This document shows positions 1 to 64,000 of a stretch of DNA of 64,000 nucleotides, in pieces. The notes below the pieces were generated by a model. That model searched no databases and was not told the origin of the DNA. It saw nothing but the letters and a program-made list of their open reading frames with translations. Where the stretch lies: contig NZ_JADKYR010000002.1 in the NCBI RefSeq assembly GCF_015354335.1, forward strand, positions 62,001 to 126,000, read 5' to 3'. A program made the translations under genes and the position numbers. Position 1 is the first letter of the stretch, and every line of letters begins with the position of its first letter. The DNA is from Methylophilus sp. 13 (GTDB lineage Bacteria; Pseudomonadota; Gammaproteobacteria; Burkholderiales; Methylophilaceae).

Positions 1-225
1 ATACAAATCTTCAGCCACAGGATCGTCTTTGTTGGCTGACTTTTGTGCAACCAGCAAAATCTTTTTGTCACCCTCTGAAGCGCGCTCCAACGCTTTGACC
101 GATTTAGTCCGGCCAACAAACAATGGAATCACCAGGTGGGGATAGACGACGACATCGCGCAAAGGCAATAAAGGGATTAAAGCGTTTTCCGGTGTCTCGG
201 AGTCAAGCAAAGTGTGTTCTGTCAT
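1..225 (-). CDS. lon: Lon protease, N-terminal fragment (cut by window edge)
   Basis: This is the first 75 codons of ATP-dependent protease Lon (La), read from ATG at 223-225 and running off the left edge. The translation begins MTEHTLLDSETPENALIPLL and continues with PLRDVVVYPHLVIPLFVGR, which is the characteristic start of the Lon substrate-binding N domain. The ATPase and Ser-Lys protease domains lie outside the window. It lies downstream of clpX on the same strand with a 136-base gap, the usual proteobacterial order tig-clpP-clpX-lon. Identification is secure from the N-terminal motif; completeness cannot be judged. Confidence 0.92.
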   Translation of the reverse strand, partial: MTEHTLLDSETPENALIPLLPLRDVVVYPHLVIPLFVGRTKSVKALERASEGDKKILLVAQKSANKDDPVAEDLY

Positions 226-327
226 AGCGTCTTTCAATAAGTGTCAAAGGAACAAGTCCTTTGCATATAGATGGGAACATTCTTTGAGAATTCAAGAGAG
301 CAGGCATCTCATGCTATTAGATGCTAT

Positions 328-355
328 CTTGCAATAGCCGGACGGCTATTGCAAG
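328..355 (-). terminator. Hairpin between clpX and lon
   Basis: Perfect 12-bp inverted repeat (CTTGCAATAGCC with a GGAC loop) just after the clpX stop. No T-run follows on the minus strand, so it is a weak or Rho-assisted terminator, or an mRNA-stabilising hairpin that permits readthrough or separate expression of lon. Confidence 0.5.
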
Positions 356-361
356 CGGGAT

Positions 362-1651
362 TTAATGTGCGTTTTCAACGCGTTTTTGTGCATCCTGATA
401 AATCAGAATTGGTTCGGAGGTGTGTTCAATCACGCCAGCATCTACAATCACTTTAGACAAGTTTTTGAGAGATGGCAGCTCATACATCAGGTCTAGCAAA
501 GCGTGCTCGAGAATCGAACGCAGGCCACGTGCACCGGTTTTACGTTCCAGCGCTTTTTTAGCAATCAGACGCAAGGCAGACTCTTCAAACTCCAGCTCAA
601 CGCCTTCCATTTTGAACAGCTTCATGTATTGCTTGGTCAGCGCGTTTTTGGGTTCTACCAGAATCGTCATCAGTGCAGCCTCATCAAGAGACTCAAGTGT
701 CGCCACGACTGGCAGACGTCCAATGAACTCAGGAATCAAACCAAACTTGATCAGATCTTCCGGCTCCACTTCACGCAAAACTTCGCCAACCGCGCGCACA
801 TCTTCTTTGCTCTTCACTTCGGCACCAAAACCAATACCGCCTTTTTCTGAACGGTGACGAATGACTTTTTCCAGCCCGTCAAAAGCGCCGCCGCAGATAA
901 ACAGAATGTTAGTGGTATCCAACTGCACAAACTCCTGGTTAGGATGCTTGCGTCCACCTTGTGGCGGCACCGAGGCAATCGTGCCTTCGATCAGTTTCAA
1001 CAAGGCCTGTTGCACGCCTTCACCAGACACATCACGGGTGATTGACGGGTTATCAGACTTACGGGAAATCTTGTCGACTTCATCAATATAAACAATGCCG
1101 CGCTGTGCTTTTTCTACATCGTAATCACACTTTTGCAGCAGTTTCTGCATGATGTTTTCAACATCCTCACCCACATAACCGGCTTCGGTCAGTGTGGTCG
1201 CATCCGCCATCACAAAAGGCACATCCAGCAAACGTGCCAAGGTCTGCGCCAGCAATGTTTTGCCAGAGCCGGTTGGTCCAATCAGCAAAATGTTGCTTTT
1301 TTGTACCTCAACATCATCTTTGCCAGACTGGTTGCCGTCAGACAAAGGGTTATACCCCAGACGTTTGTAGTGGTTATACACCGCAACAGACAGATTTTTT
1401 TTCGCCTGTATCTGACCAATCACATACTGATCCAAAATAGAGCAGATTTCTTGTGGCGTCGGCAATTTTTTGTCTGCGGACTTGATTTCGTTAAGGCTCT
1501 GAATTTCTTCACGAATAATGTCATTGCATAAATCAACGCATTCATCACAAATAAACACAGAGGGGCCTGCAATCAGTTTTTTCACTTCATGCTGACTTTT
1601 GCCACAAAACGAGCAATATAACAGCTTCTCGCTGTCAGATTTGTTTGCCAT
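362..1651 (-). CDS. clpX: ATP-dependent Clp protease ATP-binding subunit ClpX
   Basis: 429 residues, full length for ClpX. It is the AAA+ unfoldase that recognises tagged substrates and feeds them into ClpP in the cytoplasm. The N-terminal C4 zinc-binding domain is visible (CSFCGKSQ at about 13-20 and CDECVDLC at about 35-42), followed by Walker A GPTGSGKT, Walker [10 protein letters not shown], the pore-loop GYVGED and the sensor region. The start ATG at 1651 is preceded by AGGGGA. clpP lies 27 bases upstream on the same strand, so the two are probably co-transcribed. Identification is secure. Confidence 0.97.
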
Positions 1652-1678
1652 GCTATTCCCCTGCTAGTTACGCGCTGA

Positions 1679-2326
1679 TTAAGCAGCGCTACGTGCGGCA
1701 ATCACCTGATCTACCAAACCATAAGCTTTGGCAGCGTCAGCACTCATAAAATTGTCACGATCGGTATCGTTGGCAATGGTTTCAATACTTTGGCCAGTGT
1801 GATGGGCCATGATGCCATTGAGTTTGTCCTTCAGGTACAAAATCTCTTTGGCATGAATCTCGATGTCAGACGCCTGCCCCTGGAAGCCACCAAGCGGCTG
1901 GTGAATCATCACGCGTGAGTTAGGCAGGCAGAAACGCTTGCCTTTCGCACCAGCGGTCAGCAGGAACGCACCCATGCTGGCAGCTTGACCGATACACAGC
2001 GTGCTGACATCGGGCTTGATGAACTGCATGGTGTCATAGATAGACATCCCCGCAGTGACCGAGCCACCGGGAGAGTTAATGTAGAGAGAAATGTCCTTGT
2101 CAGGATTCTCGGCCTCGAGGAACAGCAACTGCGCCACCACCAGATTGGCGGTCATGTCATTGACCGGCCCCACCAGAAAAATGACGCGTTCTTTGAGCAG
2201 CCTGGAATAGATGTCATATGAACGCTCTCCTCGGCCACTCTGCTCAATAACCATAGGGATATATCCCAGGCCTTGTGGCTCCATACGTTGTTGCATCATG
2301 CCTTCGTTCGCGTTCATATAATTCAT
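1679..2326 (-). CDS. clpP: ATP-dependent Clp protease proteolytic subunit ClpP
   Basis: 215 residues, typical ClpP length including a short propeptide. It is the tetradecameric serine protease partner of ClpX/ClpA. The catalytic serine motif GQAASMGAF, the histidine motif MIHQPLGG and the aspartate region [10 protein letters not shown] are all present. The start ATG at 2326 is 3 bases after the tig stop; its Shine-Dalgarno (GGCAGGTG) lies inside the end of tig, which suggests translational coupling. Part of tig-clpP-clpX. Confidence 0.97.
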
Positions 2327-2329
2327 GGT

Positions 2330-3640
2330 TTAAGCACCTGCCATCATCAATTCATCAAATTTAATTTTTTTGTTTGTTACTTTGGCTTTTTCCAACACCC
2401 AGGCAACAACATTTTCTTCGGTCGCCAAGGCCGCTGGCTCATCCAGACGTTTCACATCTGCATAATACCAGTTGACCAGCTCTTCAGGTTTCTCAAAACT
2501 TTGCGCGAAAGTATCTACCATCGCACGTACCTGATCGGCATTGGCCTGCAAGTTGTTGGTGTTGACCAACTCAGTTAAAACCAAACGCAACTTGGCATTG
2601 CGCTGTGCCTGCGTTTCAAACACAGAAGGCTCCATAGGCACTTGTGCCGGATCCACACCGCGCTGACGCAGGTTTTGTGCAGCAACCTGCATCAAACGAT
2701 TAGTCTCGGCCGCAATCACCGCTTTAGGCAATTCAAAGCTGCTCTCATCGACCAAGGCCTGGAAGACAGACTCTTTAACCCGTGCCTTGATACGTTTATC
2801 TACTTCTTGCTCAAGGCTTTGCTTGATTTCAGCTTTCATGGTGTCGATGTTGCCATCTTCCACCCCGAGGCTTTTCGCAAACTCAGCATCCACTTCAGGG
2901 TAGACTGGCTGCGACACAGAAACAAACTTCACCGCATAAGACACAGTTTTACCTGCCAACTGCGCCGGATTGTGATCTTCCGGATAAGTGATCTCAAATG
3001 TTTTTTCGGTACCAGCTTTGCCACCGATCAACGCATCGTCAAATTCTTTCACACGGCCTGGTTCACCGATCACAAGATCAATACCACGGTCGCCAGTACT
3101 TTCAACCTGCTCACCATCAATAGAAGCGGTCAAAGTAATGTTAATGCGGTCACCCTTTTTCGACATGCGCTTGACCGGCTCATAGCTCACGCGCTGCTTC
3201 ACCAACACATCCAATGTTTTTTCCACATCGGCATCGGTCAACTCCAACGCTGGACGCTCAATTTTGACTTTGCTCAGATCGCCCAGTTTCACTTCCGGGA
3301 AAATTTCGAAAGTAGCAATGTATTCAAATTCCTCTGCAGCATCCTTAAACGGAATGTGTTCGATATTCGGGAAGCCTGCCACACGCAGCTGATTCTGCTC
3401 TACCGCTTCACCAAAGCTGGTTTCTACCGCTTTGGAGTACACTTCATCGCGGACCTGATTGCCGTAGTGCTGGTTGACCAAACCCATGGGCGCTTTGCCC
3501 GGACGGAAACCAGCAAACTTGGCGGTACGTGAAATTTGCTGTAAACGTTGTCTGATTTGCCCTTCCAGCGGTGCCAAAGGGACTTTGATTGTCATGCGAC
3601 GTTCCAAGTTGCTGACTGTTTCAACAGATACTGCTGCCAT
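2330..3640 (-). CDS. tig: Trigger factor (ribosome-associated chaperone / prolyl isomerase)
   Basis: Trigger factor binds the ribosomal exit tunnel and assists nascent-chain folding. I place the start at ATG 3640 (MAAVSVETVSNLERRM), which has AGGAAG at good spacing; the frame stays open upstream to 3736 but that extension has no family similarity. This gives 436 residues, the normal length. The ribosome-binding signature GFRPGKAP is at about residues 44-51, followed by the FKBP-like PPIase domain (KGDRINITLTASIDGE) and the helical C-terminal domain. First gene of tig-clpP-clpX. Confidence 0.96.
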   Translation of the reverse strand: MAAVSVETVSNLERRMTIKVPLAPLEGQIRQRLQQISRTAKFAGFRPGKAPMGLVNQHYGNQVRDEVYSKAVETSFGEAVEQNQLRVAGFPNIEHIPFKDAAEEFEYIATFEIFPEVKLGDLSKVKIERPALELTDADVEKTLDVLVKQRVSYEPVKRMSKKGDRINITLTASIDGEQVESTGDRGIDLVIGEPGRVKEFDDALIGGKAGTEKTFEITYPEDHNPAQLAGKTVSYAVKFVSVSQPVYPEVDAEFAKSLGVEDGNIDTMKAEIKQSLEQEVDKRIKARVKESVFQALVDESSFELPKAVIAAETNRLMQVAAQNLRQRGVDPAQVPMEPSVFETQAQRNAKLRLVLTELVNTNNLQANADQVRAMVDTFAQSFEKPEELVNWYYADVKRLDEPAALATEENVVAWVLEKAKVTNKKIKFDELMMAGA

Positions 3641-3975
3641 GCTGAACTTCCTGTAAAAATCGTTATTTAACGATGGGTTATGTAAGTGAGCGCCATTGAA
3701 TGCGCATTTAATAATGTTTTCACACAACCTGACCACACTCTAAAGGCAGAGGCCGGCGATCAAATGATGAAAAAAGAGCGTAAAAATATAACACAAGTCT
3801 GAATTGAAATAAACTTAAAGCCAGTTTAGCGCAACTGCGCACAACACATGGCTAAAGACACTGTACTTTTAAACGACAACCCCATCAAAATGCGAAATAC
3901 TCACTACATGAATCGAAGATGGGGCTAAGCACTTTAATTGCAAGCCGCCTAGCTTAGCAATGTTTACTCGCCATA
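3641..3975. other. Intergenic region tig/ridA
   Basis: 335 bases with no credible coding sequence. It must contain the tig promoter (minus strand). A TATATT hexamer occurs near 3785-3790 on the minus strand but without a convincing -35, so no promoter is called. No structured RNA was recognised. Confidence 0.5.
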
Positions 3976-4350
3976 TTAAGCAAGCGCAACAATCGTCTCA
4001 ATCTCAACCAGCACATCGCGCGGCAATTTGGCCACTTGTACCGTGGAGCGTGCCGGGGTATGCGTGCCGAACACTTCGGCATACACCTGATTCATCGCCA
4101 CAAAATCATCCAGATTCTTGAGAAACACGGTTGTTTTCACAACTTGCTGCAAACTGCCCCCTGCAGCCTCGATAATGGCCTGCAAATTGGATAGTACCTG
4201 ACGCGTCTGGCTCTCAATATCGCCATCATTGAGCGTACCATCAGGGCGCAAGGCGATTTGGCCTGAGGTATAAAGCATATTCCCGACGACAACACCTTGT
4301 GCGTAAGGCCCGATCGCGGCTGGTGCATTCGCTGTTTGTACAATATTCAT
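3976..4350 (-). CDS. ridA: RidA family enamine/imine deaminase
   Basis: 124 residues, normal for the YjgF/YER057c/UK114 (RidA) family, which hydrolyses reactive 2-aminoacrylate and related enamines made by PLP enzymes, releasing ammonia. Family features visible are PAAIGPYAQGVVVGNMLYTSGQI near the N-terminus (first part IGPYAQ) and the late PARSTVQVAKLP segment, which carries the substrate-binding Arg, followed by VEIE. The start ATG at 4350 has AAGGAACG upstream. It is a single gene; the tRNA-Leu lies 159 bases upstream on the same strand. Confidence 0.95.
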   Translation of the reverse strand: MNIVQTANAPAAIGPYAQGVVVGNMLYTSGQIALRPDGTLNDGDIESQTRQVLSNLQAIIEAAGGSLQQVVKTTVFLKNLDDFVAMNQVYAEVFGTHTPARSTVQVAKLPRDVLVEIETIVALA

Positions 4351-4455
4351 TTTTCGTTCCTTTCAGAGCGTCATTCAAAGATGACTCGCTCAAATCACTC
4401 AAGATCATTTGCTTAGGCCGGTCTATCATGACCATTGAACGGCCGCCAAAAACAA

Positions 4456-4482
4456 CAAAGGCCTCCGCAAAGGAAGCCTTTA
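4456..4482 (-). terminator. Rho-independent terminator of tRNA-Leu
   Basis: Stem AAAGGC-CTCC pairing with GGAA-GCCTTT (one mismatch) around a short loop, downstream of the tRNA on the minus strand and followed by a T-rich stretch on that strand. Confidence 0.7.
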
Positions 4483-4509
4483 ATTTGTATCCTCCCCCAT
4501 CGGGTGAGG

Positions 4510-4594
4510 TGGTGCGAAAGGAGAGACTCGAACTCTCACGCCGCGAGGCGCTGGAACCTAAATCCAGTGCGTCTACCAATTTCGCCACTTTCGC
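4510..4594 (-). tRNA. tRNA-Leu (anticodon UAG)
   Basis: The minus strand folds as a class II tRNA. The acceptor stem GCGAAAG pairs with CTTTCGC. The D-loop contains AATTGGTAGACGC, the anticodon stem-loop is CTGGA-TTTAGGT-TCCAG giving anticodon TAG, and there is a long variable arm (GCGCCTCGCGGCGT). The T-arm GAGAG-TTCGAGT-CTCTC is canonical. CCA is encoded at 4510-4512. The anticodon UAG reads CUA and related leucine codons. A sigma-70 promoter and a terminator flank it, so it is a monocistronic tRNA unit. Confidence 0.95.
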
Positions 4595-4623
4595 ATACTG
4601 CCATCGTTCGCTGACAATTCGAT

Positions 4624-4653
4624 AGTATACCCTAATTGCATCAGCTTTCACAA
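4624..4653 (-). promoter_or_regulatory. Sigma-70 promoter of tRNA-Leu
   Basis: On the minus strand TTGTGA (-35) and TATACT (-10) are separated by 18 bases. The predicted start is about 20-25 bases upstream of the mature tRNA 5' end, as expected for a tRNA gene. Confidence 0.65.
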
Positions 4654-4669
4654 ACTTGCCGAGTTCAGA

Positions 4670-4698
4670 TTGACAAGCCAGCCGTTCAACTGCAAGAT
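4670..4698 (+). promoter_or_regulatory. Candidate promoter of the RND operon
   Basis: A perfect -35 TTGACA is followed after exactly 17 bases by CAAGAT, a weak -10. It lies 42 bases before the first ATG (4740) of the plus-strand operon. Position favours it; the poor -10 would fit an activated promoter. Confidence 0.4.
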
Positions 4699-4739
4699 GC
4701 CAGATTAATCATCATAAAAACGTTGTTATAGGACAGGAT

Positions 4740-4976
4740 ATGCATTCAGCCGAAGAAAACATGCTTAGAGCGGAACTTGAGCTCTTGATGCGAGAGCGTG
4801 AAATTTTGCTCAAAATCACCGGGGTGGCTGCCGGACTCATTGCAGAACTCAACACACCGGATTTGCCAATTCGCACGGTGGAAGCTGCTGATTTATTGGC
4901 CACGACCATTAATCAGCTGCCAGAAGACCTGTTACAAGACGCGCTGGACGCTGTTCACGCGACCATCGTCAACTAA
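4740..4976 (+). CDS. Small helical protein of unknown function
   Basis: 78 residues. The ATG has AGGAT six bases upstream and the gene sits 42 bases before the efflux lipoprotein gene, so it is probably translated and the first gene of the operon. The sequence is acidic and mostly predicted helical: an amphipathic start (MHSAEENMLRAELELLMRER), a hydrophobic middle (ILLKITGVAAGLIAEL) and a second helical half ending HATIVN. There is no signal peptide, cysteine or recognised domain. The N-terminal half could form a short coiled coil. I do not recognise the family; a role with the efflux system is only a guess from position. Confidence 0.6.
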   Translation: MHSAEENMLRAELELLMREREILLKITGVAAGLIAELNTPDLPIRTVEAADLLATTINQLPEDLLQDALDAVHATIVN

Positions 4977-5018
4977 GTTCTGGTGAAGTGCATGTCTGAC
5001 ATGCGGGCTTGAGATGTG

Positions 5019-6437
5019 ATGCGTCTGCTAGCTTTTGCTTTTCCATGGTTACTGACTGCTTGCGGCACTGCTTTTCAGCCACACCCGATTCCTCAACAAG
5101 AAAACATTACCACCATCCATGAAGCGGTGCCGGATGAAGATGGCTTCAAGACGTTTGTTCTAAGCAATGCACCCCAGACCGCCTGGCCTATCCAGACCTG
5201 GGATTTGGATAGCCTGACCTTATCTGCGCTTTATTTTCATCCAGCCCTTAAAGTTGCAAAATCCGATTACGCAGTTGCGCTCGCCAGCATCACCAGTGCC
5301 GGACTCCGGCCGCAAGTCGGCTTGAACAGCCAGTTAGCGCATAGCAACCAGGCCAATGGTGACATCAGCCCCTGGGCTTATAGCCTGCAAGTGAGTATCC
5401 CGCTGATTACTGCTAACAAGCGACAAATCAGCATTGAAATCGCGCAATATCAAGCTGACATCGCCAAAATACAGATCGCGGAAACGGCGTGGATGCTCAG
5501 GCAGCAATTGAGCGTAGACTTGATTTTGCTGGCAGAGCAGCAAGCCATGCTGGCAAACTTGAGCAAATTGCAAACAGCACAGGATCAATTGCTGGATGCT
5601 TACCAGAAACGGCTGGATGTGGGAGTCGCAGGGCAATCTGACGTGCTGCCGATTCGTTTGCAGCGTGACCAGTCAGCCTGGCAGTTGCAGCAAACCAGTG
5701 TTCAAATCAAACAGACCGAGCAGAAAATCTTGCATGATGCCGGACTGACCACACAAAACAACCCGCTGTTTAAACTGGCGCCAGTCCAGCTTTCCCAAAT
5801 TCTCAAGGAGCGCTTTGCGCATGCAGCGGTATATGCCGATGCGACCACCATACAACATTATGCGCTGACCAACCGCATGGACATTCAACGCGGCTTAGCA
5901 CAATATGCCAAGGCTGAGTCGCAACTGAAACTGGAGATGGCCAAGCGCTACCCCAACCTCTCGCTCAGCCCCGGCATCATGTATGAATATGGCGATAAAA
6001 TCTGGTCATTGGGATTGAGCACCATGCTGAACCTGCTCAACCGCAATTCGGATTTGTGGGCACAAGCCGAGCAAGTGAGACTGAATGAAGCTGCGCGATT
6101 TTATGCCTTACAGCATCAGGTGATTCAATCTTCAGAGCAGGTGCATGTCAAATACCGCGATAGCGCACGTTTGCTGGTCACATTGACACAAACCTATGAA
6201 CAGCAAATGCAGAGAAAAGCCCAGCTTGCAAAACAGTGGAGACAAGGGCTGATCGACAAAGTGGAATACTTGCAAGCCGAAATTCAATTTTACAATGCGC
6301 AGCAACGGCTCATTTTGCAGCAAGCCAATGTCATGCGGGCATTGCAAGAGATTGAAAACGTAATGCAAACACCCATCGCGCTGTCACAGCGCCCGGTGGT
6401 CACCCTAAAACAACAGCAAAAGGCAACAGCCAAATGA
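5019..6437 (+). CDS. TolC-like outer-membrane efflux lipoprotein (OEP family)
   Basis: 472 residues from ATG 5019 (a GTG one codon earlier is in frame but less likely). The signal peptide ends in lipobox LTAC, so the mature N-terminal Cys is lipidated and the protein is outer-membrane anchored. Two OEP repeats with long coiled-coil helices are apparent (for example DVLPIRLQRDQSAWQLQQ and the Gln-rich C-terminal half), consistent with a trimeric exit duct like CusC/NodT. Its end overlaps the adaptor gene start by 4 bases (ATGA), so the two are translationally coupled. Role: outer channel of the tripartite pump encoded here; substrate unknown. Confidence 0.88.
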   Translation: MRLLAFAFPWLLTACGTAFQPHPIPQQENITTIHEAVPDEDGFKTFVLSNAPQTAWPIQTWDLDSLTLSALYFHPALKVAKSDYAVALASITSAGLRPQVGLNSQLAHSNQANGDISPWAYSLQVSIPLITANKRQISIEIAQYQADIAKIQIAETAWMLRQQLSVDLILLAEQQAMLANLSKLQTAQDQLLDAYQKRLDVGVAGQSDVLPIRLQRDQSAWQLQQTSVQIKQTEQKILHDAGLTTQNNPLFKLAPVQLSQILKERFAHAAVYADATTIQHYALTNRMDIQRGLAQYAKAESQLKLEMAKRYPNLSLSPGIMYEYGDKIWSLGLSTMLNLLNRNSDLWAQAEQVRLNEAARFYALQHQVIQSSEQVHVKYRDSARLLVTLTQTYEQQMQRKAQLAKQWRQGLIDKVEYLQAEIQFYNAQQRLILQQANVMRALQEIENVMQTPIALSQRPVVTLKQQQKATAK

Positions 6438-7498
6438 ATAAAAAAACGCTGTGGATTATTGTGGTTCAGGTTTTACTCATTGTAGTTTTGATATGGTGCG
6501 TTGCCATTGTCGGTCGCGACGAGTATGAATCCGTCCAGAATGACGGAGATGAAACCATTGAAGGCCCGTCAAGAGTAAGCGAGCAAAATGGGTTGCAAGT
6601 GGTCAAATTAAATGCAGCCACGCAAAAAAACAGTGGCATCCAGGTGCAGCCCCTGCAAGCTTACCAATACCATGGCAATATCAAGGTGCTGGGTTCGGTG
6701 ATCTCGATCCAGACACTGGTGGACTACAACAGCCAGTATCAGCTACTCAAGTCACAATTAGCACTGGCTGAAAACATGTTGCCTAACCATCAACTGCAAT
6801 ACCAGCGTTACAAGCAACTGAACGAAGACGACAAAAATATCTCGGACAAGGCACTACAAGAGGCGCAGTCAGTGATGATTAGCGACCAGACGCATATCAA
6901 AACGACACAAGAGCAACTCAGGGCGCTCACAGACACCATCGTGGCACAATGGGGCAAACCGCTAGCCACCCTCATCACCCAGCAACCTTCGCAAGGCCCG
7001 CTCAATGACTTGATCAAGCAAAAAAAAGTACTGGTACAAGTCAGTTTTCCGTTGAATTATGAGGTACCAGCCACCGACTCCGTTGTTTATCTGACCCCGA
7101 TTCAAGATGAAGTCACCCCCATCCGGGCAGAGTTTGTTTCGCAATCGATCCAAACCGATATCAGCAATATCGGAAAAACCTATTTTTACAGTGCGCCCGC
7201 CGATTATTTGCGGGTAGGCATGCGGGTCAATGTGGTTCCGGCCGAGGCCTCGTCAAAATCACTCAAGGGCGTACTGGTGCCTAACCAGGCGATTGCCTGG
7301 CACGGGGGCATCGCCTGGATTTACATCAAGACCCAGCCAGATACCTTTTTGCGCAAACCGGTGGCCTCTGATATTGAACTCGAGCACGGCTGGTTCGACA
7401 CCCATTTAACGCCCGGCACAGAAGTCGTCACCCATGGTGCACAGTTGTTGTTGTCGGAAGAGTTCAAATTTCAGATCAAGAATGAAAATGAAGATTAA
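6434..7498 (+). CDS. RND efflux periplasmic adaptor (membrane fusion protein)
   Basis: 354 residues. An N-terminal hydrophobic anchor or uncleaved signal (LWIIVVQVLLIVVLIWCVAI) is followed by a CzcB/CusB-like body: a barrel-sandwich region (NSGIQVQPLQ, IKVLGSVISI), a short alpha-hairpin (about residues 110-180) and beta-barrel segments ending GAQLLLSEEFKFQIK. The hairpin and total length are short for this family. It overlaps the outer-membrane gene by 4 bases and precedes the RND gene by 36. It should bridge the inner-membrane pump and the outer channel. No His/Met-rich metal-binding N-terminus is visible. Confidence 0.85.
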   Translation: MNKKTLWIIVVQVLLIVVLIWCVAIVGRDEYESVQNDGDETIEGPSRVSEQNGLQVVKLNAATQKNSGIQVQPLQAYQYHGNIKVLGSVISIQTLVDYNSQYQLLKSQLALAENMLPNHQLQYQRYKQLNEDDKNISDKALQEAQSVMISDQTHIKTTQEQLRALTDTIVAQWGKPLATLITQQPSQGPLNDLIKQKKVLVQVSFPLNYEVPATDSVVYLTPIQDEVTPIRAEFVSQSIQTDISNIGKTYFYSAPADYLRVGMRVNVVPAEASSKSLKGVLVPNQAIAWHGGIAWIYIKTQPDTFLRKPVASDIELEHGWFDTHLTPGTEVVTHGAQLLLSEEFKFQIKNENED

Positions 7499-7534
7499 TC
7501 TGCAACTGTTTGAAAAAAATAGAGATTTCAAACC

Positions 7535-10500
7535 ATGATGGCAGCCCTAGTCAGATTTTCCATCCGCTTTTACGGTGTCATCATCGGCCTGGCCCTGCTG
7601 GTAGTACTGTATGGTGTTTATAGCCTGCAGCAGAGCGACCTGAATGTTTTTCCAGAGTTTGCGCCAACACAGGTGGTGATTCAAACCGAATCGCCGGGCT
7701 TGTCCGCCAGCCTGGTAGAAAAAATGGTGACACAACCGATTGAAAACGTGCTCTCCGGATCGATAGGCATCAAAAGCTTACGTTCGCAGTCGATTCCAGG
7801 CTTGTCCATCGTCACCGTCGTTTTCCAGGACAAGTCAGACATATACCGCAATCGGCAAATGGTTGCGGAGCACCTGAATATGCTGGGCAATCTGCTACCT
7901 GCAGGCATTATTCCCAAAATGACCCCGCTGACCTCGTCCGCCAGTACCGTTCTCGGGCTGGGTATTACCTCGGAGAAGCTGTCGCTGATGGCGCTACGGA
8001 CCCTGGTCGATTGGCAACTGACTCCGCATTTGATGAGCATACCTGGCGTGGCTGACGTCAATGTCTATGGCGGACAAGTGCGTCAGTTTCAAATCAAGAT
8101 TGATCCGCGCAAATTGATGCTATACCAGCTGAATGTGCAAGATGTCGTCAATGCGGCCTCCCGCGCAACTGGAGTCAGAGGGGCCGGGTTTATCCAAAAT
8201 GACAATCAGCGCCTCATTCTGAATATGCAAGGGCAAACCACGACACCACAGCAACTCGCACACATTACCCTGCTCCGCAAACTTGGCCGGACCATTCGCA
8301 TCAGCGATGTGGCCGAAGTCGCAGAAGGTGCGGCCCCCTCCATTAGCAGTGCGGCGATCAATGGCAAGGTGGGCGTCTATCTATCGGTGCAAGGGCAATT
8401 GGGGGCCAACGTATACGCCCTCACCAAACAGCTGGAGCAAAAACTGGCAGAGATACAGCCCAGCTTGCAACGCGCGCAAGCAACCTTGCACACCGGCCTG
8501 TTCCGCCCGGCCAACTTTATTGAAACGGCGATTCACAGCCTGCGCTCCGATATCTTGATTGGTTCCATACTAGTCATCGCCGTCTTGTTTGTATTTTTGT
8601 TCAACGTGCGTACGGCAGTCATTTCTGCCACCGCCATTCCCTTGTCACTGCTAACCGCCATTGTGGTGCTCTACCAGTGTGGTGCAGGCCTCAACATCAT
8701 GGTGCTGGGGGGACTGGCGATTGCATTGGGCGAAGTGGTGGATGACGCCATTATTGATACGGAAAATATTTTCCGCCGCCTGCGCGAAAACCGCCAGCTC
8801 GCACAGCCACAACCGCTGTCAACCGTGGTTTTTCAAGCTTCGATGGAGGTGCGCAGTTCGGTGGTCTACGCCACCATGATTGTCGCGCTGGTATTTTTAC
8901 CGTTGCTGACCTTAACAGGGGTGGCAGGCAAATTGTTCGCGCCATTGGGCTACGCTTATATTTCTGCCATCTTAGCCTCATTATTCGTCGCGCTCACCCT
9001 TACCCCCGCACTCTGTTATCTGTTGCTGGCGAAAGCGCCTTTAGATGCGCAAGAATCACCTTTATTACACTGGCTCAAGCACCGTTATGTCGCCCTGCTC
9101 CACCGCATTGAACAGCATTATCAGCTCATTCTGCTGAGCAGCTTTGTGTGTATTGCACTCGGCCTGGCCCTGCTGCCTTTATTCAGGAGCCAATTTATTC
9201 CCTCCCTGCATGAAGGGCACTACGTACTGCACATGACTACTGTGCCGGGGACTTCAGAGCTGCAGTCACTCAAGCTGGGCAATCAGGTTACTAAAACCCT
9301 GCTGGAAATCCCCGGAGTGAAAACGGTCGCCCAATGGGTAGGCCGGGCCCCGAATGCAGCAGATACGTTTGGCACGCACTACAGCGAGTTTGAGGTCGAA
9401 ACTGGCACCTTGCCCGGCGCTGAGCAGGAGCGTATTTTTCATGCCATCCGAGAGGAGCTGGCTGGCGAATCCACGGACGAAGAGGATGACGGTAAAGTGG
9501 AGGTTGGATTTGTCGGCGCCAATTTTGCCATGAATACTTTTTTAACCGAGCGGATTGAAGAAACCATCTCGGGTTACGCCGCTGGCCTGGTGATTAATAT
9601 TTACGGCCAGGACCTGGATGCCCTGGACAGGGATGCACAAAAAGTCGCCAGTGTATTGGCCGGGATACGCGGCATTCGTGATGTTATGGTGCAATCCCCG
9701 CCTGAAACGCCAGAGATTGTGATTCGGCTCAAACAGGAAAAACTGGCATTGTGGGGGTTGCAGCCTATGGACGTCCTGGAGACGGTTAAAGCCTGCTATG
9801 AAGGGGTGCCGGTCAACCAGGTTTACATTGGCAATCGAGCGGTCGGTGTCAGCGTGCTGCTCAATGATGCTGCACGCGACGATATTGCCGATATGCGCAA
9901 CCTGCCCATTTTCAACCCCGAAGGCCAGATGCTCAAGCTGTCTGATGTCGCTTATGTTGCGCAGGAAGGTGGACGGTCAAAAATCCTGCATTCAGGTGCC
10001 AAACGCATCCAAACTGTCACCGCCAATATGGCCGGGCGTGACCAGGCATTATTGCTTAAACAGATACAAAGCGCTTTACATGAAAAGATGACACTCAATC
10101 CCGGCAACTATCTTGAATTTTCGGGTGAGGCTGAAGCTAACGCGCAATCGCGTCAGGACCTAATTGTTCATTCGCTGGTCGCTGGCATCGCCATTTTTCT
10201 CATGCTATACATGGCGTTTGGCCGGCTGCGTAACCTGCTGCTAGCCTTTGCCAATCTGCCTTTTGCCTTGATTGGCGGCGTAGTGGTGACCTTTTTTAGT
10301 GGCGGCTGGATCTCGGTAGGCACATTGGTGGGGTTCGTCACCTTGTTTGGCATCACGTTGCGCAACTCCATCATGATGGTATCGCACTTCCAGCATCTGG
10401 TGGATCATGAAGGCTGTGAATGGAATCTGGAAACCTGCATTCGTGGCGCCTCAGAACGGCTGCCTTCGGTGCTGATGACCGCATTGGTAACGGCGTTAGG

Positions 10501-10666
10501 CTTACTCCCGCTCGCCATTGGCAGCGGCGAACCCGGGCGGGAGATTGAAGGCCCGATGGCGACCATTATTGTCGGCGGGCTGGTGTCTTCAACAATTCTT
10601 AATTTGCTGATTCTGCCCACGATCATGCTGCATTTTGGCAAGTTTGAGCAGACAGCCCCTCAATAA
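7535..10666 (+). CDS. Heavy-metal-type RND efflux pump (CzcA/CusA-like)
   Basis: 1043 residues, full length for an RND inner-membrane proton antiporter with 12 membrane helices and two large periplasmic loops. Features are the N-terminal helix followed by DLNVFPEFAPTQVVIQTESPG, and the TM4 motif GGLAIALGEVVDDAIIDTEN. That motif matches the HME-RND proton-relay signature (acidic residues plus conserved E-N) and places it closer to CzcA/CusA than to AcrB. The typical RND fold is repeated in the C-terminal half. Substrate cannot be deduced: the Met triad of CusA is not obvious, so a cation or another toxic solute is possible. Last gene of the operon, convergent with mfnE. Confidence 0.88.
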   Translation: MMAALVRFSIRFYGVIIGLALLVVLYGVYSLQQSDLNVFPEFAPTQVVIQTESPGLSASLVEKMVTQPIENVLSGSIGIKSLRSQSIPGLSIVTVVFQDKSDIYRNRQMVAEHLNMLGNLLPAGIIPKMTPLTSSASTVLGLGITSEKLSLMALRTLVDWQLTPHLMSIPGVADVNVYGGQVRQFQIKIDPRKLMLYQLNVQDVVNAASRATGVRGAGFIQNDNQRLILNMQGQTTTPQQLAHITLLRKLGRTIRISDVAEVAEGAAPSISSAAINGKVGVYLSVQGQLGANVYALTKQLEQKLAEIQPSLQRAQATLHTGLFRPANFIETAIHSLRSDILIGSILVIAVLFVFLFNVRTAVISATAIPLSLLTAIVVLYQCGAGLNIMVLGGLAIALGEVVDDAIIDTENIFRRLRENRQLAQPQPLSTVVFQASMEVRSSVVYATMIVALVFLPLLTLTGVAGKLFAPLGYAYISAILASLFVALTLTPALCYLLLAKAPLDAQESPLLHWLKHRYVALLHRIEQHYQLILLSSFVCIALGLALLPLFRSQFIPSLHEGHYVLHMTTVPGTSELQSLKLGNQVTKTLLEIPGVKTVAQWVGRAPNAADTFGTHYSEFEVETGTLPGAEQERIFHAIREELAGESTDEEDDGKVEVGFVGANFAMNTFLTERIEETISGYAAGLVINIYGQDLDALDRDAQKVASVLAGIRGIRDVMVQSPPETPEIVIRLKQEKLALWGLQPMDVLETVKACYEGVPVNQVYIGNRAVGVSVLLNDAARDDIADMRNLPIFNPEGQMLKLSDVAYVAQEGGRSKILHSGAKRIQTVTANMAGRDQALLLKQIQSALHEKMTLNPGNYLEFSGEAEANAQSRQDLIVHSLVAGIAIFLMLYMAFGRLRNLLLAFANLPFALIGGVVVTFFSGGWISVGTLVGFVTLFGITLRNSIMMVSHFQHLVDHEGCEWNLETCIRGASERLPSVLMTALVTALGLLPLAIGSGEPGREIEGPMATIIVGGLVSSTILNLLILPTIMLHFGKFEQTAPQ

Positions 10667-10686
10667 TGCGCCTGGCTAAACCTGCA

Positions 10687-11352
10687 TTACGCAGTTGAAA
10701 TACTCGTCACGCCACAACGATCAAAATGGCTGGCATCAAAGCCGTGCTCGCACAGCATGTATTGACTCTGATGCACCACCCGGGTTTTAAACCGCGCCAG
10801 CTTGAGGAGCGCAGTAACTCCAGTGTCTATCATGCCCATCTCCTGCAATTGCGGCAATGTCAGCGCCTGGTCTAGGCTCAGCAAGCGTTCATCAGACTTC
10901 ACCAGCAACAACTGACAAGCATCCAGTTGCAAAGCCAACCACGCGGCCAGGCTATCCGAGGTCACGTCCCAGCTGTGCGGCAGCGGATATTCCGTGGCAA
11001 ATGCCTGGTTTAATGCCATTTCACTCGGCAACCAGACCAGGCCACGGTGTTGCCAGCCACGCTCTGCAATTTCAAAGGGATTACGCACCAGAGTTAGCGC
11101 GGGCATCATCGCTACCAGGCTACGTGCCATTTGATCCATGGCGTAAATTGCCAGCGCATGCGCCTGACTGTCATCGATATGTCCCTCAGGCATCGTCGCC
11201 CGCAAACGCTGGAACTCACGTACCGCATCAGCATACACACCGCCCCCGGGGACGATGATCACCTTACCATCCCCCCAGCGCACCACCAGCTTTAGCCATT
11301 GCATCAGGCTATCATAGTGGGTCACGCTACCCCCTAGCTTGATCACCCACAT
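10687..11352 (-). CDS. mfnE: Amino-acid-kinase-family protein, probable methylofuran biosynthesis kinase MfnE
   Basis: 221 residues from ATG 11352 (MWVIKLGGSVTHYDS), which has AGGAAG upstream; the frame is open to 11499 but that extension overlaps pabB. The fold is aspartokinase-like: IKLGGSV at the N-terminus, VIIVPGGGVYADAVR and a C-terminal VKSDE. In Methanocaldococcus, MfnE phosphorylates the aminomethylfuran phosphate to the diphosphate used for methanofuran assembly, and methylotroph homologues cluster with C1-transfer genes. The assignment rests on fold plus neighbours (mfnF, mfnD). The gene starts 16 bases after pabB, so they share an operon. Confidence 0.75.
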   Translation of the reverse strand: MWVIKLGGSVTHYDSLMQWLKLVVRWGDGKVIIVPGGGVYADAVREFQRLRATMPEGHIDDSQAHALAIYAMDQMARSLVAMMPALTLVRNPFEIAERGWQHRGLVWLPSEMALNQAFATEYPLPHSWDVTSDSLAAWLALQLDACQLLLVKSDERLLSLDQALTLPQLQEMGMIDTGVTALLKLARFKTRVVHQSQYMLCEHGFDASHFDRCGVTSISTA

Positions 11353-11368
11353 CGCATCTTCCTGAACA

Positions 11369-12814
11369 TTAGTTTTTTGCTGACCATTCGTTTTTTGTTT
11401 TAAATGCCGCAACCAGCTTGAAGAACTGCGACGCCTTGTCAAAGGTTTCCTGATACTCTTTGGCGCAATCCGAATCAGCGACAATGCCACCGCCGGCAAA
11501 AAACGTCATGCGGTCTTGGGCAATGACCGCCGTTCTAATCGCAATATTCGTATCCATACAACCATCAAAGCCAATGTAGCCGATACTGCCGCAATAAATC
11601 CCACGCCGATGCGGCTCCAACTCCTCAATAATCTCCATCGCACGCAACTTGGGCGCACCGGTAATGGAGCCGCCAGGGAAGCAACCGCGCAGCAAATCCA
11701 GCGCATGAAACCCATTGGCCAGCTGACCACGAACGATGCTGACCAGATGATGCACATTGGTAAATCGCTGCAATTTGAATAACGCTTCGACCTTCACCGA
11801 GCCGACGGCACACACTTTGCCAATGTCGTTGCGCAGCAGATCAACAATCATGAGGTTCTCGGCGCGGTCCTTGATACAGCCGGATAACTCCTGAGCAATC
11901 GCCGCATCTTGCTCAGCATCTTGGTGACGCGGACGAGTGCCTTTGATCGGACGCGTTTCCACCTGTTGATCCACCACCTGCAAAAAACGCTCAGGCGACA
12001 TGGAAAGAACCGAAACAGGCAAGCCCTCTCCGTCCTCCACTTGCATCAACGCCATAAAAGGCGCACGGCTCAATTGCCGGAAATGATCATACGCCTGACA
12101 GGCGTCACCGCGCACCTCCACGGCAAAACGCTGCGCAAGGTTAATCTGATAGCAATCCCCGGCACGGATGTAATCTTTGACGCGTGTAAAGGCCTGAGCA
12201 TAAGCGGCTTGATCCAGATTGGCCTCTACGTTGCCGACGACTTCAAATGGTACGCTATTGCGTTCTGGCGCCGTGGATAGCAGCCTGGCATGCAGCTGCT
12301 CAAGCCCTGCTTGATCCAGATAGCGTAAATGCGAAACCAGCTTGCACTGCCGTGCGTGATGATCCACGATGATCGCCCAGTCATAAATGCCCACCATCAT
12401 CTCTGGCAACGGCACGTCCTGTTGCGCCATCACTGGGATTTTTTCAATACTGCGACCCAAGTCATAGGCAAAATAGCCGAGGGCGCCCCCCGCAAACGGA
12501 ACCTCAGGGGTACGTTCAACAGGATGAGAGAGCAACCATTGCTGAATGGCTTTGAAAGGATCTTCTTCCGTGCGGGTGCGCTGCTGATCAACCAGCACGT
12601 CTGTGTGCGGATGCCGATGAATTATTCTCGCCACAGGGGCAGCCACCACAATATCAAAGCGCGCGCCCAGGCTGATCTCTTCATCCACGGTCGCGACTGC
12701 ATCTGTTTTCTCAATCTGCCCACTTTCAAGCAACATGGGCCAAGTGAGGTCTCTCACCTGCTTGAACCAATGCATGCCTTCAGCATACGGGAGCGTCAGC
12801 GTATTCAATGTCAT
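11369..12814 (-). CDS. pabB: Aminodeoxychorismate synthase component I (PabB)
   Basis: About 481 residues. It converts chorismate with ammonia to aminodeoxychorismate, the precursor of p-aminobenzoate. The chorismate-binding domain is clear: PIKGTRPR (the Lys distinguishes PabB from the Ala of TrpE), LVSIVRGQL, FPGGSITGAPKLRAM and IYCGSIGY. Start choice is ambiguous: ATG 12814 overlaps the mfnF stop as ATGA, while ATG 12823 is only two bases from a GAGG. Its place between mfn genes suggests PABA supply for tetrahydromethanopterin as well as folate; that link is inference. Confidence 0.9.
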   Translation of the reverse strand: MTLNTLTLPYAEGMHWFKQVRDLTWPMLLESGQIEKTDAVATVDEEISLGARFDIVVAAPVARIIHRHPHTDVLVDQQRTRTEEDPFKAIQQWLLSHPVERTPEVPFAGGALGYFAYDLGRSIEKIPVMAQQDVPLPEMMVGIYDWAIIVDHHARQCKLVSHLRYLDQAGLEQLHARLLSTAPERNSVPFEVVGNVEANLDQAAYAQAFTRVKDYIRAGDCYQINLAQRFAVEVRGDACQAYDHFRQLSRAPFMALMQVEDGEGLPVSVLSMSPERFLQVVDQQVETRPIKGTRPRHQDAEQDAAIAQELSGCIKDRAENLMIVDLLRNDIGKVCAVGSVKVEALFKLQRFTNVHHLVSIVRGQLANGFHALDLLRGCFPGGSITGAPKLRAMEIIEELEPHRRGIYCGSIGYIGFDGCMDTNIAIRTAVIAQDRMTFFAGGGIVADSDCAKEYQETFDKASQFFKLVAAFKTKNEWSAKN

Positions 12815-13863
12815 TGCTGCCATAACCTCGCCACTGCATAGGCCGGAAAACACACCTCTGCATCCTTTTTTAAACTTGCCTCAGCAGCCTCTACCACAGC
12901 AGAAGCAGCGTAGTACTTCATCCCCAATTCGTCAGCCAATTGGCTGACCAGAAAGCTGCCCGCACCAAGACCCACCAAGGTCTGCGGGCGGTCTTGCCCC
13001 TGCGCGATTACTGCCTGAATACTGTGCTTGATTAAGGTGAGCTGCGCCGCTTTAAACGCCTGCGCCAGAGACTGCCAGAGGTTGTCCTCGGCTGATTCGA
13101 CATCATGCCCAACCATACGAGCGATGCGCCGCATGCTTTCTAACAGCGATTTGCCTTGACCATCCGCCGTGTCTGCCAGGTCATCGCTGGCCGGCAGCTC
13201 GCCCAAAATACGGTAGACATCCGCCGTGGTGGCAAAATACTCGGCAGCGATATGCCGCTGTGCACCTTGCCATTCAATAAATGGCCCCAGCGCCATCAGC
13301 GGCGTGCGGACGACACCGGTATAACAGAGTCCAGATTGCCGCATACGTTCGGCATCTGTCCAGCCTGAGGGCAAGACCTGTTGCTGCTGACATCGTGTCA
13401 GATCGCAAGTCGTACTGCCGATATCAACCACAACCATCGCGGCATCAGGCAAGGCCATGGCAAGACATTGTGCTGAGGCATGCCAATTCATCGATGCAAT
13501 CGTTTCCGCCTGGCCTGTCACATTGTCGGTAAAGGTCATGCCTGAACGCTTTGTGGCCTGATAAAACCTGGCGGCTGGCAAATAGCGATGGACCGTTTCC
13601 GCAATTGCTTGTACGCCTTGTGCCCGATTTTCAAATAAATCCACTAACTCGCCGGTCATGGTAATGACATGATCACATTCGTCCGCCGACAATTGCCAGT
13701 CATGCAACAGCTGCTTGATGGCCTCTTCCAATCTCGGCAGGCCTTTCCATAAAGCGCATGCCTGCTGTGAAACGTTGAGTACCTGCGATTGTGTATCCAG
13801 CATCACCGCTTTGACATGCGCACCGCCAATATCCCATCCAATGACAGGTTTAGACCTGGTCAT
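12811..13863 (-). CDS. mfnF: Hydantoinase-like ATPase-fold protein, probable methylofuran assembly enzyme MfnF
   Basis: 350 residues. It starts MTRSKPVIGWDIGGAHVKAVM, an actin-like/hydantoinase A nucleotide-binding signature (DIGGAHVKAV), with a second phosphate motif VVVDIGSTTCDLT and VGLGAGSFL near the C-terminus. This is the family annotated as H4MPT-linked C1-transfer pathway protein; in methanogens MfnF condenses the furan diphosphate with glutamyl-tyramine. The start is preceded by GAGGGGG and overlaps the end of mfnD by 14 bases. Assigned by family motif and context; the exact substrate in methylotrophs (tyrosine-based methylofuran) differs from methanogens. Confidence 0.78.
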   Translation of the reverse strand: MTRSKPVIGWDIGGAHVKAVMLDTQSQVLNVSQQACALWKGLPRLEEAIKQLLHDWQLSADECDHVITMTGELVDLFENRAQGVQAIAETVHRYLPAARFYQATKRSGMTFTDNVTGQAETIASMNWHASAQCLAMALPDAAMVVVDIGSTTCDLTRCQQQQVLPSGWTDAERMRQSGLCYTGVVRTPLMALGPFIEWQGAQRHIAAEYFATTADVYRILGELPASDDLADTADGQGKSLLESMRRIARMVGHDVESAEDNLWQSLAQAFKAAQLTLIKHSIQAVIAQGQDRPQTLVGLGAGSFLVSQLADELGMKYYAASAVVEAAEASLKKDAEVCFPAYAVARLWQQ

Positions 13864-14926
13864 ATCCCCCCTCTTGCAATGTGTTCAGCGTGAGTCTTAG
13901 CGAGCTGCTAGCCACGTCTGCTTGTAACTGATTGTTTAATACTGCCTGCAGAATGACTCCTGCCGGATTGCTGTTCATTATCCTCGACAATCCAATATAC
14001 GGAGTGGTTAATCGTGGATTGATTTCAACCAGAACCAAGGCGCCCGCTGCATTCAAAATCATATCCGCCCCCCAATAACCGATCAGGCCCGGGATCGCAC
14101 GATGCACTTGCTCGGCCAGTCGCTGCATGGCGAGGATCTGATCCGTCGCTTCGTTGACACCAGCCCCGTTAAAAGTAAATTCACCATTGACGATTTTCAC
14201 CTGCTGGCGATGCGCAGCGATCACTTTTACCTCGGTAGTGGTGGCCACCACCGACATGCTCAAGGCGATGCCAGGCACATAGGGCTGTAGCAAAAATCGC
14301 GTCAGACTCAGCAAGGAATTATTGATTAAATTATTTTTAAATTCAATCAGTTCAGAATCTTTTTTAAAGTAATATGTTGCAGTGCAACCCGCGCCATCAT
14401 CAGGTTTCACTACCCAGCCATGGAACTGCCCCTGACCATACCAGGGGAGTGACTCCAATGTTATCAATTCATCCAATAAGACATGCGGCATCACTGACAC
14501 ACCGGCCTGGTGACAAAGCTCAGCCATGCATGCCTTGCTAGTGGTATCGGCAATAGCCTGTGCCGTGCATCCGACCCAGGGAATGCCAATGTCTTGCACC
14601 AGATGACACAACGCTTGCAGAATCCCCTGCGTTTCGGGTGCGATCACCCAACAGGCATCAATGTCTTGCTCAGCGAGTTGCTGTTGCCATACCGAATGCG
14701 CATTTTCATGCGCCTCTATAACAACACTCTGCGCCATTGCAGGCGGCATCACGCGGTAGTCATGGCTAGTGATACAATCCATGCCCAGCGCAGCCAGGTC
14801 TGCCAATAGGGCATCTCGCATCAACAGCCCTTCCTGCAGCAAACTGGCAGGCAAGGCTTCTGCAACCAAGCCGCCGGCGCTGATGTATTCACAAACCCAG
14901 ATTTTGAAACGAGTGGTATTTTGCAT
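13850..14926 (-). CDS. mfnD: ATP-grasp ligase, probable tyramine/tyrosine-glutamate ligase MfnD
   Basis: 358 residues from ATG 14926 (MQNTTRFKIWVCEYISAGGL); longer in-frame starts run into the divergent gene. The N-terminal WVCEYISAGGL motif is shared with archaeal MfnD. The ATP-grasp core shows WVVKPDDGAGCTATYYF (phosphate-binding loop) and VLVEINPRLTTPYIG (metal-binding Glu/Asn). The family makes the gamma-glutamyl linkage to tyramine in methanofuran; methylofuran is known to contain tyrosine and a polyglutamate tail, so either linkage could be the target. First gene of mfnD-mfnF-pabB-mfnE. Confidence 0.75.
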   Translation of the reverse strand: MQNTTRFKIWVCEYISAGGLVAEALPASLLQEGLLMRDALLADLAALGMDCITSHDYRVMPPAMAQSVVIEAHENAHSVWQQQLAEQDIDACWVIAPETQGILQALCHLVQDIGIPWVGCTAQAIADTTSKACMAELCHQAGVSVMPHVLLDELITLESLPWYGQGQFHGWVVKPDDGAGCTATYYFKKDSELIEFKNNLINNSLLSLTRFLLQPYVPGIALSMSVVATTTEVKVIAAHRQQVKIVNGEFTFNGAGVNEATDQILAMQRLAEQVHRAIPGLIGYWGADMILNAAGALVLVEINPRLTTPYIGLSRIMNSNPAGVILQAVLNNQLQADVASSSLRLTLNTLQEGGYDQV

Positions 14927-15628
14927 ATTATTCCCGTCATCGATTTGATGCATGGCCAGGTGGTCCAGGCCATACAAGGCCAGCGCCAGCACTACCGTCC
15001 TATTCAATCGCAACTGACGGAGAGCCATGCCCTGATCGATATCGTGGCAGCTATTTTACAAGTTTATCCGTTTGACTGCCTGTATATTGCAGATTTAAAT
15101 GCCATCACTGGCCAAGGCACGTTGCCGAACCACCTGTCCTTGATCCAGCAGGCGATGGTCGAGTTCCCGCAATTAGCCTGGTGGATAGACGCAGGTTTTC
15201 AAACCGCCGACCAGCTGATTCCTTGGCAATCTGCCCGCATCACCCCTATTCTGGCCAGTGAGTCTATGCAAGATGATCAAACCTATGCACAAATGCGGCA
15301 AACGTGCCCAAACAGCCTACTCTCGCTGGACTTTTTCCAAGATGGCTTTCATGGGCCCACCCAACTGCTCTCAGCGCCACAGCAATGGACACACCCCACC
15401 ATCGTCATGAGCTTGTCCAAGGTCGGGGCAAATCGCGGCCCAGACCATACACAACTGGCCACGCTCAAAGCGCAGCATCCGCAACAAGCTTTATATGCCG
15501 CTGGTGGCGTACGTGATGCGCAAGATATTGAAACCTTATCGCAGGCAGGCGCCAGCGGCGTATTGATCGCCAGTGCGCTACATCAAAAGCAACTCACAGC
15601 ACATGATTTATCCAAATGGGGCGCATAA
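14921..15628 (+). CDS. HisA/HisF-related TIM-barrel protein of C1 cofactor clusters
   Basis: 235 residues starting with TTG at 14921 (M-HIIPVIDLMHGQVVQAI), with GAGTGG five bases upstream. The barrel resembles HisA (IIPVIDL..G..V, YAAGGVRDAQDIE, GASGVLIASALH), but it belongs to the hisA/hisF-related family found in methanogens and methylotrophs next to C1-cofactor genes rather than to a histidine operon. Its start codon region overlaps that of mfnD on the opposite strand by 6 bases. Function is unknown; a methylofuran or methanopterin step is likely from context. True HisA is less likely, given context and divergence. Confidence 0.7.
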   Translation: MHIIPVIDLMHGQVVQAIQGQRQHYRPIQSQLTESHALIDIVAAILQVYPFDCLYIADLNAITGQGTLPNHLSLIQQAMVEFPQLAWWIDAGFQTADQLIPWQSARITPILASESMQDDQTYAQMRQTCPNSLLSLDFFQDGFHGPTQLLSAPQQWTHPTIVMSLSKVGANRGPDHTQLATLKAQHPQQALYAAGGVRDAQDIETLSQAGASGVLIASALHQKQLTAHDLSKWGA

Positions 15629-15655
15629 AAAAACCGGTCATACGACCGGTTTTTT
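15628..15655. terminator. Bidirectional terminator between hisA-like gene and phi
   Basis: Perfect 12-bp stem AAAAAACCGGTC with an ATAC loop, T-runs on both strands, starting at the last base of the hisA-like stop codon. It serves the two convergent genes. Confidence 0.9.
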
Positions 15656-15674
15656 ATAGGCCAAGCCTAAACAC

Positions 15675-16211
15675 TTACTCAAGGTTTGCATGCAATGCGC
15701 GCATGCCTTCTTCTGTCAGGCCTTTAGCATGAATCAATTCAGAAATCGCGCCTTCAAGGAATACCAAGGTCGACAGCTCGAACTGACCACCCATAGGCAT
15801 GCCTTTGACCAGTGGGAAGCTGTCATCCTGACCAATTTGAATCACCAGGTCAGCCACATCTGCCATGGCAGAAGTTTTCTTCATGGAGATAACCACCAGT
15901 TTTGCGCCCACTTCTTTGGCTTTTTTCACAAATGGCAGCAACGTCGCTGTACCACCGGAACCAGAAACCAATACCAGCAAGTCACCTTTTTTGATGGCTG
16001 GAGTCACCACTTCACCGATCATGTAAACGCTGTAACCGGAGTGTACCAGGCGCATGGCAAAGAAACGTGAGACCAGCAGTGAGCGACCTGCGCCACCAAT
16101 GAACGTAGAACCTGCCTCATCAACCAACTTGAGCAGCTCAGCTGCTTTTGATTTGTCGGTCACGTCAAGAATGCGTTTCAGGTTGTCCAGAATAAATTGT
16201 TGATGATCCAT
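15675..16211 (-). CDS. hxlB: 6-phospho-3-hexuloisomerase (RuMP pathway)
   Basis: 178 residues from ATG 16211 (MDHQQFILDNLKRIL), with AGGA seven bases upstream. A longer reading to 16256 would start in the upstream terminator and is rejected. SIS-domain isomerase that converts 3-hexulose 6-phosphate to fructose 6-phosphate, the second RuMP step (also called phi or rmpB). Visible motifs are FIGGAGRSLLVSRFFAMRLVHSGY and LVLVSGSGGTATLLPFVKKA. It lies downstream of hps, separated by a terminator, so expression may be lower than that of hps. Confidence 0.95.
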   Translation of the reverse strand: MDHQQFILDNLKRILDVTDKSKAAELLKLVDEAGSTFIGGAGRSLLVSRFFAMRLVHSGYSVYMIGEVVTPAIKKGDLLVLVSGSGGTATLLPFVKKAKEVGAKLVVISMKKTSAMADVADLVIQIGQDDSFPLVKGMPMGGQFELSTLVFLEGAISELIHAKGLTEEGMRALHANLE

Positions 16212-16243
16212 TTTTAAATCCTGTGTAAACATAAAATTGAATA

Positions 16244-16275
16244 AAAAACCCGACACATTACTGGGTCGGGTTTTT
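16244..16275 (-). terminator. Terminator/attenuator between hps and phi
   Basis: Stem AAAAACCCGAC pairing with GTCGGGTTTTT over a 10-base loop, ending in a T-run on the minus strand. It should terminate most hps transcripts and let a fraction read into phi, unless phi has its own promoter. Confidence 0.85.
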
Positions 16276-16316
16276 ATGATCGCTAATCAATAATTGCTTA
16301 TTGATGCTTAAATGAA

Positions 16317-16949
16317 TTAAGCGTGAGCGATAGCAGTGATTTCTGCAGCAGCAGCAGCTGGGTCAGCAGCGCCGTAGATAGCAGCACCAGCAACGATGAT
16401 AGTCGCGCCAGCGTCACGTACTTGAGCAGCTGTAGCAGCTTTAACGCCACCAGCAACAGAGATGTCAACACCCAGGTTCAAACCGGCAACAGCAGCCAGG
16501 TCAGCAAATGGAGTTTGACCAGCAGCTTGTTGGTCCAAACCAGTGTGGATACCGATGATGTGTGCACCAGCAGCAGCAACTTCTTTAGTTTTAGCAACTT
16601 TGTCTTCAACGCTGATCAGGTCAACTTGAGCTTTTTTGCCGTATTTGTTAGCCGCTTTGATTACGCCTTTGATTGTACCGATGTCGGATACGCCCAAAAC
16701 TACGCAGATGTCAGCACCAGCTTTGTAGAATGGCTCAGACTCGTACTCACCAGCGTCCATAGTTTTCAGGTCAACCAGGATCTTGTTGTTTGGGAACTTA
16801 GCGCGCAGAGTTTCCAGCAATTTGATACCGTTGTGCTTGATGCATGGTGTACCGATTTCCAGAATGTCAACGTGTGGAGCAACTTTTTCTGCCAAAGCGA
16901 TAGTTGCGTCGAAATCCAATGAGTCTAATGCCATTTGTGTTAATGCCAT
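16317..16949 (-). CDS. hxlA: 3-hexulose-6-phosphate synthase (RuMP pathway)
   Basis: 210 residues from ATG 16949 (MALTQMALDSLDF), with GGAG upstream; an in-frame TTG at 16961 falls inside that ribosome-binding site. It condenses formaldehyde with ribulose 5-phosphate, the key assimilation step (also called hps or rmpA). OMPDC-fold motifs visible: VDILEIGTPCIKHNGI, ILVDLKTMDAGEYE and DISVAGGVKAAT. Codon use is strikingly uniform (runs of GCT for Ala, GTT/AAA-rich), as expected of a very highly expressed gene. A strong promoter precedes it and a terminator follows. Confidence 0.97.
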   Translation of the reverse strand: MALTQMALDSLDFDATIALAEKVAPHVDILEIGTPCIKHNGIKLLETLRAKFPNNKILVDLKTMDAGEYESEPFYKAGADICVVLGVSDIGTIKGVIKAANKYGKKAQVDLISVEDKVAKTKEVAAAGAHIIGIHTGLDQQAAGQTPFADLAAVAGLNLGVDISVAGGVKAATAAQVRDAGATIIVAGAAIYGAADPAAAAAEITAIAHA

Positions 16950-17015
16950 GTTTTTCTCCAAAAGTTAAAATTTAAATGCTATTGCTAGCGTACTACCAAT
17001 TCAAGCTGGTCGCCC

Positions 17016-17044
17016 ATAGTAAGCTCGCAGCCAAAATAAGTCAA
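17016..17044 (-). promoter_or_regulatory. Promoter of hps
   Basis: On the minus strand TTGACT (-35) and TACTAT (-10) are 17 bases apart. This predicts a leader of about 60 bases to the hps ATG, and fits a strongly expressed unit separate from tal. Confidence 0.65.
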
Positions 17045-17077
17045 TGTTGCAGGCCAATTTATGCCTGACTTAAAAGC

Positions 17078-17103
17078 CACACGGGCAGATCACTGCCCGT
17101 GTG
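17078..17103 (-). terminator. Terminator of tal
   Basis: Perfect 11-bp stem CACACGGGCAG with an ATCA loop just downstream of the tal stop; on the minus strand it is followed by GGCTTTTAA, a short T-run. Confidence 0.75.
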
Positions 17104-17121
17104 CATTATCGCATGGCGATA

Positions 17122-18075
17122 TTACAGTTTTGCGGCTAATGCAGCTTCCAGTTTGTTCTGGTCAGCCACGAAACCACGGATACCTTCAGCCAATTTTTCT
17201 GTCGCCATTGGATCCTGATTCAATTCAAAGCGGAACTGCTCTTCTGTCAATTTGGCAGGCACTTCTTTGGTTTTTCCACCATCTTTCAACACTTGAGTCA
17301 ATGTACCTTCAGTTGCAGCCAACTCTTGCAGCAGGTTTGGAGACACGGTCAAACGGTCACAACCAGCCAAGGCAATCAGCTCGCCAGTGTTACGGAAAGA
17401 AGCACCCATTACCACGGTTTTGTAACCGTGCTCTTTATAGTACTGGTAGATTGCGCGCACAGAAACTACACCTGGGTCAGTTTCTTGTGTGTACTCAGTG
17501 CCTGGGTTTTTCGCTTTGTACCAGTCGAGGATACGGCCAACGAATGGGGAGATCAGGAATACGCCAGCTTCAGCACACGCACGGGCTTGACCAAAACCAA
17601 ACAGCAAAGTCAGGTTACATTGGATGCCTTCTTTTTCCAGAATCTCACCGGCCTTAATACCTTCCCAGGTAGAAGCCAGTTTGATCAATACGCGATCTTT
17701 GCTGATGCCAGACTCTTGGTACAGGCTGATCAATTTGCGACCTTTAGCAACCATCGCGTCGATATTGAAAGACAGACGTGCATCCACTTCTGTAGAAATA
17801 CGGCCTGGAACCACTTTCGTGATTTCAGCGCCAATCAACACAGCCAATTTATCCGCTGCGTTTTCAATTTGTTGCTCTTTAGAGCCGCCTTGTGCTTTAG
17901 CATAAGCAATGGCAGTGTCAATCAATGGTGCGTATTCAGGGATTTGGCTAGCCTTCAACACCAGAGATGGGTTTGTGGTTGCATCCACAGGTTTAACACT
18001 TTTGATTGCTTCAACATCACCAGTGTCAGCCACGATGGTTGTCATTGCTTTCAACTGATCTAATAAATTTGCCAT
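17122..18075 (-). CDS. tal: Transaldolase
   Basis: 317 residues, TalB-type length. Transfers dihydroxyacetone between sugar phosphates; in the RuMP cycle it regenerates ribulose 5-phosphate. The signature [12 protein letters not shown] is at the N-terminus, the Schiff-base lysine motif [14 protein letters not shown] in the middle, and [10 protein letters not shown] and [11 protein letters not shown] follow. The start ATG 18075 has AGGAG. Lies upstream of hps and phi, with its own promoter and terminator, so the three RuMP genes are adjacent but probably separately tuned. Confidence 0.96.
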
Positions 18076-18136
18076 TCGATTGCTCCTAAAAATTGCAATT
18101 ATCGTTTACGTATTGTTATACACAAAAACCTCGAAC

Positions 18137-18166
18137 ATTATAACTGAATTTATTTGAGTTGGTTAA
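18137..18166 (-). promoter_or_regulatory. Promoter of tal
   Basis: Minus-strand TTAACC (-35) and a perfect TATAAT (-10) with an 18-base spacer, about 60 bases upstream of the tal ATG. Confidence 0.55.
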
Positions 18167-18229
18167 GCCTCGTTTTGGCCTTGGATAAGCCCCGGGGCCA
18201 GGTCTACCTCACACACAACGCGTATTTTT

Positions 18230-18243
18230 TTGATTAAAATCAA
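18230..18243 (+). promoter_or_regulatory. FNR/Anr-type binding site upstream of the Rieske oxygenase gene
   Basis: The 14-mer TTGATTAAAATCAA is a perfect match to the FNR/Anr/Dnr consensus TTGAT-N4-ATCAA. A TACAGT hexamer at 18262-18267 could be the -10 of a promoter activated from about -40, reading toward the Rieske gene at 18350. The site also lies 155 bases upstream of tal. Not tested; the match is seen, the function is inferred. Confidence 0.6.
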
Positions 18244-18349
18244 ATGATTGAGCCGGATTTTTACAGTGAATAAAGGCGCTTTGACTTTTCATTTACCCCC
18301 TTTTCGGGCACAATTCACCTTTTTTGCAAGTAATCTATCCGTTGGGCAT

Positions 18350-19501
18350 ATGGGCTCTGTCACCTCTTTAAATAAAGAACACCATCAGACTCGCTTCGCA
18401 CAATTACCCGTAGACTGGTATCTCAACCCGGAAATCTATGCGCTGGAGCAGGCGCATTTGTTTTCCTTGCTGCCACAATACATGGGGCATACGCGCATGG
18501 TGCCTAACGCCGGAGACTACCGGGCGCTGGATTGGATGCACGACGCCGTGGCCTTGGTCAACCAGCAAGGCACGCCTCAACTGATCAGCAATATTTGCCG
18601 TCACCGGCAAGCAGTCATGCTCAATGGACAAGGCAATACGCAACATATCGTCTGTCCGCTTCATCGCTGGACATACGACCTGAGCGGACAATTGCTCGGC
18701 GCCCCGCATTTTGAGCAAACCCCTTGCCTGCACCTTGAAAAACAATCCCTGACAGAATGGCAAGGCCTGCTTTTTAAAGCGAACGAGACCACTGGCAAAC
18801 AAAAAGGTCTGGAGATTAGCCAGGTGTTAAAAACGCTTGGTTGCAAGCAGGACTTTGACTTCACCGGCTATTATTTTGATTCGGCGATTGTGGATCACTA
18901 TGATTTCAACTGGAAGACTTTTATCGAAGTCTACCTGGAAGACTACCATGTAGGCCCTTTCCACCCTGGCCTGAACCAGTTTGTTGATTGTGGTGAACTG
19001 CACTGGGAATTTGGCGAACACTACAGCGTACAAACCGTGGGCTACAAACCGCTGCCAGATTACAGCCTGTCGCCAGTCTACAAGCAGTGGCAACAAACGG
19101 TCACCGATTACCAACAAGGCACCGCGCCCAAATACGGCGCCATCTGGTTCGTCATGTATCCTTTCCTGATGATCGAGTGGTACCCCAATGTGTTGGTCGT
19201 CTCCCACATCATCCCGACCGGCGTCGAGTCGTGCAAAAACGTGGTCGAATTTTACTATCCAGAAGATATTGCGCTGTTTGAGCGTGAATACATCAAAGCG
19301 CAGCAAGCGGCTTATTTTGAGACCGCAGTAGAAGATAAAGAAATCTGCCAGCGTATGCAGGATGGCCGCAAAGGCTTGTATCTGCTAGGTAAAGATGAGC
19401 GTGGCCCCTATCAGCACCCGATGGAAACAGGACTGGAACACTTCCATCAATGGTATCGCCGCCAGATGGAACCGCATCTACCTGCCCACTTGCCACGCTA
19501 A
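18350..19501 (+). CDS. Rieske-type non-haem iron oxygenase, alpha-subunit family
   Basis: 383 residues from ATG 18350; the frame is open from TTG 18248 but the added residues do not look like the family. The N-terminal Rieske [2Fe-2S] domain has CRH and CPLHRW motifs (C-x-H...C-x2-H). The catalytic domain has YLEDYHVGPFHPGL, giving the two His of the mononuclear Fe site. Similar to choline-monooxygenase/ring-hydroxylating oxygenases, but no reductase is adjacent, so partner and substrate are unknown. A perfect FNR-type box lies upstream. Followed at 26 bases by a transporter gene, probably co-transcribed. Confidence 0.85.
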   Translation: MGSVTSLNKEHHQTRFAQLPVDWYLNPEIYALEQAHLFSLLPQYMGHTRMVPNAGDYRALDWMHDAVALVNQQGTPQLISNICRHRQAVMLNGQGNTQHIVCPLHRWTYDLSGQLLGAPHFEQTPCLHLEKQSLTEWQGLLFKANETTGKQKGLEISQVLKTLGCKQDFDFTGYYFDSAIVDHYDFNWKTFIEVYLEDYHVGPFHPGLNQFVDCGELHWEFGEHYSVQTVGYKPLPDYSLSPVYKQWQQTVTDYQQGTAPKYGAIWFVMYPFLMIEWYPNVLVVSHIIPTGVESCKNVVEFYYPEDIALFEREYIKAQQAAYFETAVEDKEICQRMQDGRKGLYLLGKDERGPYQHPMETGLEHFHQWYRRQMEPHLPAHLPR

Positions 19502-19527
19502 CCGAACACACACCTTACTGTTTCCGC

Positions 19528-20427
19528 TTGAAAAAACCACCTTCCCCACGCTCCTGGCACCCCCAACATTGGCAGCTGGGTAGCTACTGGATGTTGCTGG
19601 CAGGCTTGGGGTTTGCCATCATGGGCGCATTTGTCAAAGCAGGCGCAGCACGCTTCACCACCAGTGAACTGGTGTTTTACCGCTCTGCCTTTGGCTTTGT
19701 GATGATTGCCGCCATCGTTTACGGTCAAGGCAAGCAGATAAAAACACCACTACTCAATATGCAGTTACGCAGGGCCGGCGTGGGGTTCACGGCCTTGCTG
19801 CTATTTTTCTATGCCATCGCGCATTTACCGCTGGCCACAGCCATTACACTCAATTACACCTCGCCCATGTTCCTCGCGCTGCTCTCCCCCTGGCTGCTCA
19901 CAGGCGACCAGCCACTGACGCGCCAACAGCGGTTGAGGCTTAATCTATGCGTGGTGGGAGGCTTTATTGGCATTTGCCTGCTTTTGCAACCTACGTTCCA
20001 TCGCGAGCAATGGCTGGCCGGGGGCGTGGGTCTGCTCTCAGGCATTGGGGCAGCGCTCGCCTATGTCCACGTCAAACAACTGGGGATACAAGGCGAACCC
20101 GACTGGCGTACCGTCTTTTACTTCACACTGGTGTGCACGATTGCCAGTGGCGGCTGGATGTTGATCGACCATGTCACAGCTCTACGCTGGCAAGACCTGC
20201 CATTATTGTGCGGTCTCGGCCTGTCGGCAACCCTGAGCCAACTGGCGCTTACCCGCGCTTACCGCACAGGCAACACCTTGACGGTGGCAAGCCTGGCTTA
20301 TAGCACCATCGTCTTTGCCACCCTGCTTGGGATCCTCTTCTGGGCAGAAGCCCTGAGTCTGCTTGAAACAGCAGGCATGCTGTTGATTATCGCCTTTGGT
20401 GTTTTAAGTACCCGCAGCCGCGCTTAA
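19528..20427 (+). CDS. EamA/DMT-family transporter
   Basis: About 299 residues if TTG 19528 is the start; the first ATG that precedes the hydrophobic core is at 19591 (MLLAGLGFAIMGAFV). Longer starts overlap the Rieske gene. Ten hydrophobic segments in two EamA repeats are apparent, with the typical ELVFYRSAFG, TAITLNYTSPMFLALL and LAYSTIVFATLLGILFWAE motifs. Inner-membrane export of an amino acid or metabolite is usual for the family; the substrate is not deducible. The position suggests transport of a Rieske substrate or product, which is only inference. Confidence 0.85.
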   Translation: MKKPPSPRSWHPQHWQLGSYWMLLAGLGFAIMGAFVKAGAARFTTSELVFYRSAFGFVMIAAIVYGQGKQIKTPLLNMQLRRAGVGFTALLLFFYAIAHLPLATAITLNYTSPMFLALLSPWLLTGDQPLTRQQRLRLNLCVVGGFIGICLLLQPTFHREQWLAGGVGLLSGIGAALAYVHVKQLGIQGEPDWRTVFYFTLVCTIASGGWMLIDHVTALRWQDLPLLCGLGLSATLSQLALTRAYRTGNTLTVASLAYSTIVFATLLGILFWAEALSLLETAGMLLIIAFGVLSTRSRA

Positions 20428-20467
20428 AGTAATCCCAAGGCCTTACCCTCCCCCAAAAATGCAATAA

Positions 20468-20501
20468 AAAAAGTCATTCTTATTGCTAAGAATGACTTTT
20501 T
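20468..20501. terminator. Bidirectional terminator
   Basis: Perfect 15-bp stem AAAAAGTCATTCTTA with a TTGC loop, between the convergent EamA gene and the response regulator gene. Confidence 0.9.
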
Positions 20502-20533
20502 ATTAAAGACCTAAGCTGGTTTTAATTGAACGC

Positions 20534-21166
20534 TTATGGCTCTAGCAAGCCACAACGCATCGCAATCAGCGCAATCTCGGCAGAGTTTTGTGCGTTGAGT
20601 TTTTGTTTGATGTTATACAGGTGCGTGCCCACGGTACGCGGACTCAAAAACAAGGTTTCAGCAATCTCGTTGGTGGATTTGCCTCGCGCCAGCGACATAA
20701 ACACTTCAAACTCACGTTCGCTGAGCACATCGACTGGATTTTGCTCACCTGATAATTGCTGAATCGCCATTTGCTGGGCCACGCTGGCTTCAAGATACTT
20801 TTTGCCTTGTGCCACACTGCGGATGGCTTTGATCAACTCTTCCGCCGCACTGCGTTTGGTGACATAGCCCATCGCACCGGCATTTAGCACGCGCTTGGGA
20901 TGCACGGAGTCTTCATGTGCAGACAGTACAAGGATACGCGCGTGGCTGTCTTTGGCGAGAATCCGCTCAATCGCCTCCATGCCGCCGATACCAGGCATGG
21001 TGATATCCATCACCACCACTTGCGGATGATGCTCCTGATAGGCCTTGATGGCTGCCTCGCCGCTTTCAGCCTCAGCAATCACCTTGATATCCTGGTCGGA
21101 CTCCAGCAACATTTTAAAACCCATCCTGACCACGGCATGGTCATCCACCAGCATTACACTAATCAC
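20534..21166 (-). CDS. NarL/UvrY-family response regulator (receiver + LuxR HTH)
   Basis: 210 residues starting with GTG at 21166, preceded by GGGGAG at six bases. The receiver domain has acidic pocket VDDH and phospho-acceptor VVVMDITMPGIGG, then K in YVTKRS. The C-terminal LuxR-type HTH shows LSEREFEVFMSLARGKSTNEIAETLFLSPRTVGTH (first part LSEREFEVF). Located 17 bases after the sensor kinase gene, so they form a pair. Methylotroph regulators of methanol oxidation (MxaB/MoxX type) belong to this family, but the target here cannot be read from sequence. Confidence 0.92.
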   Translation of the reverse strand: MISVMLVDDHAVVRMGFKMLLESDQDIKVIAEAESGEAAIKAYQEHHPQVVVMDITMPGIGGMEAIERILAKDSHARILVLSAHEDSVHPKRVLNAGAMGYVTKRSAAEELIKAIRSVAQGKKYLEASVAQQMAIQQLSGEQNPVDVLSEREFEVFMSLARGKSTNEIAETLFLSPRTVGTHLYNIKQKLNAQNSAEIALIAMRCGLLEP

Positions 21167-21183
21167 ACTTGTCTCCCCTTTAT

Positions 21184-22542
21184 TTATGCTGATTGTATAG
21201 GCAACCGAACTTCCAGGGTGGTTCCACGGCCAGCATCTGGCTGCGAAACTACTTTAAATTGCCCATGCAATGCTTGTACACGTTCACGCATGCCCAGCAA
21301 GCCAAAATGCTTGGTCTGGTCCACGTTGTCGATATGCATCCCCACGCCATCATCACAGATCATCAGGCGCAAGCCATCCTTATCCAGCAGCAAATGCACA
21401 TTGATACATTGTGCATGCGCGTGCTTGATGGCGTTATTCACCGCCTCTTGCACAATGCGGTAAAGATTGATGTTCACATTCTCGCCCATGGGCTGAAACT
21501 CGCCAGAGACATGCAGCTGTATGCTTAATTCTGGATGCTGCGCCTGGTAACCAGATATCATATCGCGCAAGGTTTCCACCAGGCCCATATTATCCATGGC
21601 GGCCGGACGTAACTGGCGGATGATATTGTGCATGCCGTCGTAAATATGGTTGGCCGCCGCCACGATGGTCTGCGCATTGGCAGAGATATCAGGCGTGGTC
21701 GCCTTGGTTTTGTTCACAATAGCCACGGCAAAGGTTTTGATCGCGGTCACATACTGGCCGAGCTCATCATGCAGCTCACGCGCCAGGCTGCGCCGCTCGT
21801 CTTCAATATGCTGCTGTATCAGTTGCGTAAGCTGGCGGTTTTGCTCCAACTGGCGCTCGGCATCCAGCGAGACAGCCATCTGGTTCAAGCTTTGGCCAAT
21901 ACGGTCAAACTCGGGCAAAGAGAAGCGCTCCAGGCGCGTTGTCAAATCACCCTGCTCTATGCGGTTAATCGCATGCAAAATATGCCTGACCGGGCGCAAG
22001 GCATGACTCAGCAAGCCATACACTAGCAAGTTGAGCAGCACAAAAAAACCAATGCCCATAATCATCAATTGCCTAAAGCCGGACCAAGCCTCCCGAATCG
22101 AGCCTTCTGCACTGGAGTGAACAATCAGCACCCCATACCGCACCCGGCGCGTCACGGTTTCGACCTTGGGAGCCACCAGGCGTACAAACCATTGTGGCGG
22201 GATGACCTCAGACTTAAAAGTGGAGCCGGGGGAAAGATACAACGGGTTATTGGCGTAGTCATACAACTCAATCCGGCTGCTGCGCACATAGCCCAAAGAG
22301 CGCAAAAAGTCCTGCAACACATAATGCGTCGGCCCCAGGCTGGGATTCATGGCAGAACTGACAATCACCGTATCCAGCAATTGCACCGTCACCCGCGTAG
22401 CCGCCTCCACCCGCTCACGAATACTGTCTTTGGTGTCGCGCACCAACACCACGCCTGCCGCGACCAAAAAAGCCAGCGACAGCATGGTGACTAAAAGATT
22501 TAACCTGAAACGTAAACTCATGGAGAGTGATGATAATCGCAA
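21184..22542 (-). CDS. Sensor histidine kinase (HisKA_3 family, membrane bound)
   Basis: About 452 residues. Start is TTG 22542 (AGGG close upstream) or ATG 22521, which lacks a clear ribosome-binding site. Order: TM helix (NLLVTMLSLAFLVAAGVVLV), periplasmic domain of about 120 residues resembling the LapD/MoxY N-terminal type, TM helix (MIMGIGFFVLLNLLVYGLL), HAMP, HisKA_3 dimerisation with phospho-His in RSLARELHDELGQY, then ATPase domain (EAVNNAIKHAHA, DDGVGM, GLLGMRERV). Paired with the downstream response regulator. Signal unknown. Confidence 0.92.
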   Translation of the reverse strand: MRLSSLSMSLRFRLNLLVTMLSLAFLVAAGVVLVRDTKDSIRERVEAATRVTVQLLDTVIVSSAMNPSLGPTHYVLQDFLRSLGYVRSSRIELYDYANNPLYLSPGSTFKSEVIPPQWFVRLVAPKVETVTRRVRYGVLIVHSSAEGSIREAWSGFRQLMIMGIGFFVLLNLLVYGLLSHALRPVRHILHAINRIEQGDLTTRLERFSLPEFDRIGQSLNQMAVSLDAERQLEQNRQLTQLIQQHIEDERRSLARELHDELGQYVTAIKTFAVAIVNKTKATTPDISANAQTIVAAANHIYDGMHNIIRQLRPAAMDNMGLVETLRDMISGYQAQHPELSIQLHVSGEFQPMGENVNINLYRIVQEAVNNAIKHAHAQCINVHLLLDKDGLRLMICDDGVGMHIDNVDQTKHFGLLGMRERVQALHGQFKVVSQPDAGRGTTLEVRLPIQSA

Positions 22543-22612
22543 TTGCCCTATTAGACTTTAACTACCGCGCATTCTCACAGCGTAAAATCATTAAATTCAA
22601 CCAATCCGGCGC

Positions 22613-23425
22613 TTAGTCTTTAATCTTCAAAGCATCCCATTCCTTGGGTTTAGGCGGGTAAGCCAATGGCAGTTGATTCAGCGTCTCCAGCAACAAACGT
22701 GAAATCAGCAGATTGCGGTTGGTTTTAGAATTGGCCGGGATCACGTACCAAGGCGCATGTTCGGTAGAAGTGGCTTGCAAGGCAGACTCATACGCTTGCA
22801 TATAATCCTCCCAAAGCGCGCGCTCCTCCAGGTCTTTCGGATTAAATTTCCAATGCTTGGTCGGTTCATCCAGACGCTCTTGTAGGCGCTCTTTTTGTTC
22901 CTCTTTCGAGATATGTAAAAAACACTTGATCAGTGTCGTGCCCGTCTCGGTCAACATACGCTCAAAATCGTTGATTTGCTGGTAACGGCGCTTGCATTCC
23001 ACATCATCAATCCAGCCATGCACCTTCACAATCAGCACATCTTCATAATGACTGCGGTTAAAAATCACCAACTCACCTTTAGCCGGCACCTGCGCATGCA
23101 CCCGCCACAAATAATCATGCGCCAGCTCATCAGCGCTAGGCGCTTTAAAACTCGCCAGACGAATGCCTAACGGGTCACAAGCACTGAACACATGCTTGAC
23201 TGTGCCATCCTTGCCGCTGGTATCCATGCCCTGCAACAGCAAAATCACCTTATGCTTGCCCTCAGCATGCAAAATATCCTGCCGCGCATTAATCGCCTCA
23301 GTCAGTTTTGCCAACTCAGCTAAATCCTGCGCTTTATCTTCACTCCGCGCAGAACGGTCATCGGGAGAATATTGCTTGAGGGAGAATTTTTTAGGGTTGA
23401 CGCGGTATTTTTCCAGCTTTTCCAT
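22613..23425 (-). CDS. Polyphosphate kinase 2 family protein
   Basis: 270 residues from ATG 23425 (MEKLEKYRVNPKKF). PPK2 enzymes transfer phosphate between polyphosphate and nucleotides. Walker A LLQGMDTSGKDG, the lid/Walker B region (VIFNRSHYEDVL) and the conserved KHWKFNPKDLEER are all present. The sequence looks closest to the group that phosphorylates AMP/ADP or nucleotides from polyphosphate, but the direction and nucleotide cannot be set by eye. Stands alone, followed by the two-component genes after a 70-base gap. Confidence 0.92.
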   Translation of the reverse strand: MEKLEKYRVNPKKFSLKQYSPDDRSARSEDKAQDLAELAKLTEAINARQDILHAEGKHKVILLLQGMDTSGKDGTVKHVFSACDPLGIRLASFKAPSADELAHDYLWRVHAQVPAKGELVIFNRSHYEDVLIVKVHGWIDDVECKRRYQQINDFERMLTETGTTLIKCFLHISKEEQKERLQERLDEPTKHWKFNPKDLEERALWEDYMQAYESALQATSTEHAPWYVIPANSKTNRNLLISRLLLETLNQLPLAYPPKPKEWDALKIKD

Positions 23426-23512
23426 AAGGCCTGCCAAGATCACAAAATCACAAGCAGTGTATCTCAAGCTGAGAGGGTTGCAAAAGGTCTGATTAGCTTG
23501 GGATCACAATAC

Positions 23513-23532
23513 GTGGGCAACGAGTTGCCCAC
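23513..23532. repeat. REP-like palindrome
   Basis: Perfect inverted repeat GTGGGCAAC-GA-GTTGCCCAC followed by CCTGC. It lacks a T-run and resembles the GGTGGGCAnnnTGCCCACC type of repetitive extragenic palindrome seen in many proteobacterial genomes. Only one copy was noticed in the window, so repetitive status is unproven. Confidence 0.45.
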
Positions 23533-23589
23533 CCTGCTCGACAGGCCTGAGAAGTCCCGTCGGATCCTACTTCCAGCTTCATAGAACGG

Positions 23590-24225
23590 CTAGGTGTTTT
23601 TTACATACTGAAGCCAAGCCTCATTTGCAACCACTCTGGATTGTGTGATTGGTATATTTTCACAACCCTCAATAGACAATAATGTTTCTTTAGTAGCCTC
23701 AAATAACGATGGTGCCATCCAAGGGCTAAGCACAATTGAACGAATAACATCCAATTCTATAGTAATGGTTTTATATCTAAGAAATTCTGTTTTCGATGAA
23801 TAGATAACTCTGTATTCGATTTCGTCTCGATACGCCTCTGCTTTAGTGAATGGCATATCGTTTAATTCAGAATATGAGGCCAGCAACTCCGTTGGCGACT
23901 TGTAATCAACAAGCCGGTGAGAAAAGCCCTGTTTTGGAATTGCCTTTAATAGCTTGTCCTTAAAGTAGTAGATACATACTCCTGCTGAGCCAGGGGAAAA
24001 TACTTTCCAATGATGATACGTCTCAATCGCTTGAGAGAAACAGGCACTCAACAAAGTTTTTAACTCTCGACGTTCTGCATAGTGCGCTAATGTTCCGCGA
24101 TCATTTGTATCGTCCCAGGTCATAGGGCTTAGTAGCGTTAATTCGCGATTCCGCAATACCGCTAAAGTTGCTGGCAAATCGGTATAACGCTTTAAGAAGC
24201 TTGCCTTGATGGACTTACTAGACAT
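23590..24225 (-). CDS. DUF2971-like protein
   Basis: 211 residues from ATG 24225 (MSSKSIKASFLKRYTDL), which has AGGTG seven bases upstream; the longer frame to 24303 is AT-rich leader. The pattern matches DUF2971: L..RELTLLSPMTWDDTNDRG, then SACFSQ, W.VFSPGSAGVCIYYFK and DEIEYRVIY. The biochemical function is unknown. Members of this family often occur in variable genome regions. Base composition is clearly more A+T rich than the neighbours, with a 320-base A+T-rich flank, suggesting recent acquisition. Could be part of a defence or stress cargo; no partner gene is present. Confidence 0.65.
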   Translation of the reverse strand: MSSKSIKASFLKRYTDLPATLAVLRNRELTLLSPMTWDDTNDRGTLAHYAERRELKTLLSACFSQAIETYHHWKVFSPGSAGVCIYYFKDKLLKAIPKQGFSHRLVDYKSPTELLASYSELNDMPFTKAEAYRDEIEYRVIYSSKTEFLRYKTITIELDVIRSIVLSPWMAPSLFEATKETLLSIEGCENIPITQSRVVANEAWLQYVKNT

Positions 24226-24542
24226 ACGACAACACCTAACATAAATCAGACAAAAAACCGAATACACCCTCTTATTAAAGATACTGTAATAAAAACATAC
24301 CAATTAATTTTTAGCACAAAATCAATTATTAATTTTATTATATCTCACCCAAATAAGGGTTTTTATGTAAAGCATATTAAGCAAACCTTTTTAAAGTTGC
24401 TAACTTTAATTGTTGACTAATTGCGGGTTGGGCTAACAGCAATCACTCCAAAAGCTGCTGATCTCTTTGGATTAAACGCCACACTTTTAATCATGACAAG
24501 TGCGTAGCTTTCATTCATGACCACTACTGATTACTCGCAATC
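24226..24542. other. A+T-rich intergenic region
   Basis: 317 bases upstream of the DUF2971 gene, unusually A+T rich (for example around 24300-24350). No coding sequence, tRNA or repeat was recognised. It probably carries the DUF2971 promoter and may mark the edge of an insertion. Confidence 0.5.
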
Positions 24543-24570
24543 AAAAACGCCAGCTTTCGCTGGCGTTTTT
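24543..24570 (-). terminator. Terminator of typA
   Basis: Perfect 12-bp stem AAAAACGCCAGC with a TTTC loop and T-run on the minus strand, just after the typA stop. Confidence 0.9.
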
Positions 24571-24584
24571 TATCAACATATCAC

Positions 24585-26393
24585 TTAGTCTTTAGAAGCA
24601 CGTTTACGCTCGTGCTCTAACAGGTAGCGTTTACGCAGACGGATGGTTTTTGGTGTGATTTCGACCAATTCGTCATCGTCAATAAACTCTACGGCACTTT
24701 CCAGGCTCAGTGAGACTGGTGGAATCAAACGCACCGCTTCGTCTGTACCAGAAGCACGCACGTTTGTGAGTTGTTTGCCTTTGATTGGGTTAACGACCAG
24801 GTCATTGTCGCGGCTATGAATGCCGATGATCATGCCTTCATACAATCTGTCGCCTGGGCTAGAGAACATTTTGCCGCGATCTTGTAGCTTCCATAAGGCA
24901 TAGGCAACGGCCTCACCTTGTTCAGCTGAAATGAGCACACCGTTACGACGGCCTGGCATGTCTGCTTTTACCGGGGCGTATTCGTCAAAAATATGCGCCA
25001 TCAAGCCAGTACCACGGGTTAAGGTTAAGAACTCACCCTGGAAACCAATCAGGCCACGTGCTGGGATGCGGTATTCCAAACGTGTGCGACCGTTACCGTC
25101 AGATTCCATGTTAGTCATTTCACCGCGACGACGACCTAACTCCTCCATGACCGCGCCCTGATTTTCATCTTCAACGTCTACAGTCAGGATTTCATAAGGC
25201 TCACATTTTTCGCCATTGATTTCTCTGAACACAACGCGTGGTTTACCTACAGCAATTTCAAAGCCTTCACGACGCATGTTTTCCAGCAAAATGGTCAGGT
25301 GCAATTCGCCACGACCAGACACACGGAAAACATCGGTGTCTTCAGTATCTTCAACGCGCAAAGCAACGTTAACCAACAACTCTTTGGTTAAACGATCACG
25401 AATTTGACGTGAGGTGATGAATTTACCTTCAGTCCCTGCTAATGGTGAGGTGTTGACCATAAAGTCCATGGTCAAAGTTGGCTCATCTACGCCCAAATGT
25501 GGCAAACCAACAGGTTTGTCGCGATCACAGATGGTGAAACCAATACCGATTTCTTCGATCCCTGAGATGATCACAATGTCGCCTGCTTCGGCTTCTTCAA
25601 CCGGCACACGCTCCAAACCTCTAAAACCGAGCACTTGGTTAATACGGCCTTGTGCGACTTGTTCATCTTCGCGCATCACTGCTACGACTTGGCCTGGCTT
25701 GATACGACCGTTAGTGATACGACCAACGCCCAAACGACCTGTATATGTCGAATAATCCAAGGCTGAAATTTGCAATTGCAATGGAGCATCGCTGTTGCCT
25801 TTTGGCGGCTCAACGTGACTCAAAATCGTTTCAAACAAGGCACGCATATTGTCTGAAGGATTTTTCAGGTCCAGCGTTGCAAAACCATTCAAGGCAGAGG
25901 CATAGACCACAGGGAAGTCTAATTGCTCATCCGTTGCACCCAAATTGGCAAACAAATCAAAAGTGTGGTTGATCACCCAATCCGGACGGGCACTTGGACG
26001 GTCTACCTTGTTAATCACGACAATAGGCTTCAAACCTAGTGCCAGTGCTTTCTTCGTCACGAAACGGGTTTGTGGCATGGGGCCGTCAACGGCATCCACC
26101 AACAGCAATACGCCATCCACCATACCCAATACACGCTCTACCTCACCACCAAAGTCGGCGTGGCCCGGGGTATCAACGATATTGATATGCGTGCCTTCAT
26201 ACGTTAAGGCGGTGTTTTTGGCCAAAATGGTAATGCCACGCTCTTTTTCGAGATCATTGCTATCCATCACACGCTCAGTCACCGCTTGGTGTGAGGCAAA
26301 AGTACCTGACTGTTGAAGTAGCTTATCGACCATGGTGGTTTTACCGTGGTCAACGTGGGCGATAATTGCGATATTTCTTAAATTGCGTGCCAT
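24585..26393 (-). CDS. typA: Ribosome-associated GTPase TypA/BipA
   Basis: 602 residues from ATG 26393 (MARNLRNIAIIAHVDHGKTT); an ATG four codons earlier is possible, neither has a clear Shine-Dalgarno. Translational GTPase that assists ribosome assembly and stress or cold adaptation. G1 AHVDHGKTT, G2 RGITI, G3 DTPGHADFG and G4 NKVDRP are visible, followed by EF-G-like domains III and V and the TypA-specific C-terminal domain ending KTIRLRKRYL. Single gene. Confidence 0.96.
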   Translation of the reverse strand: MARNLRNIAIIAHVDHGKTTMVDKLLQQSGTFASHQAVTERVMDSNDLEKERGITILAKNTALTYEGTHINIVDTPGHADFGGEVERVLGMVDGVLLLVDAVDGPMPQTRFVTKKALALGLKPIVVINKVDRPSARPDWVINHTFDLFANLGATDEQLDFPVVYASALNGFATLDLKNPSDNMRALFETILSHVEPPKGNSDAPLQLQISALDYSTYTGRLGVGRITNGRIKPGQVVAVMREDEQVAQGRINQVLGFRGLERVPVEEAEAGDIVIISGIEEIGIGFTICDRDKPVGLPHLGVDEPTLTMDFMVNTSPLAGTEGKFITSRQIRDRLTKELLVNVALRVEDTEDTDVFRVSGRGELHLTILLENMRREGFEIAVGKPRVVFREINGEKCEPYEILTVDVEDENQGAVMEELGRRRGEMTNMESDGNGRTRLEYRIPARGLIGFQGEFLTLTRGTGLMAHIFDEYAPVKADMPGRRNGVLISAEQGEAVAYALWKLQDRGKMFSSPGDRLYEGMIIGIHSRDNDLVVNPIKGKQLTNVRASGTDEAVRLIPPVSLSLESAVEFIDDDELVEITPKTIRLRKRYLLEHERKRASKD

Positions 26394-26448
26394 GTGAACT
26401 GCCATCTGTTTGGAAAGGGCGCGATTTTATCACAAATCAACTAAATAA

Positions 26449-26476
26449 TTGACTTTTAAAATAAAATGGATATACT
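26449..26476 (+). promoter_or_regulatory. Promoter of the DEAD-box helicase pair
   Basis: TTGACT and TATACT spaced by 16 bases, reading into the helicase genes. The predicted start near 26483 implies an untranslated leader of about 290 bases. Confidence 0.6.
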
Positions 26477-26482
26477 GCGAGC

Positions 26483-26770
26483 AACTTTAAAGCGTTGCTG
26501 GTGCTCTACTAGCCCAATACGTTTTAAATTCATTGCCCTGACCTGTCGATAACTCGCGAATTTTTGAGGTTATCATCTTTAGATGAAGTCTTGATGACAC
26601 CATCTTCTTTTATCGGTTAGTGGCCATGCCCAAGCGCCGGTAAAAGCAATCCATTCCTGATGTTGCTTTCGCTCAGCAAGTACTACATGCGCACTTTGTG
26701 CAATGTAATTGACTGGCTTTGCATTTGCTTTACTAGCGCCCTTTTTAATTGTTGATGAAAGGGACATTCC
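26483..26770 (+). other. Long 5' leader of the first rhlE-type gene
   Basis: About 288 bases between the predicted promoter and the TTG start. No protein is encoded on the plus strand. Long leaders with cis-acting elements are common for cold-induced DEAD-box helicase mRNAs. I see no simple strong hairpin, but folding was not computed. A 62-codon frame on the opposite strand is not considered a gene. Confidence 0.45.
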
Positions 26771-28321
26771 TTGTCTTTTGCAGATTTAAATCTCGACCCC
26801 TCCATTTTGCGCGCATTGACCGACGCAGGCTATGAAAACCCAACACCGATTCAGGCACAATCTATTCCTGAAGCATTGCAAGGCCGTGACATTATGGCTT
26901 CTGCACAAACCGGCACCGGCAAGACCGCTGCATTTACCCTGCCCGCTTTAAACTTGCTGGCAACACCACACCCGGTGCGCAGCCGTGGCCCACGTATCCT
27001 GGTACTGACACCAACCCGTGAACTGGCTGCACAAGTGAATGAAGCCGCACGTAAATACGGTAAATTCTTGCGCGCACGCTGCATCAGCATTGTGGGTGGC
27101 ATGCCTTACCCATTGCAAAACAAGCTGCTGTCGCAACCACTGGATATTCTGGTAGCAACGCCAGGCCGTTTTATTGATCACCTTGAGCGTGGCCGCATTG
27201 ACCTGAGCCGCCTGCAGATGCTGGTGCTGGATGAAGCTGACCGCATGCTGGACATGGGTTTTATGCCGGATGTAGAGCGTATTTGCGAAGCCTTGCCTGC
27301 TGAGCGCCAAACTTTGCTGTTCTCTGCCACACTTGACGGCATTATGGATATCGGCAAACGTTTCCTCAATAATCCACTCACTATTCAAGTGGCTGGTCAA
27401 AAAGAAAAACATGCCAACATTGAACAACGTTTGCACTTTGTGGATGACATGAACCACAAGAACAAACTGCTGGAGCACTTGCTGATTGCACCAGATGTCA
27501 ATCAAACCATTATTTTCACTAGCACCAAGCGCCATGCCGATTTGTTGGCTGAAGACTTGTATGCTGCCGGCCATAGCACTGCGGCATTGCACGGCGACAT
27601 GACTCAAGGTGCGCGTAACCGAACGCTGACAAAATTGCGCCACGGCGATGTAAAAGTGCTGGTAGCGACAGATGTCGCAGCGCGCGGCATTGACGTACAA
27701 GGTATTTCACACGTCATTAACTACGACCTGCCTAAATTTGCTGAAGACTATGTACACCGCATTGGCCGTACTGGCCGCGCCAACAATACCGGCGTTGCGA
27801 TTTCGTTTGCTTCAAACGCTGATCGTCATTTGCTGCGCAAAATCGAGCAATATACTGGCCAGAAATTACAGGCTGAAGTGATTGCCGGTTTTGAGCCAAA
27901 ACGTGCGGTACGCATGGATGATGGCGATAGCCGTCGTGGCAAGCGCCCTGGCAAACCACAAGGTAAAGGTGGCTTCCGTCGCGACGAGCGTTCAGCACAG
28001 CCAAAATCATTTGGTGAACGTGTTGCACGTGAAGGCCAGCGCGATGCGCAAAACAATAAGCCACGTGCACCGCGTACCCCAGAAGCTGGACAAAGCAAAG
28101 AAGTCAACGGTAACAGCAAGAGCTACAACAAGGATACCGACTTCCAGTTTGCCCGCGCATTGGCGGACGAGTTTGGCCAGCGCCGCCCACGTCCAACCAA
28201 TAGCCAGGAACGCTTTGGCAACCCTAACGCCAGCCGTAGCAATCAAAAACCACGTCCAGCGGGAAAATCCTTTGGTGACAATGGTGGTGGCGCCGCCAAA
28301 CGTCCTCGTTCATTTGCCTAA
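26771..28321 (+). CDS. DEAD-box ATP-dependent RNA helicase (RhlE-type), first copy
   Basis: 516 residues from TTG 26771, with AAGGGA at good spacing. RNA helicase: Q motif (GYENPTPIQAQSIP), AQTGTGKT, PTRELA, TPGR, DEAD, SAT, and VATDVAARGIDVQG and HRIGRTGRA in the second RecA domain. The C-terminal 140 residues are a basic, disordered tail rich in Arg, Lys, Gly, Asn and Pro, probably for RNA or degradosome contacts. Followed after 9 bases by a second helicase of the same family, so the two are co-transcribed. Likely roles are ribosome assembly or mRNA decay at low temperature. Confidence 0.92.
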   Translation: MSFADLNLDPSILRALTDAGYENPTPIQAQSIPEALQGRDIMASAQTGTGKTAAFTLPALNLLATPHPVRSRGPRILVLTPTRELAAQVNEAARKYGKFLRARCISIVGGMPYPLQNKLLSQPLDILVATPGRFIDHLERGRIDLSRLQMLVLDEADRMLDMGFMPDVERICEALPAERQTLLFSATLDGIMDIGKRFLNNPLTIQVAGQKEKHANIEQRLHFVDDMNHKNKLLEHLLIAPDVNQTIIFTSTKRHADLLAEDLYAAGHSTAALHGDMTQGARNRTLTKLRHGDVKVLVATDVAARGIDVQGISHVINYDLPKFAEDYVHRIGRTGRANNTGVAISFASNADRHLLRKIEQYTGQKLQAEVIAGFEPKRAVRMDDGDSRRGKRPGKPQGKGGFRRDERSAQPKSFGERVAREGQRDAQNNKPRAPRTPEAGQSKEVNGNSKSYNKDTDFQFARALADEFGQRRPRPTNSQERFGNPNASRSNQKPRPAGKSFGDNGGGAAKRPRSFA

Positions 28322-28330
28322 GCCTAGCCT

Positions 28331-29782
28331 ATGACTGAGCAAACCATTGTAGATTTTCGTGCGCTCGGCCTGGCCGAGCCGCTGTTGAAAGCGATTGAGG
28401 AATCCGGGTATACCACGCCGACGCCGATTCAGGCGCAGGCGATTCCTCTTGCCTTGCAGCACATGGATTTGATGGCCGGTGCGCAAACAGGGACGGGCAA
28501 AACGGCGGCGTTTTCGCTGCCAATTTTGCATACCTTGCTGCCATTGGCCAGCACCAGCACCTCGCCAGCCAAGCATCCCATCCGGGCCTTGGTGCTGGCG
28601 CCGACACGTGAGCTGGCGATTCAGGTATACGACAACATCAAAACCTATGCCAAACACACGGCTTTGCGTAGTACTGTGGTGTATGGCGGTGTAGATATCA
28701 AGACGCAAACGCCTATCCTCAAGACAGGCGTTGAAATCCTGGTCGCGACACCCGGCCGCCTGCTGGACCATGTCGAGCAAAAAACCTTGTCGTTAAACCA
28801 GGTACAGTTTCTGGTATTGGACGAAGCCGACCGCATGCTGGATATGGGCTTTATGCCTGACTTGAAGCGCATTCTGGCCTTGTTGCCAAAACAGCGGCAA
28901 AATCTGATGTTCTCGGCGACGTTTTCTGATGAAATCAAAAAACTGGCAGATGCGTTTTTAAATAATCCGACATTGATTGAAGTGGCACGCAGCAACGCCA
29001 CCAACGACAATGTGGAACAAAAAGCGTTTTTGGTGAACACTGACCAGAAACAACGTTTTTTGGTACAACTGCTCAAGCAATACCCCAATCAGCAAGTGAT
29101 TGTTTTTACCAAAACCAAGCTTTCGGCCAGCAAACTGGCCAGAGCACTGGAACGTGATCAGGTGCCTTGTAGCGCGATTCATGGTGACAAGTCACAAAAA
29201 GAACGGATCGAAGCGCTTGATGCGTTTAAGGCGGGCACTATTCACGCCTTGGTTGCAACCGATGTTGCCGCACGCGGTCTGGACATCACGGACTTGCCAT
29301 TGGTGGTTAACTACGAAATCTCTACTGCGCCAGAAGATTACGTGCACCGTATTGGCCGTACAGGCCGTGCAGGCGCTAAAGGCATTGCCATTTCGCTGAT
29401 CGACGAGGATGAAACCAAGTATTTTGACGAGATTGAAAAGCTCATCAAAAAACAGATTCCAAAAGAAAAAGCGAATGTCAGCAGCAGTACGACCCCTGCG
29501 CGTTCACGCCCCTCTAAAGCCTCCAGCGGCAAAGATGCCTGGTTTGAGCAGCCTTACCAGCCAGCCGCCGCCACGGCCGCGCCCAAAGCGGTCACGGCAA
29601 AATCTGCAGCAAACGTAAAACGCAAAGTGGTTGCCGCGCTGCTGGGCGGATTTGGCTTTAAAGCGACGCCGCAAAACCGCACGCAAGCCAAGCGCACAAC
29701 AGGCAGGTCTAAGCAGAAATCAGATCTCCCTGCTCAGCAACCTGCTGAAAATACAGCGGAGACCGCGAATATTGAGTCCTAA
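28331..29782 (+). CDS. rhlE: DEAD-box ATP-dependent RNA helicase (RhlE-type), second copy
   Basis: 483 residues. All DEAD-box motifs are present: Q motif GYTTPTPIQAQAIP, AQTGTGKT, APTRELA, ATPGR, DEADRMLDMGF, SATF, VATDVAARGLDI and HRIGRTGRAG. The C-terminal tail (from about residue 385) is Ala/Lys/Ser-rich and differs from the tail of the preceding paralogue, suggesting different partners. It starts 9 bases after the first helicase gene and ends before a strong terminator. Tandem duplication followed by divergence is the simplest explanation. Confidence 0.92.
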   Translation: MTEQTIVDFRALGLAEPLLKAIEESGYTTPTPIQAQAIPLALQHMDLMAGAQTGTGKTAAFSLPILHTLLPLASTSTSPAKHPIRALVLAPTRELAIQVYDNIKTYAKHTALRSTVVYGGVDIKTQTPILKTGVEILVATPGRLLDHVEQKTLSLNQVQFLVLDEADRMLDMGFMPDLKRILALLPKQRQNLMFSATFSDEIKKLADAFLNNPTLIEVARSNATNDNVEQKAFLVNTDQKQRFLVQLLKQYPNQQVIVFTKTKLSASKLARALERDQVPCSAIHGDKSQKERIEALDAFKAGTIHALVATDVAARGLDITDLPLVVNYEISTAPEDYVHRIGRTGRAGAKGIAISLIDEDETKYFDEIEKLIKKQIPKEKANVSSSTTPARSRPSKASSGKDAWFEQPYQPAAATAAPKAVTAKSAANVKRKVVAALLGGFGFKATPQNRTQAKRTTGRSKQKSDLPAQQPAENTAETANIES

Positions 29783-29837
29783 GCCTGCAATCCCAGAGAC
29801 GACACTGAAGTCCTAGAACTGGGATCGCGATGATGAC

Positions 29838-29862
29838 AAAGCCCCGAGATTCGGGGCTTTTT
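29838..29862. terminator. Terminator after the helicase pair
   Basis: Stem AAAGCCCCGA with a short loop and TCGGGGCTTTTTC, between convergent genes. Confidence 0.88.
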
Positions 29863-29904
29863 CTTTCTGCAGATGAGAGTTTGAGCTTGCGAATATTAAG
29901 GGGA

Positions 29905-30333
29905 TTAACCCTCGCGATTGCGCATAAAATCCGCCACGCCATACAATTGATTGGCAATATGCTTCATCAGCGACTCGTCAAACTGTAAGGTATGCATGGC
30001 TTTAATCATGCAATACATCCATTGATCGCGCTCGGACTCACCAATGGAAAACGGCAAATGCCGTGCCCGTAATCTGGGATGACCATAGCGTTCGATATAC
30101 AACTGCGGCCCGCCCGTCCAGCCAGTTAAAAACATAAACAGCTTTTCGCGTGCCTCGGTGAGATCTGGCTGGTGAATGGCGCGTAACCCCGCCGCTTTTG
30201 GGTCGCTATCCATGATGTCATAAAAGGTTTCCACCAGCTGTCGGATGGTCTCAGTCCCTTTTTCTGTGCCGCCCAGCCAGTCAAACAACGATTGTTTGGA
30301 AGCATTTGGCTCTTGAATTTCAGTCATTGCCAC
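29905..30333 (-). CDS. Truncated haemoglobin, group II
   Basis: 142 residues from GTG 30333, which has AGGAT at eight bases; ATG 30327 is the alternative. Truncated 2-over-2 globin of group II (GlbO-like): VETFYDIMDSDPKA, LTGWTGGPQLYIERYGHPRLRARHLPF (with proximal His in RARHLPF) and ERDQWMYCMIKAM. The WTGGP segment and the Trp (QWMYCM) are typical of group II. Probable roles are O2/NO handling or redox sensing. It starts five bases after the purT stop, so it is co-transcribed with purT. Confidence 0.93.
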   Translation of the reverse strand: MAMTEIQEPNASKQSLFDWLGGTEKGTETIRQLVETFYDIMDSDPKAAGLRAIHQPDLTEAREKLFMFLTGWTGGPQLYIERYGHPRLRARHLPFSIGESERDQWMYCMIKAMHTLQFDESLMKHIANQLYGVADFMRNREG

Positions 30334-30338
30334 ACCAG

Positions 30339-31535
30339 TTATCCTGCGACTTTAGGCGTGACCAGACCCGCAGCCTCTTTGGCACGCGCACGCGCGAGGT
30401 CAGTATTGTCAGCGGTCGCCAAGGCGACGCCCATGCGACGCCGCACAAAAGACTCCGGCTTGCCAAACAAGCGAATCTCGCTGTTAGGTACTGACATGGC
30501 CGCTTCCAGACCGTGATAGGCCAGTGTTTTGGTATCTGCACCGCCATAAATGACGGCGCTTGCGCCAGTCTCACGCTGAGTCACATCCACAGGCAAGCCT
30601 AAAATCGCACGCGCATGCAGTTCAAACTCATTCAGGCGCTGCGTGCACATGGTGACCATCCCAGTGTCGTGCGGACGAGGACTAACCTCAGAGAACCAAA
30701 CCTGCTCACCTTTGACAAACAGCTCAACGCCAAACAAGCCCTGACCACCTAAGGCATCCGTCACTTTTTTGGCAATGTCCTGAGCATTTTTCAAGGCTAG
30801 CGCATCCATTGCTTGTGGCTGCCAGCTCTCAACGTAATCGCCCTGCTTTTGCACATGGCCAATCGGCGCGCAAAAATGCGTTTCAATCTCGCCAGCGGCA
30901 TTTTTGGCACGCACGGTTAACAAGGTGATTTCATAATCAAAATCAATCTGACCTTCGACAATCACCACCCCTTGATTGACACGCCCCGCACTGGCGGCAT
31001 ACTCCCAGGCGCCCTTCACTTCTGAGGCTTGTGTAATGCGGGATTGACCTTTACCAGACGAAGACATGGTGGGCTTGATAAAGCATGGATAACCAATACC
31101 ACCGTCAATCGCTGCTTGCAATTCAGCTTCAGAACGGGCAAACGCATACGGTGACGTCGGCAGGTTTAATTCTTCCGCGGCCAGCCGGCGTATCCCTTCA
31201 CGGTTCATGGTGAGTTGCACGGCACGTACAGTAGGCACCACCGTGACGCCTGTGGCTTCAATCTCGGCCAGCGCCTGCGTATTCAACGCCTCGATTTCCG
31301 GGACGATATAATGTGGTTTGACCTGACTCACCAAGGCTTTAAGCGCATCCGCGTCAGTCATATCAATCGCATAGGCATGATGGGCAACTTGGTGACCAGG
31401 CGCATGCTCATAACGGTCAACCGCAATGACTTCCACCCCCAAACGCTGCAAGGCAATAATCACCTCTTTGCCAAGTTCGCCACTGCCCAACAACATGACT
31501 TTGGTCGCATTTGCGCTTAACGGGGTACCAATCAT
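30339..31535 (-). CDS. purT: Formate-dependent GAR transformylase PurT
   Basis: 398 residues from ATG 31535 ([17 protein letters not shown]) with GGAG upstream; the frame is open to 31619 but without family similarity. ATP-grasp enzyme that uses formate and ATP to formylate glycinamide ribonucleotide in purine synthesis. Motifs are [27 protein letters not shown] and [16 protein letters not shown]. Use of formate as one-carbon donor fits a methylotroph, where formate is an intermediate of formaldehyde oxidation (inference). The globin gene follows. Confidence 0.95.
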
Positions 31536-31636
31536 TTTTAGCTCCACTGTAAAAGCGTAATGATACCATGCGCGATTTATGTGCAAGAGGCCGTACGCTT
31601 GATTTACATCATGCAACAACCACGCACGGGCATAAC

Positions 31637-31664
31637 AAAACGCCCCGCAGTTGCGAGGCGTTTT
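31637..31664 (-). terminator. Terminator of the TonB receptor-activator unit
   Basis: Imperfect stem AAAACGCC-CCGC / GCG-A-GGCGTTTT downstream of the activator gene stop. Confidence 0.75.
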
Positions 31665-31690
31665 ATTCAGGATGACAGAGATTCAGCGCG

Positions 31691-33106
31691 TTATACAGAG
31701 ATGCCATGTTTATCCATACGATAGCGCATGGTCATTCTCGTGATGCCCAGCAATCTTGCGGCCTTAGAGACATTATTACGCGACTGCTCCAAGGCATTTA
31801 GCAGCATGGCCTTTTCTGCATCATCCAGCGTCACCTGGCTGTCGCCTTGCAAGACACTCGCCACCTGGTTCATGCCAACCTGAGGCAAGCCCAAGTCAAG
31901 CTCGGAAATCATAGACTGTGTGCACATCAAAACCGCACGGCTGATTTGATGACGCAATTCACGGACATTGCCCGGCCAGTGATAGGTTTGCATTGCCATC
32001 AATGCCGCGGCGCTGAACTCATGATGCGGCAAGGCGTAGCGCTTCTCAGTCAGTTGCCGGAAATAATTAGCCAGCAACAAGACATCTGCCCCACGATCAC
32101 GCAAGGGAGGCATTTTCATGGTGATCACGTTCAGTCGATAATATAGATCCGAACGGAAGCGCCCCTCATTCGACATCTGGTATAAATCACGATTGGTGGC
32201 GGCAATAATACGCGCGTTCACGGGACGTTCCTTGGTAGAACCCAAGCGACGCACCATTCTGCGCTCAAGTACATTGAGTAATTTTGCCTGTAAACCCAAC
32301 GGCAACTCGCCAATTTCATCGAGGAACAAGGTACCATCTTCTGCAGATTCGATCAGGCCTGGCCGCGAGGAAACTGCATTGGTAAATGCGCCTTTCTCAT
32401 GCCCAAACAGCTCGCTCTCAATCAACTCAGCCGGCAAAGAGGCACAATCCACATGCACAAAAGGTTTGTCATGATTGGCACAACTGCCATGCAAAAAACG
32501 TGCAACAACGTCTTTGCCCGTCCCGGTTTCCCCTGTAATCAACACCGTCGGTTGCACGGCATCACTGAGCGCACTTAACTGGGCAATACGCGTGATCTGT
32601 TGGCGCACACTTTGCATAGGCGTACTTTCGCCTATCAGTTGAACGGAGTCATTAGCAACGGCATTGCGCTGGCGCGAGTAATCCAGGCTGGTTTGCAGTT
32701 CTGTCGTCTTCTCGTTTTTCTGAATAATGAGCAATAACTCTTCAAGATCAATGGGCTTTTTTAAGTAATCAATGGCCCCCAGCTTGATGGCATTGACCGC
32801 ATCACTCACGTCACCAAACGCAGTCATGACAATCGTATTGATATTTCTGGCAATAAACTCTGATAACAGGTCTAGACCATTGCCATCGGGCAGGCGCATA
32901 TCCAACAGCGCCATATCCGGTTCAAACTGCTTAATTAGCAGTCTTGCATCGCTTAAAGATTCTGCGTGCTCGCACTCAAATCCTGCTTTTTGCAAACGCT
33001 TAACCACCGCGCGCGCAAAAAGCGCCTCATCCTCTACCAGCAAGATTTTTTTCTTGAGAGGCATTAAGCTGGATTTATCCACTGATGATGAAAGTTGTGA
33101 AAGCAC
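31691..33106 (-). CDS. NtrC-family sigma-54-dependent response regulator
   Basis: 471 residues from GTG 33106, preceded by an excellent GAGGAGG. Receiver domain with phospho-acceptor Asp69 (MALLDMRLP), then AAA+ domain with Walker A GETGTGKD (about 192-199), sigma-54 contact loop at 239-244 reading GAFTNA instead of GAFTGA, Walker B LFLDEIGELP, and a Fis-type HTH at the C-terminus (NNVSKAARLLGITRMTMRYR). It starts 17 bases after the TonB receptor gene, so both are probably in one transcript. No partner histidine kinase is adjacent. Likely activates the sigma-54 promoter at 35558-35573 (inference). Confidence 0.92.
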   Translation of the reverse strand: MLSQLSSSVDKSSLMPLKKKILLVEDEALFARAVVKRLQKAGFECEHAESLSDARLLIKQFEPDMALLDMRLPDGNGLDLLSEFIARNINTIVMTAFGDVSDAVNAIKLGAIDYLKKPIDLEELLLIIQKNEKTTELQTSLDYSRQRNAVANDSVQLIGESTPMQSVRQQITRIAQLSALSDAVQPTVLITGETGTGKDVVARFLHGSCANHDKPFVHVDCASLPAELIESELFGHEKGAFTNAVSSRPGLIESAEDGTLFLDEIGELPLGLQAKLLNVLERRMVRRLGSTKERPVNARIIAATNRDLYQMSNEGRFRSDLYYRLNVITMKMPPLRDRGADVLLLANYFRQLTEKRYALPHHEFSAAALMAMQTYHWPGNVRELRHQISRAVLMCTQSMISELDLGLPQVGMNQVASVLQGDSQVTLDDAEKAMLLNALEQSRNNVSKAARLLGITRMTMRYRMDKHGISV

Positions 33107-33123
33107 GCATCCTCCTCGCTTAT

Positions 33124-35487
33124 TTAGTCTTTATCATAAGAAGCGACGGACTTTTTGACGCCAAAATCGTAACGCGCACCGATCCAGCCTGCTCTTGGCG
33201 CACCAGGGGCATAAAACGTATCGTTGGTTTCATTGCCGCTAAACTGGCCGGTAGTCGGGTCAATCGGATTCTGACCCAGCATGCCCAAGCTGTAATACTC
33301 GCGGTCAAACACATTATTCACACGGGCGAAGATGTTCCAGCCATTGTCAAAGCGGTAGTTTGTGAACAGATTGACTACCGTATAACCACGGACTTTTGCG
33401 CCAGAGCTTGTATCCTTATTGTTTTCGTTGCCACGGGAGTACTGGCTGGAGAAGGCCACAATATTGCTGCCCACATTCCAGGCAGAAGTCACGTCATAGC
33501 CCAAGCCCAGTTTAAGCTGATGTTTTGGGATACCTGCCAGGTAATCTCCCTTGTTCACCTGAATAAAGCTGTTGCCTGAAACAGGATCTACAGTAGCGCT
33601 GGTATTCACCTGATTCGCAATCTGGAAAGAAGACTCGTAGGTAGCCTGCACAAAGCTATAGCCCAGATTCCATGAAAACGCATCCATACGCCCTGCAAGA
33701 CTAGCATCAAGCCCCTGACGCTTGGTTTTACTGATATTAGAGAAAAAGCCAGCACCGTTATTGAGGGCGGTCGCAGAGGTCAGAAACTGAATGTCATTAG
33801 TGTTGATCGTATGATAGGCACCCAGACTCCAGGTGACTGTGGGTGTCAGGAAGCCACGCAAGCCGGCATCATAGGTTTTGCTAACCACTTGCTTGAGTGG
33901 TGGGTCACCGGCCATTGCGTTTGGCAATTTACAAGGATTGTTTTCATCCGCACATCCCAGCTCGATAGAGGTAGGCGCACGGCTGCTTTCACTATAAGAG
34001 GCATACGCCGTCAATTGATTGCTGGGCGTAAAATTAATCCCCAAAGACGGATTCAGCCGATTGAAGGAATGCGTGCCGGTGAGCGAGCCAGAACCACTGG
34101 GGGTGATCTTGTCATCATTATCAATTTTAGTCGTGTTGTAACGCGCAGAGGCTGTCACATGCCAGTAGGGATTCAAAGACAAGGTATCCGTCGCAAAGAC
34201 GCTCCAGGTGCGGTTCACACCGCTCAAATTCACTTGGTCAGTCAAGGCATTAAGTTCGCCAGTACCATCCACGCCACGGTAGCTGTTTAACAAGCCAAAC
34301 TCGGTATTCTGCGAGAACTTGGTCTTACCGCGGTTGTAGCCCAAGCCGCTGATAAACTGATTTTTCAGGCCCAGTAAATCCTGAGAAAAGGTTAACTGTG
34401 AAGTAAAGCCGTAACTTTTCTGCGTTAATCTGCTGCGGTTAATCGCGCCAGAGCAGTTCTCATCAGCATCATTGCCAGCCAAGCAATCTGAATTATTGTC
34501 ACCTAACCCGCCAGCAGCCAATTCAAAACCATCATTTAAGTCACCATTGAAGGTTTTGGTACGCACATCACGATAATAAACATTCCCACTTAACTGAATG
34601 TCGTCAGCAAAGTAATGGCTCAAATTAAGGTTTACAAAAGCCATGTTGTTCTTGGTCTGGTCAGGCACGGTAAAATTGCTTTTGTAGCCCAAAGAATCCA
34701 GCAAACTGCCTGCTTGCAAGCCATTGCCACGCATTTTGTTATCTGCGAGCGACAAACTGACATTGACAGCCGTTTTTTCATTTTGCCAACCGGCCTTGGT
34801 AAACAACTGCTTGACGCGGGAGGCTGAAAAACTACGCCAGCCATCCTCTTCAAAACTGTTGCCAGAGATAAAGAAATCTTTAGAACCGTCTTCGGACACG
34901 CCACCATATTCTGCATTCAACACATGACGGCCCCAGGAACCAGTGTAGGCCTCAACAGCGCCGCCCTGATTGGTACGGCCACTCTTGGTCTGCACTGAAA
35001 TCGCCCCGCCTAAAGTGTTCAAACCAAACAATGGGTTAGAGCCTGGAATCAAAGTCATCTGATTAATGGCGTTCATCGGAATCAGGTCCCAGTTCACCAC
35101 GTCACCAAAGGCTTCGTTCACACGTACGCCATCGACATACACGGACAATCCTTGTGGCGTGCCAAGCAAAGGGGAAGCGGTAAAACCGTGATAGTTCACA
35201 TCGGGCTGGAATGGGTTGTTCTGTGTTTCATTCACATTCACCCCAAGCATATTCTGGTTCATGTAGTCGCCTAATGTCAGGCTCTTTTGCTTAACCAGCT
35301 CTTTTTGTTTCACTTGCTGCACGCCGGCAGGAATGTGCTCAAGAGGCACACCAACCCCATTCAGCGGCGTGGTGCTGATGACCTCGACTTTATCCAATTG
35401 CACCTCTTCAGCTTGCACAGCGACCACATGCGCCGCATAAGCAGAGAGAATGGCCATCAACAATGGTTTGACTGCTTGTTTATTCAT
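33124..35487 (-). CDS. TonB-dependent outer-membrane receptor
   Basis: 787 residues. Signal peptide ends near AHVVAVQA, then an N-terminal region with a short TonB-box-like stretch (KVEVIS). The plug domain is at about 50-170 (GFTASPLLGTPQGLSVYVDG, LIPGSNPLFGLNTLGGAISV). The barrel follows, with C-terminal strands containing FDREYYSLGM and ending at YDFGVKKSVASYDKD. The true last beta-strand appears to be WIGARYDFGV, followed by a short tail. Imports a scarce ligand using proton-motive force; the ligand is not deducible (metal chelate, cofactor or lanthanide complex are possibilities). Upstream lie a sigma-54 promoter and three operator dyads. Confidence 0.93.
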   Translation of the reverse strand: MNKQAVKPLLMAILSAYAAHVVAVQAEEVQLDKVEVISTTPLNGVGVPLEHIPAGVQQVKQKELVKQKSLTLGDYMNQNMLGVNVNETQNNPFQPDVNYHGFTASPLLGTPQGLSVYVDGVRVNEAFGDVVNWDLIPMNAINQMTLIPGSNPLFGLNTLGGAISVQTKSGRTNQGGAVEAYTGSWGRHVLNAEYGGVSEDGSKDFFISGNSFEEDGWRSFSASRVKQLFTKAGWQNEKTAVNVSLSLADNKMRGNGLQAGSLLDSLGYKSNFTVPDQTKNNMAFVNLNLSHYFADDIQLSGNVYYRDVRTKTFNGDLNDGFELAAGGLGDNNSDCLAGNDADENCSGAINRSRLTQKSYGFTSQLTFSQDLLGLKNQFISGLGYNRGKTKFSQNTEFGLLNSYRGVDGTGELNALTDQVNLSGVNRTWSVFATDTLSLNPYWHVTASARYNTTKIDNDDKITPSGSGSLTGTHSFNRLNPSLGINFTPSNQLTAYASYSESSRAPTSIELGCADENNPCKLPNAMAGDPPLKQVVSKTYDAGLRGFLTPTVTWSLGAYHTINTNDIQFLTSATALNNGAGFFSNISKTKRQGLDASLAGRMDAFSWNLGYSFVQATYESSFQIANQVNTSATVDPVSGNSFIQVNKGDYLAGIPKHQLKLGLGYDVTSAWNVGSNIVAFSSQYSRGNENNKDTSSGAKVRGYTVVNLFTNYRFDNGWNIFARVNNVFDREYYSLGMLGQNPIDPTTGQFSGNETNDTFYAPGAPRAGWIGARYDFGVKKSVASYDKD

Positions 35488-35557
35488 AACGAATGATCCT
35501 TTTCCCGAGAATACTTAAATGAATGTCTTTTGGCTGCAAAAAACACTCAAGGTATTG

Positions 35558-35573
35558 AGCAAAAATCATTCCA
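35558..35573 (-). promoter_or_regulatory. Sigma-54 promoter of the TonB receptor gene
   Basis: The minus strand reads TGGAATGATTTTTGCT. It matches the sigma-54 consensus TGGCACG-N4-TTGCW at the essential GG and GC, spaced by ten bases, and at TTGCT in full. Predicted start is near 35547, about 60 bases before the receptor ATG. An activator of the sigma-54 class is encoded in the same unit. Confidence 0.7.
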
Positions 35574-35619
35574 TTGGCAGGCTAAAAAAATATCTTTTTT
35601 TAATCAATGAGATAAAAAT

Positions 35620-35645
35620 AAATCTGGTTTATTACAACCAGATTT
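35620..35645 (-). promoter_or_regulatory. Operator dyad 1 (putative activator site)
   Basis: Perfect 10-bp arms AAATCTGGTT / AACCAGATTT separated by TATTAC, centred at 35632.5. Centre is about 85 bases upstream of the predicted sigma-54 start, a typical position for enhancer-type sites. Confidence 0.7.
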
Positions 35646-35652
35646 TATCTTA

Positions 35653-35676
35653 AAATTGGTTTATTACAACCAATTT
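35653..35676 (-). promoter_or_regulatory. Operator dyad 2 (putative activator site)
   Basis: Perfect 9-bp arms AAATTGGTT / AACCAATTT with the identical spacer TATTAC, centred at 35664.5, exactly 32 bases from dyad 1. Confidence 0.7.
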
Positions 35677-35686
35677 AACAACCACC

Positions 35687-35706
35687 ATTGGATATATACA
35701 ACCAAT
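35687..35706 (-). promoter_or_regulatory. Operator dyad 3 (putative activator site, imperfect)
   Basis: Arms ATTGGAT / AACCAAT (six of seven pair) over a six-base spacer ATATAC, centred at 35696.5, exactly 32 bases from dyad 2. Its last base is within the stop codon of tilS. Confidence 0.6.
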
Positions 35707-37157
35707 TACAGAAGAGAGGGAGACGGCGTCAGGCTGATTTCCAGACCGTAAGCATTGCGGCCAGGCTGCCAGGCGGCATCCACCGCCAGCCCTGCCAGTG
35801 AGACCAGCGTTTCAGAAGCACCTGGATGGGTGGTGGCCACTTGGACCAAAGGATAAAAAGCACGTTGCCATGGCGGAATGCCCAGCATTTGAAAAAGGAC
35901 TTTCAATTCACGCCGAGGACGCTTGGCGTCAGGCTGCAAACTCTCACCCCCTGCCCTAGGCATCAACTTGAGCGAAGTGCCTTCAGCAAGCACCAAAGGT
36001 TGCCCATACCGCCGGTTAAGGGTAATCGCTGCCGGGGAAACCCCCAGTCTGGCCAAAGCAATCCCGCGCGCTTTCACGACTTTAAACTGCACTTGCCAGT
36101 CACCCCATTGCTGCGAGGCTTGCCCTTGCCACACCAGTGGTGTTTGTGGCAATGCGCTTGGTTTGGTAACGCAATACAGGCGTTGCTGGTAATGGTGCAA
36201 ATAAGCTGACTGATGCGAGGCTTGCCCTTGTAACGGCAAATGCAGATAACGGTTAGGTTTGACCGATGAAAGCTGCTGCCAATATTCTTGCAATTGATCC
36301 TGATTGGGCATCCGTAACTGCAACTGTTGAAACCAATGACGGAGCAAGTTTTTGGCGCGGACATCGCCCAATGCATACAGCTTTGACATCGCAATCGATT
36401 GCCCCAGCCATTCGGCTTGTAAATCACATTGCGCCAAGTCCTGACTGGCCAGTATATCCAGCAAACTCTGCGCGTCTGCCATGTGCCCCGCCGTTCTCAA
36501 TAACGACTGATCCACTTGCGGATAACGTTCGCGCAACACTGGCATCACTGCATGACGCATAAAATTGCGGTCGTAAGCCGTATCTGCGTTGCTTTCGTCT
36601 TCTACCCATTGCAAGTGGTGTGCGGTGGCAAACTGTAAAAGTGTGGCTTTTGGCACACTTAACAGTGGCCGATACAAGCGGCGTGCGCCATCCCACGCGG
36701 CCATGGCACTCAAGCCCTTGACCCCAGCGCCTCTTACCAGTTGCAGCATCAACGTCTCTGACTGGTCTTGCAGATGATGAGCCGTCACAATCGCATCTGC
36801 ACCGATCTGCTGACGCTGTTGCTCCAGGGCATGATAGCGTGCTTCGCGGGCGGTGGCCTCCAGACCTTGTCCGCTTTGCAAATCTACGCGCACCTTGTCA
36901 GCAAAAAAAGGGACATTGTAGGTCTGGCAATGGTGTTCACATTGTTGCAACCACGCATCGGCATGGGGACTCAAGCCATGATGCACATGCATGGCTGACA
37001 GCCGAAATGGCAATTGCTGGCAGAGCTCTGCGAGCAGATGTAACAACACCACAGAATCTACGCCACCGCTCAGTGCGAGCAGCAGATGTGGTGTGTTGGC
37101 ATCCGGATTTGACAGCCCAGCCAGAAAACCAGATAACTGGCTTTTCAGGCTGGTCAT
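35706..37157 (-). CDS. tilS: tRNA(Ile)-lysidine synthase TilS
   Basis: 483 residues from ATG 37157; GTG 37178, inside the accA end, is an alternative. It modifies C34 of tRNA-Ile(CAU) to lysidine so that it reads AUA. N-terminal PP-loop ATPase motif SGGVDS at about residues 30-35, then AMHVHHGLSPHADAW and TAHHLQDQSETLMLQLVRGAG, a TilS substrate-binding domain and a C-terminal domain (PRRELKVLFQMLGIPPWQR). Lies 10 bases downstream of accA, as in many betaproteobacteria. Confidence 0.95.
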   Translation of the reverse strand: MTSLKSQLSGFLAGLSNPDANTPHLLLALSGGVDSVVLLHLLAELCQQLPFRLSAMHVHHGLSPHADAWLQQCEHHCQTYNVPFFADKVRVDLQSGQGLEATAREARYHALEQQRQQIGADAIVTAHHLQDQSETLMLQLVRGAGVKGLSAMAAWDGARRLYRPLLSVPKATLLQFATAHHLQWVEDESNADTAYDRNFMRHAVMPVLRERYPQVDQSLLRTAGHMADAQSLLDILASQDLAQCDLQAEWLGQSIAMSKLYALGDVRAKNLLRHWFQQLQLRMPNQDQLQEYWQQLSSVKPNRYLHLPLQGQASHQSAYLHHYQQRLYCVTKPSALPQTPLVWQGQASQQWGDWQVQFKVVKARGIALARLGVSPAAITLNRRYGQPLVLAEGTSLKLMPRAGGESLQPDAKRPRRELKVLFQMLGIPPWQRAFYPLVQVATTHPGASETLVSLAGLAVDAAWQPGRNAYGLEISLTPSPSLL

Positions 37158-37167
37158 AAGAGAAGCA

Positions 37168-38163
37168 TTATTTTTCACTGGCCGCTTTAAATTTACCGTA
37201 ACTCATCAGGCGCTGGTAACGTGTCTCCAGCAACTGCGGTATTTTTTTGGCCTGCAATGCTTTCAGCTGTTGGCCGATCGCTTGCGAGACCTTCTCCATC
37301 ACATCTTCATAATTACGATGTGCGCCACCCAGCGGCTCGTTGATAATGGTATCAATCAAGCCCAAAGACTTGAGCCTGTCTGCGGTAATGCCCAAGGTTT
37401 CGGCGGCTTCCGGGGCCTTGCTGGCGCTCTTCCACAAAATGGACGCACAGCCTTCAGGCGAAATCACCGAGTAAGTGGAATATTGCAGCATATTCAAATG
37501 ATCCACGACACCCAAGGCCAGCGCACCACCAGAACCGCCCTCACCGATCACCACGCCAATAATCGGCGTTTTCAGTTCGGCCATGACATACAAATTGCGT
37601 GCAATCGCTTCTGACTGGCCGCGCTCTTCAGCCCCAATGCCGGGATAGGCGCCTGGCGTATCAATAAAGGTGATAATCGGCATCTTGAACTTTTCGGCCA
37701 GACGGAACAGGCGCAGCGCCTTGCGGTAGCCTTCAGGACGCGGCATACCGAAATTGCGGTATTGGCGTTCTTTGATATCGCGGCCTTTTTGATGGCCCAT
37801 GACCATGACCGGAATGCCTTTAAAGCGCGCAATGCCGCCGACAATGGCCGGGTCATCTGCATAGGCACGGTCGCCATGCAACTCCTGGAAATCAGTAAAC
37901 AAGGCATTGATATAGTCTGCAGTATAGGGGCGCTGCGGATGGCGGGCCACCTGGGAAATCTGCCAGGCAGTCAAGGCCTGGAAGGTATCCTGCAATAACT
38001 TGGTATTCTTCTTTTGTAACAAATCCAGCTCTTTGGAAATATCCAGAGAGTCATGTTCGTCATGCGAAACTTGTAGCGCGTCAATCCGCTTTTCCAGTTC
38101 GGCAATCGGTTGTTCAAAATCAAGATAAGTCAGTTTACTAGGCGTTAAACGTTTTACACTCAT
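37168..38163 (-). CDS. accA: Acetyl-CoA carboxylase carboxyltransferase subunit alpha
   Basis: 331 residues, normal length. With AccD it transfers CO2 from carboxybiotin to acetyl-CoA, the committed step of fatty-acid synthesis. N-terminal coiled region ([17 protein letters not shown]), then the crotonase-fold core with [39 protein letters not shown] and [11 protein letters not shown]. Downstream of dnaE by 33 bases and upstream of tilS: probable dnaE-accA-tilS operon. Confidence 0.97.
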
Positions 38164-38196
38164 TGGAATTCCAATATGAATTCTTTAGAAAAAAGT

Positions 38197-41100
38197 TCAG
38201 GCATTATAAAGGATTTTGACGTTTTCTTTAGACAACCAGCCCTGTAAATTGTGTAGCAGATCGTCATGCAGCACGACTTGCCAGTCATCGCCTAGCATCA
38301 AACTCACCTGCGCAGACTGATTATGGTAGTCGACTTTGATCGGACAACGCTTCTGTTCCTCACCGGCGTAGCGATAAGGCGTCAATACTGTCATGAGACG
38401 CTGCACATCCGAAGTGCCATTGCAGCTCAAGGTCAGCATTTGCGCAAAACGGTTACGCACGGCGGCCAGATCATAGAGTTTACGGGCGCTGACGCGGATG
38501 CCACCGGAGAACTCATCATTACTGATGCGCCCTTCTACCACCAGCAGCTGGTCTTCCTTGATCCACTGTGCGTGCTGATTCAACAGTTCGCTACCGACGA
38601 CCACATCCACGCGACCGACGGCATCATCCAGCGTCACAATCGCCATTTTCCCACGCTGCGTCATGCGGACACGTACACCCATGACCACCCCGGCCAGCAG
38701 TTTCGGCTGCTCTTGTGGCGCAAGCTCACCCAGATTGCCTTTGATAAAGGGGCCAAGCTGCGCTTTGTAGCTTAAATAAGGGTGACCACTCAAGTAAAAA
38801 CCCAGCGCCGTTTTTTCTTCTTGCAAGGCCTGCTCAGGGCTCCAGGCGGCAATATCCGGTAAAGCATGCTGCGTTTCGATCACCCCGCCAAACAGGCAAT
38901 CTTGCCCGGCGTGTGCCGCGCCCTGCTCTGCGACACTGATCGCCCTATCCAGGCCCGCCAGCAACGCAGCCCGGTTAGGTTCCAGCTTGTCAAAAGCGCC
39001 GGCGCGGATCAGGGATTCAATCACCCGACGGTTGACCTTGCGCAAATCCAGGCGCTGACAAAAATCGAATAAGTCTTTGAAAGGGCCTTGAGACTGACGG
39101 GACGCCATAATCAACTCAATCGCCGCCAGGCCGGTGCCTTTAATAGCGCCCAGGCCGTAAAGCACCTGCTGCGCATTGAGCGGCTTGAACTGATAGACAC
39201 TGGCATTGATGTCTGGCGGCAACACTTCGATATGATTGGCGCCGCAGTCATCAAAAAACGTATGCACGTTATCGGTATTGTTCATATCGGCAGACATGGT
39301 CGCCGCCAGAAAAGCCGCCGGGTAATGCGCTTTGAGGTAAGCGGTATGATAAGCCACCAAGGCATACGCTGCCGCATGCGACTTGTTAAAGCCGTACCCC
39401 GCGAACTTTTCCAGCAAGTCAAACAAATCGTTGGACTGCTGCAAGGTCAGGCCATTTTTGAGCGCACCTTCATTAAAGATTTCGCGCTGTTTGACCATCT
39501 CTTCCGGCTTTTTCTTACCCATGGCGCGGCGCAGCAAGTCTGCACCACCAAGACTATACCCGGCGACCACCTGGGCGATCTGCATCACCTGTTCCTGATA
39601 CACGGCAATACCGTAAGTTTCCTTGAGAATAGATTCGGTCGACGGGTGCGGGTATTCCACGCGCTGCGTGCCATGTTTACGGCGGCAGAAGTCTGGAATC
39701 AGATCCATTGGGCCAGGACGGTACAAGGCAACCAGCGCAATAATGTCTTCAAACAAGTCTGGCTTGGCTTGCTTAAGCATATCTTTCATACCGCGCGATT
39801 CCAGCTGGAACACCGCTGTCGTATTGGCTGTTTTCAGCAGATGGTAGCTACGCTTGTCATCGAGCGGAATCGTCTCAAAACTCAGTGGTGGCAACGTTTC
39901 TTGCGCGCGCTGCGCATTGGCGTTTTCAAGCGCCATATTGAGGATAGTCAGCGTGCGCAGGCCCAAAAAGTCGAACTTAACCAGACCGACCGCCTCCACA
40001 TCATCCTTATCATATTGACTGACCAGACTGTCGCCATTGGGCTGGCAATAGACGGGCGAGAAATCTGAAATCTTGCCAGGCGCAATCAACACCCCCCCGG
40101 CGTGCATACCGATGTTACGGACCAGGCCTTCCAGCCGCAATGCCAAAGACAGTAATTCTGCGACCTCTTCTTCTTTTTCGCGGCGCTCTTGCAGTTGCGG
40201 CTCTTTTTCCAGTGCGGATTCAAGCGTGATGCCCAGCTCCATTGGAATGAGCTTAGCGATGCCATCGACAAAGTTGAACGGCAAATCCAGCACGCGGCCC
40301 ACATCGCGGATCACCGCTTTGGCCGCCATGGTCCCGAAGGTGGCGATCTGAGACACCGAAGCCAAGCCATATTTGTGCTTGACGTAATCGATGACGCGAT
40401 CTCGCCCTTCCTGACAGAAGTCAATATCAAAGTCGGGCATGGAGACCCGCTCCGGGTTTAAGAAACGCTCGAACAGCAGGTTGTATTTGAGCGGGTCGAG
40501 GTCGGTAATCCCCAAACTGTAAGCGACCAAAGACCCCGCACCGGAGCCCCGGCCTGGTCCGACTGGCACGCCGTTGTTTTTTGCCCAGTTAATAAAATCG
40601 GCCACGATCAAAAAGTAGCCAGGAAACCCCATCTGAATGATGATGCCGCACTCAAACTGCAAGCGCGCTTCGTATTCAGCTCGTTTGGCTTCCCGCAGCT
40701 GTTCATCCGGGTACAAATAGGCCAGGCGGTGCTCCAAGCCTGCTTTAGACTGGTCCACCAGATATTGATCCAGACTCTCACCATTAGGCGTCGGAAAATC
40801 GGGCAGGTAATTTTTCCCCAAAGTCAGCGTCAGGTTGCAGCGCTTGGCAATCTCCACCGAGTTTTGCAAGGCGATGGGCATATCGGCGAACAAAGCCTGC
40901 ATTTCTGCCTGGGTTTTCACATACTGGGTGGCGACAAACCGCTTGGGTCTACGCGTATCGGCCAGCACATAGCCTTCCGCGATACAGGTGCGCGCTTCGT
41001 GCGCCATAAAGTCATCCTGCGTCTGGAACTGGATCGGATGCGTGGCCACCACAGGTAAATCAAGCTGCTGTGCAATGGCGATGGTTTGTCTGATCAATTG

Positions 41101-41676
41101 CTCTTGGGCATAGGCTTCGGTATTGCCGGGCACATGTACGCGCTGAACTTCCAGGTAGTAGCGGCCTTCAAATACCCCGGCCCAGTGTGCTGCCGCTTGC
41201 AAGGCTTGAGCCTGGTTGCCAGCCTGCAGTGCCTGTCCAATGTCACCGGCAGCAAAGCCCGACAGCAGCAATAGCCCTGCGTTTTTTTGCTGTAACCACT
41301 CGGGTTTGATTTCTGCCCGTTCACGGTACTGGTTCTCCAGATAGGCGCGACTGAGTAATTCACACAGATTGCGATAGCCCTGCTGCGTTTGTACCAGTAA
41401 CAGCAAGCGGTGAGGCTGGTCGCGCTGGAGCGGATTCTCGATCCAGACATCACAGCCCAGAATCGGTTTGAGCCCCTTGCCACGGGCAGCCTTGTAAAAC
41501 TTGATCGCCCCAAACAGGTTAGCCAGATCGGTCAGCGCAATCGCTGGCATGGCATCACTTTTTGCAGCCTTGACGTAATCATCAATGCGCACCGTGCCAT
41601 CCACAATGGAATACTCACTGTGGCAACGCAGGTGAATAAATGCAGGTTGGAGAGAGGGTGTTTCAGGCGCTTCCAT
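38197..41676 (-). CDS. dnaE: DNA polymerase III subunit alpha (DnaE)
   Basis: 1159 residues, the same size as the E. coli replicative polymerase. Starts at ATG 41676 or GTG 41679; neither has a strong Shine-Dalgarno. PHP domain at the N-terminus (HLRCHSEYSIVDGTVR). Catalytic core contains PVGPGRGSGAGSLVAY and MPDFDIDFCQEGRD (active-site Asp pair), the helix-hairpin region (DFCQRLDLRKVNRRVIESLI) and the OB fold near the C-terminus (GKMAIVTLDDAVGRVDVVV). No intein or insertion. Confidence 0.97.
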   Translation of the reverse strand: MEAPETPSLQPAFIHLRCHSEYSIVDGTVRIDDYVKAAKSDAMPAIALTDLANLFGAIKFYKAARGKGLKPILGCDVWIENPLQRDQPHRLLLLVQTQQGYRNLCELLSRAYLENQYRERAEIKPEWLQQKNAGLLLLSGFAAGDIGQALQAGNQAQALQAAAHWAGVFEGRYYLEVQRVHVPGNTEAYAQEQLIRQTIAIAQQLDLPVVATHPIQFQTQDDFMAHEARTCIAEGYVLADTRRPKRFVATQYVKTQAEMQALFADMPIALQNSVEIAKRCNLTLTLGKNYLPDFPTPNGESLDQYLVDQSKAGLEHRLAYLYPDEQLREAKRAEYEARLQFECGIIIQMGFPGYFLIVADFINWAKNNGVPVGPGRGSGAGSLVAYSLGITDLDPLKYNLLFERFLNPERVSMPDFDIDFCQEGRDRVIDYVKHKYGLASVSQIATFGTMAAKAVIRDVGRVLDLPFNFVDGIAKLIPMELGITLESALEKEPQLQERREKEEEVAELLSLALRLEGLVRNIGMHAGGVLIAPGKISDFSPVYCQPNGDSLVSQYDKDDVEAVGLVKFDFLGLRTLTILNMALENANAQRAQETLPPLSFETIPLDDKRSYHLLKTANTTAVFQLESRGMKDMLKQAKPDLFEDIIALVALYRPGPMDLIPDFCRRKHGTQRVEYPHPSTESILKETYGIAVYQEQVMQIAQVVAGYSLGGADLLRRAMGKKKPEEMVKQREIFNEGALKNGLTLQQSNDLFDLLEKFAGYGFNKSHAAAYALVAYHTAYLKAHYPAAFLAATMSADMNNTDNVHTFFDDCGANHIEVLPPDINASVYQFKPLNAQQVLYGLGAIKGTGLAAIELIMASRQSQGPFKDLFDFCQRLDLRKVNRRVIESLIRAGAFDKLEPNRAALLAGLDRAISVAEQGAAHAGQDCLFGGVIETQHALPDIAAWSPEQALQEEKTALGFYLSGHPYLSYKAQLGPFIKGNLGELAPQEQPKLLAGVVMGVRVRMTQRGKMAIVTLDDAVGRVDVVVGSELLNQHAQWIKEDQLLVVEGRISNDEFSGGIRVSARKLYDLAAVRNRFAQMLTLSCNGTSDVQRLMTVLTPYRYAGEEQKRCPIKVDYHNQSAQVSLMLGDDWQVVLHDDLLHNLQGWLSKENVKILYNA

Positions 41677-41860
41677 CACTTTATTTTAACCGCCAACCTG
41701 CTTTTTTGTACCCATGCCGACGACAAATAATGTCATTGACAGCCTCAAAAAAGCCATGCAAACCTCGTAAAAAATGGATTGTTGATAGTTGTAAAAAATT
41801 GAAACGAACCGGGATTATGTTCTATGATGGCAGGCGTTTTTGTCATAAGCGATAGATCAC

Positions 41861-42367
41861 ATGCCCAATGCCACTGCCCTGCTCGATGACCCGATACTGG
41901 TGGAGGACGAGCTGCCTGCCGTGGGGCAGCCCCTGCCGTATTTCCAGCTAGTTAACCGCGAGCTTGAGGACGTTGCGCTGGATGCCTTTGCAGGTCAGCG
42001 CAAGATACTGCATTTTTTCCCGGGCATTGATACGCCCACCAGTGCTAACAGCGTGCGTATTCTTGAGCGCATGGCGCTAGATCTGACTAACACCGCCATC
42101 CTGCATATTTCACCGGATTTACCATTCACCATGGCCCGCTTCTGCGCCATGGAAAGCCTGCCGCAATGCATGACTTTATCCACCTTGCGTGGCCGCGACA
42201 TGCTCAAGAATTATGGCGTGCTCATGATGACCAGCAAACTGGCAGGCCTACCTGCACGCGCCATCATCGTCGCGGACGAAAATGACCGCGTCCTCCACGT
42301 TGAATTGGTCAAGGACCTGGTCATGGAACCAGACTACGAAGCCGTGCTTGCGGTGCTGCCCGCCTGA
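41861..42367 (+). CDS. Tpx-like peroxiredoxin paralogue lacking the peroxidatic cysteine
   Basis: 168 residues. Thiol-peroxidase (Tpx) family fold: FQLVNRELEDVALDAFAG, then FFPGIDTPTSANSVR where Tpx has [10 protein letters not shown], then ISPDLPFTMARFCAME. Ser61 (codon AGT) therefore replaces the catalytic Cys; the resolving-type Cys95 is kept and Cys103 is extra. As a peroxidase it should be inactive. The frame is intact and the rest well conserved, so it is not an obvious pseudogene. It may be a sensor, chaperone or partner of the true Tpx encoded 88 bases downstream (inference). Confidence 0.85.
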   Translation: MPNATALLDDPILVEDELPAVGQPLPYFQLVNRELEDVALDAFAGQRKILHFFPGIDTPTSANSVRILERMALDLTNTAILHISPDLPFTMARFCAMESLPQCMTLSTLRGRDMLKNYGVLMMTSKLAGLPARAIIVADENDRVLHVELVKDLVMEPDYEAVLAVLPA

Positions 42368-42455
42368 TTCCCTTACTTTTTATGTGGTTGATTGCGTTGC
42401 GCTGACACGTTAAAGTGCTTGTTTAAGTTTTATTCATCACATTTTGGAGAACACT

Positions 42456-42959
42456 ATGTCTAGCGTTACGCTCAAAGGAAATCCGGTCGCGGTTGGCGGT
42501 AAATTTTTAACCAAAGGCGACAAGGCTCCTGATTTTCAATTGGCAGATGCCAAACGCAACCTGCTTGGTCTGGATGCGTTTTCAGGCAAGCGTAAAGTCT
42601 TGAACATTTTCCCTAGCATTGATACGCCCACCTGCGCCACCTCAGTGCGCACCTTCAACAAGGAAGCCAGTAGCGTCAGCAACACCGTCGTGCTGTGCGT
42701 GTCTGCAGACCTGCCTTTCGCACAAAGCCGTTTCTGCGGTGCAGAAGGTCTGGAGAATGTTGTAACCCTGTCTACCTTCCGCGATACAGCCAAATTTGGC
42801 AATGATTATGGCGTCCTGATCACCGATAGCAGCCTGGCAGGCCTGACTGCACGTGCAGTGGTGGTACTGGATGAGAACAATCAGGTATTGCATAGCGAAC
42901 TGGTTGGCGAAATTGCTGACGAACCAAACTATGCTGCTGCCTTGGCAGTCCTCAAATAA
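42456..42959 (+). CDS. tpx: Thiol peroxidase (Tpx)
   Basis: 167 residues from ATG 42456, with TTTTGGAGA upstream. Atypical 2-Cys peroxiredoxin of the periplasm or cytoplasm that reduces hydroperoxides. Peroxidatic Cys60 ([16 protein letters not shown]) and resolving Cys94 ([17 protein letters not shown]) are both present, and the PGDKAP-like entry motif is [10 protein letters not shown]. The preceding gene is a paralogue that has lost the peroxidatic Cys. A strong terminator follows. Confidence 0.96.
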
Positions 42960-42978
42960 GTCAGCAGATTTGAGTAAT

Positions 42979-43007
42979 AAAAAAGCCAGCATTAAGCTGG
43001 CTTTTTT
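42979..43007. terminator. Bidirectional terminator tpx/fabF
   Basis: Perfect 12-bp stem AAAAAAGCCAGC with a five-base loop and T-runs on both strands, between convergent genes. Confidence 0.93.
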
Positions 43008-43048
43008 ATTACTGCTTTTATATTGCTAAAGACCCGTCTTAAATACTT

Positions 43049-44281
43049 TTAAACGCGCTTGAACAACAAGCTGCCGTTAGTCCCACCAAAACCAAAATTG
43101 TTTTTGAGGGCATATTCAATCTGCAAGTCACGTGCCGTGTTAGCACAGTAATCCAGATCGCAATCCGGATCAGGATTCAACAGATTGATGGTCGGTGGTG
43201 AAACCTGATGGTAAATCGATAACACCGTAAAGACCGACTCCAGACCGCCTGCGCCACCGAGCAAGTGACCAGTCATCGATTTGGTCGAATTGACTACCAG
43301 CTTGTAGGCATGATCGCCAAACGTTGCCTTGATGGCATTGGTTTCGTTGGTATCGCCCAGGGGCGTCGAGGTCCCGTGCGCATTCATGAACTGGACTTGG
43401 TCCGGGTTCACCCCTGCGTTTTTGAGCGCGTTGACCATGGAGCGGCGTGGACCGTCCATATTCGGTGCGGTCATGTGATAGGCATCGGCACTCAAGCCGT
43501 AACCTGCCACCTCGGCATAAATTTTGGCACCGCGTGCTTTGGCATGCTCATACTCTTCGAGTACCATCACCCCTGCACCTTCACCGATGACAAACCCATC
43601 ACGGTCTTTATCCCAGGGACGGCTGGCCGTCGCGGGATCGTCATTGCGTGTAGACAAGGCTCGCGCAGAGGCAAAGCCACCGACACTGAGCTCGGTAATG
43701 GCGGCTTCGGCCCCACCTGCCACCATGACATCGGCGTCACCATACTCAATCATACGTGCGGCTTCACCAATGCTATGGGTGCCTGTGGTACAGGCAGTCA
43801 CCACCGCAATATTCGGCCCTTTGAGACCCAACATGATGGACAAATTGCCCGAGATCATGTTGATGATGGTGCCAGGAATAAAGAATGGCGAGATCTTGCG
43901 TGGGCCACCTTCGTCATAACTGTCGTTGGTGGACTCAATCAAGCCCAAACCACCAATCCCGGAACCAATGGTCACGCCAATGCGTTCTGCATTTGCGTCG
44001 GTCACTTCAAGGCCGGAATCACGGAAAGCCTCCAAGCCAGCAGCCAGACCGTACTGGATAAAAGTATCCATGCGGCGCGCATCCTTGGCTGGAATAAAGT
44101 CCTCAGCGTTGAATCCTTTAACCTCACCTGCAATTTGCGAGGCAAATGGGGTAGGATCAAATTTAGTGATACGGGTAATGCCTGATTGACCAGCGACCAG
44201 ATTGTTCCAAGCGGTTTGGGTACCAATCCCTACTGGAGACACCACGCCCAAGCCAGTTACTACTACTCTGCGTTTCGTCAT
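43049..44281 (-). CDS. fabF: 3-oxoacyl-ACP synthase II (FabF)
   Basis: 410 residues. Elongating condensing enzyme of fatty-acid synthesis: [18 protein letters not shown] start, catalytic Cys in [15 protein letters not shown], His motifs [11 protein letters not shown] and [12 protein letters not shown], and C-terminal [14 protein letters not shown]. Last gene of the fab cluster, separated from acpP by a hairpin that may limit readthrough. Confidence 0.96.
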
Positions 44282-44288
44282 AATAGAA

Positions 44289-44314
44289 AATCAGCCCTCT
44301 TGCGAGGGCTGATT
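44289..44314 (-). terminator. Intercistronic hairpin acpP/fabF
   Basis: Perfect 11-bp stem AATCAGCCCTC with a TTGC loop, followed by a T-rich TTTTC on the minus strand. It contains the GAGGG that could act as fabF ribosome-binding site, so it might attenuate transcription or mask translation of fabF. Confidence 0.7.
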
Positions 44315-44333
44315 GAAGAATGAAGTCAATGAA

Positions 44334-44570
44334 TTACTTGAGGTTTGCGTTGACGTAGTCAATCGCTTGCTGCACTGTAGTGATTTTTTCAGCTTCTTCG
44401 TCAGGGATTTCGCAATCGAACTCTTCTTCCAAAGCCATTACTAATTCTACGGTGTCCAGAGAATCTGCACCCAGATCATCTACGAAAGATGATGTGTTTT
44501 TTACGTCAGCTTCGTTTGCACCTAATTGTTCACAAACGATTTTCTTTACGCGTTGTTCGATGTCGGACAT
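44334..44570 (-). CDS. acpP: Acyl carrier protein
   Basis: 78 residues, acidic. Phosphopantetheine attachment Ser in [21 protein letters not shown] (core GADSLD). The sequence [20 protein letters not shown] is typical of bacterial AcpP. Central carrier of acyl chains for the Fab enzymes encoded around it. Flanked by gaps of 86 and 52 bases, the latter with a hairpin, consistent with its higher expression. Confidence 0.97.
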
Positions 44571-44656
44571 CTAAAATACCCCTTTGTTGATAAGTGTCGT
44601 GTACAGTAAACCAGTATTCTAGCAAAACTTGCCCAGAATACCAAAGAAACTAAATA

Positions 44657-45397
44657 TTAAGCGCAGTACATGCCGCCATTGACATGGATGGTTTCGCCCG
44701 TGATATAAGCGGCCGCTGGCGAAGCCAGGAAAGCCACTGTCGCCGCGATTTCATCCACAGCCCCCAAACGCCCAAGCGCAATACGCTCCAGCATTTTGGT
44801 CTTGATATCGTCAGGTAGTTCAGCGGTCATATCCGTGGCGATAAAGCCAGGCGCCACACAGTTCACAGTAATACCGCGACTGCCGACTTCTTGCGCCATA
44901 GACTTGGTAAAGCCAGTCATCCCAGCCTTGGCCGCTGCGTAGTTGGTCTGCCCGGCATTGCCCATATGACCCACCACGCTGGAAATGTTGATAATACGTC
45001 CCTGACGCGCTTTCATCATTGGACGCAATACCGCCTGACTCATGCGGAATACGGACTTCAGGTTGGTCGTCAAGACCGCATCCCAGTCTTCGTCTTTCAT
45101 GCGCATGAGCAAGGTATCTTTGGTGATGCCGGCATTATTCACCAGGATGCTGACATCCCCATACTGCTCGGCAATCTGCTTTAATACCGCCTCAATTTGT
45201 TCAGGCTGTGTCACATCCAGCGACATCCCGACGCCGTTGACCCCAGCTGCTTTCAAATGGGCGGTGATTGCTTCTGCGCCACTGGCAGAGGTCGCCGTAC
45301 CAATCACGGTGGCTCCCTGCTTGCCCAGGGCTTGTGCAATCGCTGCACCTATGCCGCGGCTGGCGCCCGTCACTAATGCGATTTGTTGGTCAGACAT
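44657..45397 (-). CDS. fabG: 3-oxoacyl-ACP reductase (FabG)
   Basis: 246 residues, SDR fold. NADPH-binding TGASRGIGAAIAQ, NNAGITKD, catalytic Ser in IINISSVVGHMGN and Y-x3-K in TNYAAAKAGMTGF. Reduces 3-oxoacyl-ACP in each elongation cycle. It starts 10 bases after fabD, so the two are co-transcribed. Confidence 0.96.
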   Translation of the reverse strand: MSDQQIALVTGASRGIGAAIAQALGKQGATVIGTATSASGAEAITAHLKAAGVNGVGMSLDVTQPEQIEAVLKQIAEQYGDVSILVNNAGITKDTLLMRMKDEDWDAVLTTNLKSVFRMSQAVLRPMMKARQGRIINISSVVGHMGNAGQTNYAAAKAGMTGFTKSMAQEVGSRGITVNCVAPGFIATDMTAELPDDIKTKMLERIALGRLGAVDEIAATVAFLASPAAAYITGETIHVNGGMYCA

Positions 45398-45407
45398 GGT
45401 CTCTCCC

Positions 45408-46331
45408 TTATTGCGTAATCAATGTTTGCATGGCTTCGTCATTGACGAGCGCAACACAGCTCACCTCGGCCACAATGCGCTTGGCTAAACCAGCCAGCAC
45501 CTTGCCGGGGCCACATTCAGCGGCGCTCAGCACCTCTTGTGCAGCCAGCTGTTGCACGGTCTCCACCCAGCGGACCGGGCTATAGAGCTGGCGAACCAGC
45601 GCGTCTTTAATCTGCGCGGCATCCGAGTAGGCTGCGACATCGGCGTTATGCAAGACAGGCACGATCGGCGCCTGTACATTCACGCCATTGAGATATTCGC
45701 GCAGCTTTTCAGCCGCTGGCTGCATGAGGTCGCAGTGCGAAGGCACGCTGACAGGCAATGCGAGCGCACGCTTGGCCCCTTTCGCCTTGGCTAACTCCAT
45801 GCCACGCTCAACCGCCGCTTTGTCACCGGCAATGACAACCTGGCCTGGTGAGTTGAAGTTAACGGGCTGCAAGACTTGACCTTGTGCCGCCTCGGTACAA
45901 ACAGCACGCACGGTATCATCATCCAGCCCCAAGATCGCAGCCATGGCCCCCTGGCCTTCCGGCACGGCTTGCTGCATAACCTGGGCGCGAAATTTTACCA
46001 GTGGCAAGGCATCCGCAAATGAAATGGCATTGGCTGCAACCAGTGCAGTGTACTCACCAAGACTATGACCCGCCATCTCGGTTGGCAACTGGCCACCCAG
46101 CGCCTGATAAACACGCCAGGTAGCAATACCGGCGGTCAGCATGATGGGTTGTGTGTGTTCAGTCATATTAATTTCTTCATTTGGCTCGGTGGCCATTTTC
46201 CAGAAATCCACACCCAACACAGCAGAGGCTTCGTCAAAGGTTTGTTTGACGATGGCATGCGCTGCTAGCCCTTGCATCATGCCCACAGACTGTGAACCTT
46301 GACCAGGAAAGAAAAAAGCAAATTTAGACAT
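45408..46331 (-). CDS. fabD: Malonyl-CoA:ACP transacylase (FabD)
   Basis: 307 residues. FFPGQGSQSVGMMQ at the N-terminus, catalytic Ser in GHSLGEYTAL, and His in VSVPSHCDLM. Loads malonate on ACP. Part of fabH-fabD-fabG-acpP-fabF. Confidence 0.96.
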   Translation of the reverse strand: MSKFAFFFPGQGSQSVGMMQGLAAHAIVKQTFDEASAVLGVDFWKMATEPNEEINMTEHTQPIMLTAGIATWRVYQALGGQLPTEMAGHSLGEYTALVAANAISFADALPLVKFRAQVMQQAVPEGQGAMAAILGLDDDTVRAVCTEAAQGQVLQPVNFNSPGQVVIAGDKAAVERGMELAKAKGAKRALALPVSVPSHCDLMQPAAEKLREYLNGVNVQAPIVPVLHNADVAAYSDAAQIKDALVRQLYSPVRWVETVQQLAAQEVLSAAECGPGKVLAGLAKRIVAEVSCVALVNDEAMQTLITQ

Positions 46332-46414
46332 ATTGATTCAGTTATTTATTCAATTAAAACGGTCATGCAAGCACGGCATGCTTCATTGTAGAACCTTGGT
46401 ACTGTTAGCACTGG

Positions 46415-47356
46415 TTAGTACTTTACCAAGACTGAGCCCCAGGTAAATCCACCACCAAAGGCCTCCATAAGCAAGGTATGTCCCCGCTGGATGCGCCCGT
46501 CACGCACAGCCACATCCAGTGCGAGTGGAATTGAGGCTGCGGAGGTATTGCCATGGCGATCCACTGTCACGACGACTTTATCCATCGGCATTTCCAGTTT
46601 TTTGGCCGTTGCCTGCAAAATACGGATATTAGCCTGATGCGGCACCAGCCAGTCAATATCTGACTTTTGCATCTGGTTAGCCTCCAGCGTCTCATCGACG
46701 ATCTGATCCAGTGTATTGACCGCCATTTTGAACACAGGATTCCCTTCCATCACCACCGTGTCAGGCCCATCAGGATTGCGCGGCACATGTAAATAGGTTT
46801 CGTAGTTACCATCGGCGTGGATGTGGGTAGAAAGAATACCGGGTTGCTCACTGGCTTGCAGGATCACCGCACCGGCACCGTCGCCCCATAAAATGCAGTT
46901 GCTGCGGTCGCTGTAATCAGTAATACGGGTGAATGTATCCGCCCCAATCACCAGGACATTGCGGGACTGGCCAGACTTGATGAACTGGTTGGCGGTGGTC
47001 AGCGCATAGACAAAGCCACTGCATACCGCCTGTACATCAAAAGCGGGACAGCCGCTGATGCCCAATTTGCGTTGCACCATGGTCGCCACACTTGGGAAAA
47101 TCTTGTCAGGCGTGGTTGTTGCCACAATAATCAGGTCAATCTGTTCAGCCGCGATGCCGGCCGCGTCAATCGCCTGACGCGCCGCGTGGGTCGCCAGATC
47201 GCTGGTACGCTCATCCGTGACGCGGTGGCGTTGTTTGATGCCAGTTCGGGCGTAAATCCACTCATCGGTGGTATCCACCATTTTTTCCAGATCGGCATTG
47301 GTCAAAATATGGGGTGGCAGGTAGCTTCCAGTACCTGCAATGCGAGCGTAAATCAT
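46415..47356 (-). CDS. fabH: 3-oxoacyl-ACP synthase III (FabH)
   Basis: 313 residues. Initiating condensing enzyme using acetyl-CoA and malonyl-ACP. Catalytic Cys in [14 protein letters not shown], His in [11 protein letters not shown] and Asn in [12 protein letters not shown]. Start [20 protein letters not shown]. Follows plsX by 48 bases. Confidence 0.96.
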
Positions 47357-47404
47357 TCGTGCGATTATGCCTTAATTGGTTTGAAACACCTAACAAAAAG
47401 GGGT

Positions 47405-48457
47405 TCAGGGTTGCTCGGAGGTCGTCAGATGCTCAATCTCCAACTGCGACTGAATACGCTTGAGGACACCACTCTGCGCCTCTTCCATCGCGACATGAAT
47501 CGCATGGTAAAAACCGACGCTGTCTGCGCCACCATGACTCTTGACCACAATGCCACGCAAGCCCAAAAAGCTTGCCCCATTATAAAGTCTTGGATCTACC
47601 CGCTTTTTAAAGGCCTTTAGCACCGGGAAAGCGCCCAGCGCCATCAATTTGGTCAACCAGTTACGTTTAAATTCCTGGGTGAGGAATTTACCCATCATAT
47701 GCGCAAGGCCTTCGGTGGTTTTCAACGATACGTTGCCCACGAAACCGTCACAAACGACCACATCTGTCGTGCCCTTGAAGATATCGTCGCCTTCTACATT
47801 GCCGTAAAAATTCAAATGACTGCCGCGTAACAACTCCGCCGCCTGCTTGACCACCTCATTGCCCTTGATATCTTCAGAACCGATATTGAGCAAGCCCACG
47901 GTTGGATTCGGCTTATTGGTCAGGCAGCTCACCACCATCGCGCCCATAATGGCAAACTGGTACAAATGCTCAGGCGTACAGTCGGCATTCGCCCCCAGAT
48001 CCAGCATAAATGTACTGCCTTTTTCAGAGGGTAAAGTCGAGGCAATGGCTGGCCGGTCAATCCCGGGCAAGGTTTTGAGGACAAAGCGCGCGGTCGCCAT
48101 CAATGCACCGGTGTTACCGGCACTCACGCAAGCCTGCGCTTCTCCCGTTTTCACCATATTAATAGCCACCCGCATAGAAGAATCTTTTTTGTTCTTCATC
48201 GCACTTTGTGGCGACTCATCCATCAGCACCACTTCACTGGCATGGCGGATACGCAATCGCGGCCCCGGCTGGACATTCAAGACCTTAAGCTCGGATTCAA
48301 TTGCCTCTTGCAGGCCGACCAGGATAATGTTTAATTCAGGATTTTCGTTCAGAATTCGAACTGCCGCGGGCACAGTCACATGCGGACCGTGATCTCCTCC
48401 CATGGCATCAATGGCAATCACTACTTCATGTGAATGCACGTGTTGACCAGTTGTCAT
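47405..48457 (-). CDS. plsX: Phosphate acyltransferase PlsX
   Basis: 350 residues from ATG 48457 ([20 protein letters not shown]); an in-frame extension to 48505 is not family-like. Makes acyl-phosphate from acyl-ACP, linking fatty-acid and phospholipid synthesis. [19 protein letters not shown] and [13 protein letters not shown] are diagnostic. Located between rpmF and fabH in the conserved yceD-rpmF-plsX-fab order. Confidence 0.95.
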
Positions 48458-48529
48458 GTGATTTTCCAAGTTTGTTAACTTTGCGCGTTTAAGCGCAGCC
48501 ATCACAGCGGCTTACGTCAGATACGCAAA

Positions 48530-48553
48530 CGCCGCGCATTTTACTGCGCGGCG
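48530..48553 (-). terminator. G+C-rich hairpin rpmF/plsX
   Basis: Stem CGCCGCGCA / TGCGCGGCG with a six-base loop between rpmF and plsX; only a short TTT follows on the minus strand. Probably a partial terminator separating abundant rpmF mRNA from plsX. Confidence 0.5.
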
Positions 48554-48584
48554 CGTTTTAAAGCGGTTCGCTTTAATGTGGCGA

Positions 48585-48764
48585 TTATTCGCCTTTTGCA
48601 GGCATCACTTTGCGGCCACGGTAAAAACCGTTAGGGCTCACGTGATGACGCAAATGCACTTCACCTGTGGTTGGCTCAATTGCCAAAGGTGGGTTAGTCA
48701 AAAAGTCGTGGGAACGGTGCATACCACGCTTGGAAGGTGTCTTTTTGTTTTGCTGAACGGCCAT
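48585..48764 (-). CDS. rpmF: 50S ribosomal protein L32
   Basis: 59 residues read on the minus strand from ATG 48764, with GGAG upstream, to TAA at 48585-48587. The translation starts [20 protein letters not shown] and ends [12 protein letters not shown], matching betaproteobacterial L32, which lacks the zinc-binding cysteines of some other lineages. Lies between yceD and plsX, the classical arrangement. Confidence 0.96.
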
Positions 48765-48973
48765 TTAAGTTACTCCAATATCAAACCGCCACACCTCATG
48801 TATCGAAGCTCAATGACAGTTTATAAAACAAACTCGGTTATTAATAAATTAAAAATGCTACCTAATCCAGCATTATAAAATAACTCAGGGATAACTGCAA
48901 ATAAATCATGCAAATATCGCTTTTCATTGGTTTATTTGCCATGATTCGCGGCATGAACACCCAGCTTACGGGG

Positions 48974-49480
48974 TTATTTGTCCAGCTTCAACTGCTTGAG
49001 CACAGCAAATGGATTCGGCTTTTCACCCGCAGACTGCTGTAATTGTGTACACGCCTCTTCATGCATGACAGAGATAGGCAGCGCCATCAACAACTCATCC
49101 TCGACCAACACTTCCAGTGACGACTCATCCGTAGATTCCAGCCAATCCACCGTTTCATCTTCTAGCAATGCTTCCGGCGGCTCATCACAAAGCGCAAATT
49201 CAAAGGTCATCTCTAGCGACTCTGGCATGGGCTCAAAGCAGCGCTGGCACACCAGCGGCAAAGTCGTCTGCAAACTTAGCGCCAGCATAGGCAGCGACAC
49301 CTCACCAAAATAGCGGGATGGCAAGCCTTGCAACCGATAATGCACCTGCATGCCGTCGAGCGCGGCCGCATCCGTCACTCCTAGCGCTTGCAACGCCTCA
49401 TGTAACCTGGGCATAGCGCTCAGCGCTAACACCCCCTCAACGGTTTTTTGCTGCTTTGCCAGCTCCTGAAAATGCGCCAT
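48974..49480 (-). CDS. yceD: YceD/DUF177 family protein (23S rRNA accumulation protein)
   Basis: 168 residues from ATG 49480 (MAHFQELAKQQKTVEG). Family members act in 23S rRNA or ribosome biogenesis and nearly always precede rpmF, as here. Contains LVCQRCFEPM (C-x2-C), followed by a very acidic stretch (EALLEDETVDWLESTDES) and the conserved C-terminal NPFAVLKQLK. The usual upstream partner maf is not here but at 53190, on the other strand. Confidence 0.9.
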   Translation of the reverse strand: MAHFQELAKQQKTVEGVLALSAMPRLHEALQALGVTDAAALDGMQVHYRLQGLPSRYFGEVSLPMLALSLQTTLPLVCQRCFEPMPESLEMTFEFALCDEPPEALLEDETVDWLESTDESSLEVLVEDELLMALPISVMHEEACTQLQQSAGEKPNPFAVLKQLKLDK

Positions 49481-49820
49481 GATCTTTACCAAACAATTCA
49501 ATCAACTATTAAGCCGGCACTATAACAAACTCAATGATCATTGACGACTAAAACACGGACAAGGCCAGCACTAAAATGACAGGCCTCTGTTTAAGCGCAA
49601 GGTTTGTTGTTATAATGACACCGCATCACGCGGCGCTCTGTTCAAGGGCGCACCCATGGTGCCGGTTTGCCTGATCGGCCATTTGTTGCTGTAGCAAAGA
49701 CGACTCCAAACCACAACCAAATCAACTTGAACCGTTTTATATTCAGTCTCCTGGAGATTGAAAAACTCGGTTGAGTTACTAAAAGACTCTAGTCCTTTTT
49801 TCTTGCTTTAAGGGTAATGT
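49481..49820. other. Divergent yceD/pycA control region
   Basis: 340 bases with no coding sequence. It holds a perfect 14-bp palindrome TCAATGATCATTGA (49531-49544). A TATAAT hexamer at 49611-49616 probably belongs to a pycA promoter (poor -35). A leader of about 200 bases follows, containing short inverted segments around 49625-49680. No known riboswitch was recognised. Confidence 0.45.
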
Positions 49821-51239
49821 GTGTTTAAGAAAATTTTAGTCGCGAATCGCGGTGAAATTGCGGTGCGCATCGTACGTGCCTGCTCTGAAATGGGCATTAA
49901 ATCGGTAGCTATTTACTCCGATGCTGACCGCCATGCGTTGCATGTTAAAAAGGCAGACGAAGCCTATAACATTGGCTCAGACCCTGTCGCAGGCTACCTG
50001 AACGCACACAATATAGTCAACATTGCTGTGGCTGCAGGCTGTGACGCCTTGCATCCTGGTTATGGCTTCCTGTCAGAGAATCCAGAACTTGCTGAAGTCT
50101 GCGCACGTCGCGGCATCAAGTTCATTGGTCCTGATGCCGACGTCATCCGTCAAATGGGTGACAAGATCCAGGCACGTAATGCCATGATTAACGCAGGTAT
50201 TCCTTGCGTGCCAGGCAGTGAAGGCAATCTGGAATCGGTAGAGGCCGCAGTGACTTTGGCCAATAAAATTGGCTATCCCGTGATGCTCAAGGCGACGAAT
50301 GGTGGCGGTGGCCGCGGAATTCGTCGTTGCGATAGCGAGAAAGAGCTGCTCAGCAACTATGACCGCGTCATTTCAGAAGCCAGCAAAGCCTTTGGCAAGC
50401 CAGAAGTCTTTCTCGAAAAGTGCGTGGTGCATCCGCGCCATATCGAAGTGCAAGTGCTGGCCGACTCACATGGCAATGTCATTCATTTGTTTGAACGCGA
50501 TTGTTCCATCCAGCGTCGTAACCAGAAACTGATCGAGATCGCCCCCTCTCCACAACTGACTCAAGCCCAACGTGAATATATCGGTGGTCTGGGTGTGAAA
50601 GCGGCTAAGGCCGTCGGCTATGAGAACGCAGGCACGGTTGAGTTCTTGCTGGATTCAGACAATAACTTTTACTTCATGGAAATGAACACGCGCTTACAGG
50701 TAGAGCATACTGTGACCGAGACCATTACTGGCGTGGACATTGTTCAACAGCAGATTCGTGTTGCGGCCGGCTTACCGCTGCAATACAAGCAAAGTGAAAT
50801 TGCTTTCCGTGGCTTTGCCATGGAGTACCGGATTAACGCAGAAGACCCGAAAAAGGACTTTTTGCCCAGCTTTGGTAAAATCACCCGCTACTATGCGCCC
50901 GGCGGTCCGGGTGTACGTATGGATGCGGCGATTTACAGCGGATATGTCATTCCGCCTTATTACGACTCCATGTGTGCCAAACTGACGGTCTGGGCCCTGG
51001 ATTGGGAAAGCGTGATTGAACGCGGTCGCCGTGCCTTGAATGACATGATTGTCTATGGCGTCAAAACGACCATTCCATACTACCAGCAGATCATGCAGCA
51101 TCCGGACTTCCGCGCCGCTGATTTCAATACCAGTTTTGTGGAGCAACACCCCGAGCTGACTGAGTACGACGTAGGATTACCCAAAGAGTTAATGGCAGCC
51201 GCCATTGCGGCTGCGATTGCCGCCCATGAAGGTATTTGA
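49821..51239 (+). CDS. pycA: Pyruvate carboxylase subunit A (biotin carboxylase)
   Basis: 472 residues from GTG 49821 (AAGGGT upstream). Biotin carboxylase fold: FKKILVANRGEIAVRIVRAC, the ATP-grasp Gly-rich loop NGGGGRGIR, EVFLEKCVVHPRHIEVQ, FMEMNTRLQVEH and ERDCSIQRRNQK. AccC of acetyl-CoA carboxylase is similar, but the neighbouring gene encodes a carboxyltransferase plus biotin domain of the pyruvate type, so I call pyruvate carboxylase. Anaplerotic oxaloacetate supply is important for C1 growth. Confidence 0.88.
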   Translation: MFKKILVANRGEIAVRIVRACSEMGIKSVAIYSDADRHALHVKKADEAYNIGSDPVAGYLNAHNIVNIAVAAGCDALHPGYGFLSENPELAEVCARRGIKFIGPDADVIRQMGDKIQARNAMINAGIPCVPGSEGNLESVEAAVTLANKIGYPVMLKATNGGGGRGIRRCDSEKELLSNYDRVISEASKAFGKPEVFLEKCVVHPRHIEVQVLADSHGNVIHLFERDCSIQRRNQKLIEIAPSPQLTQAQREYIGGLGVKAAKAVGYENAGTVEFLLDSDNNFYFMEMNTRLQVEHTVTETITGVDIVQQQIRVAAGLPLQYKQSEIAFRGFAMEYRINAEDPKKDFLPSFGKITRYYAPGGPGVRMDAAIYSGYVIPPYYDSMCAKLTVWALDWESVIERGRRALNDMIVYGVKTTIPYYQQIMQHPDFRAADFNTSFVEQHPELTEYDVGLPKELMAAAIAAAIAAHEGI

Positions 51240-51280
51240 TTAACCCGCATTGCAAGATATTTATTTAGATCGACAAGACT

Positions 51281-53128
51281 ATGAGCAAAATACATGTCAC
51301 CGAACTCGTTTTAAGAGATGGTCACCAATCCCTGATTGCAACGCGCATGCGCACCGAAGACATGCTGCCGATCTGCAGCAAGCTGGATGAGATTGGGTTC
51401 TGGTCTCTCGAAGCCTGGGGCGGTGCAACCTTTGACGCTTGCGTCCGCTTTTTGAAGGAAGATCCATGGGAACGCCTGCGCAGCTTGCGTAAAGCCTTGC
51501 CCAATACGCCTATCAATATGTTGTTGCGTGGCCAGAACTTGCTGGGCTACCGTCATTACTCTGATGACGTCGTGCATGCCTTTGTCAAACAGGCAGCTGA
51601 TGCCGGTGTCGATGTGTTCCGTATTTTTGATGCAATGAACGACATCCGCAACCTGAAAACCGCGATTGAAGCCGTTAAATCGGTCAAGAAACATGCCATC
51701 GGCACCCTGTCCTTTACGACCAGCCCGGTGCATGATGTGGCCTACTTTGTGAGCATGGCCAAAGAGCTTGAGGCGCTGGGCTGTGACAGCATTGGTGTCA
51801 AGGACATGGCTGGCCTGCTGACACCGACCATGGCCGCCGAACTGGTCAAGGGTCTGAAGGCTGCGGTCAGCGTGCCCGTACACATGCACAGCCACGCCAC
51901 CTCCGGTCTGGCCAGTATGGTCTTGCTCAAGAGCGTGGAAAGCGGCGTGGATATTATTGATACCTGCAACTCTTCATTCTCCGAAGGTGCCAGCCATCCG
52001 ACCACAGAAAGCCTGGTGGCCGCATTGAAAGGCACGGAATACGACACAGGCCTCGATTTAGGCAAATTGCAGGAAATCACCGCCTACTTTAAAGAAGTGC
52101 GCAAGAAATACTGGCAATTTGAAAGCGAGTTTACCGGCGTGGATACACGCGTCTTGGTCAACCAGGTACCAGGAGGCATGATTTCCAACCTGTCCAACCA
52201 GCTGAAGGAACAAGGTGCGCTTAACCGTATGGACGAGGTGCTGGCCGAGATTCCACGTGTGCGTCAAGATCTTGGTTATCCTCCGTTGGTGACGCCCACC
52301 TCGCAAATCGTCGGGACACAAGCTGTACTGAACGTATTGACCGGTGGCCGCTACAAGTCCATTACCAACGAAGTCAAAAATTACTTGTTAGGCCAATATG
52401 GCAAAGCTCCTGCGGCAGTGAATGCTGAGGTGCGTAAACAAGCGGTCGGCGATGCTGAAGTCATTACCTGCCGTCCAGCAGACTTGCTGCAACCAGAAAT
52501 GGTCAAGCTGCAGTCCGAGGCCGAGCGCTTTGCCAATAACGAGCAAGATGTATTGACCTATGCCATGTTCCCGGACATTGGTAAAACCTTCTTGCAAGAA
52601 CGCAATGCAGGCTCATTAAATCCCGAGCCATTGTTGAGCAAAGACGCGGTCACCCAGCAAACAGCGGCCGCCCGTTATGCGCCGAATGAGTTCAACATTA
52701 CCCTGCACGGTGAAACCTACCACATCAAACTGACCGGCAGCGGTCACGCGGGTGAAGAGCGCAGACCTTACTATGTCAAGGTAGACGGCATTTCTGAAGA
52801 AGTGTTTGTTGAGACCTTGAGCGAAATGGAAGTCAGCGGTGGCGGCAGTAACGGCAGCAAGAAAAAAGCCGCTGCAGTCGCCGCGAGTGGGCGTCCACGC
52901 CCTCACCATCCAGGCTGCGTCACCACGGCAATGCCAGGCACGATAGTGACGGTAAAAGTGAATGTGGGTGACAAAGTCAATGCCGGTGATGGCGTGTTGG
53001 TGATCGAAGCCATGAAAATGGAAAACGAGATCCAGGCCAGCAAATCGGGCACCGTGGTCGCCATTCACGTGGCCAAGGGCGACAGTGTCACGCCAGATGA
53101 AACACTGATTGAAATTCAACCTGAATAA
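51281..53128 (+). CDS. pycB: Pyruvate carboxylase subunit B (carboxyltransferase + biotin carrier)
   Basis: 615 residues. N-terminal HMGL-like barrel with LRDGHQSLIATRMR, FRIFDAMND, GVKDMAGLLTP and metal site HMHSHATSGL. Then a conserved middle domain, a Gly/Ser/Lys/Ala linker (about 520-545), and a C-terminal biotinyl domain with VIEAMKMENEIQ (biotinylated Lys). The same architecture occurs in oxaloacetate decarboxylase alpha subunit. No beta or gamma membrane subunits are present and a biotin carboxylase gene is adjacent, so two-subunit pyruvate carboxylase is the better call. Confidence 0.9.
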   Translation: MSKIHVTELVLRDGHQSLIATRMRTEDMLPICSKLDEIGFWSLEAWGGATFDACVRFLKEDPWERLRSLRKALPNTPINMLLRGQNLLGYRHYSDDVVHAFVKQAADAGVDVFRIFDAMNDIRNLKTAIEAVKSVKKHAIGTLSFTTSPVHDVAYFVSMAKELEALGCDSIGVKDMAGLLTPTMAAELVKGLKAAVSVPVHMHSHATSGLASMVLLKSVESGVDIIDTCNSSFSEGASHPTTESLVAALKGTEYDTGLDLGKLQEITAYFKEVRKKYWQFESEFTGVDTRVLVNQVPGGMISNLSNQLKEQGALNRMDEVLAEIPRVRQDLGYPPLVTPTSQIVGTQAVLNVLTGGRYKSITNEVKNYLLGQYGKAPAAVNAEVRKQAVGDAEVITCRPADLLQPEMVKLQSEAERFANNEQDVLTYAMFPDIGKTFLQERNAGSLNPEPLLSKDAVTQQTAAARYAPNEFNITLHGETYHIKLTGSGHAGEERRPYYVKVDGISEEVFVETLSEMEVSGGGSNGSKKKAAAVAASGRPRPHHPGCVTTAMPGTIVTVKVNVGDKVNAGDGVLVIEAMKMENEIQASKSGTVVAIHVAKGDSVTPDETLIEIQPE

Positions 53129-53139
53129 TTACAATCAAC

Positions 53140-53169
53140 AAAAATCCCTGAAGCAATTCAGGGATTTTT
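53140..53169 (+). terminator. Terminator of pycAB
   Basis: Perfect 13-bp stem AAAAATCCCTGAA with a GCAA loop and T-run. Confidence 0.93.
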
Positions 53170-53189
53170 GCTTTTGAGCTGCCTGATCC

Positions 53190-53786
53190 ATGAAACAATC
53201 ACTGATTCTTGCCTCCTCTTCACGTTACCGTCGTGAAGTACTGCAAAAGCTGCATTTACCGTTTACCTGCTTGTCACCAGAGATTGATGAAACCCCGTGG
53301 CCAAATGAAAGCCCCGAACAGACTGCTTTGCGCTTGGCAGAGGCCAAAGCCCGCAAAGTGGCAGAAACCCAGCCTGATGCGCTGATTATTGGCTGCGACC
53401 AGGTCGCGACCGTGGATGGTATGCAGATAGGTAAACCTGGTAATCATGCCAATGCTGTCACGCAACTCACCATGCTCAGCGGCAAAGAGGTGGTTTTTCA
53501 TAGTGCCTTGTGCCTGTATGACAGCCAACGGCAGCACCTTCAAGCCACCATCGTGCCCTATTTCGTTAAATTCAAATCCTTAAGTGCCAGCCAGATCGAG
53601 ACCTACCTGCGCCTTGAACAACCTTATGATTGTGCAGGCAGTGCCAAATCTGAAGGCATGGGCATCGCACTGCTGGACTATATGCGCGGCGATGACCCGA
53701 ATGCGCTGATAGGACTGCCCTTGATTGCCTTGGTCGAGATGCTGCGACAAGCGGGTGTAGACGTATTATCGGCTTCAACTCGATAG
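53190..53786 (+). CDS. Maf-family nucleotide pyrophosphatase (YceF type)
   Basis: 198 residues. LILASSSRYRREVLQKL, ESPEQTALRLAEAKA, IIGCDQVATVDG and CAGSAKSEGMGIALL place it with YceF (7-methyl-GTP pyrophosphatase) rather than with YhdE (dTTP/UTP). Hydrolyses modified nucleotides so that they are not incorporated. In many proteobacteria it neighbours yceD-rpmF; here it is separate, after pycAB. Confidence 0.9.
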   Translation: MKQSLILASSSRYRREVLQKLHLPFTCLSPEIDETPWPNESPEQTALRLAEAKARKVAETQPDALIIGCDQVATVDGMQIGKPGNHANAVTQLTMLSGKEVVFHSALCLYDSQRQHLQATIVPYFVKFKSLSASQIETYLRLEQPYDCAGSAKSEGMGIALLDYMRGDDPNALIGLPLIALVEMLRQAGVDVLSASTR

Positions 53787-53880
53787 CATAAAACAAAGTC
53801 GTGTGTTAACTTTTGAACGGCCAATGCGTTTAGGCAGTCTCATGCTTAAAACGCAAATAACCCATAACGAAAGGATACAC

Positions 53881-55320
53881 ATGCGACTCAGCACCCTGCT
53901 ATTTTTCTCCATGGGGACGGCTGCATTGACGTATGCAGCCGCTGCACAAGCGGAAACCACCCTCACCAGCCCGCAATCTGACCAGACCAGTGTGGCGGTG
54001 ACGATTTACAATGAAGACCTTGCGCTGGTCAAAGACAGTCGCAAGTTAAAGTTAAGCAACGGGCTTTCTGCCGTTTCTTTCCGCGATGTCAGTGCGCAGA
54101 TCAAGCCTGAAACCGCCTTGTTGCGTAGCTTGCTCCCTAACACCAGCTTGCAGGTGCTGGAGCAGAACTTCGACTTTGACTTGCTCACCCCGCACAAACT
54201 GCTGGAAAAATATGTCGGCCAACAAGTCACCGTGATTCGTACCAACCCGAACACAGGTGCCGAAACAGAAGAAACAGCCACCGTACTCTCTGCCCAGGAT
54301 GGCCCGGTGCTCAAAATAGGTAACCGTATCGAAACCGTGATCCCGGGCCGTATCGCCTATCCTAACGTCCCCGGCATGCTCAAAGACCGTCCAACCCTGA
54401 CGACGCAGTTGCAATATAAAGGCGGTGAACAGTCCACTCTGGAGCTCAGTTACCTCACAGGCGGCTTGCAGTGGAAAACCGACTATGTCGCTGAGCTCAG
54501 CAGCAAAGAGGATGCGATAGATCTGTCTGGCTGGGTCACGCTCACCAATACCAGCGGCACCAGCTATCCCAACGCAAAAGTGCAACTGGTGGCAGGGGAT
54601 GTCAACCGTGTGCGTGAAGTCATGCACCCCAAAACCATGATGATGCGCGCGGATGCCATGGTCGCCGAAGCCGCCATGCCCACCGAGCAAGCATTACTCG
54701 AATATCATTTATACACCCTGCCACGCCCCACCACCATTGCAGAAAACCAAACCAAACAAGTGGCCTTGCTTTCTGCGCAACATATCCCGGCGCATAAAGA
54801 GCTGGTGCTGAATGGCTCGGAGTATTATTTCCAGGGTCAGTATCCTGATATCGACAAAAAACTCAAAGTACAGGTCTTTGTAGAATTTGATAACAAAGAA
54901 AGTAGCCAGTTGGGCATTCCTCTGCCTAAAGGCACCATGCGCGTTTACAAAAAAGATCACGACGGCACGGCACAGTTTGTGGGCGAAGACCAGATCGACC
55001 ATACACCAAAGAACGACAGGGTGCGCCTCAAACTTGGCAATGCCTTTGATGTGACGGCTGACCGTGTGCAAACCGATTTTAAAAACCTGAGCAAGCAAAA
55101 CCAGCCACCCGTGTATGAAAGCGCTTATACCATCACTTTACACAACGCGAAAAAAGAAACGGTCACCGTCACCGTGCAAGAGCCGATTGCAGGTAGCTGG
55201 AAAATACTAAGCGAATCACAGCCACACCAGAAAACCAGTGCCCACCAGGCCAGCTGGAAAATCAATGTGCCTGCCGATGGCGATACCACGCTGAAATATC
55301 GTGTGCAGGTGAAATATTAG
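53881..55320 (+). CDS. Exported DUF4139-domain protein
   Basis: 479 residues from ATG 53881 (AAAGGA upstream), with a Sec signal peptide (MRLSTLLFFSMGTAALTYAA, cleavage near AQA-ET). The mature part has the DUF4139 pattern: VAVTIYNEDLALVKDSR at the start, LSYLTGGLQWKTDYVAEL and LSGWVTLTNTSGTSYPNAKVQLVAGDVNR in the middle, and a beta-rich C-terminus ending TTLKYRVQVKY. Function is unknown. Predicted periplasmic, beta-sheet rich. Single gene. Confidence 0.85.
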   Translation: MRLSTLLFFSMGTAALTYAAAAQAETTLTSPQSDQTSVAVTIYNEDLALVKDSRKLKLSNGLSAVSFRDVSAQIKPETALLRSLLPNTSLQVLEQNFDFDLLTPHKLLEKYVGQQVTVIRTNPNTGAETEETATVLSAQDGPVLKIGNRIETVIPGRIAYPNVPGMLKDRPTLTTQLQYKGGEQSTLELSYLTGGLQWKTDYVAELSSKEDAIDLSGWVTLTNTSGTSYPNAKVQLVAGDVNRVREVMHPKTMMMRADAMVAEAAMPTEQALLEYHLYTLPRPTTIAENQTKQVALLSAQHIPAHKELVLNGSEYYFQGQYPDIDKKLKVQVFVEFDNKESSQLGIPLPKGTMRVYKKDHDGTAQFVGEDQIDHTPKNDRVRLKLGNAFDVTADRVQTDFKNLSKQNQPPVYESAYTITLHNAKKETVTVTVQEPIAGSWKILSESQPHQKTSAHQASWKINVPADGDTTLKYRVQVKY

Positions 55321-55360
55321 CCTGCCACACTCCCGCTCAACATGCTTCAAGGGCGTCAAC

Positions 55361-55390
55361 AAAAGCATTCTTGCAAAAGAATGCTTTTTT
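55361..55390 (+). terminator. Terminator of the DUF4139 gene
   Basis: Perfect 12-bp stem AAAAGCATTCTT with a GCAA loop and six T. The hairpin and the following TGGGATAATC have a degenerate copy at 57486-57535. Confidence 0.9.
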
Positions 55391-55438
55391 GCTGTCTGGC
55401 CGTGGGATAATCACGCTGTTTAACTCATTAAGATTGCC

Positions 55439-56152
55439 ATGACTGCTGGAACCCTCTACTTTATTCCCGTCCCCCTCACGGAAGACACCACGCCCCAACA
55501 AGTCGTACCGCCTGAAGTCATACAACGTATGCACAGCTTGCGTCACTTTATCGTCGAGAACGAAAAAACGGCCCGTCACTTTCTAGGCGCCAGCGGGCAC
55601 CCAGTGCCTATGCGTGAAATCACGCTCACGGTGCTGACTAAAGATACACCGAATAAAGACCTGCAAAAGTTACTGCAACCTGTGCAACAGGGCATGGATG
55701 TTGGCTTGATGAGTGAAGCCGGTTGTCCGGGTATCGCCGATCCAGGGGCCGCGCTCGCCGCCGTCGCTCATCACAAAGGCATACGCGTCTCCCCGCTCAT
55801 CGGCCCCAGCAGCTTGCTGCTGGCACTGATGGCCAGCGGCTTGAACGGCCAGAGATTTACGTTTTTAGGCTATCTTCCCAGCGATAAAAATGAACGTATC
55901 AGAACCATCAAAGGCATTGAGTTTGACTCAAAAAAACAGCAAGCTACCCAGCTGTTTATTGAAACACCCTACCGCAATCAGCATGTATTAGAAGACCTGA
56001 TTGCTAACCTGCAAGCACAAACAAAATTATGTGTGGCCTGCAATGTGTCAGGCAAAGAAGAATTGATTGTGACAAAAACAGTGGCTGACTGGAAGAAAGC
56101 ACCCCTGCCAGATTTGCATAAAAAACCGACCGTTTTTTTGCTGCTAGCCTAA
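55439..56152 (+). CDS. RsmI-like SAM-dependent methyltransferase (tetrapyrrole methylase fold)
   Basis: 237 residues. Tetrapyrrole-methylase-fold protein related to RsmI (16S rRNA C1402 2'-O-methyltransferase): LYFIPVPL, GLMSEAGCPGIADPGAALAAVAH, IGPSSLLLALMASGLNGQRFTFLGYLP and FIETPYRN. The N-terminal motif differs from RsmI (LYLVATPIGN) and the RsmI C-terminal domain is absent, so this is a short paralogue whose substrate may differ. An extended -10 (TGGGATAAT) at 55403-55411 probably drives it. It nearly abuts the convergent hxlR-like gene. Confidence 0.82.
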   Translation: MTAGTLYFIPVPLTEDTTPQQVVPPEVIQRMHSLRHFIVENEKTARHFLGASGHPVPMREITLTVLTKDTPNKDLQKLLQPVQQGMDVGLMSEAGCPGIADPGAALAAVAHHKGIRVSPLIGPSSLLLALMASGLNGQRFTFLGYLPSDKNERIRTIKGIEFDSKKQQATQLFIETPYRNQHVLEDLIANLQAQTKLCVACNVSGKEELIVTKTVADWKKAPLPDLHKKPTVFLLLA

Positions 56153-56156
56153 GGGA

Positions 56157-56600
56157 TCAAAAACGTACCACCCGCACACCAGAGGCAGCCTCGATATTAG
56201 AGGCTGCCTGCTGCGCCTGATCATAATCACGTTGCGCTTGCAACACCTCATCCATATGCGTCTCAGACCAGTCCCGCAATGCGGCTAGCAGGCCCACCAG
56301 CGTGTTCCCCAGTGGTGTCATCTTGTACTCCACTCTTGGCGGCACCTCAGGATACACCGTACGCGCAATCAGCCCGTCTCGCTCCAACCCGCGCAATGTT
56401 TGCGTCAGCATCTTTTGTGAAATTCCACCAATCTCGCGCTGCAAGGTGCTAAACCGCTTGGTTTCATTCTCCAGCAACCCCAATACCAGTACCGTCCACT
56501 TATCTGCTATCCGGTTCAACATCAAACGTGTCGGGCACGCTGCCTGATACGCATTCCAGCTACTGACAATCTGCAACGGTTGTTCTATCTGTTCCAGCAT
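56157..56600 (-). CDS. HxlR-family transcriptional regulator
   Basis: 147 residues, winged helix of the HxlR (DUF24) family: CPTRLMLNRIADKWTVLVLGLLENETKRFSTLQREIGGISQKMLTQTLR carries the family core (IADKWTVLVLGLL, FSTLQREI). The Cys in ACP near the N-terminus is the redox or electrophile-sensing residue in several members. Divergent from the SnoaL-like gene with 146 bases between, containing TTACT-type dyads that are probably its operators. It presumably represses that gene until an electrophile or oxidant arrives. Confidence 0.93.
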   Translation of the reverse strand: MLEQIEQPLQIVSSWNAYQAACPTRLMLNRIADKWTVLVLGLLENETKRFSTLQREIGGISQKMLTQTLRGLERDGLIARTVYPEVPPRVEYKMTPLGNTLVGLLAALRDWSETHMDEVLQAQRDYDQAQQAASNIEAASGVRVVRF

Positions 56601-56632
56601 GGTTTTCCCTCGGTATCCAAGACGTTCAAGTG

Positions 56633-56681
56633 AGTAACAAGTGCATAAGTTACTTTAAGGTGCCTACTTACTAAAAGTAAC
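56633..56681. promoter_or_regulatory. Operator dyads of the HxlR-type regulator
   Basis: Three overlapping inverted repeats. AGTAAC-N10-GTTACT lies at 56633-56654, GTTACTTT-N17-AAAGTAAC at 56649-56681, and the compact TTACT-AAA-AGTAA at 56668-56680. YodB/HxlR-family operators have TACT...AGTA arms, so these are good candidates for autoregulation and control of both divergent genes. Confidence 0.6.
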
Positions 56682-56746
56682 CATTGAAATTATGATGCGC
56701 AACACCTACAGCACGCAAGCATTTTCAACTCACTTAAGGAAGCCAT

Positions 56747-57232
56747 ATGCATCTATTCAAATCGCTGCTTACCACCTTGCTATTCACCACCCTGTTAACC
56801 AAAGGAACCCTCACCATGGCACAAGACCAAACGCAACAAAACAAACAACTGCTGGCAGACTTTGCCACTGCCGTCTTTGTGAAAAAAGACCTGAGCCAAC
56901 TGCCCAACTTCATGCAGCCAGGCTATATTCAACACAACCCGCTCGTGCCACAAGGCCTGACTGGCTTCGAGCAATTCTTTAGTGCCTGGTTTAAAGCTGT
57001 ACCAGACTGGCACTATCAACTGGAAAAGCTGGTCGCCGAAGGGGATACCGTTTGGGCGTACGGCGTGTACTCCGGGACGCAAAAAGGCGACTGGTTAGGC
57101 ATCCCGGCTACAGGCAAACACTACAGTATTTACGCCGTGGATATTTTCAGGATCGAGAACGGTAAACTGGCCGAGCACTGGGATGTGCTGGATGCTTATG
57201 GCTTGTTCAAACAACTAGGTGTTATTCAGTAA
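56747..57232 (+). CDS. Exported SnoaL-like (NTF2-fold) protein
   Basis: 161 residues with TTAAGGA upstream. A signal peptide (MHLFKSLLTTLLFTTLLTKG) is cleaved near LTMA-QD. The mature part fits SnoaL-like polyketide cyclase/ester-cyclase family: YIQHNPLVPQGLTGFEQFFSAW, VWAYGVYSGTQKGDWLGIPATGK, VDIFRIENGKLAEHWDVLD. Many relatives are annotated only as ester cyclase. Regulated probably by the divergent HxlR-type protein. Substrate unknown, perhaps an electrophile or its conjugate. Confidence 0.85.
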   Translation: MHLFKSLLTTLLFTTLLTKGTLTMAQDQTQQNKQLLADFATAVFVKKDLSQLPNFMQPGYIQHNPLVPQGLTGFEQFFSAWFKAVPDWHYQLEKLVAEGDTVWAYGVYSGTQKGDWLGIPATGKHYSIYAVDIFRIENGKLAEHWDVLDAYGLFKQLGVIQ

Positions 57233-57244
57233 CTTTCACCGATT

Positions 57245-57273
57245 AAAAAGGCCTATCCAAGATAGGCCTTTTT
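57245..57273 (+). terminator. Terminator of the SnoaL-like gene
   Basis: Perfect 13-bp stem AAAAAGGCCTATC with a CAA loop and T-run. Confidence 0.93.
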
Positions 57274-57639
57274 TGCGCCTACAGCAATATCCGCTACCGC
57301 ACTGCTTAAAGCGATTTAAACTATATGATCCAACCGCGGTATTAATCAATCAGTACATCGCTGTTGAAAAAACGCATGCAACACAATCATTACCGAGAAA
57401 CGGAATGAATAGGCCGCCCAAGTGGGCTATTCTTACGGCGGTTTTCATAGCGGATAAAGCAATGGTGATTGTAGAGGCCGTTTAAAAAAGCACTCTTGGA
57501 CAAGAATTGTTTTTAAGTACTATCGTGGGATAATCCGGCTTTGCAATCTCCTCTATCTCTTTGGCTGCCATCCTTGATACTTCATTTTATGCGTAAATCT
57601 CTGATTGTTAATCTGCTGATCAATTAGTGAGTGCCGGAC
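57274..57639. other. Intergenic region before dinB
   Basis: 366 bases without a credible gene. It has a hairpin near 57404-57429 (GCCCA/TGGGC with flanking GAATA/TATTC). A degenerate copy of the terminator plus extended -10 element from 55361-55412 lies at 57486-57535; its TGGGATAAT could be the dinB promoter. No LexA-type CTG-N10-CAG box was found. Confidence 0.5.
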
Positions 57640-58797
57640 ATGTCAGACCAAGAGCACAGACGCATCGCACATATTGATATGGATGCTTTTTTTGCATCTT
57701 GCGAATTGTCACGCTACCCGGAGTTGAAAGGCTTGCCCATGGTGGTGGCCGGTGGCTCCTCACATGTGCCGAGGATCAGAGAAGATGGTACACGCGAATT
57801 CTCGCGCTTGCGTGATTACGCAGGGCGCGGCGTGTTGACCACAGCCACCTATGAAGCGCGGGCGCTAGGCTTGAACTCGGCCATGCCCACCATGCAGGCA
57901 GCCAAACTCGCGCCCGATGCGGTCTTGCTACCGGTCAACTTCGAACTCTATCGCCATTACTCGCAATTGTTCAAAGCAGCGATTCGTAGCATCAGCCCGC
58001 AGGTGGAGAATATTGGGATCGATGAAGTCTACGCCGATGTTTCAACGCTGCCAGGAGACGCCACCGAGATTGCACAACAGCTGAAATCGGCCGTATTCGC
58101 TGCCACCGGCCTGACCTGTTCAGTCGGGATCGCCCCCAATAAACTATTGGCAAAGTTATGCTCTGAAATGCAAAAGCCAGATGGCATCACGGTCATCACG
58201 ATGTCAGATGTCCCCAGCCGCATCTGGCCGATGGCGGCAAAAAAGATCAATGGCATTGGTCCCAAAGCCAGTGCAAAACTCGAATCGTTGCAGATTAAGA
58301 CCATAGGCCAAATCGCAGCTATGAGCGAAGCCTGGCTTGTTCAACATTTTGGCAATCGCTATGGCAGGTGGCTATACCGTGTTTCTCGCGGGCAGGACGA
58401 CAGACCGGTCGTGACAGAAAGCGTTCCGGTCTCCATGAGCAGGGAGACCACTTTCGAACGCAACTTGCATCCGGTGAGAGACAAACCAGCACTGAGCGAG
58501 GCATTTACCCGCTTATGTGAACGTGTCGCCAACGATCTGCAAAAGAAAGGCTATACCTGCTGCAAGGTCGGGACCAAGCTGCGTTTTGAGGACTTTAAAA
58601 CGGTCACGCGTGACCTCACCTTGTCAACGGCGATCAGCGATGCGAAATCGTTACGGCTTTTTGCTGGAAAATGCCTGAAAAGGATAGATTTAGATAAGAA
58701 AATACGATTGTTAGGCGTTAAAGTCAGCGGTCTGCTGCGTGCTGATCGTATAGACCAAACAGATTCAGCGCAATTTACCCTAGACTTTGACGAGTAA
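57640..58797 (+). CDS. dinB: DNA polymerase IV (DinB), Y family
   Basis: 385 residues from ATG 57640 (a GTG three codons earlier is in frame). Translesion polymerase: IAHIDMDAFFASCE (metal Asp), VENIGIDEVYADVS (the second acidic pair, SxDE-like with I-D-E), helix-hairpin KINGIGPKASAKLESL, and a little-finger domain ending QFTLDFDE, which resembles a beta-clamp-binding tail. Between VVAGGSSHVPRI and GVLTTATYEAR it carries about 20 extra residues compared with E. coli DinB. Confidence 0.93.
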   Translation: MSDQEHRRIAHIDMDAFFASCELSRYPELKGLPMVVAGGSSHVPRIREDGTREFSRLRDYAGRGVLTTATYEARALGLNSAMPTMQAAKLAPDAVLLPVNFELYRHYSQLFKAAIRSISPQVENIGIDEVYADVSTLPGDATEIAQQLKSAVFAATGLTCSVGIAPNKLLAKLCSEMQKPDGITVITMSDVPSRIWPMAAKKINGIGPKASAKLESLQIKTIGQIAAMSEAWLVQHFGNRYGRWLYRVSRGQDDRPVVTESVPVSMSRETTFERNLHPVRDKPALSEAFTRLCERVANDLQKKGYTCCKVGTKLRFEDFKTVTRDLTLSTAISDAKSLRLFAGKCLKRIDLDKKIRLLGVKVSGLLRADRIDQTDSAQFTLDFDE

Positions 58798-58830
58798 GAC
58801 GCACACGCGTTTAAACTCGGGGCTAGACGG

Positions 58831-60720
58831 CTACTGCCCCCGCATAAACATCTTGTCCAAATCGGCCAAACTCACCTGAAACCAGGTGGGTCTGCCGTGA
58901 TTGCACTGCCCGCTTCTTTCAGTCGCTTCCATATCACGCAACAAGGCGTTCATTTCAGTAATGGTCAGTTGCCGGTTAGCACGAACGGCAGCGTGGCAGG
59001 CCATGGTACCCAGTACTTCATTTTGGCGTTCTAGCAGCACGCGGCTGGCGCCATATTCGTGTAAGTCGCGTAATACAGCACGGGCCAACGTGACGGCATC
59101 GGCATCTTGCAGCATGGTGGGGATGGCACGAATGGCAATCGTGGTGGGTGACAAGGTAGCCAACTCAAAGCCCAGTTGCTGTAATGTGTCGCTGCCTTGC
59201 AAGGATTGCAGCGTGGCAACTTCAACTTTTTCGGCATAAAAACTGATGGGAATCAGCAACGGCTGAGTTGCGATGGCCTGCTCGCTCAGGGCATTTTTCA
59301 GGCGCTCGTACATGATGCGCTCATGCGCGGCATGCATATCGACCACCACCATACCTTGGGCGTTTTGGGCAAGGATATAAATCCCATGCAACTGCCCCAG
59401 CGCAAACCCCAACGGGTATTGTTGCGGCAGATCTGGCGTGGGTTGTATCGGCTGATCCAAGGCCACCACCGAGGCAAAAACCTCTAAAGAATTACTTTCA
59501 AGGATGGTCGCTTGATCCATCGCGGCCGGTTTTAAGTCGCCGTAGAGTTGACCATAAAACTGCTGCGCCATGTCACCCCCGTTGCTGATATTGGGGGGGT
59601 AGCTGCCGCCAAAGGCCGGGCGATTGTGCAGTGGCATTTCCACTTGTTCGCGTGGCATGCTAAACACAGAGGCATCCGTGCCTGGGCGGAAGGGATTAAA
59701 CGGCGCTTGCACAGGCTGACTGGCTTGTATCTCGGCAGATGTTTTGCCCAGGGCCTTGTGCAGGCTATGAAAAATAAAACGATGTACCGCTTGCGATTCG
59801 CGGAAGCGGACTTCGGTTTTGGCGGGATGCACGTTGACATCGACCAGGGAGGGATCCAGCTCAAGAAACAGCACAAAAGCGGGATGTTTATCGCCGTGCA
59901 ACACATCCTGATAGGCTTGCTTGATGGCGTGTGCAATCAGTTTGTCGCGCACAAACCGGCCATTCACAAACACATATTGGCTATCGCGGCTGTGGCGCTG
60001 GTAAGTGGGCGAAGCGGTCATCCCCCATAGGCGCAAGCCACCGCTATGCTCTTCTAGCCAGAGGCTTTGTGCAGCAAATTCGCTCCCTAACACATCGGTG
60101 ATGCGTTGCTGCGGGGTATTGGCCGCCAAGCGGCTAATGGCTTTGCCATTGTGCTGCAACAAAAAACCGATATTCGGACGCGACAGGGCGACGCGGGTAA
60201 AGGCATCTTCACAATGGCCAAACTCGGTATTTTCGGTTTTGAGAAACTTGCGCCGCGCCGGGGTATTAAAATACAAATCATGCACCTCAACAATGGTACC
60301 TGCATCCAGTGCGGCCGGGCTCAGCTGTGGCGCTTGCGTGCCTTCTGCAGCGATTTGCCAGGCATGACTGGCGCTTTGCTGACGACTGGTGAGCACAGTA
60401 CGCGAGATAGAGGCGATACTGGCCAATGCCTCGCCCCTGAAGCCCAGGCTGCCAACTTGTTCGAGATCTTCAAGACTCTCAATCTTGCTGGTGGCATGCC
60501 GTGTCAGCGCCAGGGCCAATTCATCCTTGGCAATCCCGTGACCATTGTCGGTGACTTTCAGCAACTTGATACCGCCTTGTTGCAAGGCCACCTGAATCTG
60601 CGTGCTTCCAGCATCCACACTGTTTTCAAGCAGCTCTTTCAGGGCGGAGGCTGGGCGCTCAACCACCTCACCGGCGGCAATTTGAGAAATCAGTTGATCG
60701 GGGAGAAGTTTAATTTGCAT
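58831..60720 (-). CDS. mutL: DNA mismatch repair protein MutL
   Basis: 629 residues. GHKL ATPase domain: ISQIAAGEVVERPASALKELLENSVDAG, VTDNGHGI, RHATSKI and GFRGEALASI. A variable linker (about 340-430) is followed by the dimerisation domain containing VVDMHAAHERIMYE and TMACHAAVRANRQLT. No endonuclease DQHA-E-x4-E motif of the usual type is evident beyond DMHAAHER, so nickase activity is uncertain. Divergent from the Suv3-like gene, 34 bases apart. Confidence 0.96.
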   Translation of the reverse strand: MQIKLLPDQLISQIAAGEVVERPASALKELLENSVDAGSTQIQVALQQGGIKLLKVTDNGHGIAKDELALALTRHATSKIESLEDLEQVGSLGFRGEALASIASISRTVLTSRQQSASHAWQIAAEGTQAPQLSPAALDAGTIVEVHDLYFNTPARRKFLKTENTEFGHCEDAFTRVALSRPNIGFLLQHNGKAISRLAANTPQQRITDVLGSEFAAQSLWLEEHSGGLRLWGMTASPTYQRHSRDSQYVFVNGRFVRDKLIAHAIKQAYQDVLHGDKHPAFVLFLELDPSLVDVNVHPAKTEVRFRESQAVHRFIFHSLHKALGKTSAEIQASQPVQAPFNPFRPGTDASVFSMPREQVEMPLHNRPAFGGSYPPNISNGGDMAQQFYGQLYGDLKPAAMDQATILESNSLEVFASVVALDQPIQPTPDLPQQYPLGFALGQLHGIYILAQNAQGMVVVDMHAAHERIMYERLKNALSEQAIATQPLLIPISFYAEKVEVATLQSLQGSDTLQQLGFELATLSPTTIAIRAIPTMLQDADAVTLARAVLRDLHEYGASRVLLERQNEVLGTMACHAAVRANRQLTITEMNALLRDMEATERSGQCNHGRPTWFQVSLADLDKMFMRGQ

Positions 60721-60754
60721 CTTGGCATTTTAAACCGTTTGGTAGAATGACTGT

Positions 60755-62278
60755 ATGTTCTCACAAGAATTTCAGGCGTATTTATCTCGCTTTACCCTCG
60801 CCCGCCAGCTGGGTCGCCAACATCATTTTTATGTCGGGCCCACCAACTCAGGCAAAACCTATCAGGCACTCGAAACCCTGCGCCAGGCTGAGTCTGGCGT
60901 TTATCTCGCGCCGTTACGACTGCTGGCAATGGAGGTCCGCGACCGGCTGATGCAGGCCGGCGTCCCTTGCAATCTGGTGACTGGCGAAGAACGTGTCATG
61001 GTGCCCGGTGCCAGACACACCGCCTCCACCATCGAAATGCTGCGGCCAGACCACGCCGTAGACGTCGCAGTGATTGATGAAATCCAGATGCTGATGGACC
61101 CGGACCGTGGCAGTGCATGGACGGCGGCGCTGGTCGGGGTCCCGGCAAAACAAGTATTTATCTGCGGGGCCAATAGCGTCACCAGCAGCTGTACCCGCGT
61201 GCTAGATGCGCTCAACGAGCCCTACACTCTCACTCATTTACAGCGCATGACACCGTTGCTGATCGAAGAACATAGTATTTGCGGTGCACGCTACCACGCC
61301 GCCAAACTACGCAAAGCACTACACACCGGTGATGCCATCATCGCCTTTAGCCGCAAAGATGTGCTCACACTGGCTGCGCGTATCCGCCAATGGGGGCTGT
61401 CTGTGGCCACCATCTATGGCGCCCTCTCGCCTGAAGTCCGCCGCGTCGAGTCTGCGCGTTTTGCCAGCGGCGAGGCGCACATCCTGGTCGCCACAGATGC
61501 CATAGGCATGGGGCTCAACCTGCCGATTCGCCGCGTGATTTTTGCCAATATCCATAAATTTGACGGCATCGCCTCGCGGCCGCTCAATGCCACCGAAATG
61601 CGCCAGATTGCCGGTCGCGCCGGACGCCATGGCTTATATGACACGGGATATGTCACCGTCCTGGAAGACGACGAGCAATGGCATTTACAGGCCATGTTAG
61701 ACGCCGATGACACGGTGCCACCATTTGCCTTGCCGATTGCGGTTGGTGGCGGGGATATTGAAGCGCTGAGTTTACGCATCCCTACCTGGCGACTGGCCGA
61801 ATGCATGGAGTACATGCACAAGCAATATGCCAGGTCACCCGGCCAGCATGTCTTGCAGTGGCAAGTGACAAGCCTGCAACACCAGCAAGCCATGCTGATA
61901 GACCAAACCGCACCGCAACTCTGCATGCGGGACAAATACCGCTTGATGTGCGCCCCGCTCGCGATCCAGGTGCCGATTGCACGGGACTATTTTTTGCAAT
62001 GCGTACAAGCCGTCGCTACGCAACAAGCCAGGTCATTGCCGCAAATGCCAGAATGGCTGAATGGCCAACAGGCGCAATATCTGGAACAGGCCGAACTCAT
62101 ATGCCAGCATTTGAGCTTGTATAGCTGGTTATCGTATCAATATCCACACATCTTTGTGGATAGCGCATTGATTGATGACGCCAGGAAAAAGCTCAATGGT
62201 TTTATTGGTCGGGCGTTGAGAGTTCAGGCGGGCTATGGGAAGACGCAGCGAGAGGCGGAATTAGGGCAATACTTTTAA
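60755..62278 (+). CDS. Suv3-like DExH RNA helicase
   Basis: 507 residues. The sequence strongly resembles the mitochondrial degradosome helicase SUV3. Walker A is HFYVGPTNSGKTYQALETL (GPTNSGKT 28-35), followed by SGVYLAPLRLLAMEV, GVPCNLVTGEER, VDVAVIDEIQMLMDPDRG (DEIQ 108-111), FICGA, IIAFSRKD, VATDAIGMGLNLPIRRVIF and QIAGRAGRHG. The C-terminal 180 residues are helical and include an RA-rich end. SUV3 relatives are otherwise known from eukaryotes and some proteobacteria. Probable role is RNA unwinding or decay; no exoribonuclease gene is adjacent. Its 5' end is 34 bases from mutL on the other strand. Confidence 0.88.
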   Translation: MFSQEFQAYLSRFTLARQLGRQHHFYVGPTNSGKTYQALETLRQAESGVYLAPLRLLAMEVRDRLMQAGVPCNLVTGEERVMVPGARHTASTIEMLRPDHAVDVAVIDEIQMLMDPDRGSAWTAALVGVPAKQVFICGANSVTSSCTRVLDALNEPYTLTHLQRMTPLLIEEHSICGARYHAAKLRKALHTGDAIIAFSRKDVLTLAARIRQWGLSVATIYGALSPEVRRVESARFASGEAHILVATDAIGMGLNLPIRRVIFANIHKFDGIASRPLNATEMRQIAGRAGRHGLYDTGYVTVLEDDEQWHLQAMLDADDTVPPFALPIAVGGGDIEALSLRIPTWRLAECMEYMHKQYARSPGQHVLQWQVTSLQHQQAMLIDQTAPQLCMRDKYRLMCAPLAIQVPIARDYFLQCVQAVATQQARSLPQMPEWLNGQQAQYLEQAELICQHLSLYSWLSYQYPHIFVDSALIDDARKKLNGFIGRALRVQAGYGKTQREAELGQYF

Positions 62279-62373
62279 TAGCACTTCTACCAAGAACGCT
62301 TACGGCGTCCTTTTCGCATGTAGGCAAAGATAAGCCCAATCATCGAATGACTTTTGAACCAAATAAATAACGC

Positions 62374-63699
62374 TTATTTTTTAGCGAAGGAAGGATTGGT
62401 CGCAATATAAGACTTCACGCCAGACAAAATCGCATTGACCAACTTATCCTGATAAGCATCATCATTCAACCTGGCTTCTTCTTCAGGATTGCTGATAAAC
62501 GCCGTCTCGACCAGAATCGAAGGGATATCCGGTGATTTAAGCACCGCAAACGCCGCTTGTTCAACATACTTGGAATGGAGCGTATTGATTTTAGCGATGC
62601 GTCCCAGCACGGCTTTACCCATGCGGATACTGTCGTGAATAGTGGCCGTTTGCGACAAATCGAGTAAGGTTCTTGCCAGGTCCATATCGCGGGTATCAAT
62701 CGCCACACCACCAATCAAGTCTACCGCGTTTTCCTTTTTCGCCAGGTAGCGGGCGCCAGCACTGGTGGCGCCACGCTCAGACAGGGCAAACACAGAAGAC
62801 CCTTTGGCGGTGCTGTTCACAAACGAGTCGGCATGGATGGAAATAAACAGGTCGGCCTTGGCCGCCCGTGCTTTTTTGACACGGTCCCCCAGTGGCACGA
62901 AATAATCGCCATCGCGGATCAGGATCGCTTGCATGTTTTCTTCGGCATCGATCTGTTGCTTGAGCTTGCGCGCAATGGCCAGAGTAATGTTCTTTTCGTG
63001 GCTGCCATTGGAACCGCGTGCACCAGGATCTTCACCGCCGTGACCGGCATCGACGGCAATGGTAATGAGTTTTTGGCCAGGTTTTGCCTGTTTGAGTGGT
63101 TTTTCAACTGGCTTGTCGGCCACTTTATCCGCCGGTTTTTCGGCAGATTTTTCCACCGTTGGATTGGCATTGTCTGGTGTGGGCTCGGCTGCTTTTTCAG
63201 CGGGTTTGTCGTCTTGACGTGGCACTTCTTGCAATTGCCGGGAAGGTGTCAGTACCGGGCTCGCCATGGCTGACTCGACAGGACCACCCGCAGGGCCTAT
63301 GCTGATGGCCAAGCGTTGTTGCGAGCTGCCCGCATTCATATCGGTGACCTGCGGTTTAATATCAGATTTGATGTCAAAAACGATACGCGCCGTTTTCTCG
63401 GTAAACGGCGCAATGCGGATTTTAGACAGGTAAGGATGTTGGGCATCCAACTGCAGCGCGAGCGCTTTCAGGGTCGGGCTGATGGCAACACCGTCCATAT
63501 CAATCACCACGCGAAATGGATTATCCAGCGTGAAGACACGGTATTTGACTTGCTGGTCGAGCAAAAGCTCGACATGTGCCTGACCGCCTTGCTGCTGCAA
63601 ATTGGCCAGGATGACTTCAGCGGCATGTGCGGCCTGACTCAGGATGAAGAACAGGACTGGCAATAGCCAGCCCAGGCAATGCTTACGATTTACTGGCAT
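62374..63699 (-). CDS. amiC: N-acetylmuramoyl-L-alanine amidase, AmiC type
   Basis: 441 residues. Signal peptide (WLLPVLFFILSQAAHA), AMIN domain (VELLLDQQVKYRVFTLDNPFRVVIDMDG region) for septal targeting, a low-complexity Pro/Lys/Glu linker with KPADKVADKPVEKP repeats (about 165-215), then the Amidase_3 zinc domain: DAGHGGEDPGARGSNGSHEKN, SIHADSF and catalytic Glu in ILVETAFISNPEEE. Splits daughter-cell peptidoglycan. The start overlaps the end of tsaE by 10 bases. Confidence 0.95.
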   Translation of the reverse strand: MPVNRKHCLGWLLPVLFFILSQAAHAAEVILANLQQQGGQAHVELLLDQQVKYRVFTLDNPFRVVIDMDGVAISPTLKALALQLDAQHPYLSKIRIAPFTEKTARIVFDIKSDIKPQVTDMNAGSSQQRLAISIGPAGGPVESAMASPVLTPSRQLQEVPRQDDKPAEKAAEPTPDNANPTVEKSAEKPADKVADKPVEKPLKQAKPGQKLITIAVDAGHGGEDPGARGSNGSHEKNITLAIARKLKQQIDAEENMQAILIRDGDYFVPLGDRVKKARAAKADLFISIHADSFVNSTAKGSSVFALSERGATSAGARYLAKKENAVDLIGGVAIDTRDMDLARTLLDLSQTATIHDSIRMGKAVLGRIAKINTLHSKYVEQAAFAVLKSPDIPSILVETAFISNPEEEARLNDDAYQDKLVNAILSGVKSYIATNPSFAKK

Positions 63700-64000
63700 A
63701 GTGTTTCCAAGGCCAGCGCCTGCTGACTTGTGATGTGCAGCACGCGGCCGTGCGGCAGGATATCAAAGCGAATCTCGATGTCTGCGACAGGCAATAGCTC
63801 GGCTGCACGCTCAGGCCACTCGACCAGACAAACACTGGCAGGGTTGAAATAATCGCGGAAGCCGGCAGCTTCCCACTCTTCTGCATCCTGAAAGCGGTAA
63901 AGATCAAAGTGATAGCACGTGGCGAATGGCAGCATATAGGGTTCCACCAGCGTATAGGTGGGGCTTTTCACTTTGCCGACATGCCCCAAGGCATGCAGCA
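63690..64000 (-). CDS. tsaE: tRNA threonylcarbamoyladenosine biosynthesis ATPase TsaE, C-terminal part
   Basis: The last 103 or so residues of TsaE (YjeE), cut at the right edge; the Walker A segment lies outside. Diagnostic motifs remain: VKSPTYTLVEPY and YHFDLYRFQDAEEWEAAGFRDYF, then VCLVEWPERAAELLP. TsaE assists TsaB/TsaD in making t6A37 on ANN-decoding tRNAs. It overlaps amiC by 10 bases, the conserved tsaE-amiC-mutL neighbourhood; here a Suv3-like gene lies between amiC and mutL. Confidence 0.94.
   Translation of the reverse strand, partial: LHALGHVGKVKSPTYTLVEPYMLPFATCYHFDLYRFQDAEEWEAAGFRDYFNPASVCLVEWPERAAELLPVADIEIRFDILPHGRVLHITSQQALALETLCQ

Follow-up and report, generated by a model that had tools for sequence, protein, structure and literature searches.

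A probable autoregulated sigma-54 control region with phased dyads upstream of a TonB receptor and its linked NtrC-family regulator in Methylophilus

The window analysed here, a stretch of 64,000 nucleotides from the 3.1-Mb genome of Methylophilus sp. 13, carries on its minus strand, in this order, tilS, a control region, the gene of a TonB-dependent receptor, the gene of an NtrC-family response regulator, purT and a globin gene. The features that concern us are the following, with dyad letters given as on the plus strand.

35706-37178, minus strand: tilS, upstream of the control region
35689..35704, strandless: distal dyad TGGATATATACAACCA, centre 35696.5, a further 32 bp beyond the middle dyad
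35657..35672, strandless: middle dyad TGGTTTATTACAACCA, centre 35664.5, 32 bp beyond the proximal dyad
35625..35640, strandless: proximal dyad TGGTTTATTACAACCA, centre 35632.5, 52 bp from the -24 element
35558..35573, minus strand: -24/-12 promoter of sigma-54 type, TGGAATGATTTTTGCT, predicted start at about 35547
33124..35487, minus strand: TonB-dependent receptor, 787 aa, plug and barrel (PF00593, PF07715), first gene of a presumed operon
31691..33106, minus strand: NtrC-family response regulator (receiver, sigma-54 AAA+ and Fis-type HTH domains by Pfam), probable activator of the receptor promoter

The first-pass annotation had claimed a minus-strand GG-N10-GC promoter and, upstream of it, three dyads on a 32-bp pitch, and both are confirmed: the promoter reads from 35573 to 35558, and the pitch of the three centres is exactly 32 bp. 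The proximal and middle dyads match GGYT-N6-ARCC fully and the distal one shows a single departure, GGAT in one arm; the start near 35547 is a prediction that assumes the customary interval downstream of GC. The tilS reading frame as listed stops right at the distal dyad. No other equally spaced dyad triplet is found in the window. As judged by 60 dinucleotide shuffles in 4-kb blocks, the number of exact dyads in the window is 5 versus a mean of 4.15 in the shuffles, and that of exact-dyad pairs 18-45 bp apart is 1, the pair of the receptor promoter, versus 0.017. Likewise, the receptor promoter is the only place in the window at which an exact dyad is followed 40-125 bp on by a sigma-54-like site (score of at least 6). 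In the whole host genome TGGYT-N6-ARCCA occurs 40 times, versus 9 for the same pattern read backwards.

For comparison we used 150 genomes of this methanol-using family (apparently Methylophilaceae), 126 of which hold receptor homologues at E <= 1e-60. The regulator is matched in 84 genomes, and in 82 once G111 and G116 are dropped because their matches, at 43% identity, are likely paralogues. Upstream regions were taken for 84 receptors, 73 adjoining the regulator and 11 from genomes without it, the latter hand-picked from five genera and representing 11 of the 46 receptor-match genomes that lack the regulator. Nine of the 82 genomes with the regulator did not enter this set, owing to a contig edge or to a receptor that was partial or not adjacent, and G028 was dropped from the 73 because of a contig end, leaving 72. 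All 72 regulator-linked receptor promoters carry at least one GGYT-N6-ARCC dyad and 70 carry at least two, where 100 rounds of shuffling yield a mean of 2.55 genomes and at most 9. No dyad is present in the 11 receptor promoters fetched from regulator-less genomes. The consensus of 160 dyad sites is TGGYTGTATAYARCCA. In 69 of the 72, the last dyad is followed at 40-125 bp by a sigma-54-like site, the chance of such a site being 0.015 per promoter by mononucleotide shuffle, under a rule that admits TTGC, ATGC or TTGA at -12. The three promoters without a call are those of G047, G035 and G017, and in G047 and G017 the promoter reads TGGCATGAAACTTGT, a form outside the rule. TTGA replaces TTGC in 17 of the 69 sites, in seven genera. 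Hence the conservation in relatives of dyads and of GG/GC elements, on which the first-pass annotation had made its reading depend, holds, and these counts support its assignment of the region as a putative sigma-54 control region for the TonB receptor, with the unit's own NtrC-family protein as the presumed binder. As a side observation, the TTGA form mostly goes with a near-perfect -24 element (TGGCAC/TGGCAT), for example in G011, G045, G073, G002 and G010.

The spacing of these elements follows the DNA helix. In receptor promoters the distances from dyad to promoter fall at 52-53, 61-62, 72-75, 83-88 and 96-99 bp, with one at 111 bp (G005), and the spacings between dyads, 18-24, 31-34 and 43 bp, cluster at helical turns. 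At the FecI genes described below the dyad-to-promoter distances are looser (50-54, 60-62, 71-77, 83-88 and 96-97 bp). Rayleigh tests with an 11-bp period, fed with one value per genus and gap, gave R 0.69 and p ~2e-7 for the receptors (33 genus-and-gap combinations) and R 0.57 and p ~5e-4 for the FecI genes (23 combinations), p-values that overstate independence because the genomes are related and that are indicative only. The idea that the dyads are phased on one face of the DNA is thereby extended across genera, the 32-bp pitch of the window being one of several. Such helical clustering of both dyad spacing and promoter distance, in 12 genera, offers a natural data set for the study of enhancer geometry.

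The window regulator exceeds the cut-offs of PF00072, PF00158 and PF02954 and is 84-89% identical to the proteins of Methylophilus strains, with 78% in one Methylophilus metagenome-assembled genome. Motifs could be read at 33 of 37 ortholog loci, the own genome and the same species included. The sigma-54-contacting loop is GAFTNA in the window regulator and in 28 of the 33 orthologs, GAFTSA in 3 and GAFTGA in 2, and so differs from GAFTGA by one residue in most orthologs; the receiver Asp motif, of the LLDMRLPDG type, is present in 34 of 34 sequences, and the recognition helix ITRMTMRYRMDK is nearly constant among the 33 family regulators read. The receptor itself found a single weak relative in a PDB search, the Fe(III)-pyochelin receptor (E 2.9e-7). 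A lanthanide role for this receptor was considered, and we found no evidence for such a role.

The regulator has a probable kinase partner, and no kinase adjoins the regulator in the loci examined. In other families of the order, a HAMP-type histidine kinase lies directly before the regulator at 6 of 7 loci by alignment (L228 unresolved), and a crude motif test places a kinase-like gene just upstream of the regulator at 22 of 29 loci outside the family (at most 56% identity). Searching the family for this kinase at E <= 1e-40, 90 of the 150 genomes pass and 87 were counted, G008, G026 and G083 being excluded as weak partial matches (~141-153 bits). Kinase and regulator occur together in 81 genomes, the kinase only in 6, the regulator only in 1 and neither in 62 (Fisher p 7e-34, with relatedness ignored). 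The host kinase, which comprises HAMP and kinase domains with at most a weak four-helix-bundle match, is encoded on a contig other than that of the regulator, directly behind the gene of a TonB protein (PF03544):

C9:41460-42884: histidine kinase of the host genome
L365:1961-4258 (G000:C9): tonB and histidine kinase, tonB first

This arrangement, with tonB directly upstream of the kinase, recurs at all 23 loci examined among the 87 kinase genomes, three of the tonB calls being made by Pfam and the other 20 with a profile derived from these. At 20 kinase loci outside the family, the 200 bp upstream of the kinase hold no gene on its strand, and the eight of these loci that were inspected show no recognisable tonB link. 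As the two genes are adjacent elsewhere and unlinked here, it seems that the pair has come apart, the kinase having joined tonB and the regulator a receptor.

Several gene arrangements tie the dyads to the regulator. In G029, which has the regulator and no receptor match, the regulator gene itself is preceded by the dyads GGCTGATATAAACC and GGTTAATTTCAGCC, 23 bp apart, with TGGAATGTATTTTGCT following 83 bp on. In seven genomes receptor and regulator are divergent, and in 7 of 7 the dyads lie in between with a strong sigma-54 site towards each gene; on the receptor side the distance from this site to the nearest dyad is 97-99 bp, and on the regulator side it is 85 bp in one genome, 42 bp in another and 178-199 bp in five. 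The regulator gene thus stands behind such a promoter in all three orders (alone, divergent and receptor-first), from which we infer that the regulator binds the dyads and activates its own expression. Genome-wide, near-consensus dyads number 211 in the 82 regulator genomes, with 3 for the reverse-pattern control, against 4 (control 1) in the 62 genomes that have neither gene; at least one dyad of this stricter pattern is found in 61 of the 82. In the kinase-only class, G007 (90% complete, and outside the 11 fetched) has a dyad just upstream of the receptor, and G064 has 6 dyads. Taken together, we consider it highly probable that the region in the window is an autoregulated enhancer with the sigma-54 promoter of the receptor-regulator operon, and that it belongs to a wider regulon; enhancer and promoter look functional, and the linked regulator is likely the activator and likely controls its own gene.

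In the host genome, dyads with a sigma-54-like site are found at the receptor-regulator operon, at a locus (L196) encoding a second TonB receptor of 846 aa followed by a pair of PEP-CTERM proteins, at four FecI/FecR clusters and at a candidate small RNA. As single sites or as phased sets, the dyads mostly lie 50-99 bp upstream of the -24/-12 sites. The FecI/FecR clusters with this module are L126/L143, L127/L168, L206/L159 and L197, three of them with very large TonB receptors of 1229-1257 aa, the first two listed here being Pfam-checked:

L126:5450-9214: very large TonB receptor
L127:2304-6077: very large TonB receptor
L206:2879-6568: very large TonB receptor

At L126 the order is ECF sigma factor, FecR and TonB receptor (PF08281, PF04773, PF00593/PF07715), and the other three clusters were judged by FecI search, FecR search or position, the sigma gene of L197 being assigned from position. 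Three of the seven host FecR loci (C1:661285, C1:655876 and C11:16315) are without the module. In relatives, 29 of 30 FecI genes have dyads and 26 of 30 a sigma-54 call; the 30 genes, which come from 16 of 60 genomes, were picked up through their similarity to one target, and the 29 of 30 is biased because the query FecI gene itself has the module. Among 16 host loci scanned, L198, L200, L201, L202, L203, L208, L209 and L211 show neither an intergenic dyad nor a dyad with a sigma-54-like site. Three further loci were rejected: no sigma-54 site accompanies the intergenic dyads of L207 and L199 (two dyads 22 bp apart), and L205 has an intergenic dyad with only a weak site, TGGCTTGCCGCCTGCG, which fails the later rule. 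L203 is a FecR locus devoid of dyads, in which the large gene nearby encodes 843 aa. A perfect dyad is also found in the gap that separates a GGDEF-like gene from an EAL response-regulator gene (L004:1501-1518, G000:C8:71771), with no sigma-54-like site seen.

At the locus of the candidate small RNA (G000:C7:212016-212301; L195:1518-1802), two dyads 31 bp apart and TGGCATGAGAAATGCT lie ahead of a 135-nt stretch free of called genes that is predicted to form two nested hairpins and a terminator-like hairpin. The fold energy of this stretch is -57.3, compared with an average of -29.7 for shuffled sequences (z -7.2). Of 22 genomes of the genus searched, 15 hold a copy that matches over most of the length; a further 15 genomes that match only ~30-45 bases around the terminator are excluded from the count. 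All 15 copies carry at least one dyad and a sigma-54 site with a gap of 75-78. In 14 copies (one near-identical copy omitted) four base pairs are changed on both sides, a number reached by 1 of 500 shuffles; the covariation term of RNAalifold is small (-0.3). A search of Rfam (E <= 1) gave no match above the gathering score, the nearest being Leu_leader, which matches the 3' half with 30.5 and 27.4 versus 50 bits. The locus (L128/L195) had at one point been set aside as a chance occurrence between convergent genes, a view that was overturned in favour of a small RNA. With covariation in its favour and every Rfam match below threshold, the small RNA appears to represent a new family. At a second candidate (L204:1520-1780, in the C8:639260 region), dyads at gaps of 75 (one mismatch) and 97 and the site TGGCACAAATCATGCA are followed by a terminator-like hairpin, and the fold is no better than that of shuffles (z -0.64); close by lies a stretch that resembles a tRNA by eye.

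With these targets in hand other readings of the dyads can be weighed. If they were operators of a different regulator, be it a repressor or another NtrC-family protein, the linked regulator would be a bystander. The host genome encodes ten or eleven NtrC-family proteins, another of which might bind the dyads, the pairing of motif and regulator is drawn from sequence, and dyads also turn up where no regulator was found, 4 in the 62 genomes that lack regulator and kinase alike and 7 in the six with the kinase only. Against this, the dyads track the regulator across genomes, they precede the regulator gene also in the absence of a receptor (G029) and in divergent order, and the recognition helix is nearly constant in the family, as is the dyad motif, which makes a bystander role unlikely. 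That the repeats are instead terminators or RNA hairpins of tilS, with a GG/GC match arising by chance, is suggested by their position directly after the tilS stop in the window; yet the arms are AT-rich and no T-run is present, and the same dyads recur between divergent genes and ahead of FecI genes and of the small RNA, mostly near a sigma-54-like site, and we find this reading scarcely credible.

The third reading is that we are looking at the known PrsK/PrsR control system of PEP-CTERM genes with extra targets. As described in the part of the source available (PMC1569441), an NtrC-type regulator, a 17-nt motif and a sigma-54 site control PEP-CTERM genes in that system, the motif is sometimes repeated and is followed by a spacer of 32-92 nt (mean 62.8 nt) and then -24/-12 (Haft 2006), and the motif has the same phylogenetic profile as the protein; RpoN dependence has been shown elsewhere for one PEP-CTERM gene, according to excerpts of two reports (PMC1569441; PMC9850573). 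The present system resembles it in having an NtrC-family response regulator with a Fis-type HTH, an upstream motif and a -24/-12 site, one of its targets is a PEP-CTERM gene pair, and PrsR (TIGR02915) is the best NCBIfam match of the regulator, barely over AtoC (379.8-380 versus 379.3 bits). However, these bits lie below the PrsR cut-off of 502.6, which no protein of the host genome passes, PrsR motif 1 by its partial description ends in TTTACA whereas the dyads of the window type end in ACARCCA, and the targets are mainly TonB receptors together with FecI sigma factors and a small RNA. Furthermore, PrsK lies in tandem with or close to PrsR, unlike the probable kinase here, which sits elsewhere, behind tonB. 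An extended PrsK/PrsR system is therefore highly improbable, and we return to a distinct regulon of the linked regulator, which, judged on sequence features, is a variant of the known NtrC/sigma-54 kind with the window promoter as one member.

For the mode of action proposed here the closest system is CbrA/CbrB, the counterpart of its small RNAs being the candidate small RNA. CbrB, of NtrC type, drives the small RNAs CrcZ and CrcY and protein-coding targets from sigma-54 promoters, and its non-palindromic subsites, TGTTAC/GTAACA, are 20-25 bp apart on one DNA face, in the excerpted account (PMC6296734). The sites here differ in being palindromic and of the form GGYT-N6-ARCC. The CbrA sensor is transporter-like, unlike the kinase here, which has HAMP and kinase domains and no transporter-like sensor. 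A sigma-54 activator placed above an ECF sigma factor is familiar from HrpR/HrpS, which switch on HrpL in a two-step sigma cascade; these activators are without receiver domains and serve secretion genes, and, unlike HrpL, the ECF factors here are of the FecI type and are partnered with FecR and TonB receptors. The clusters themselves resemble FecI/FecR surface signalling in that FecI, FecR and a large receptor are encoded together, with the difference that fecI is usually controlled by Fur and here stands behind a promoter of the sigma-54 enhancer type. A 2025 survey of sigma-54 regulons, in its available portion, lists TonB in Flavobacteriia as unconfirmed and makes no mention of ECF or FecI (PMC12316311). 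The first-pass annotation did not recognise TTGGTT-N6-AACCAA as a described operator, and likewise neither the palindrome GGTTGTATACAACC nor a paper on the regulon or motif was found in the literature searched, a scope that most subscription journals lie outside.

The known workings of these protein families suggest how such a regulon would operate. The TonB-linked kinase would phosphorylate the regulator, dimers of which would bind the phased dyads on one face of the DNA; an AAA+ ring would then assemble, the DNA would loop and the sigma-54 polymerase would be opened. The expected output is increased receptor, the regulator itself by positive feedback, and, in a cascade from sigma-54 to ECF, the downstream ECF sigma factors together with the small RNA. 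Going further, we propose a TonB-coupled two-component system. A kinase produced along with TonB would sense how TonB-dependent uptake stands, and the partner regulator, via phased enhancers, would turn on in one step the receptors, several FecI/FecR systems that act as a second tier of sigma factors, PEP-CTERM proteins destined for secretion and a new small RNA; the ancestral pair of kinase and regulator would have been split, with its halves joining tonB and a TonB receptor. We hold this fuller proposal to be evenly poised between right and wrong. The controls usually invoked for TonB-dependent uptake are metal repressors and FecI/FecR signalling. If true, a sigma-54 master switch set over several FecI systems and served by a kinase encoded beside tonB would amount to a general two-component decision over outer-membrane uptake, and the system would be a ready test of coordination among receptors that compete for one energy source.

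Regulator orthologs in other families of the order bear on the best explanation in a different manner. In five of the seven such genomes (L228, L229, L230, L231 and L234, not L232 and L233), within ~300 nt behind the regulator, a sigma-54-like site is followed by a short terminator-ended stretch and then by dyads, the hairpin being called by eye and by fold and homology to the host small RNA not being implied. The dyads there lie downstream of the putative small-RNA promoter (sites for example at L229:3155 and L230:2928), an arrangement that we counted against the best explanation. L229-L231 share a CTCCAACTTCCTCT stretch, which looks like an anti-Shine-Dalgarno element.
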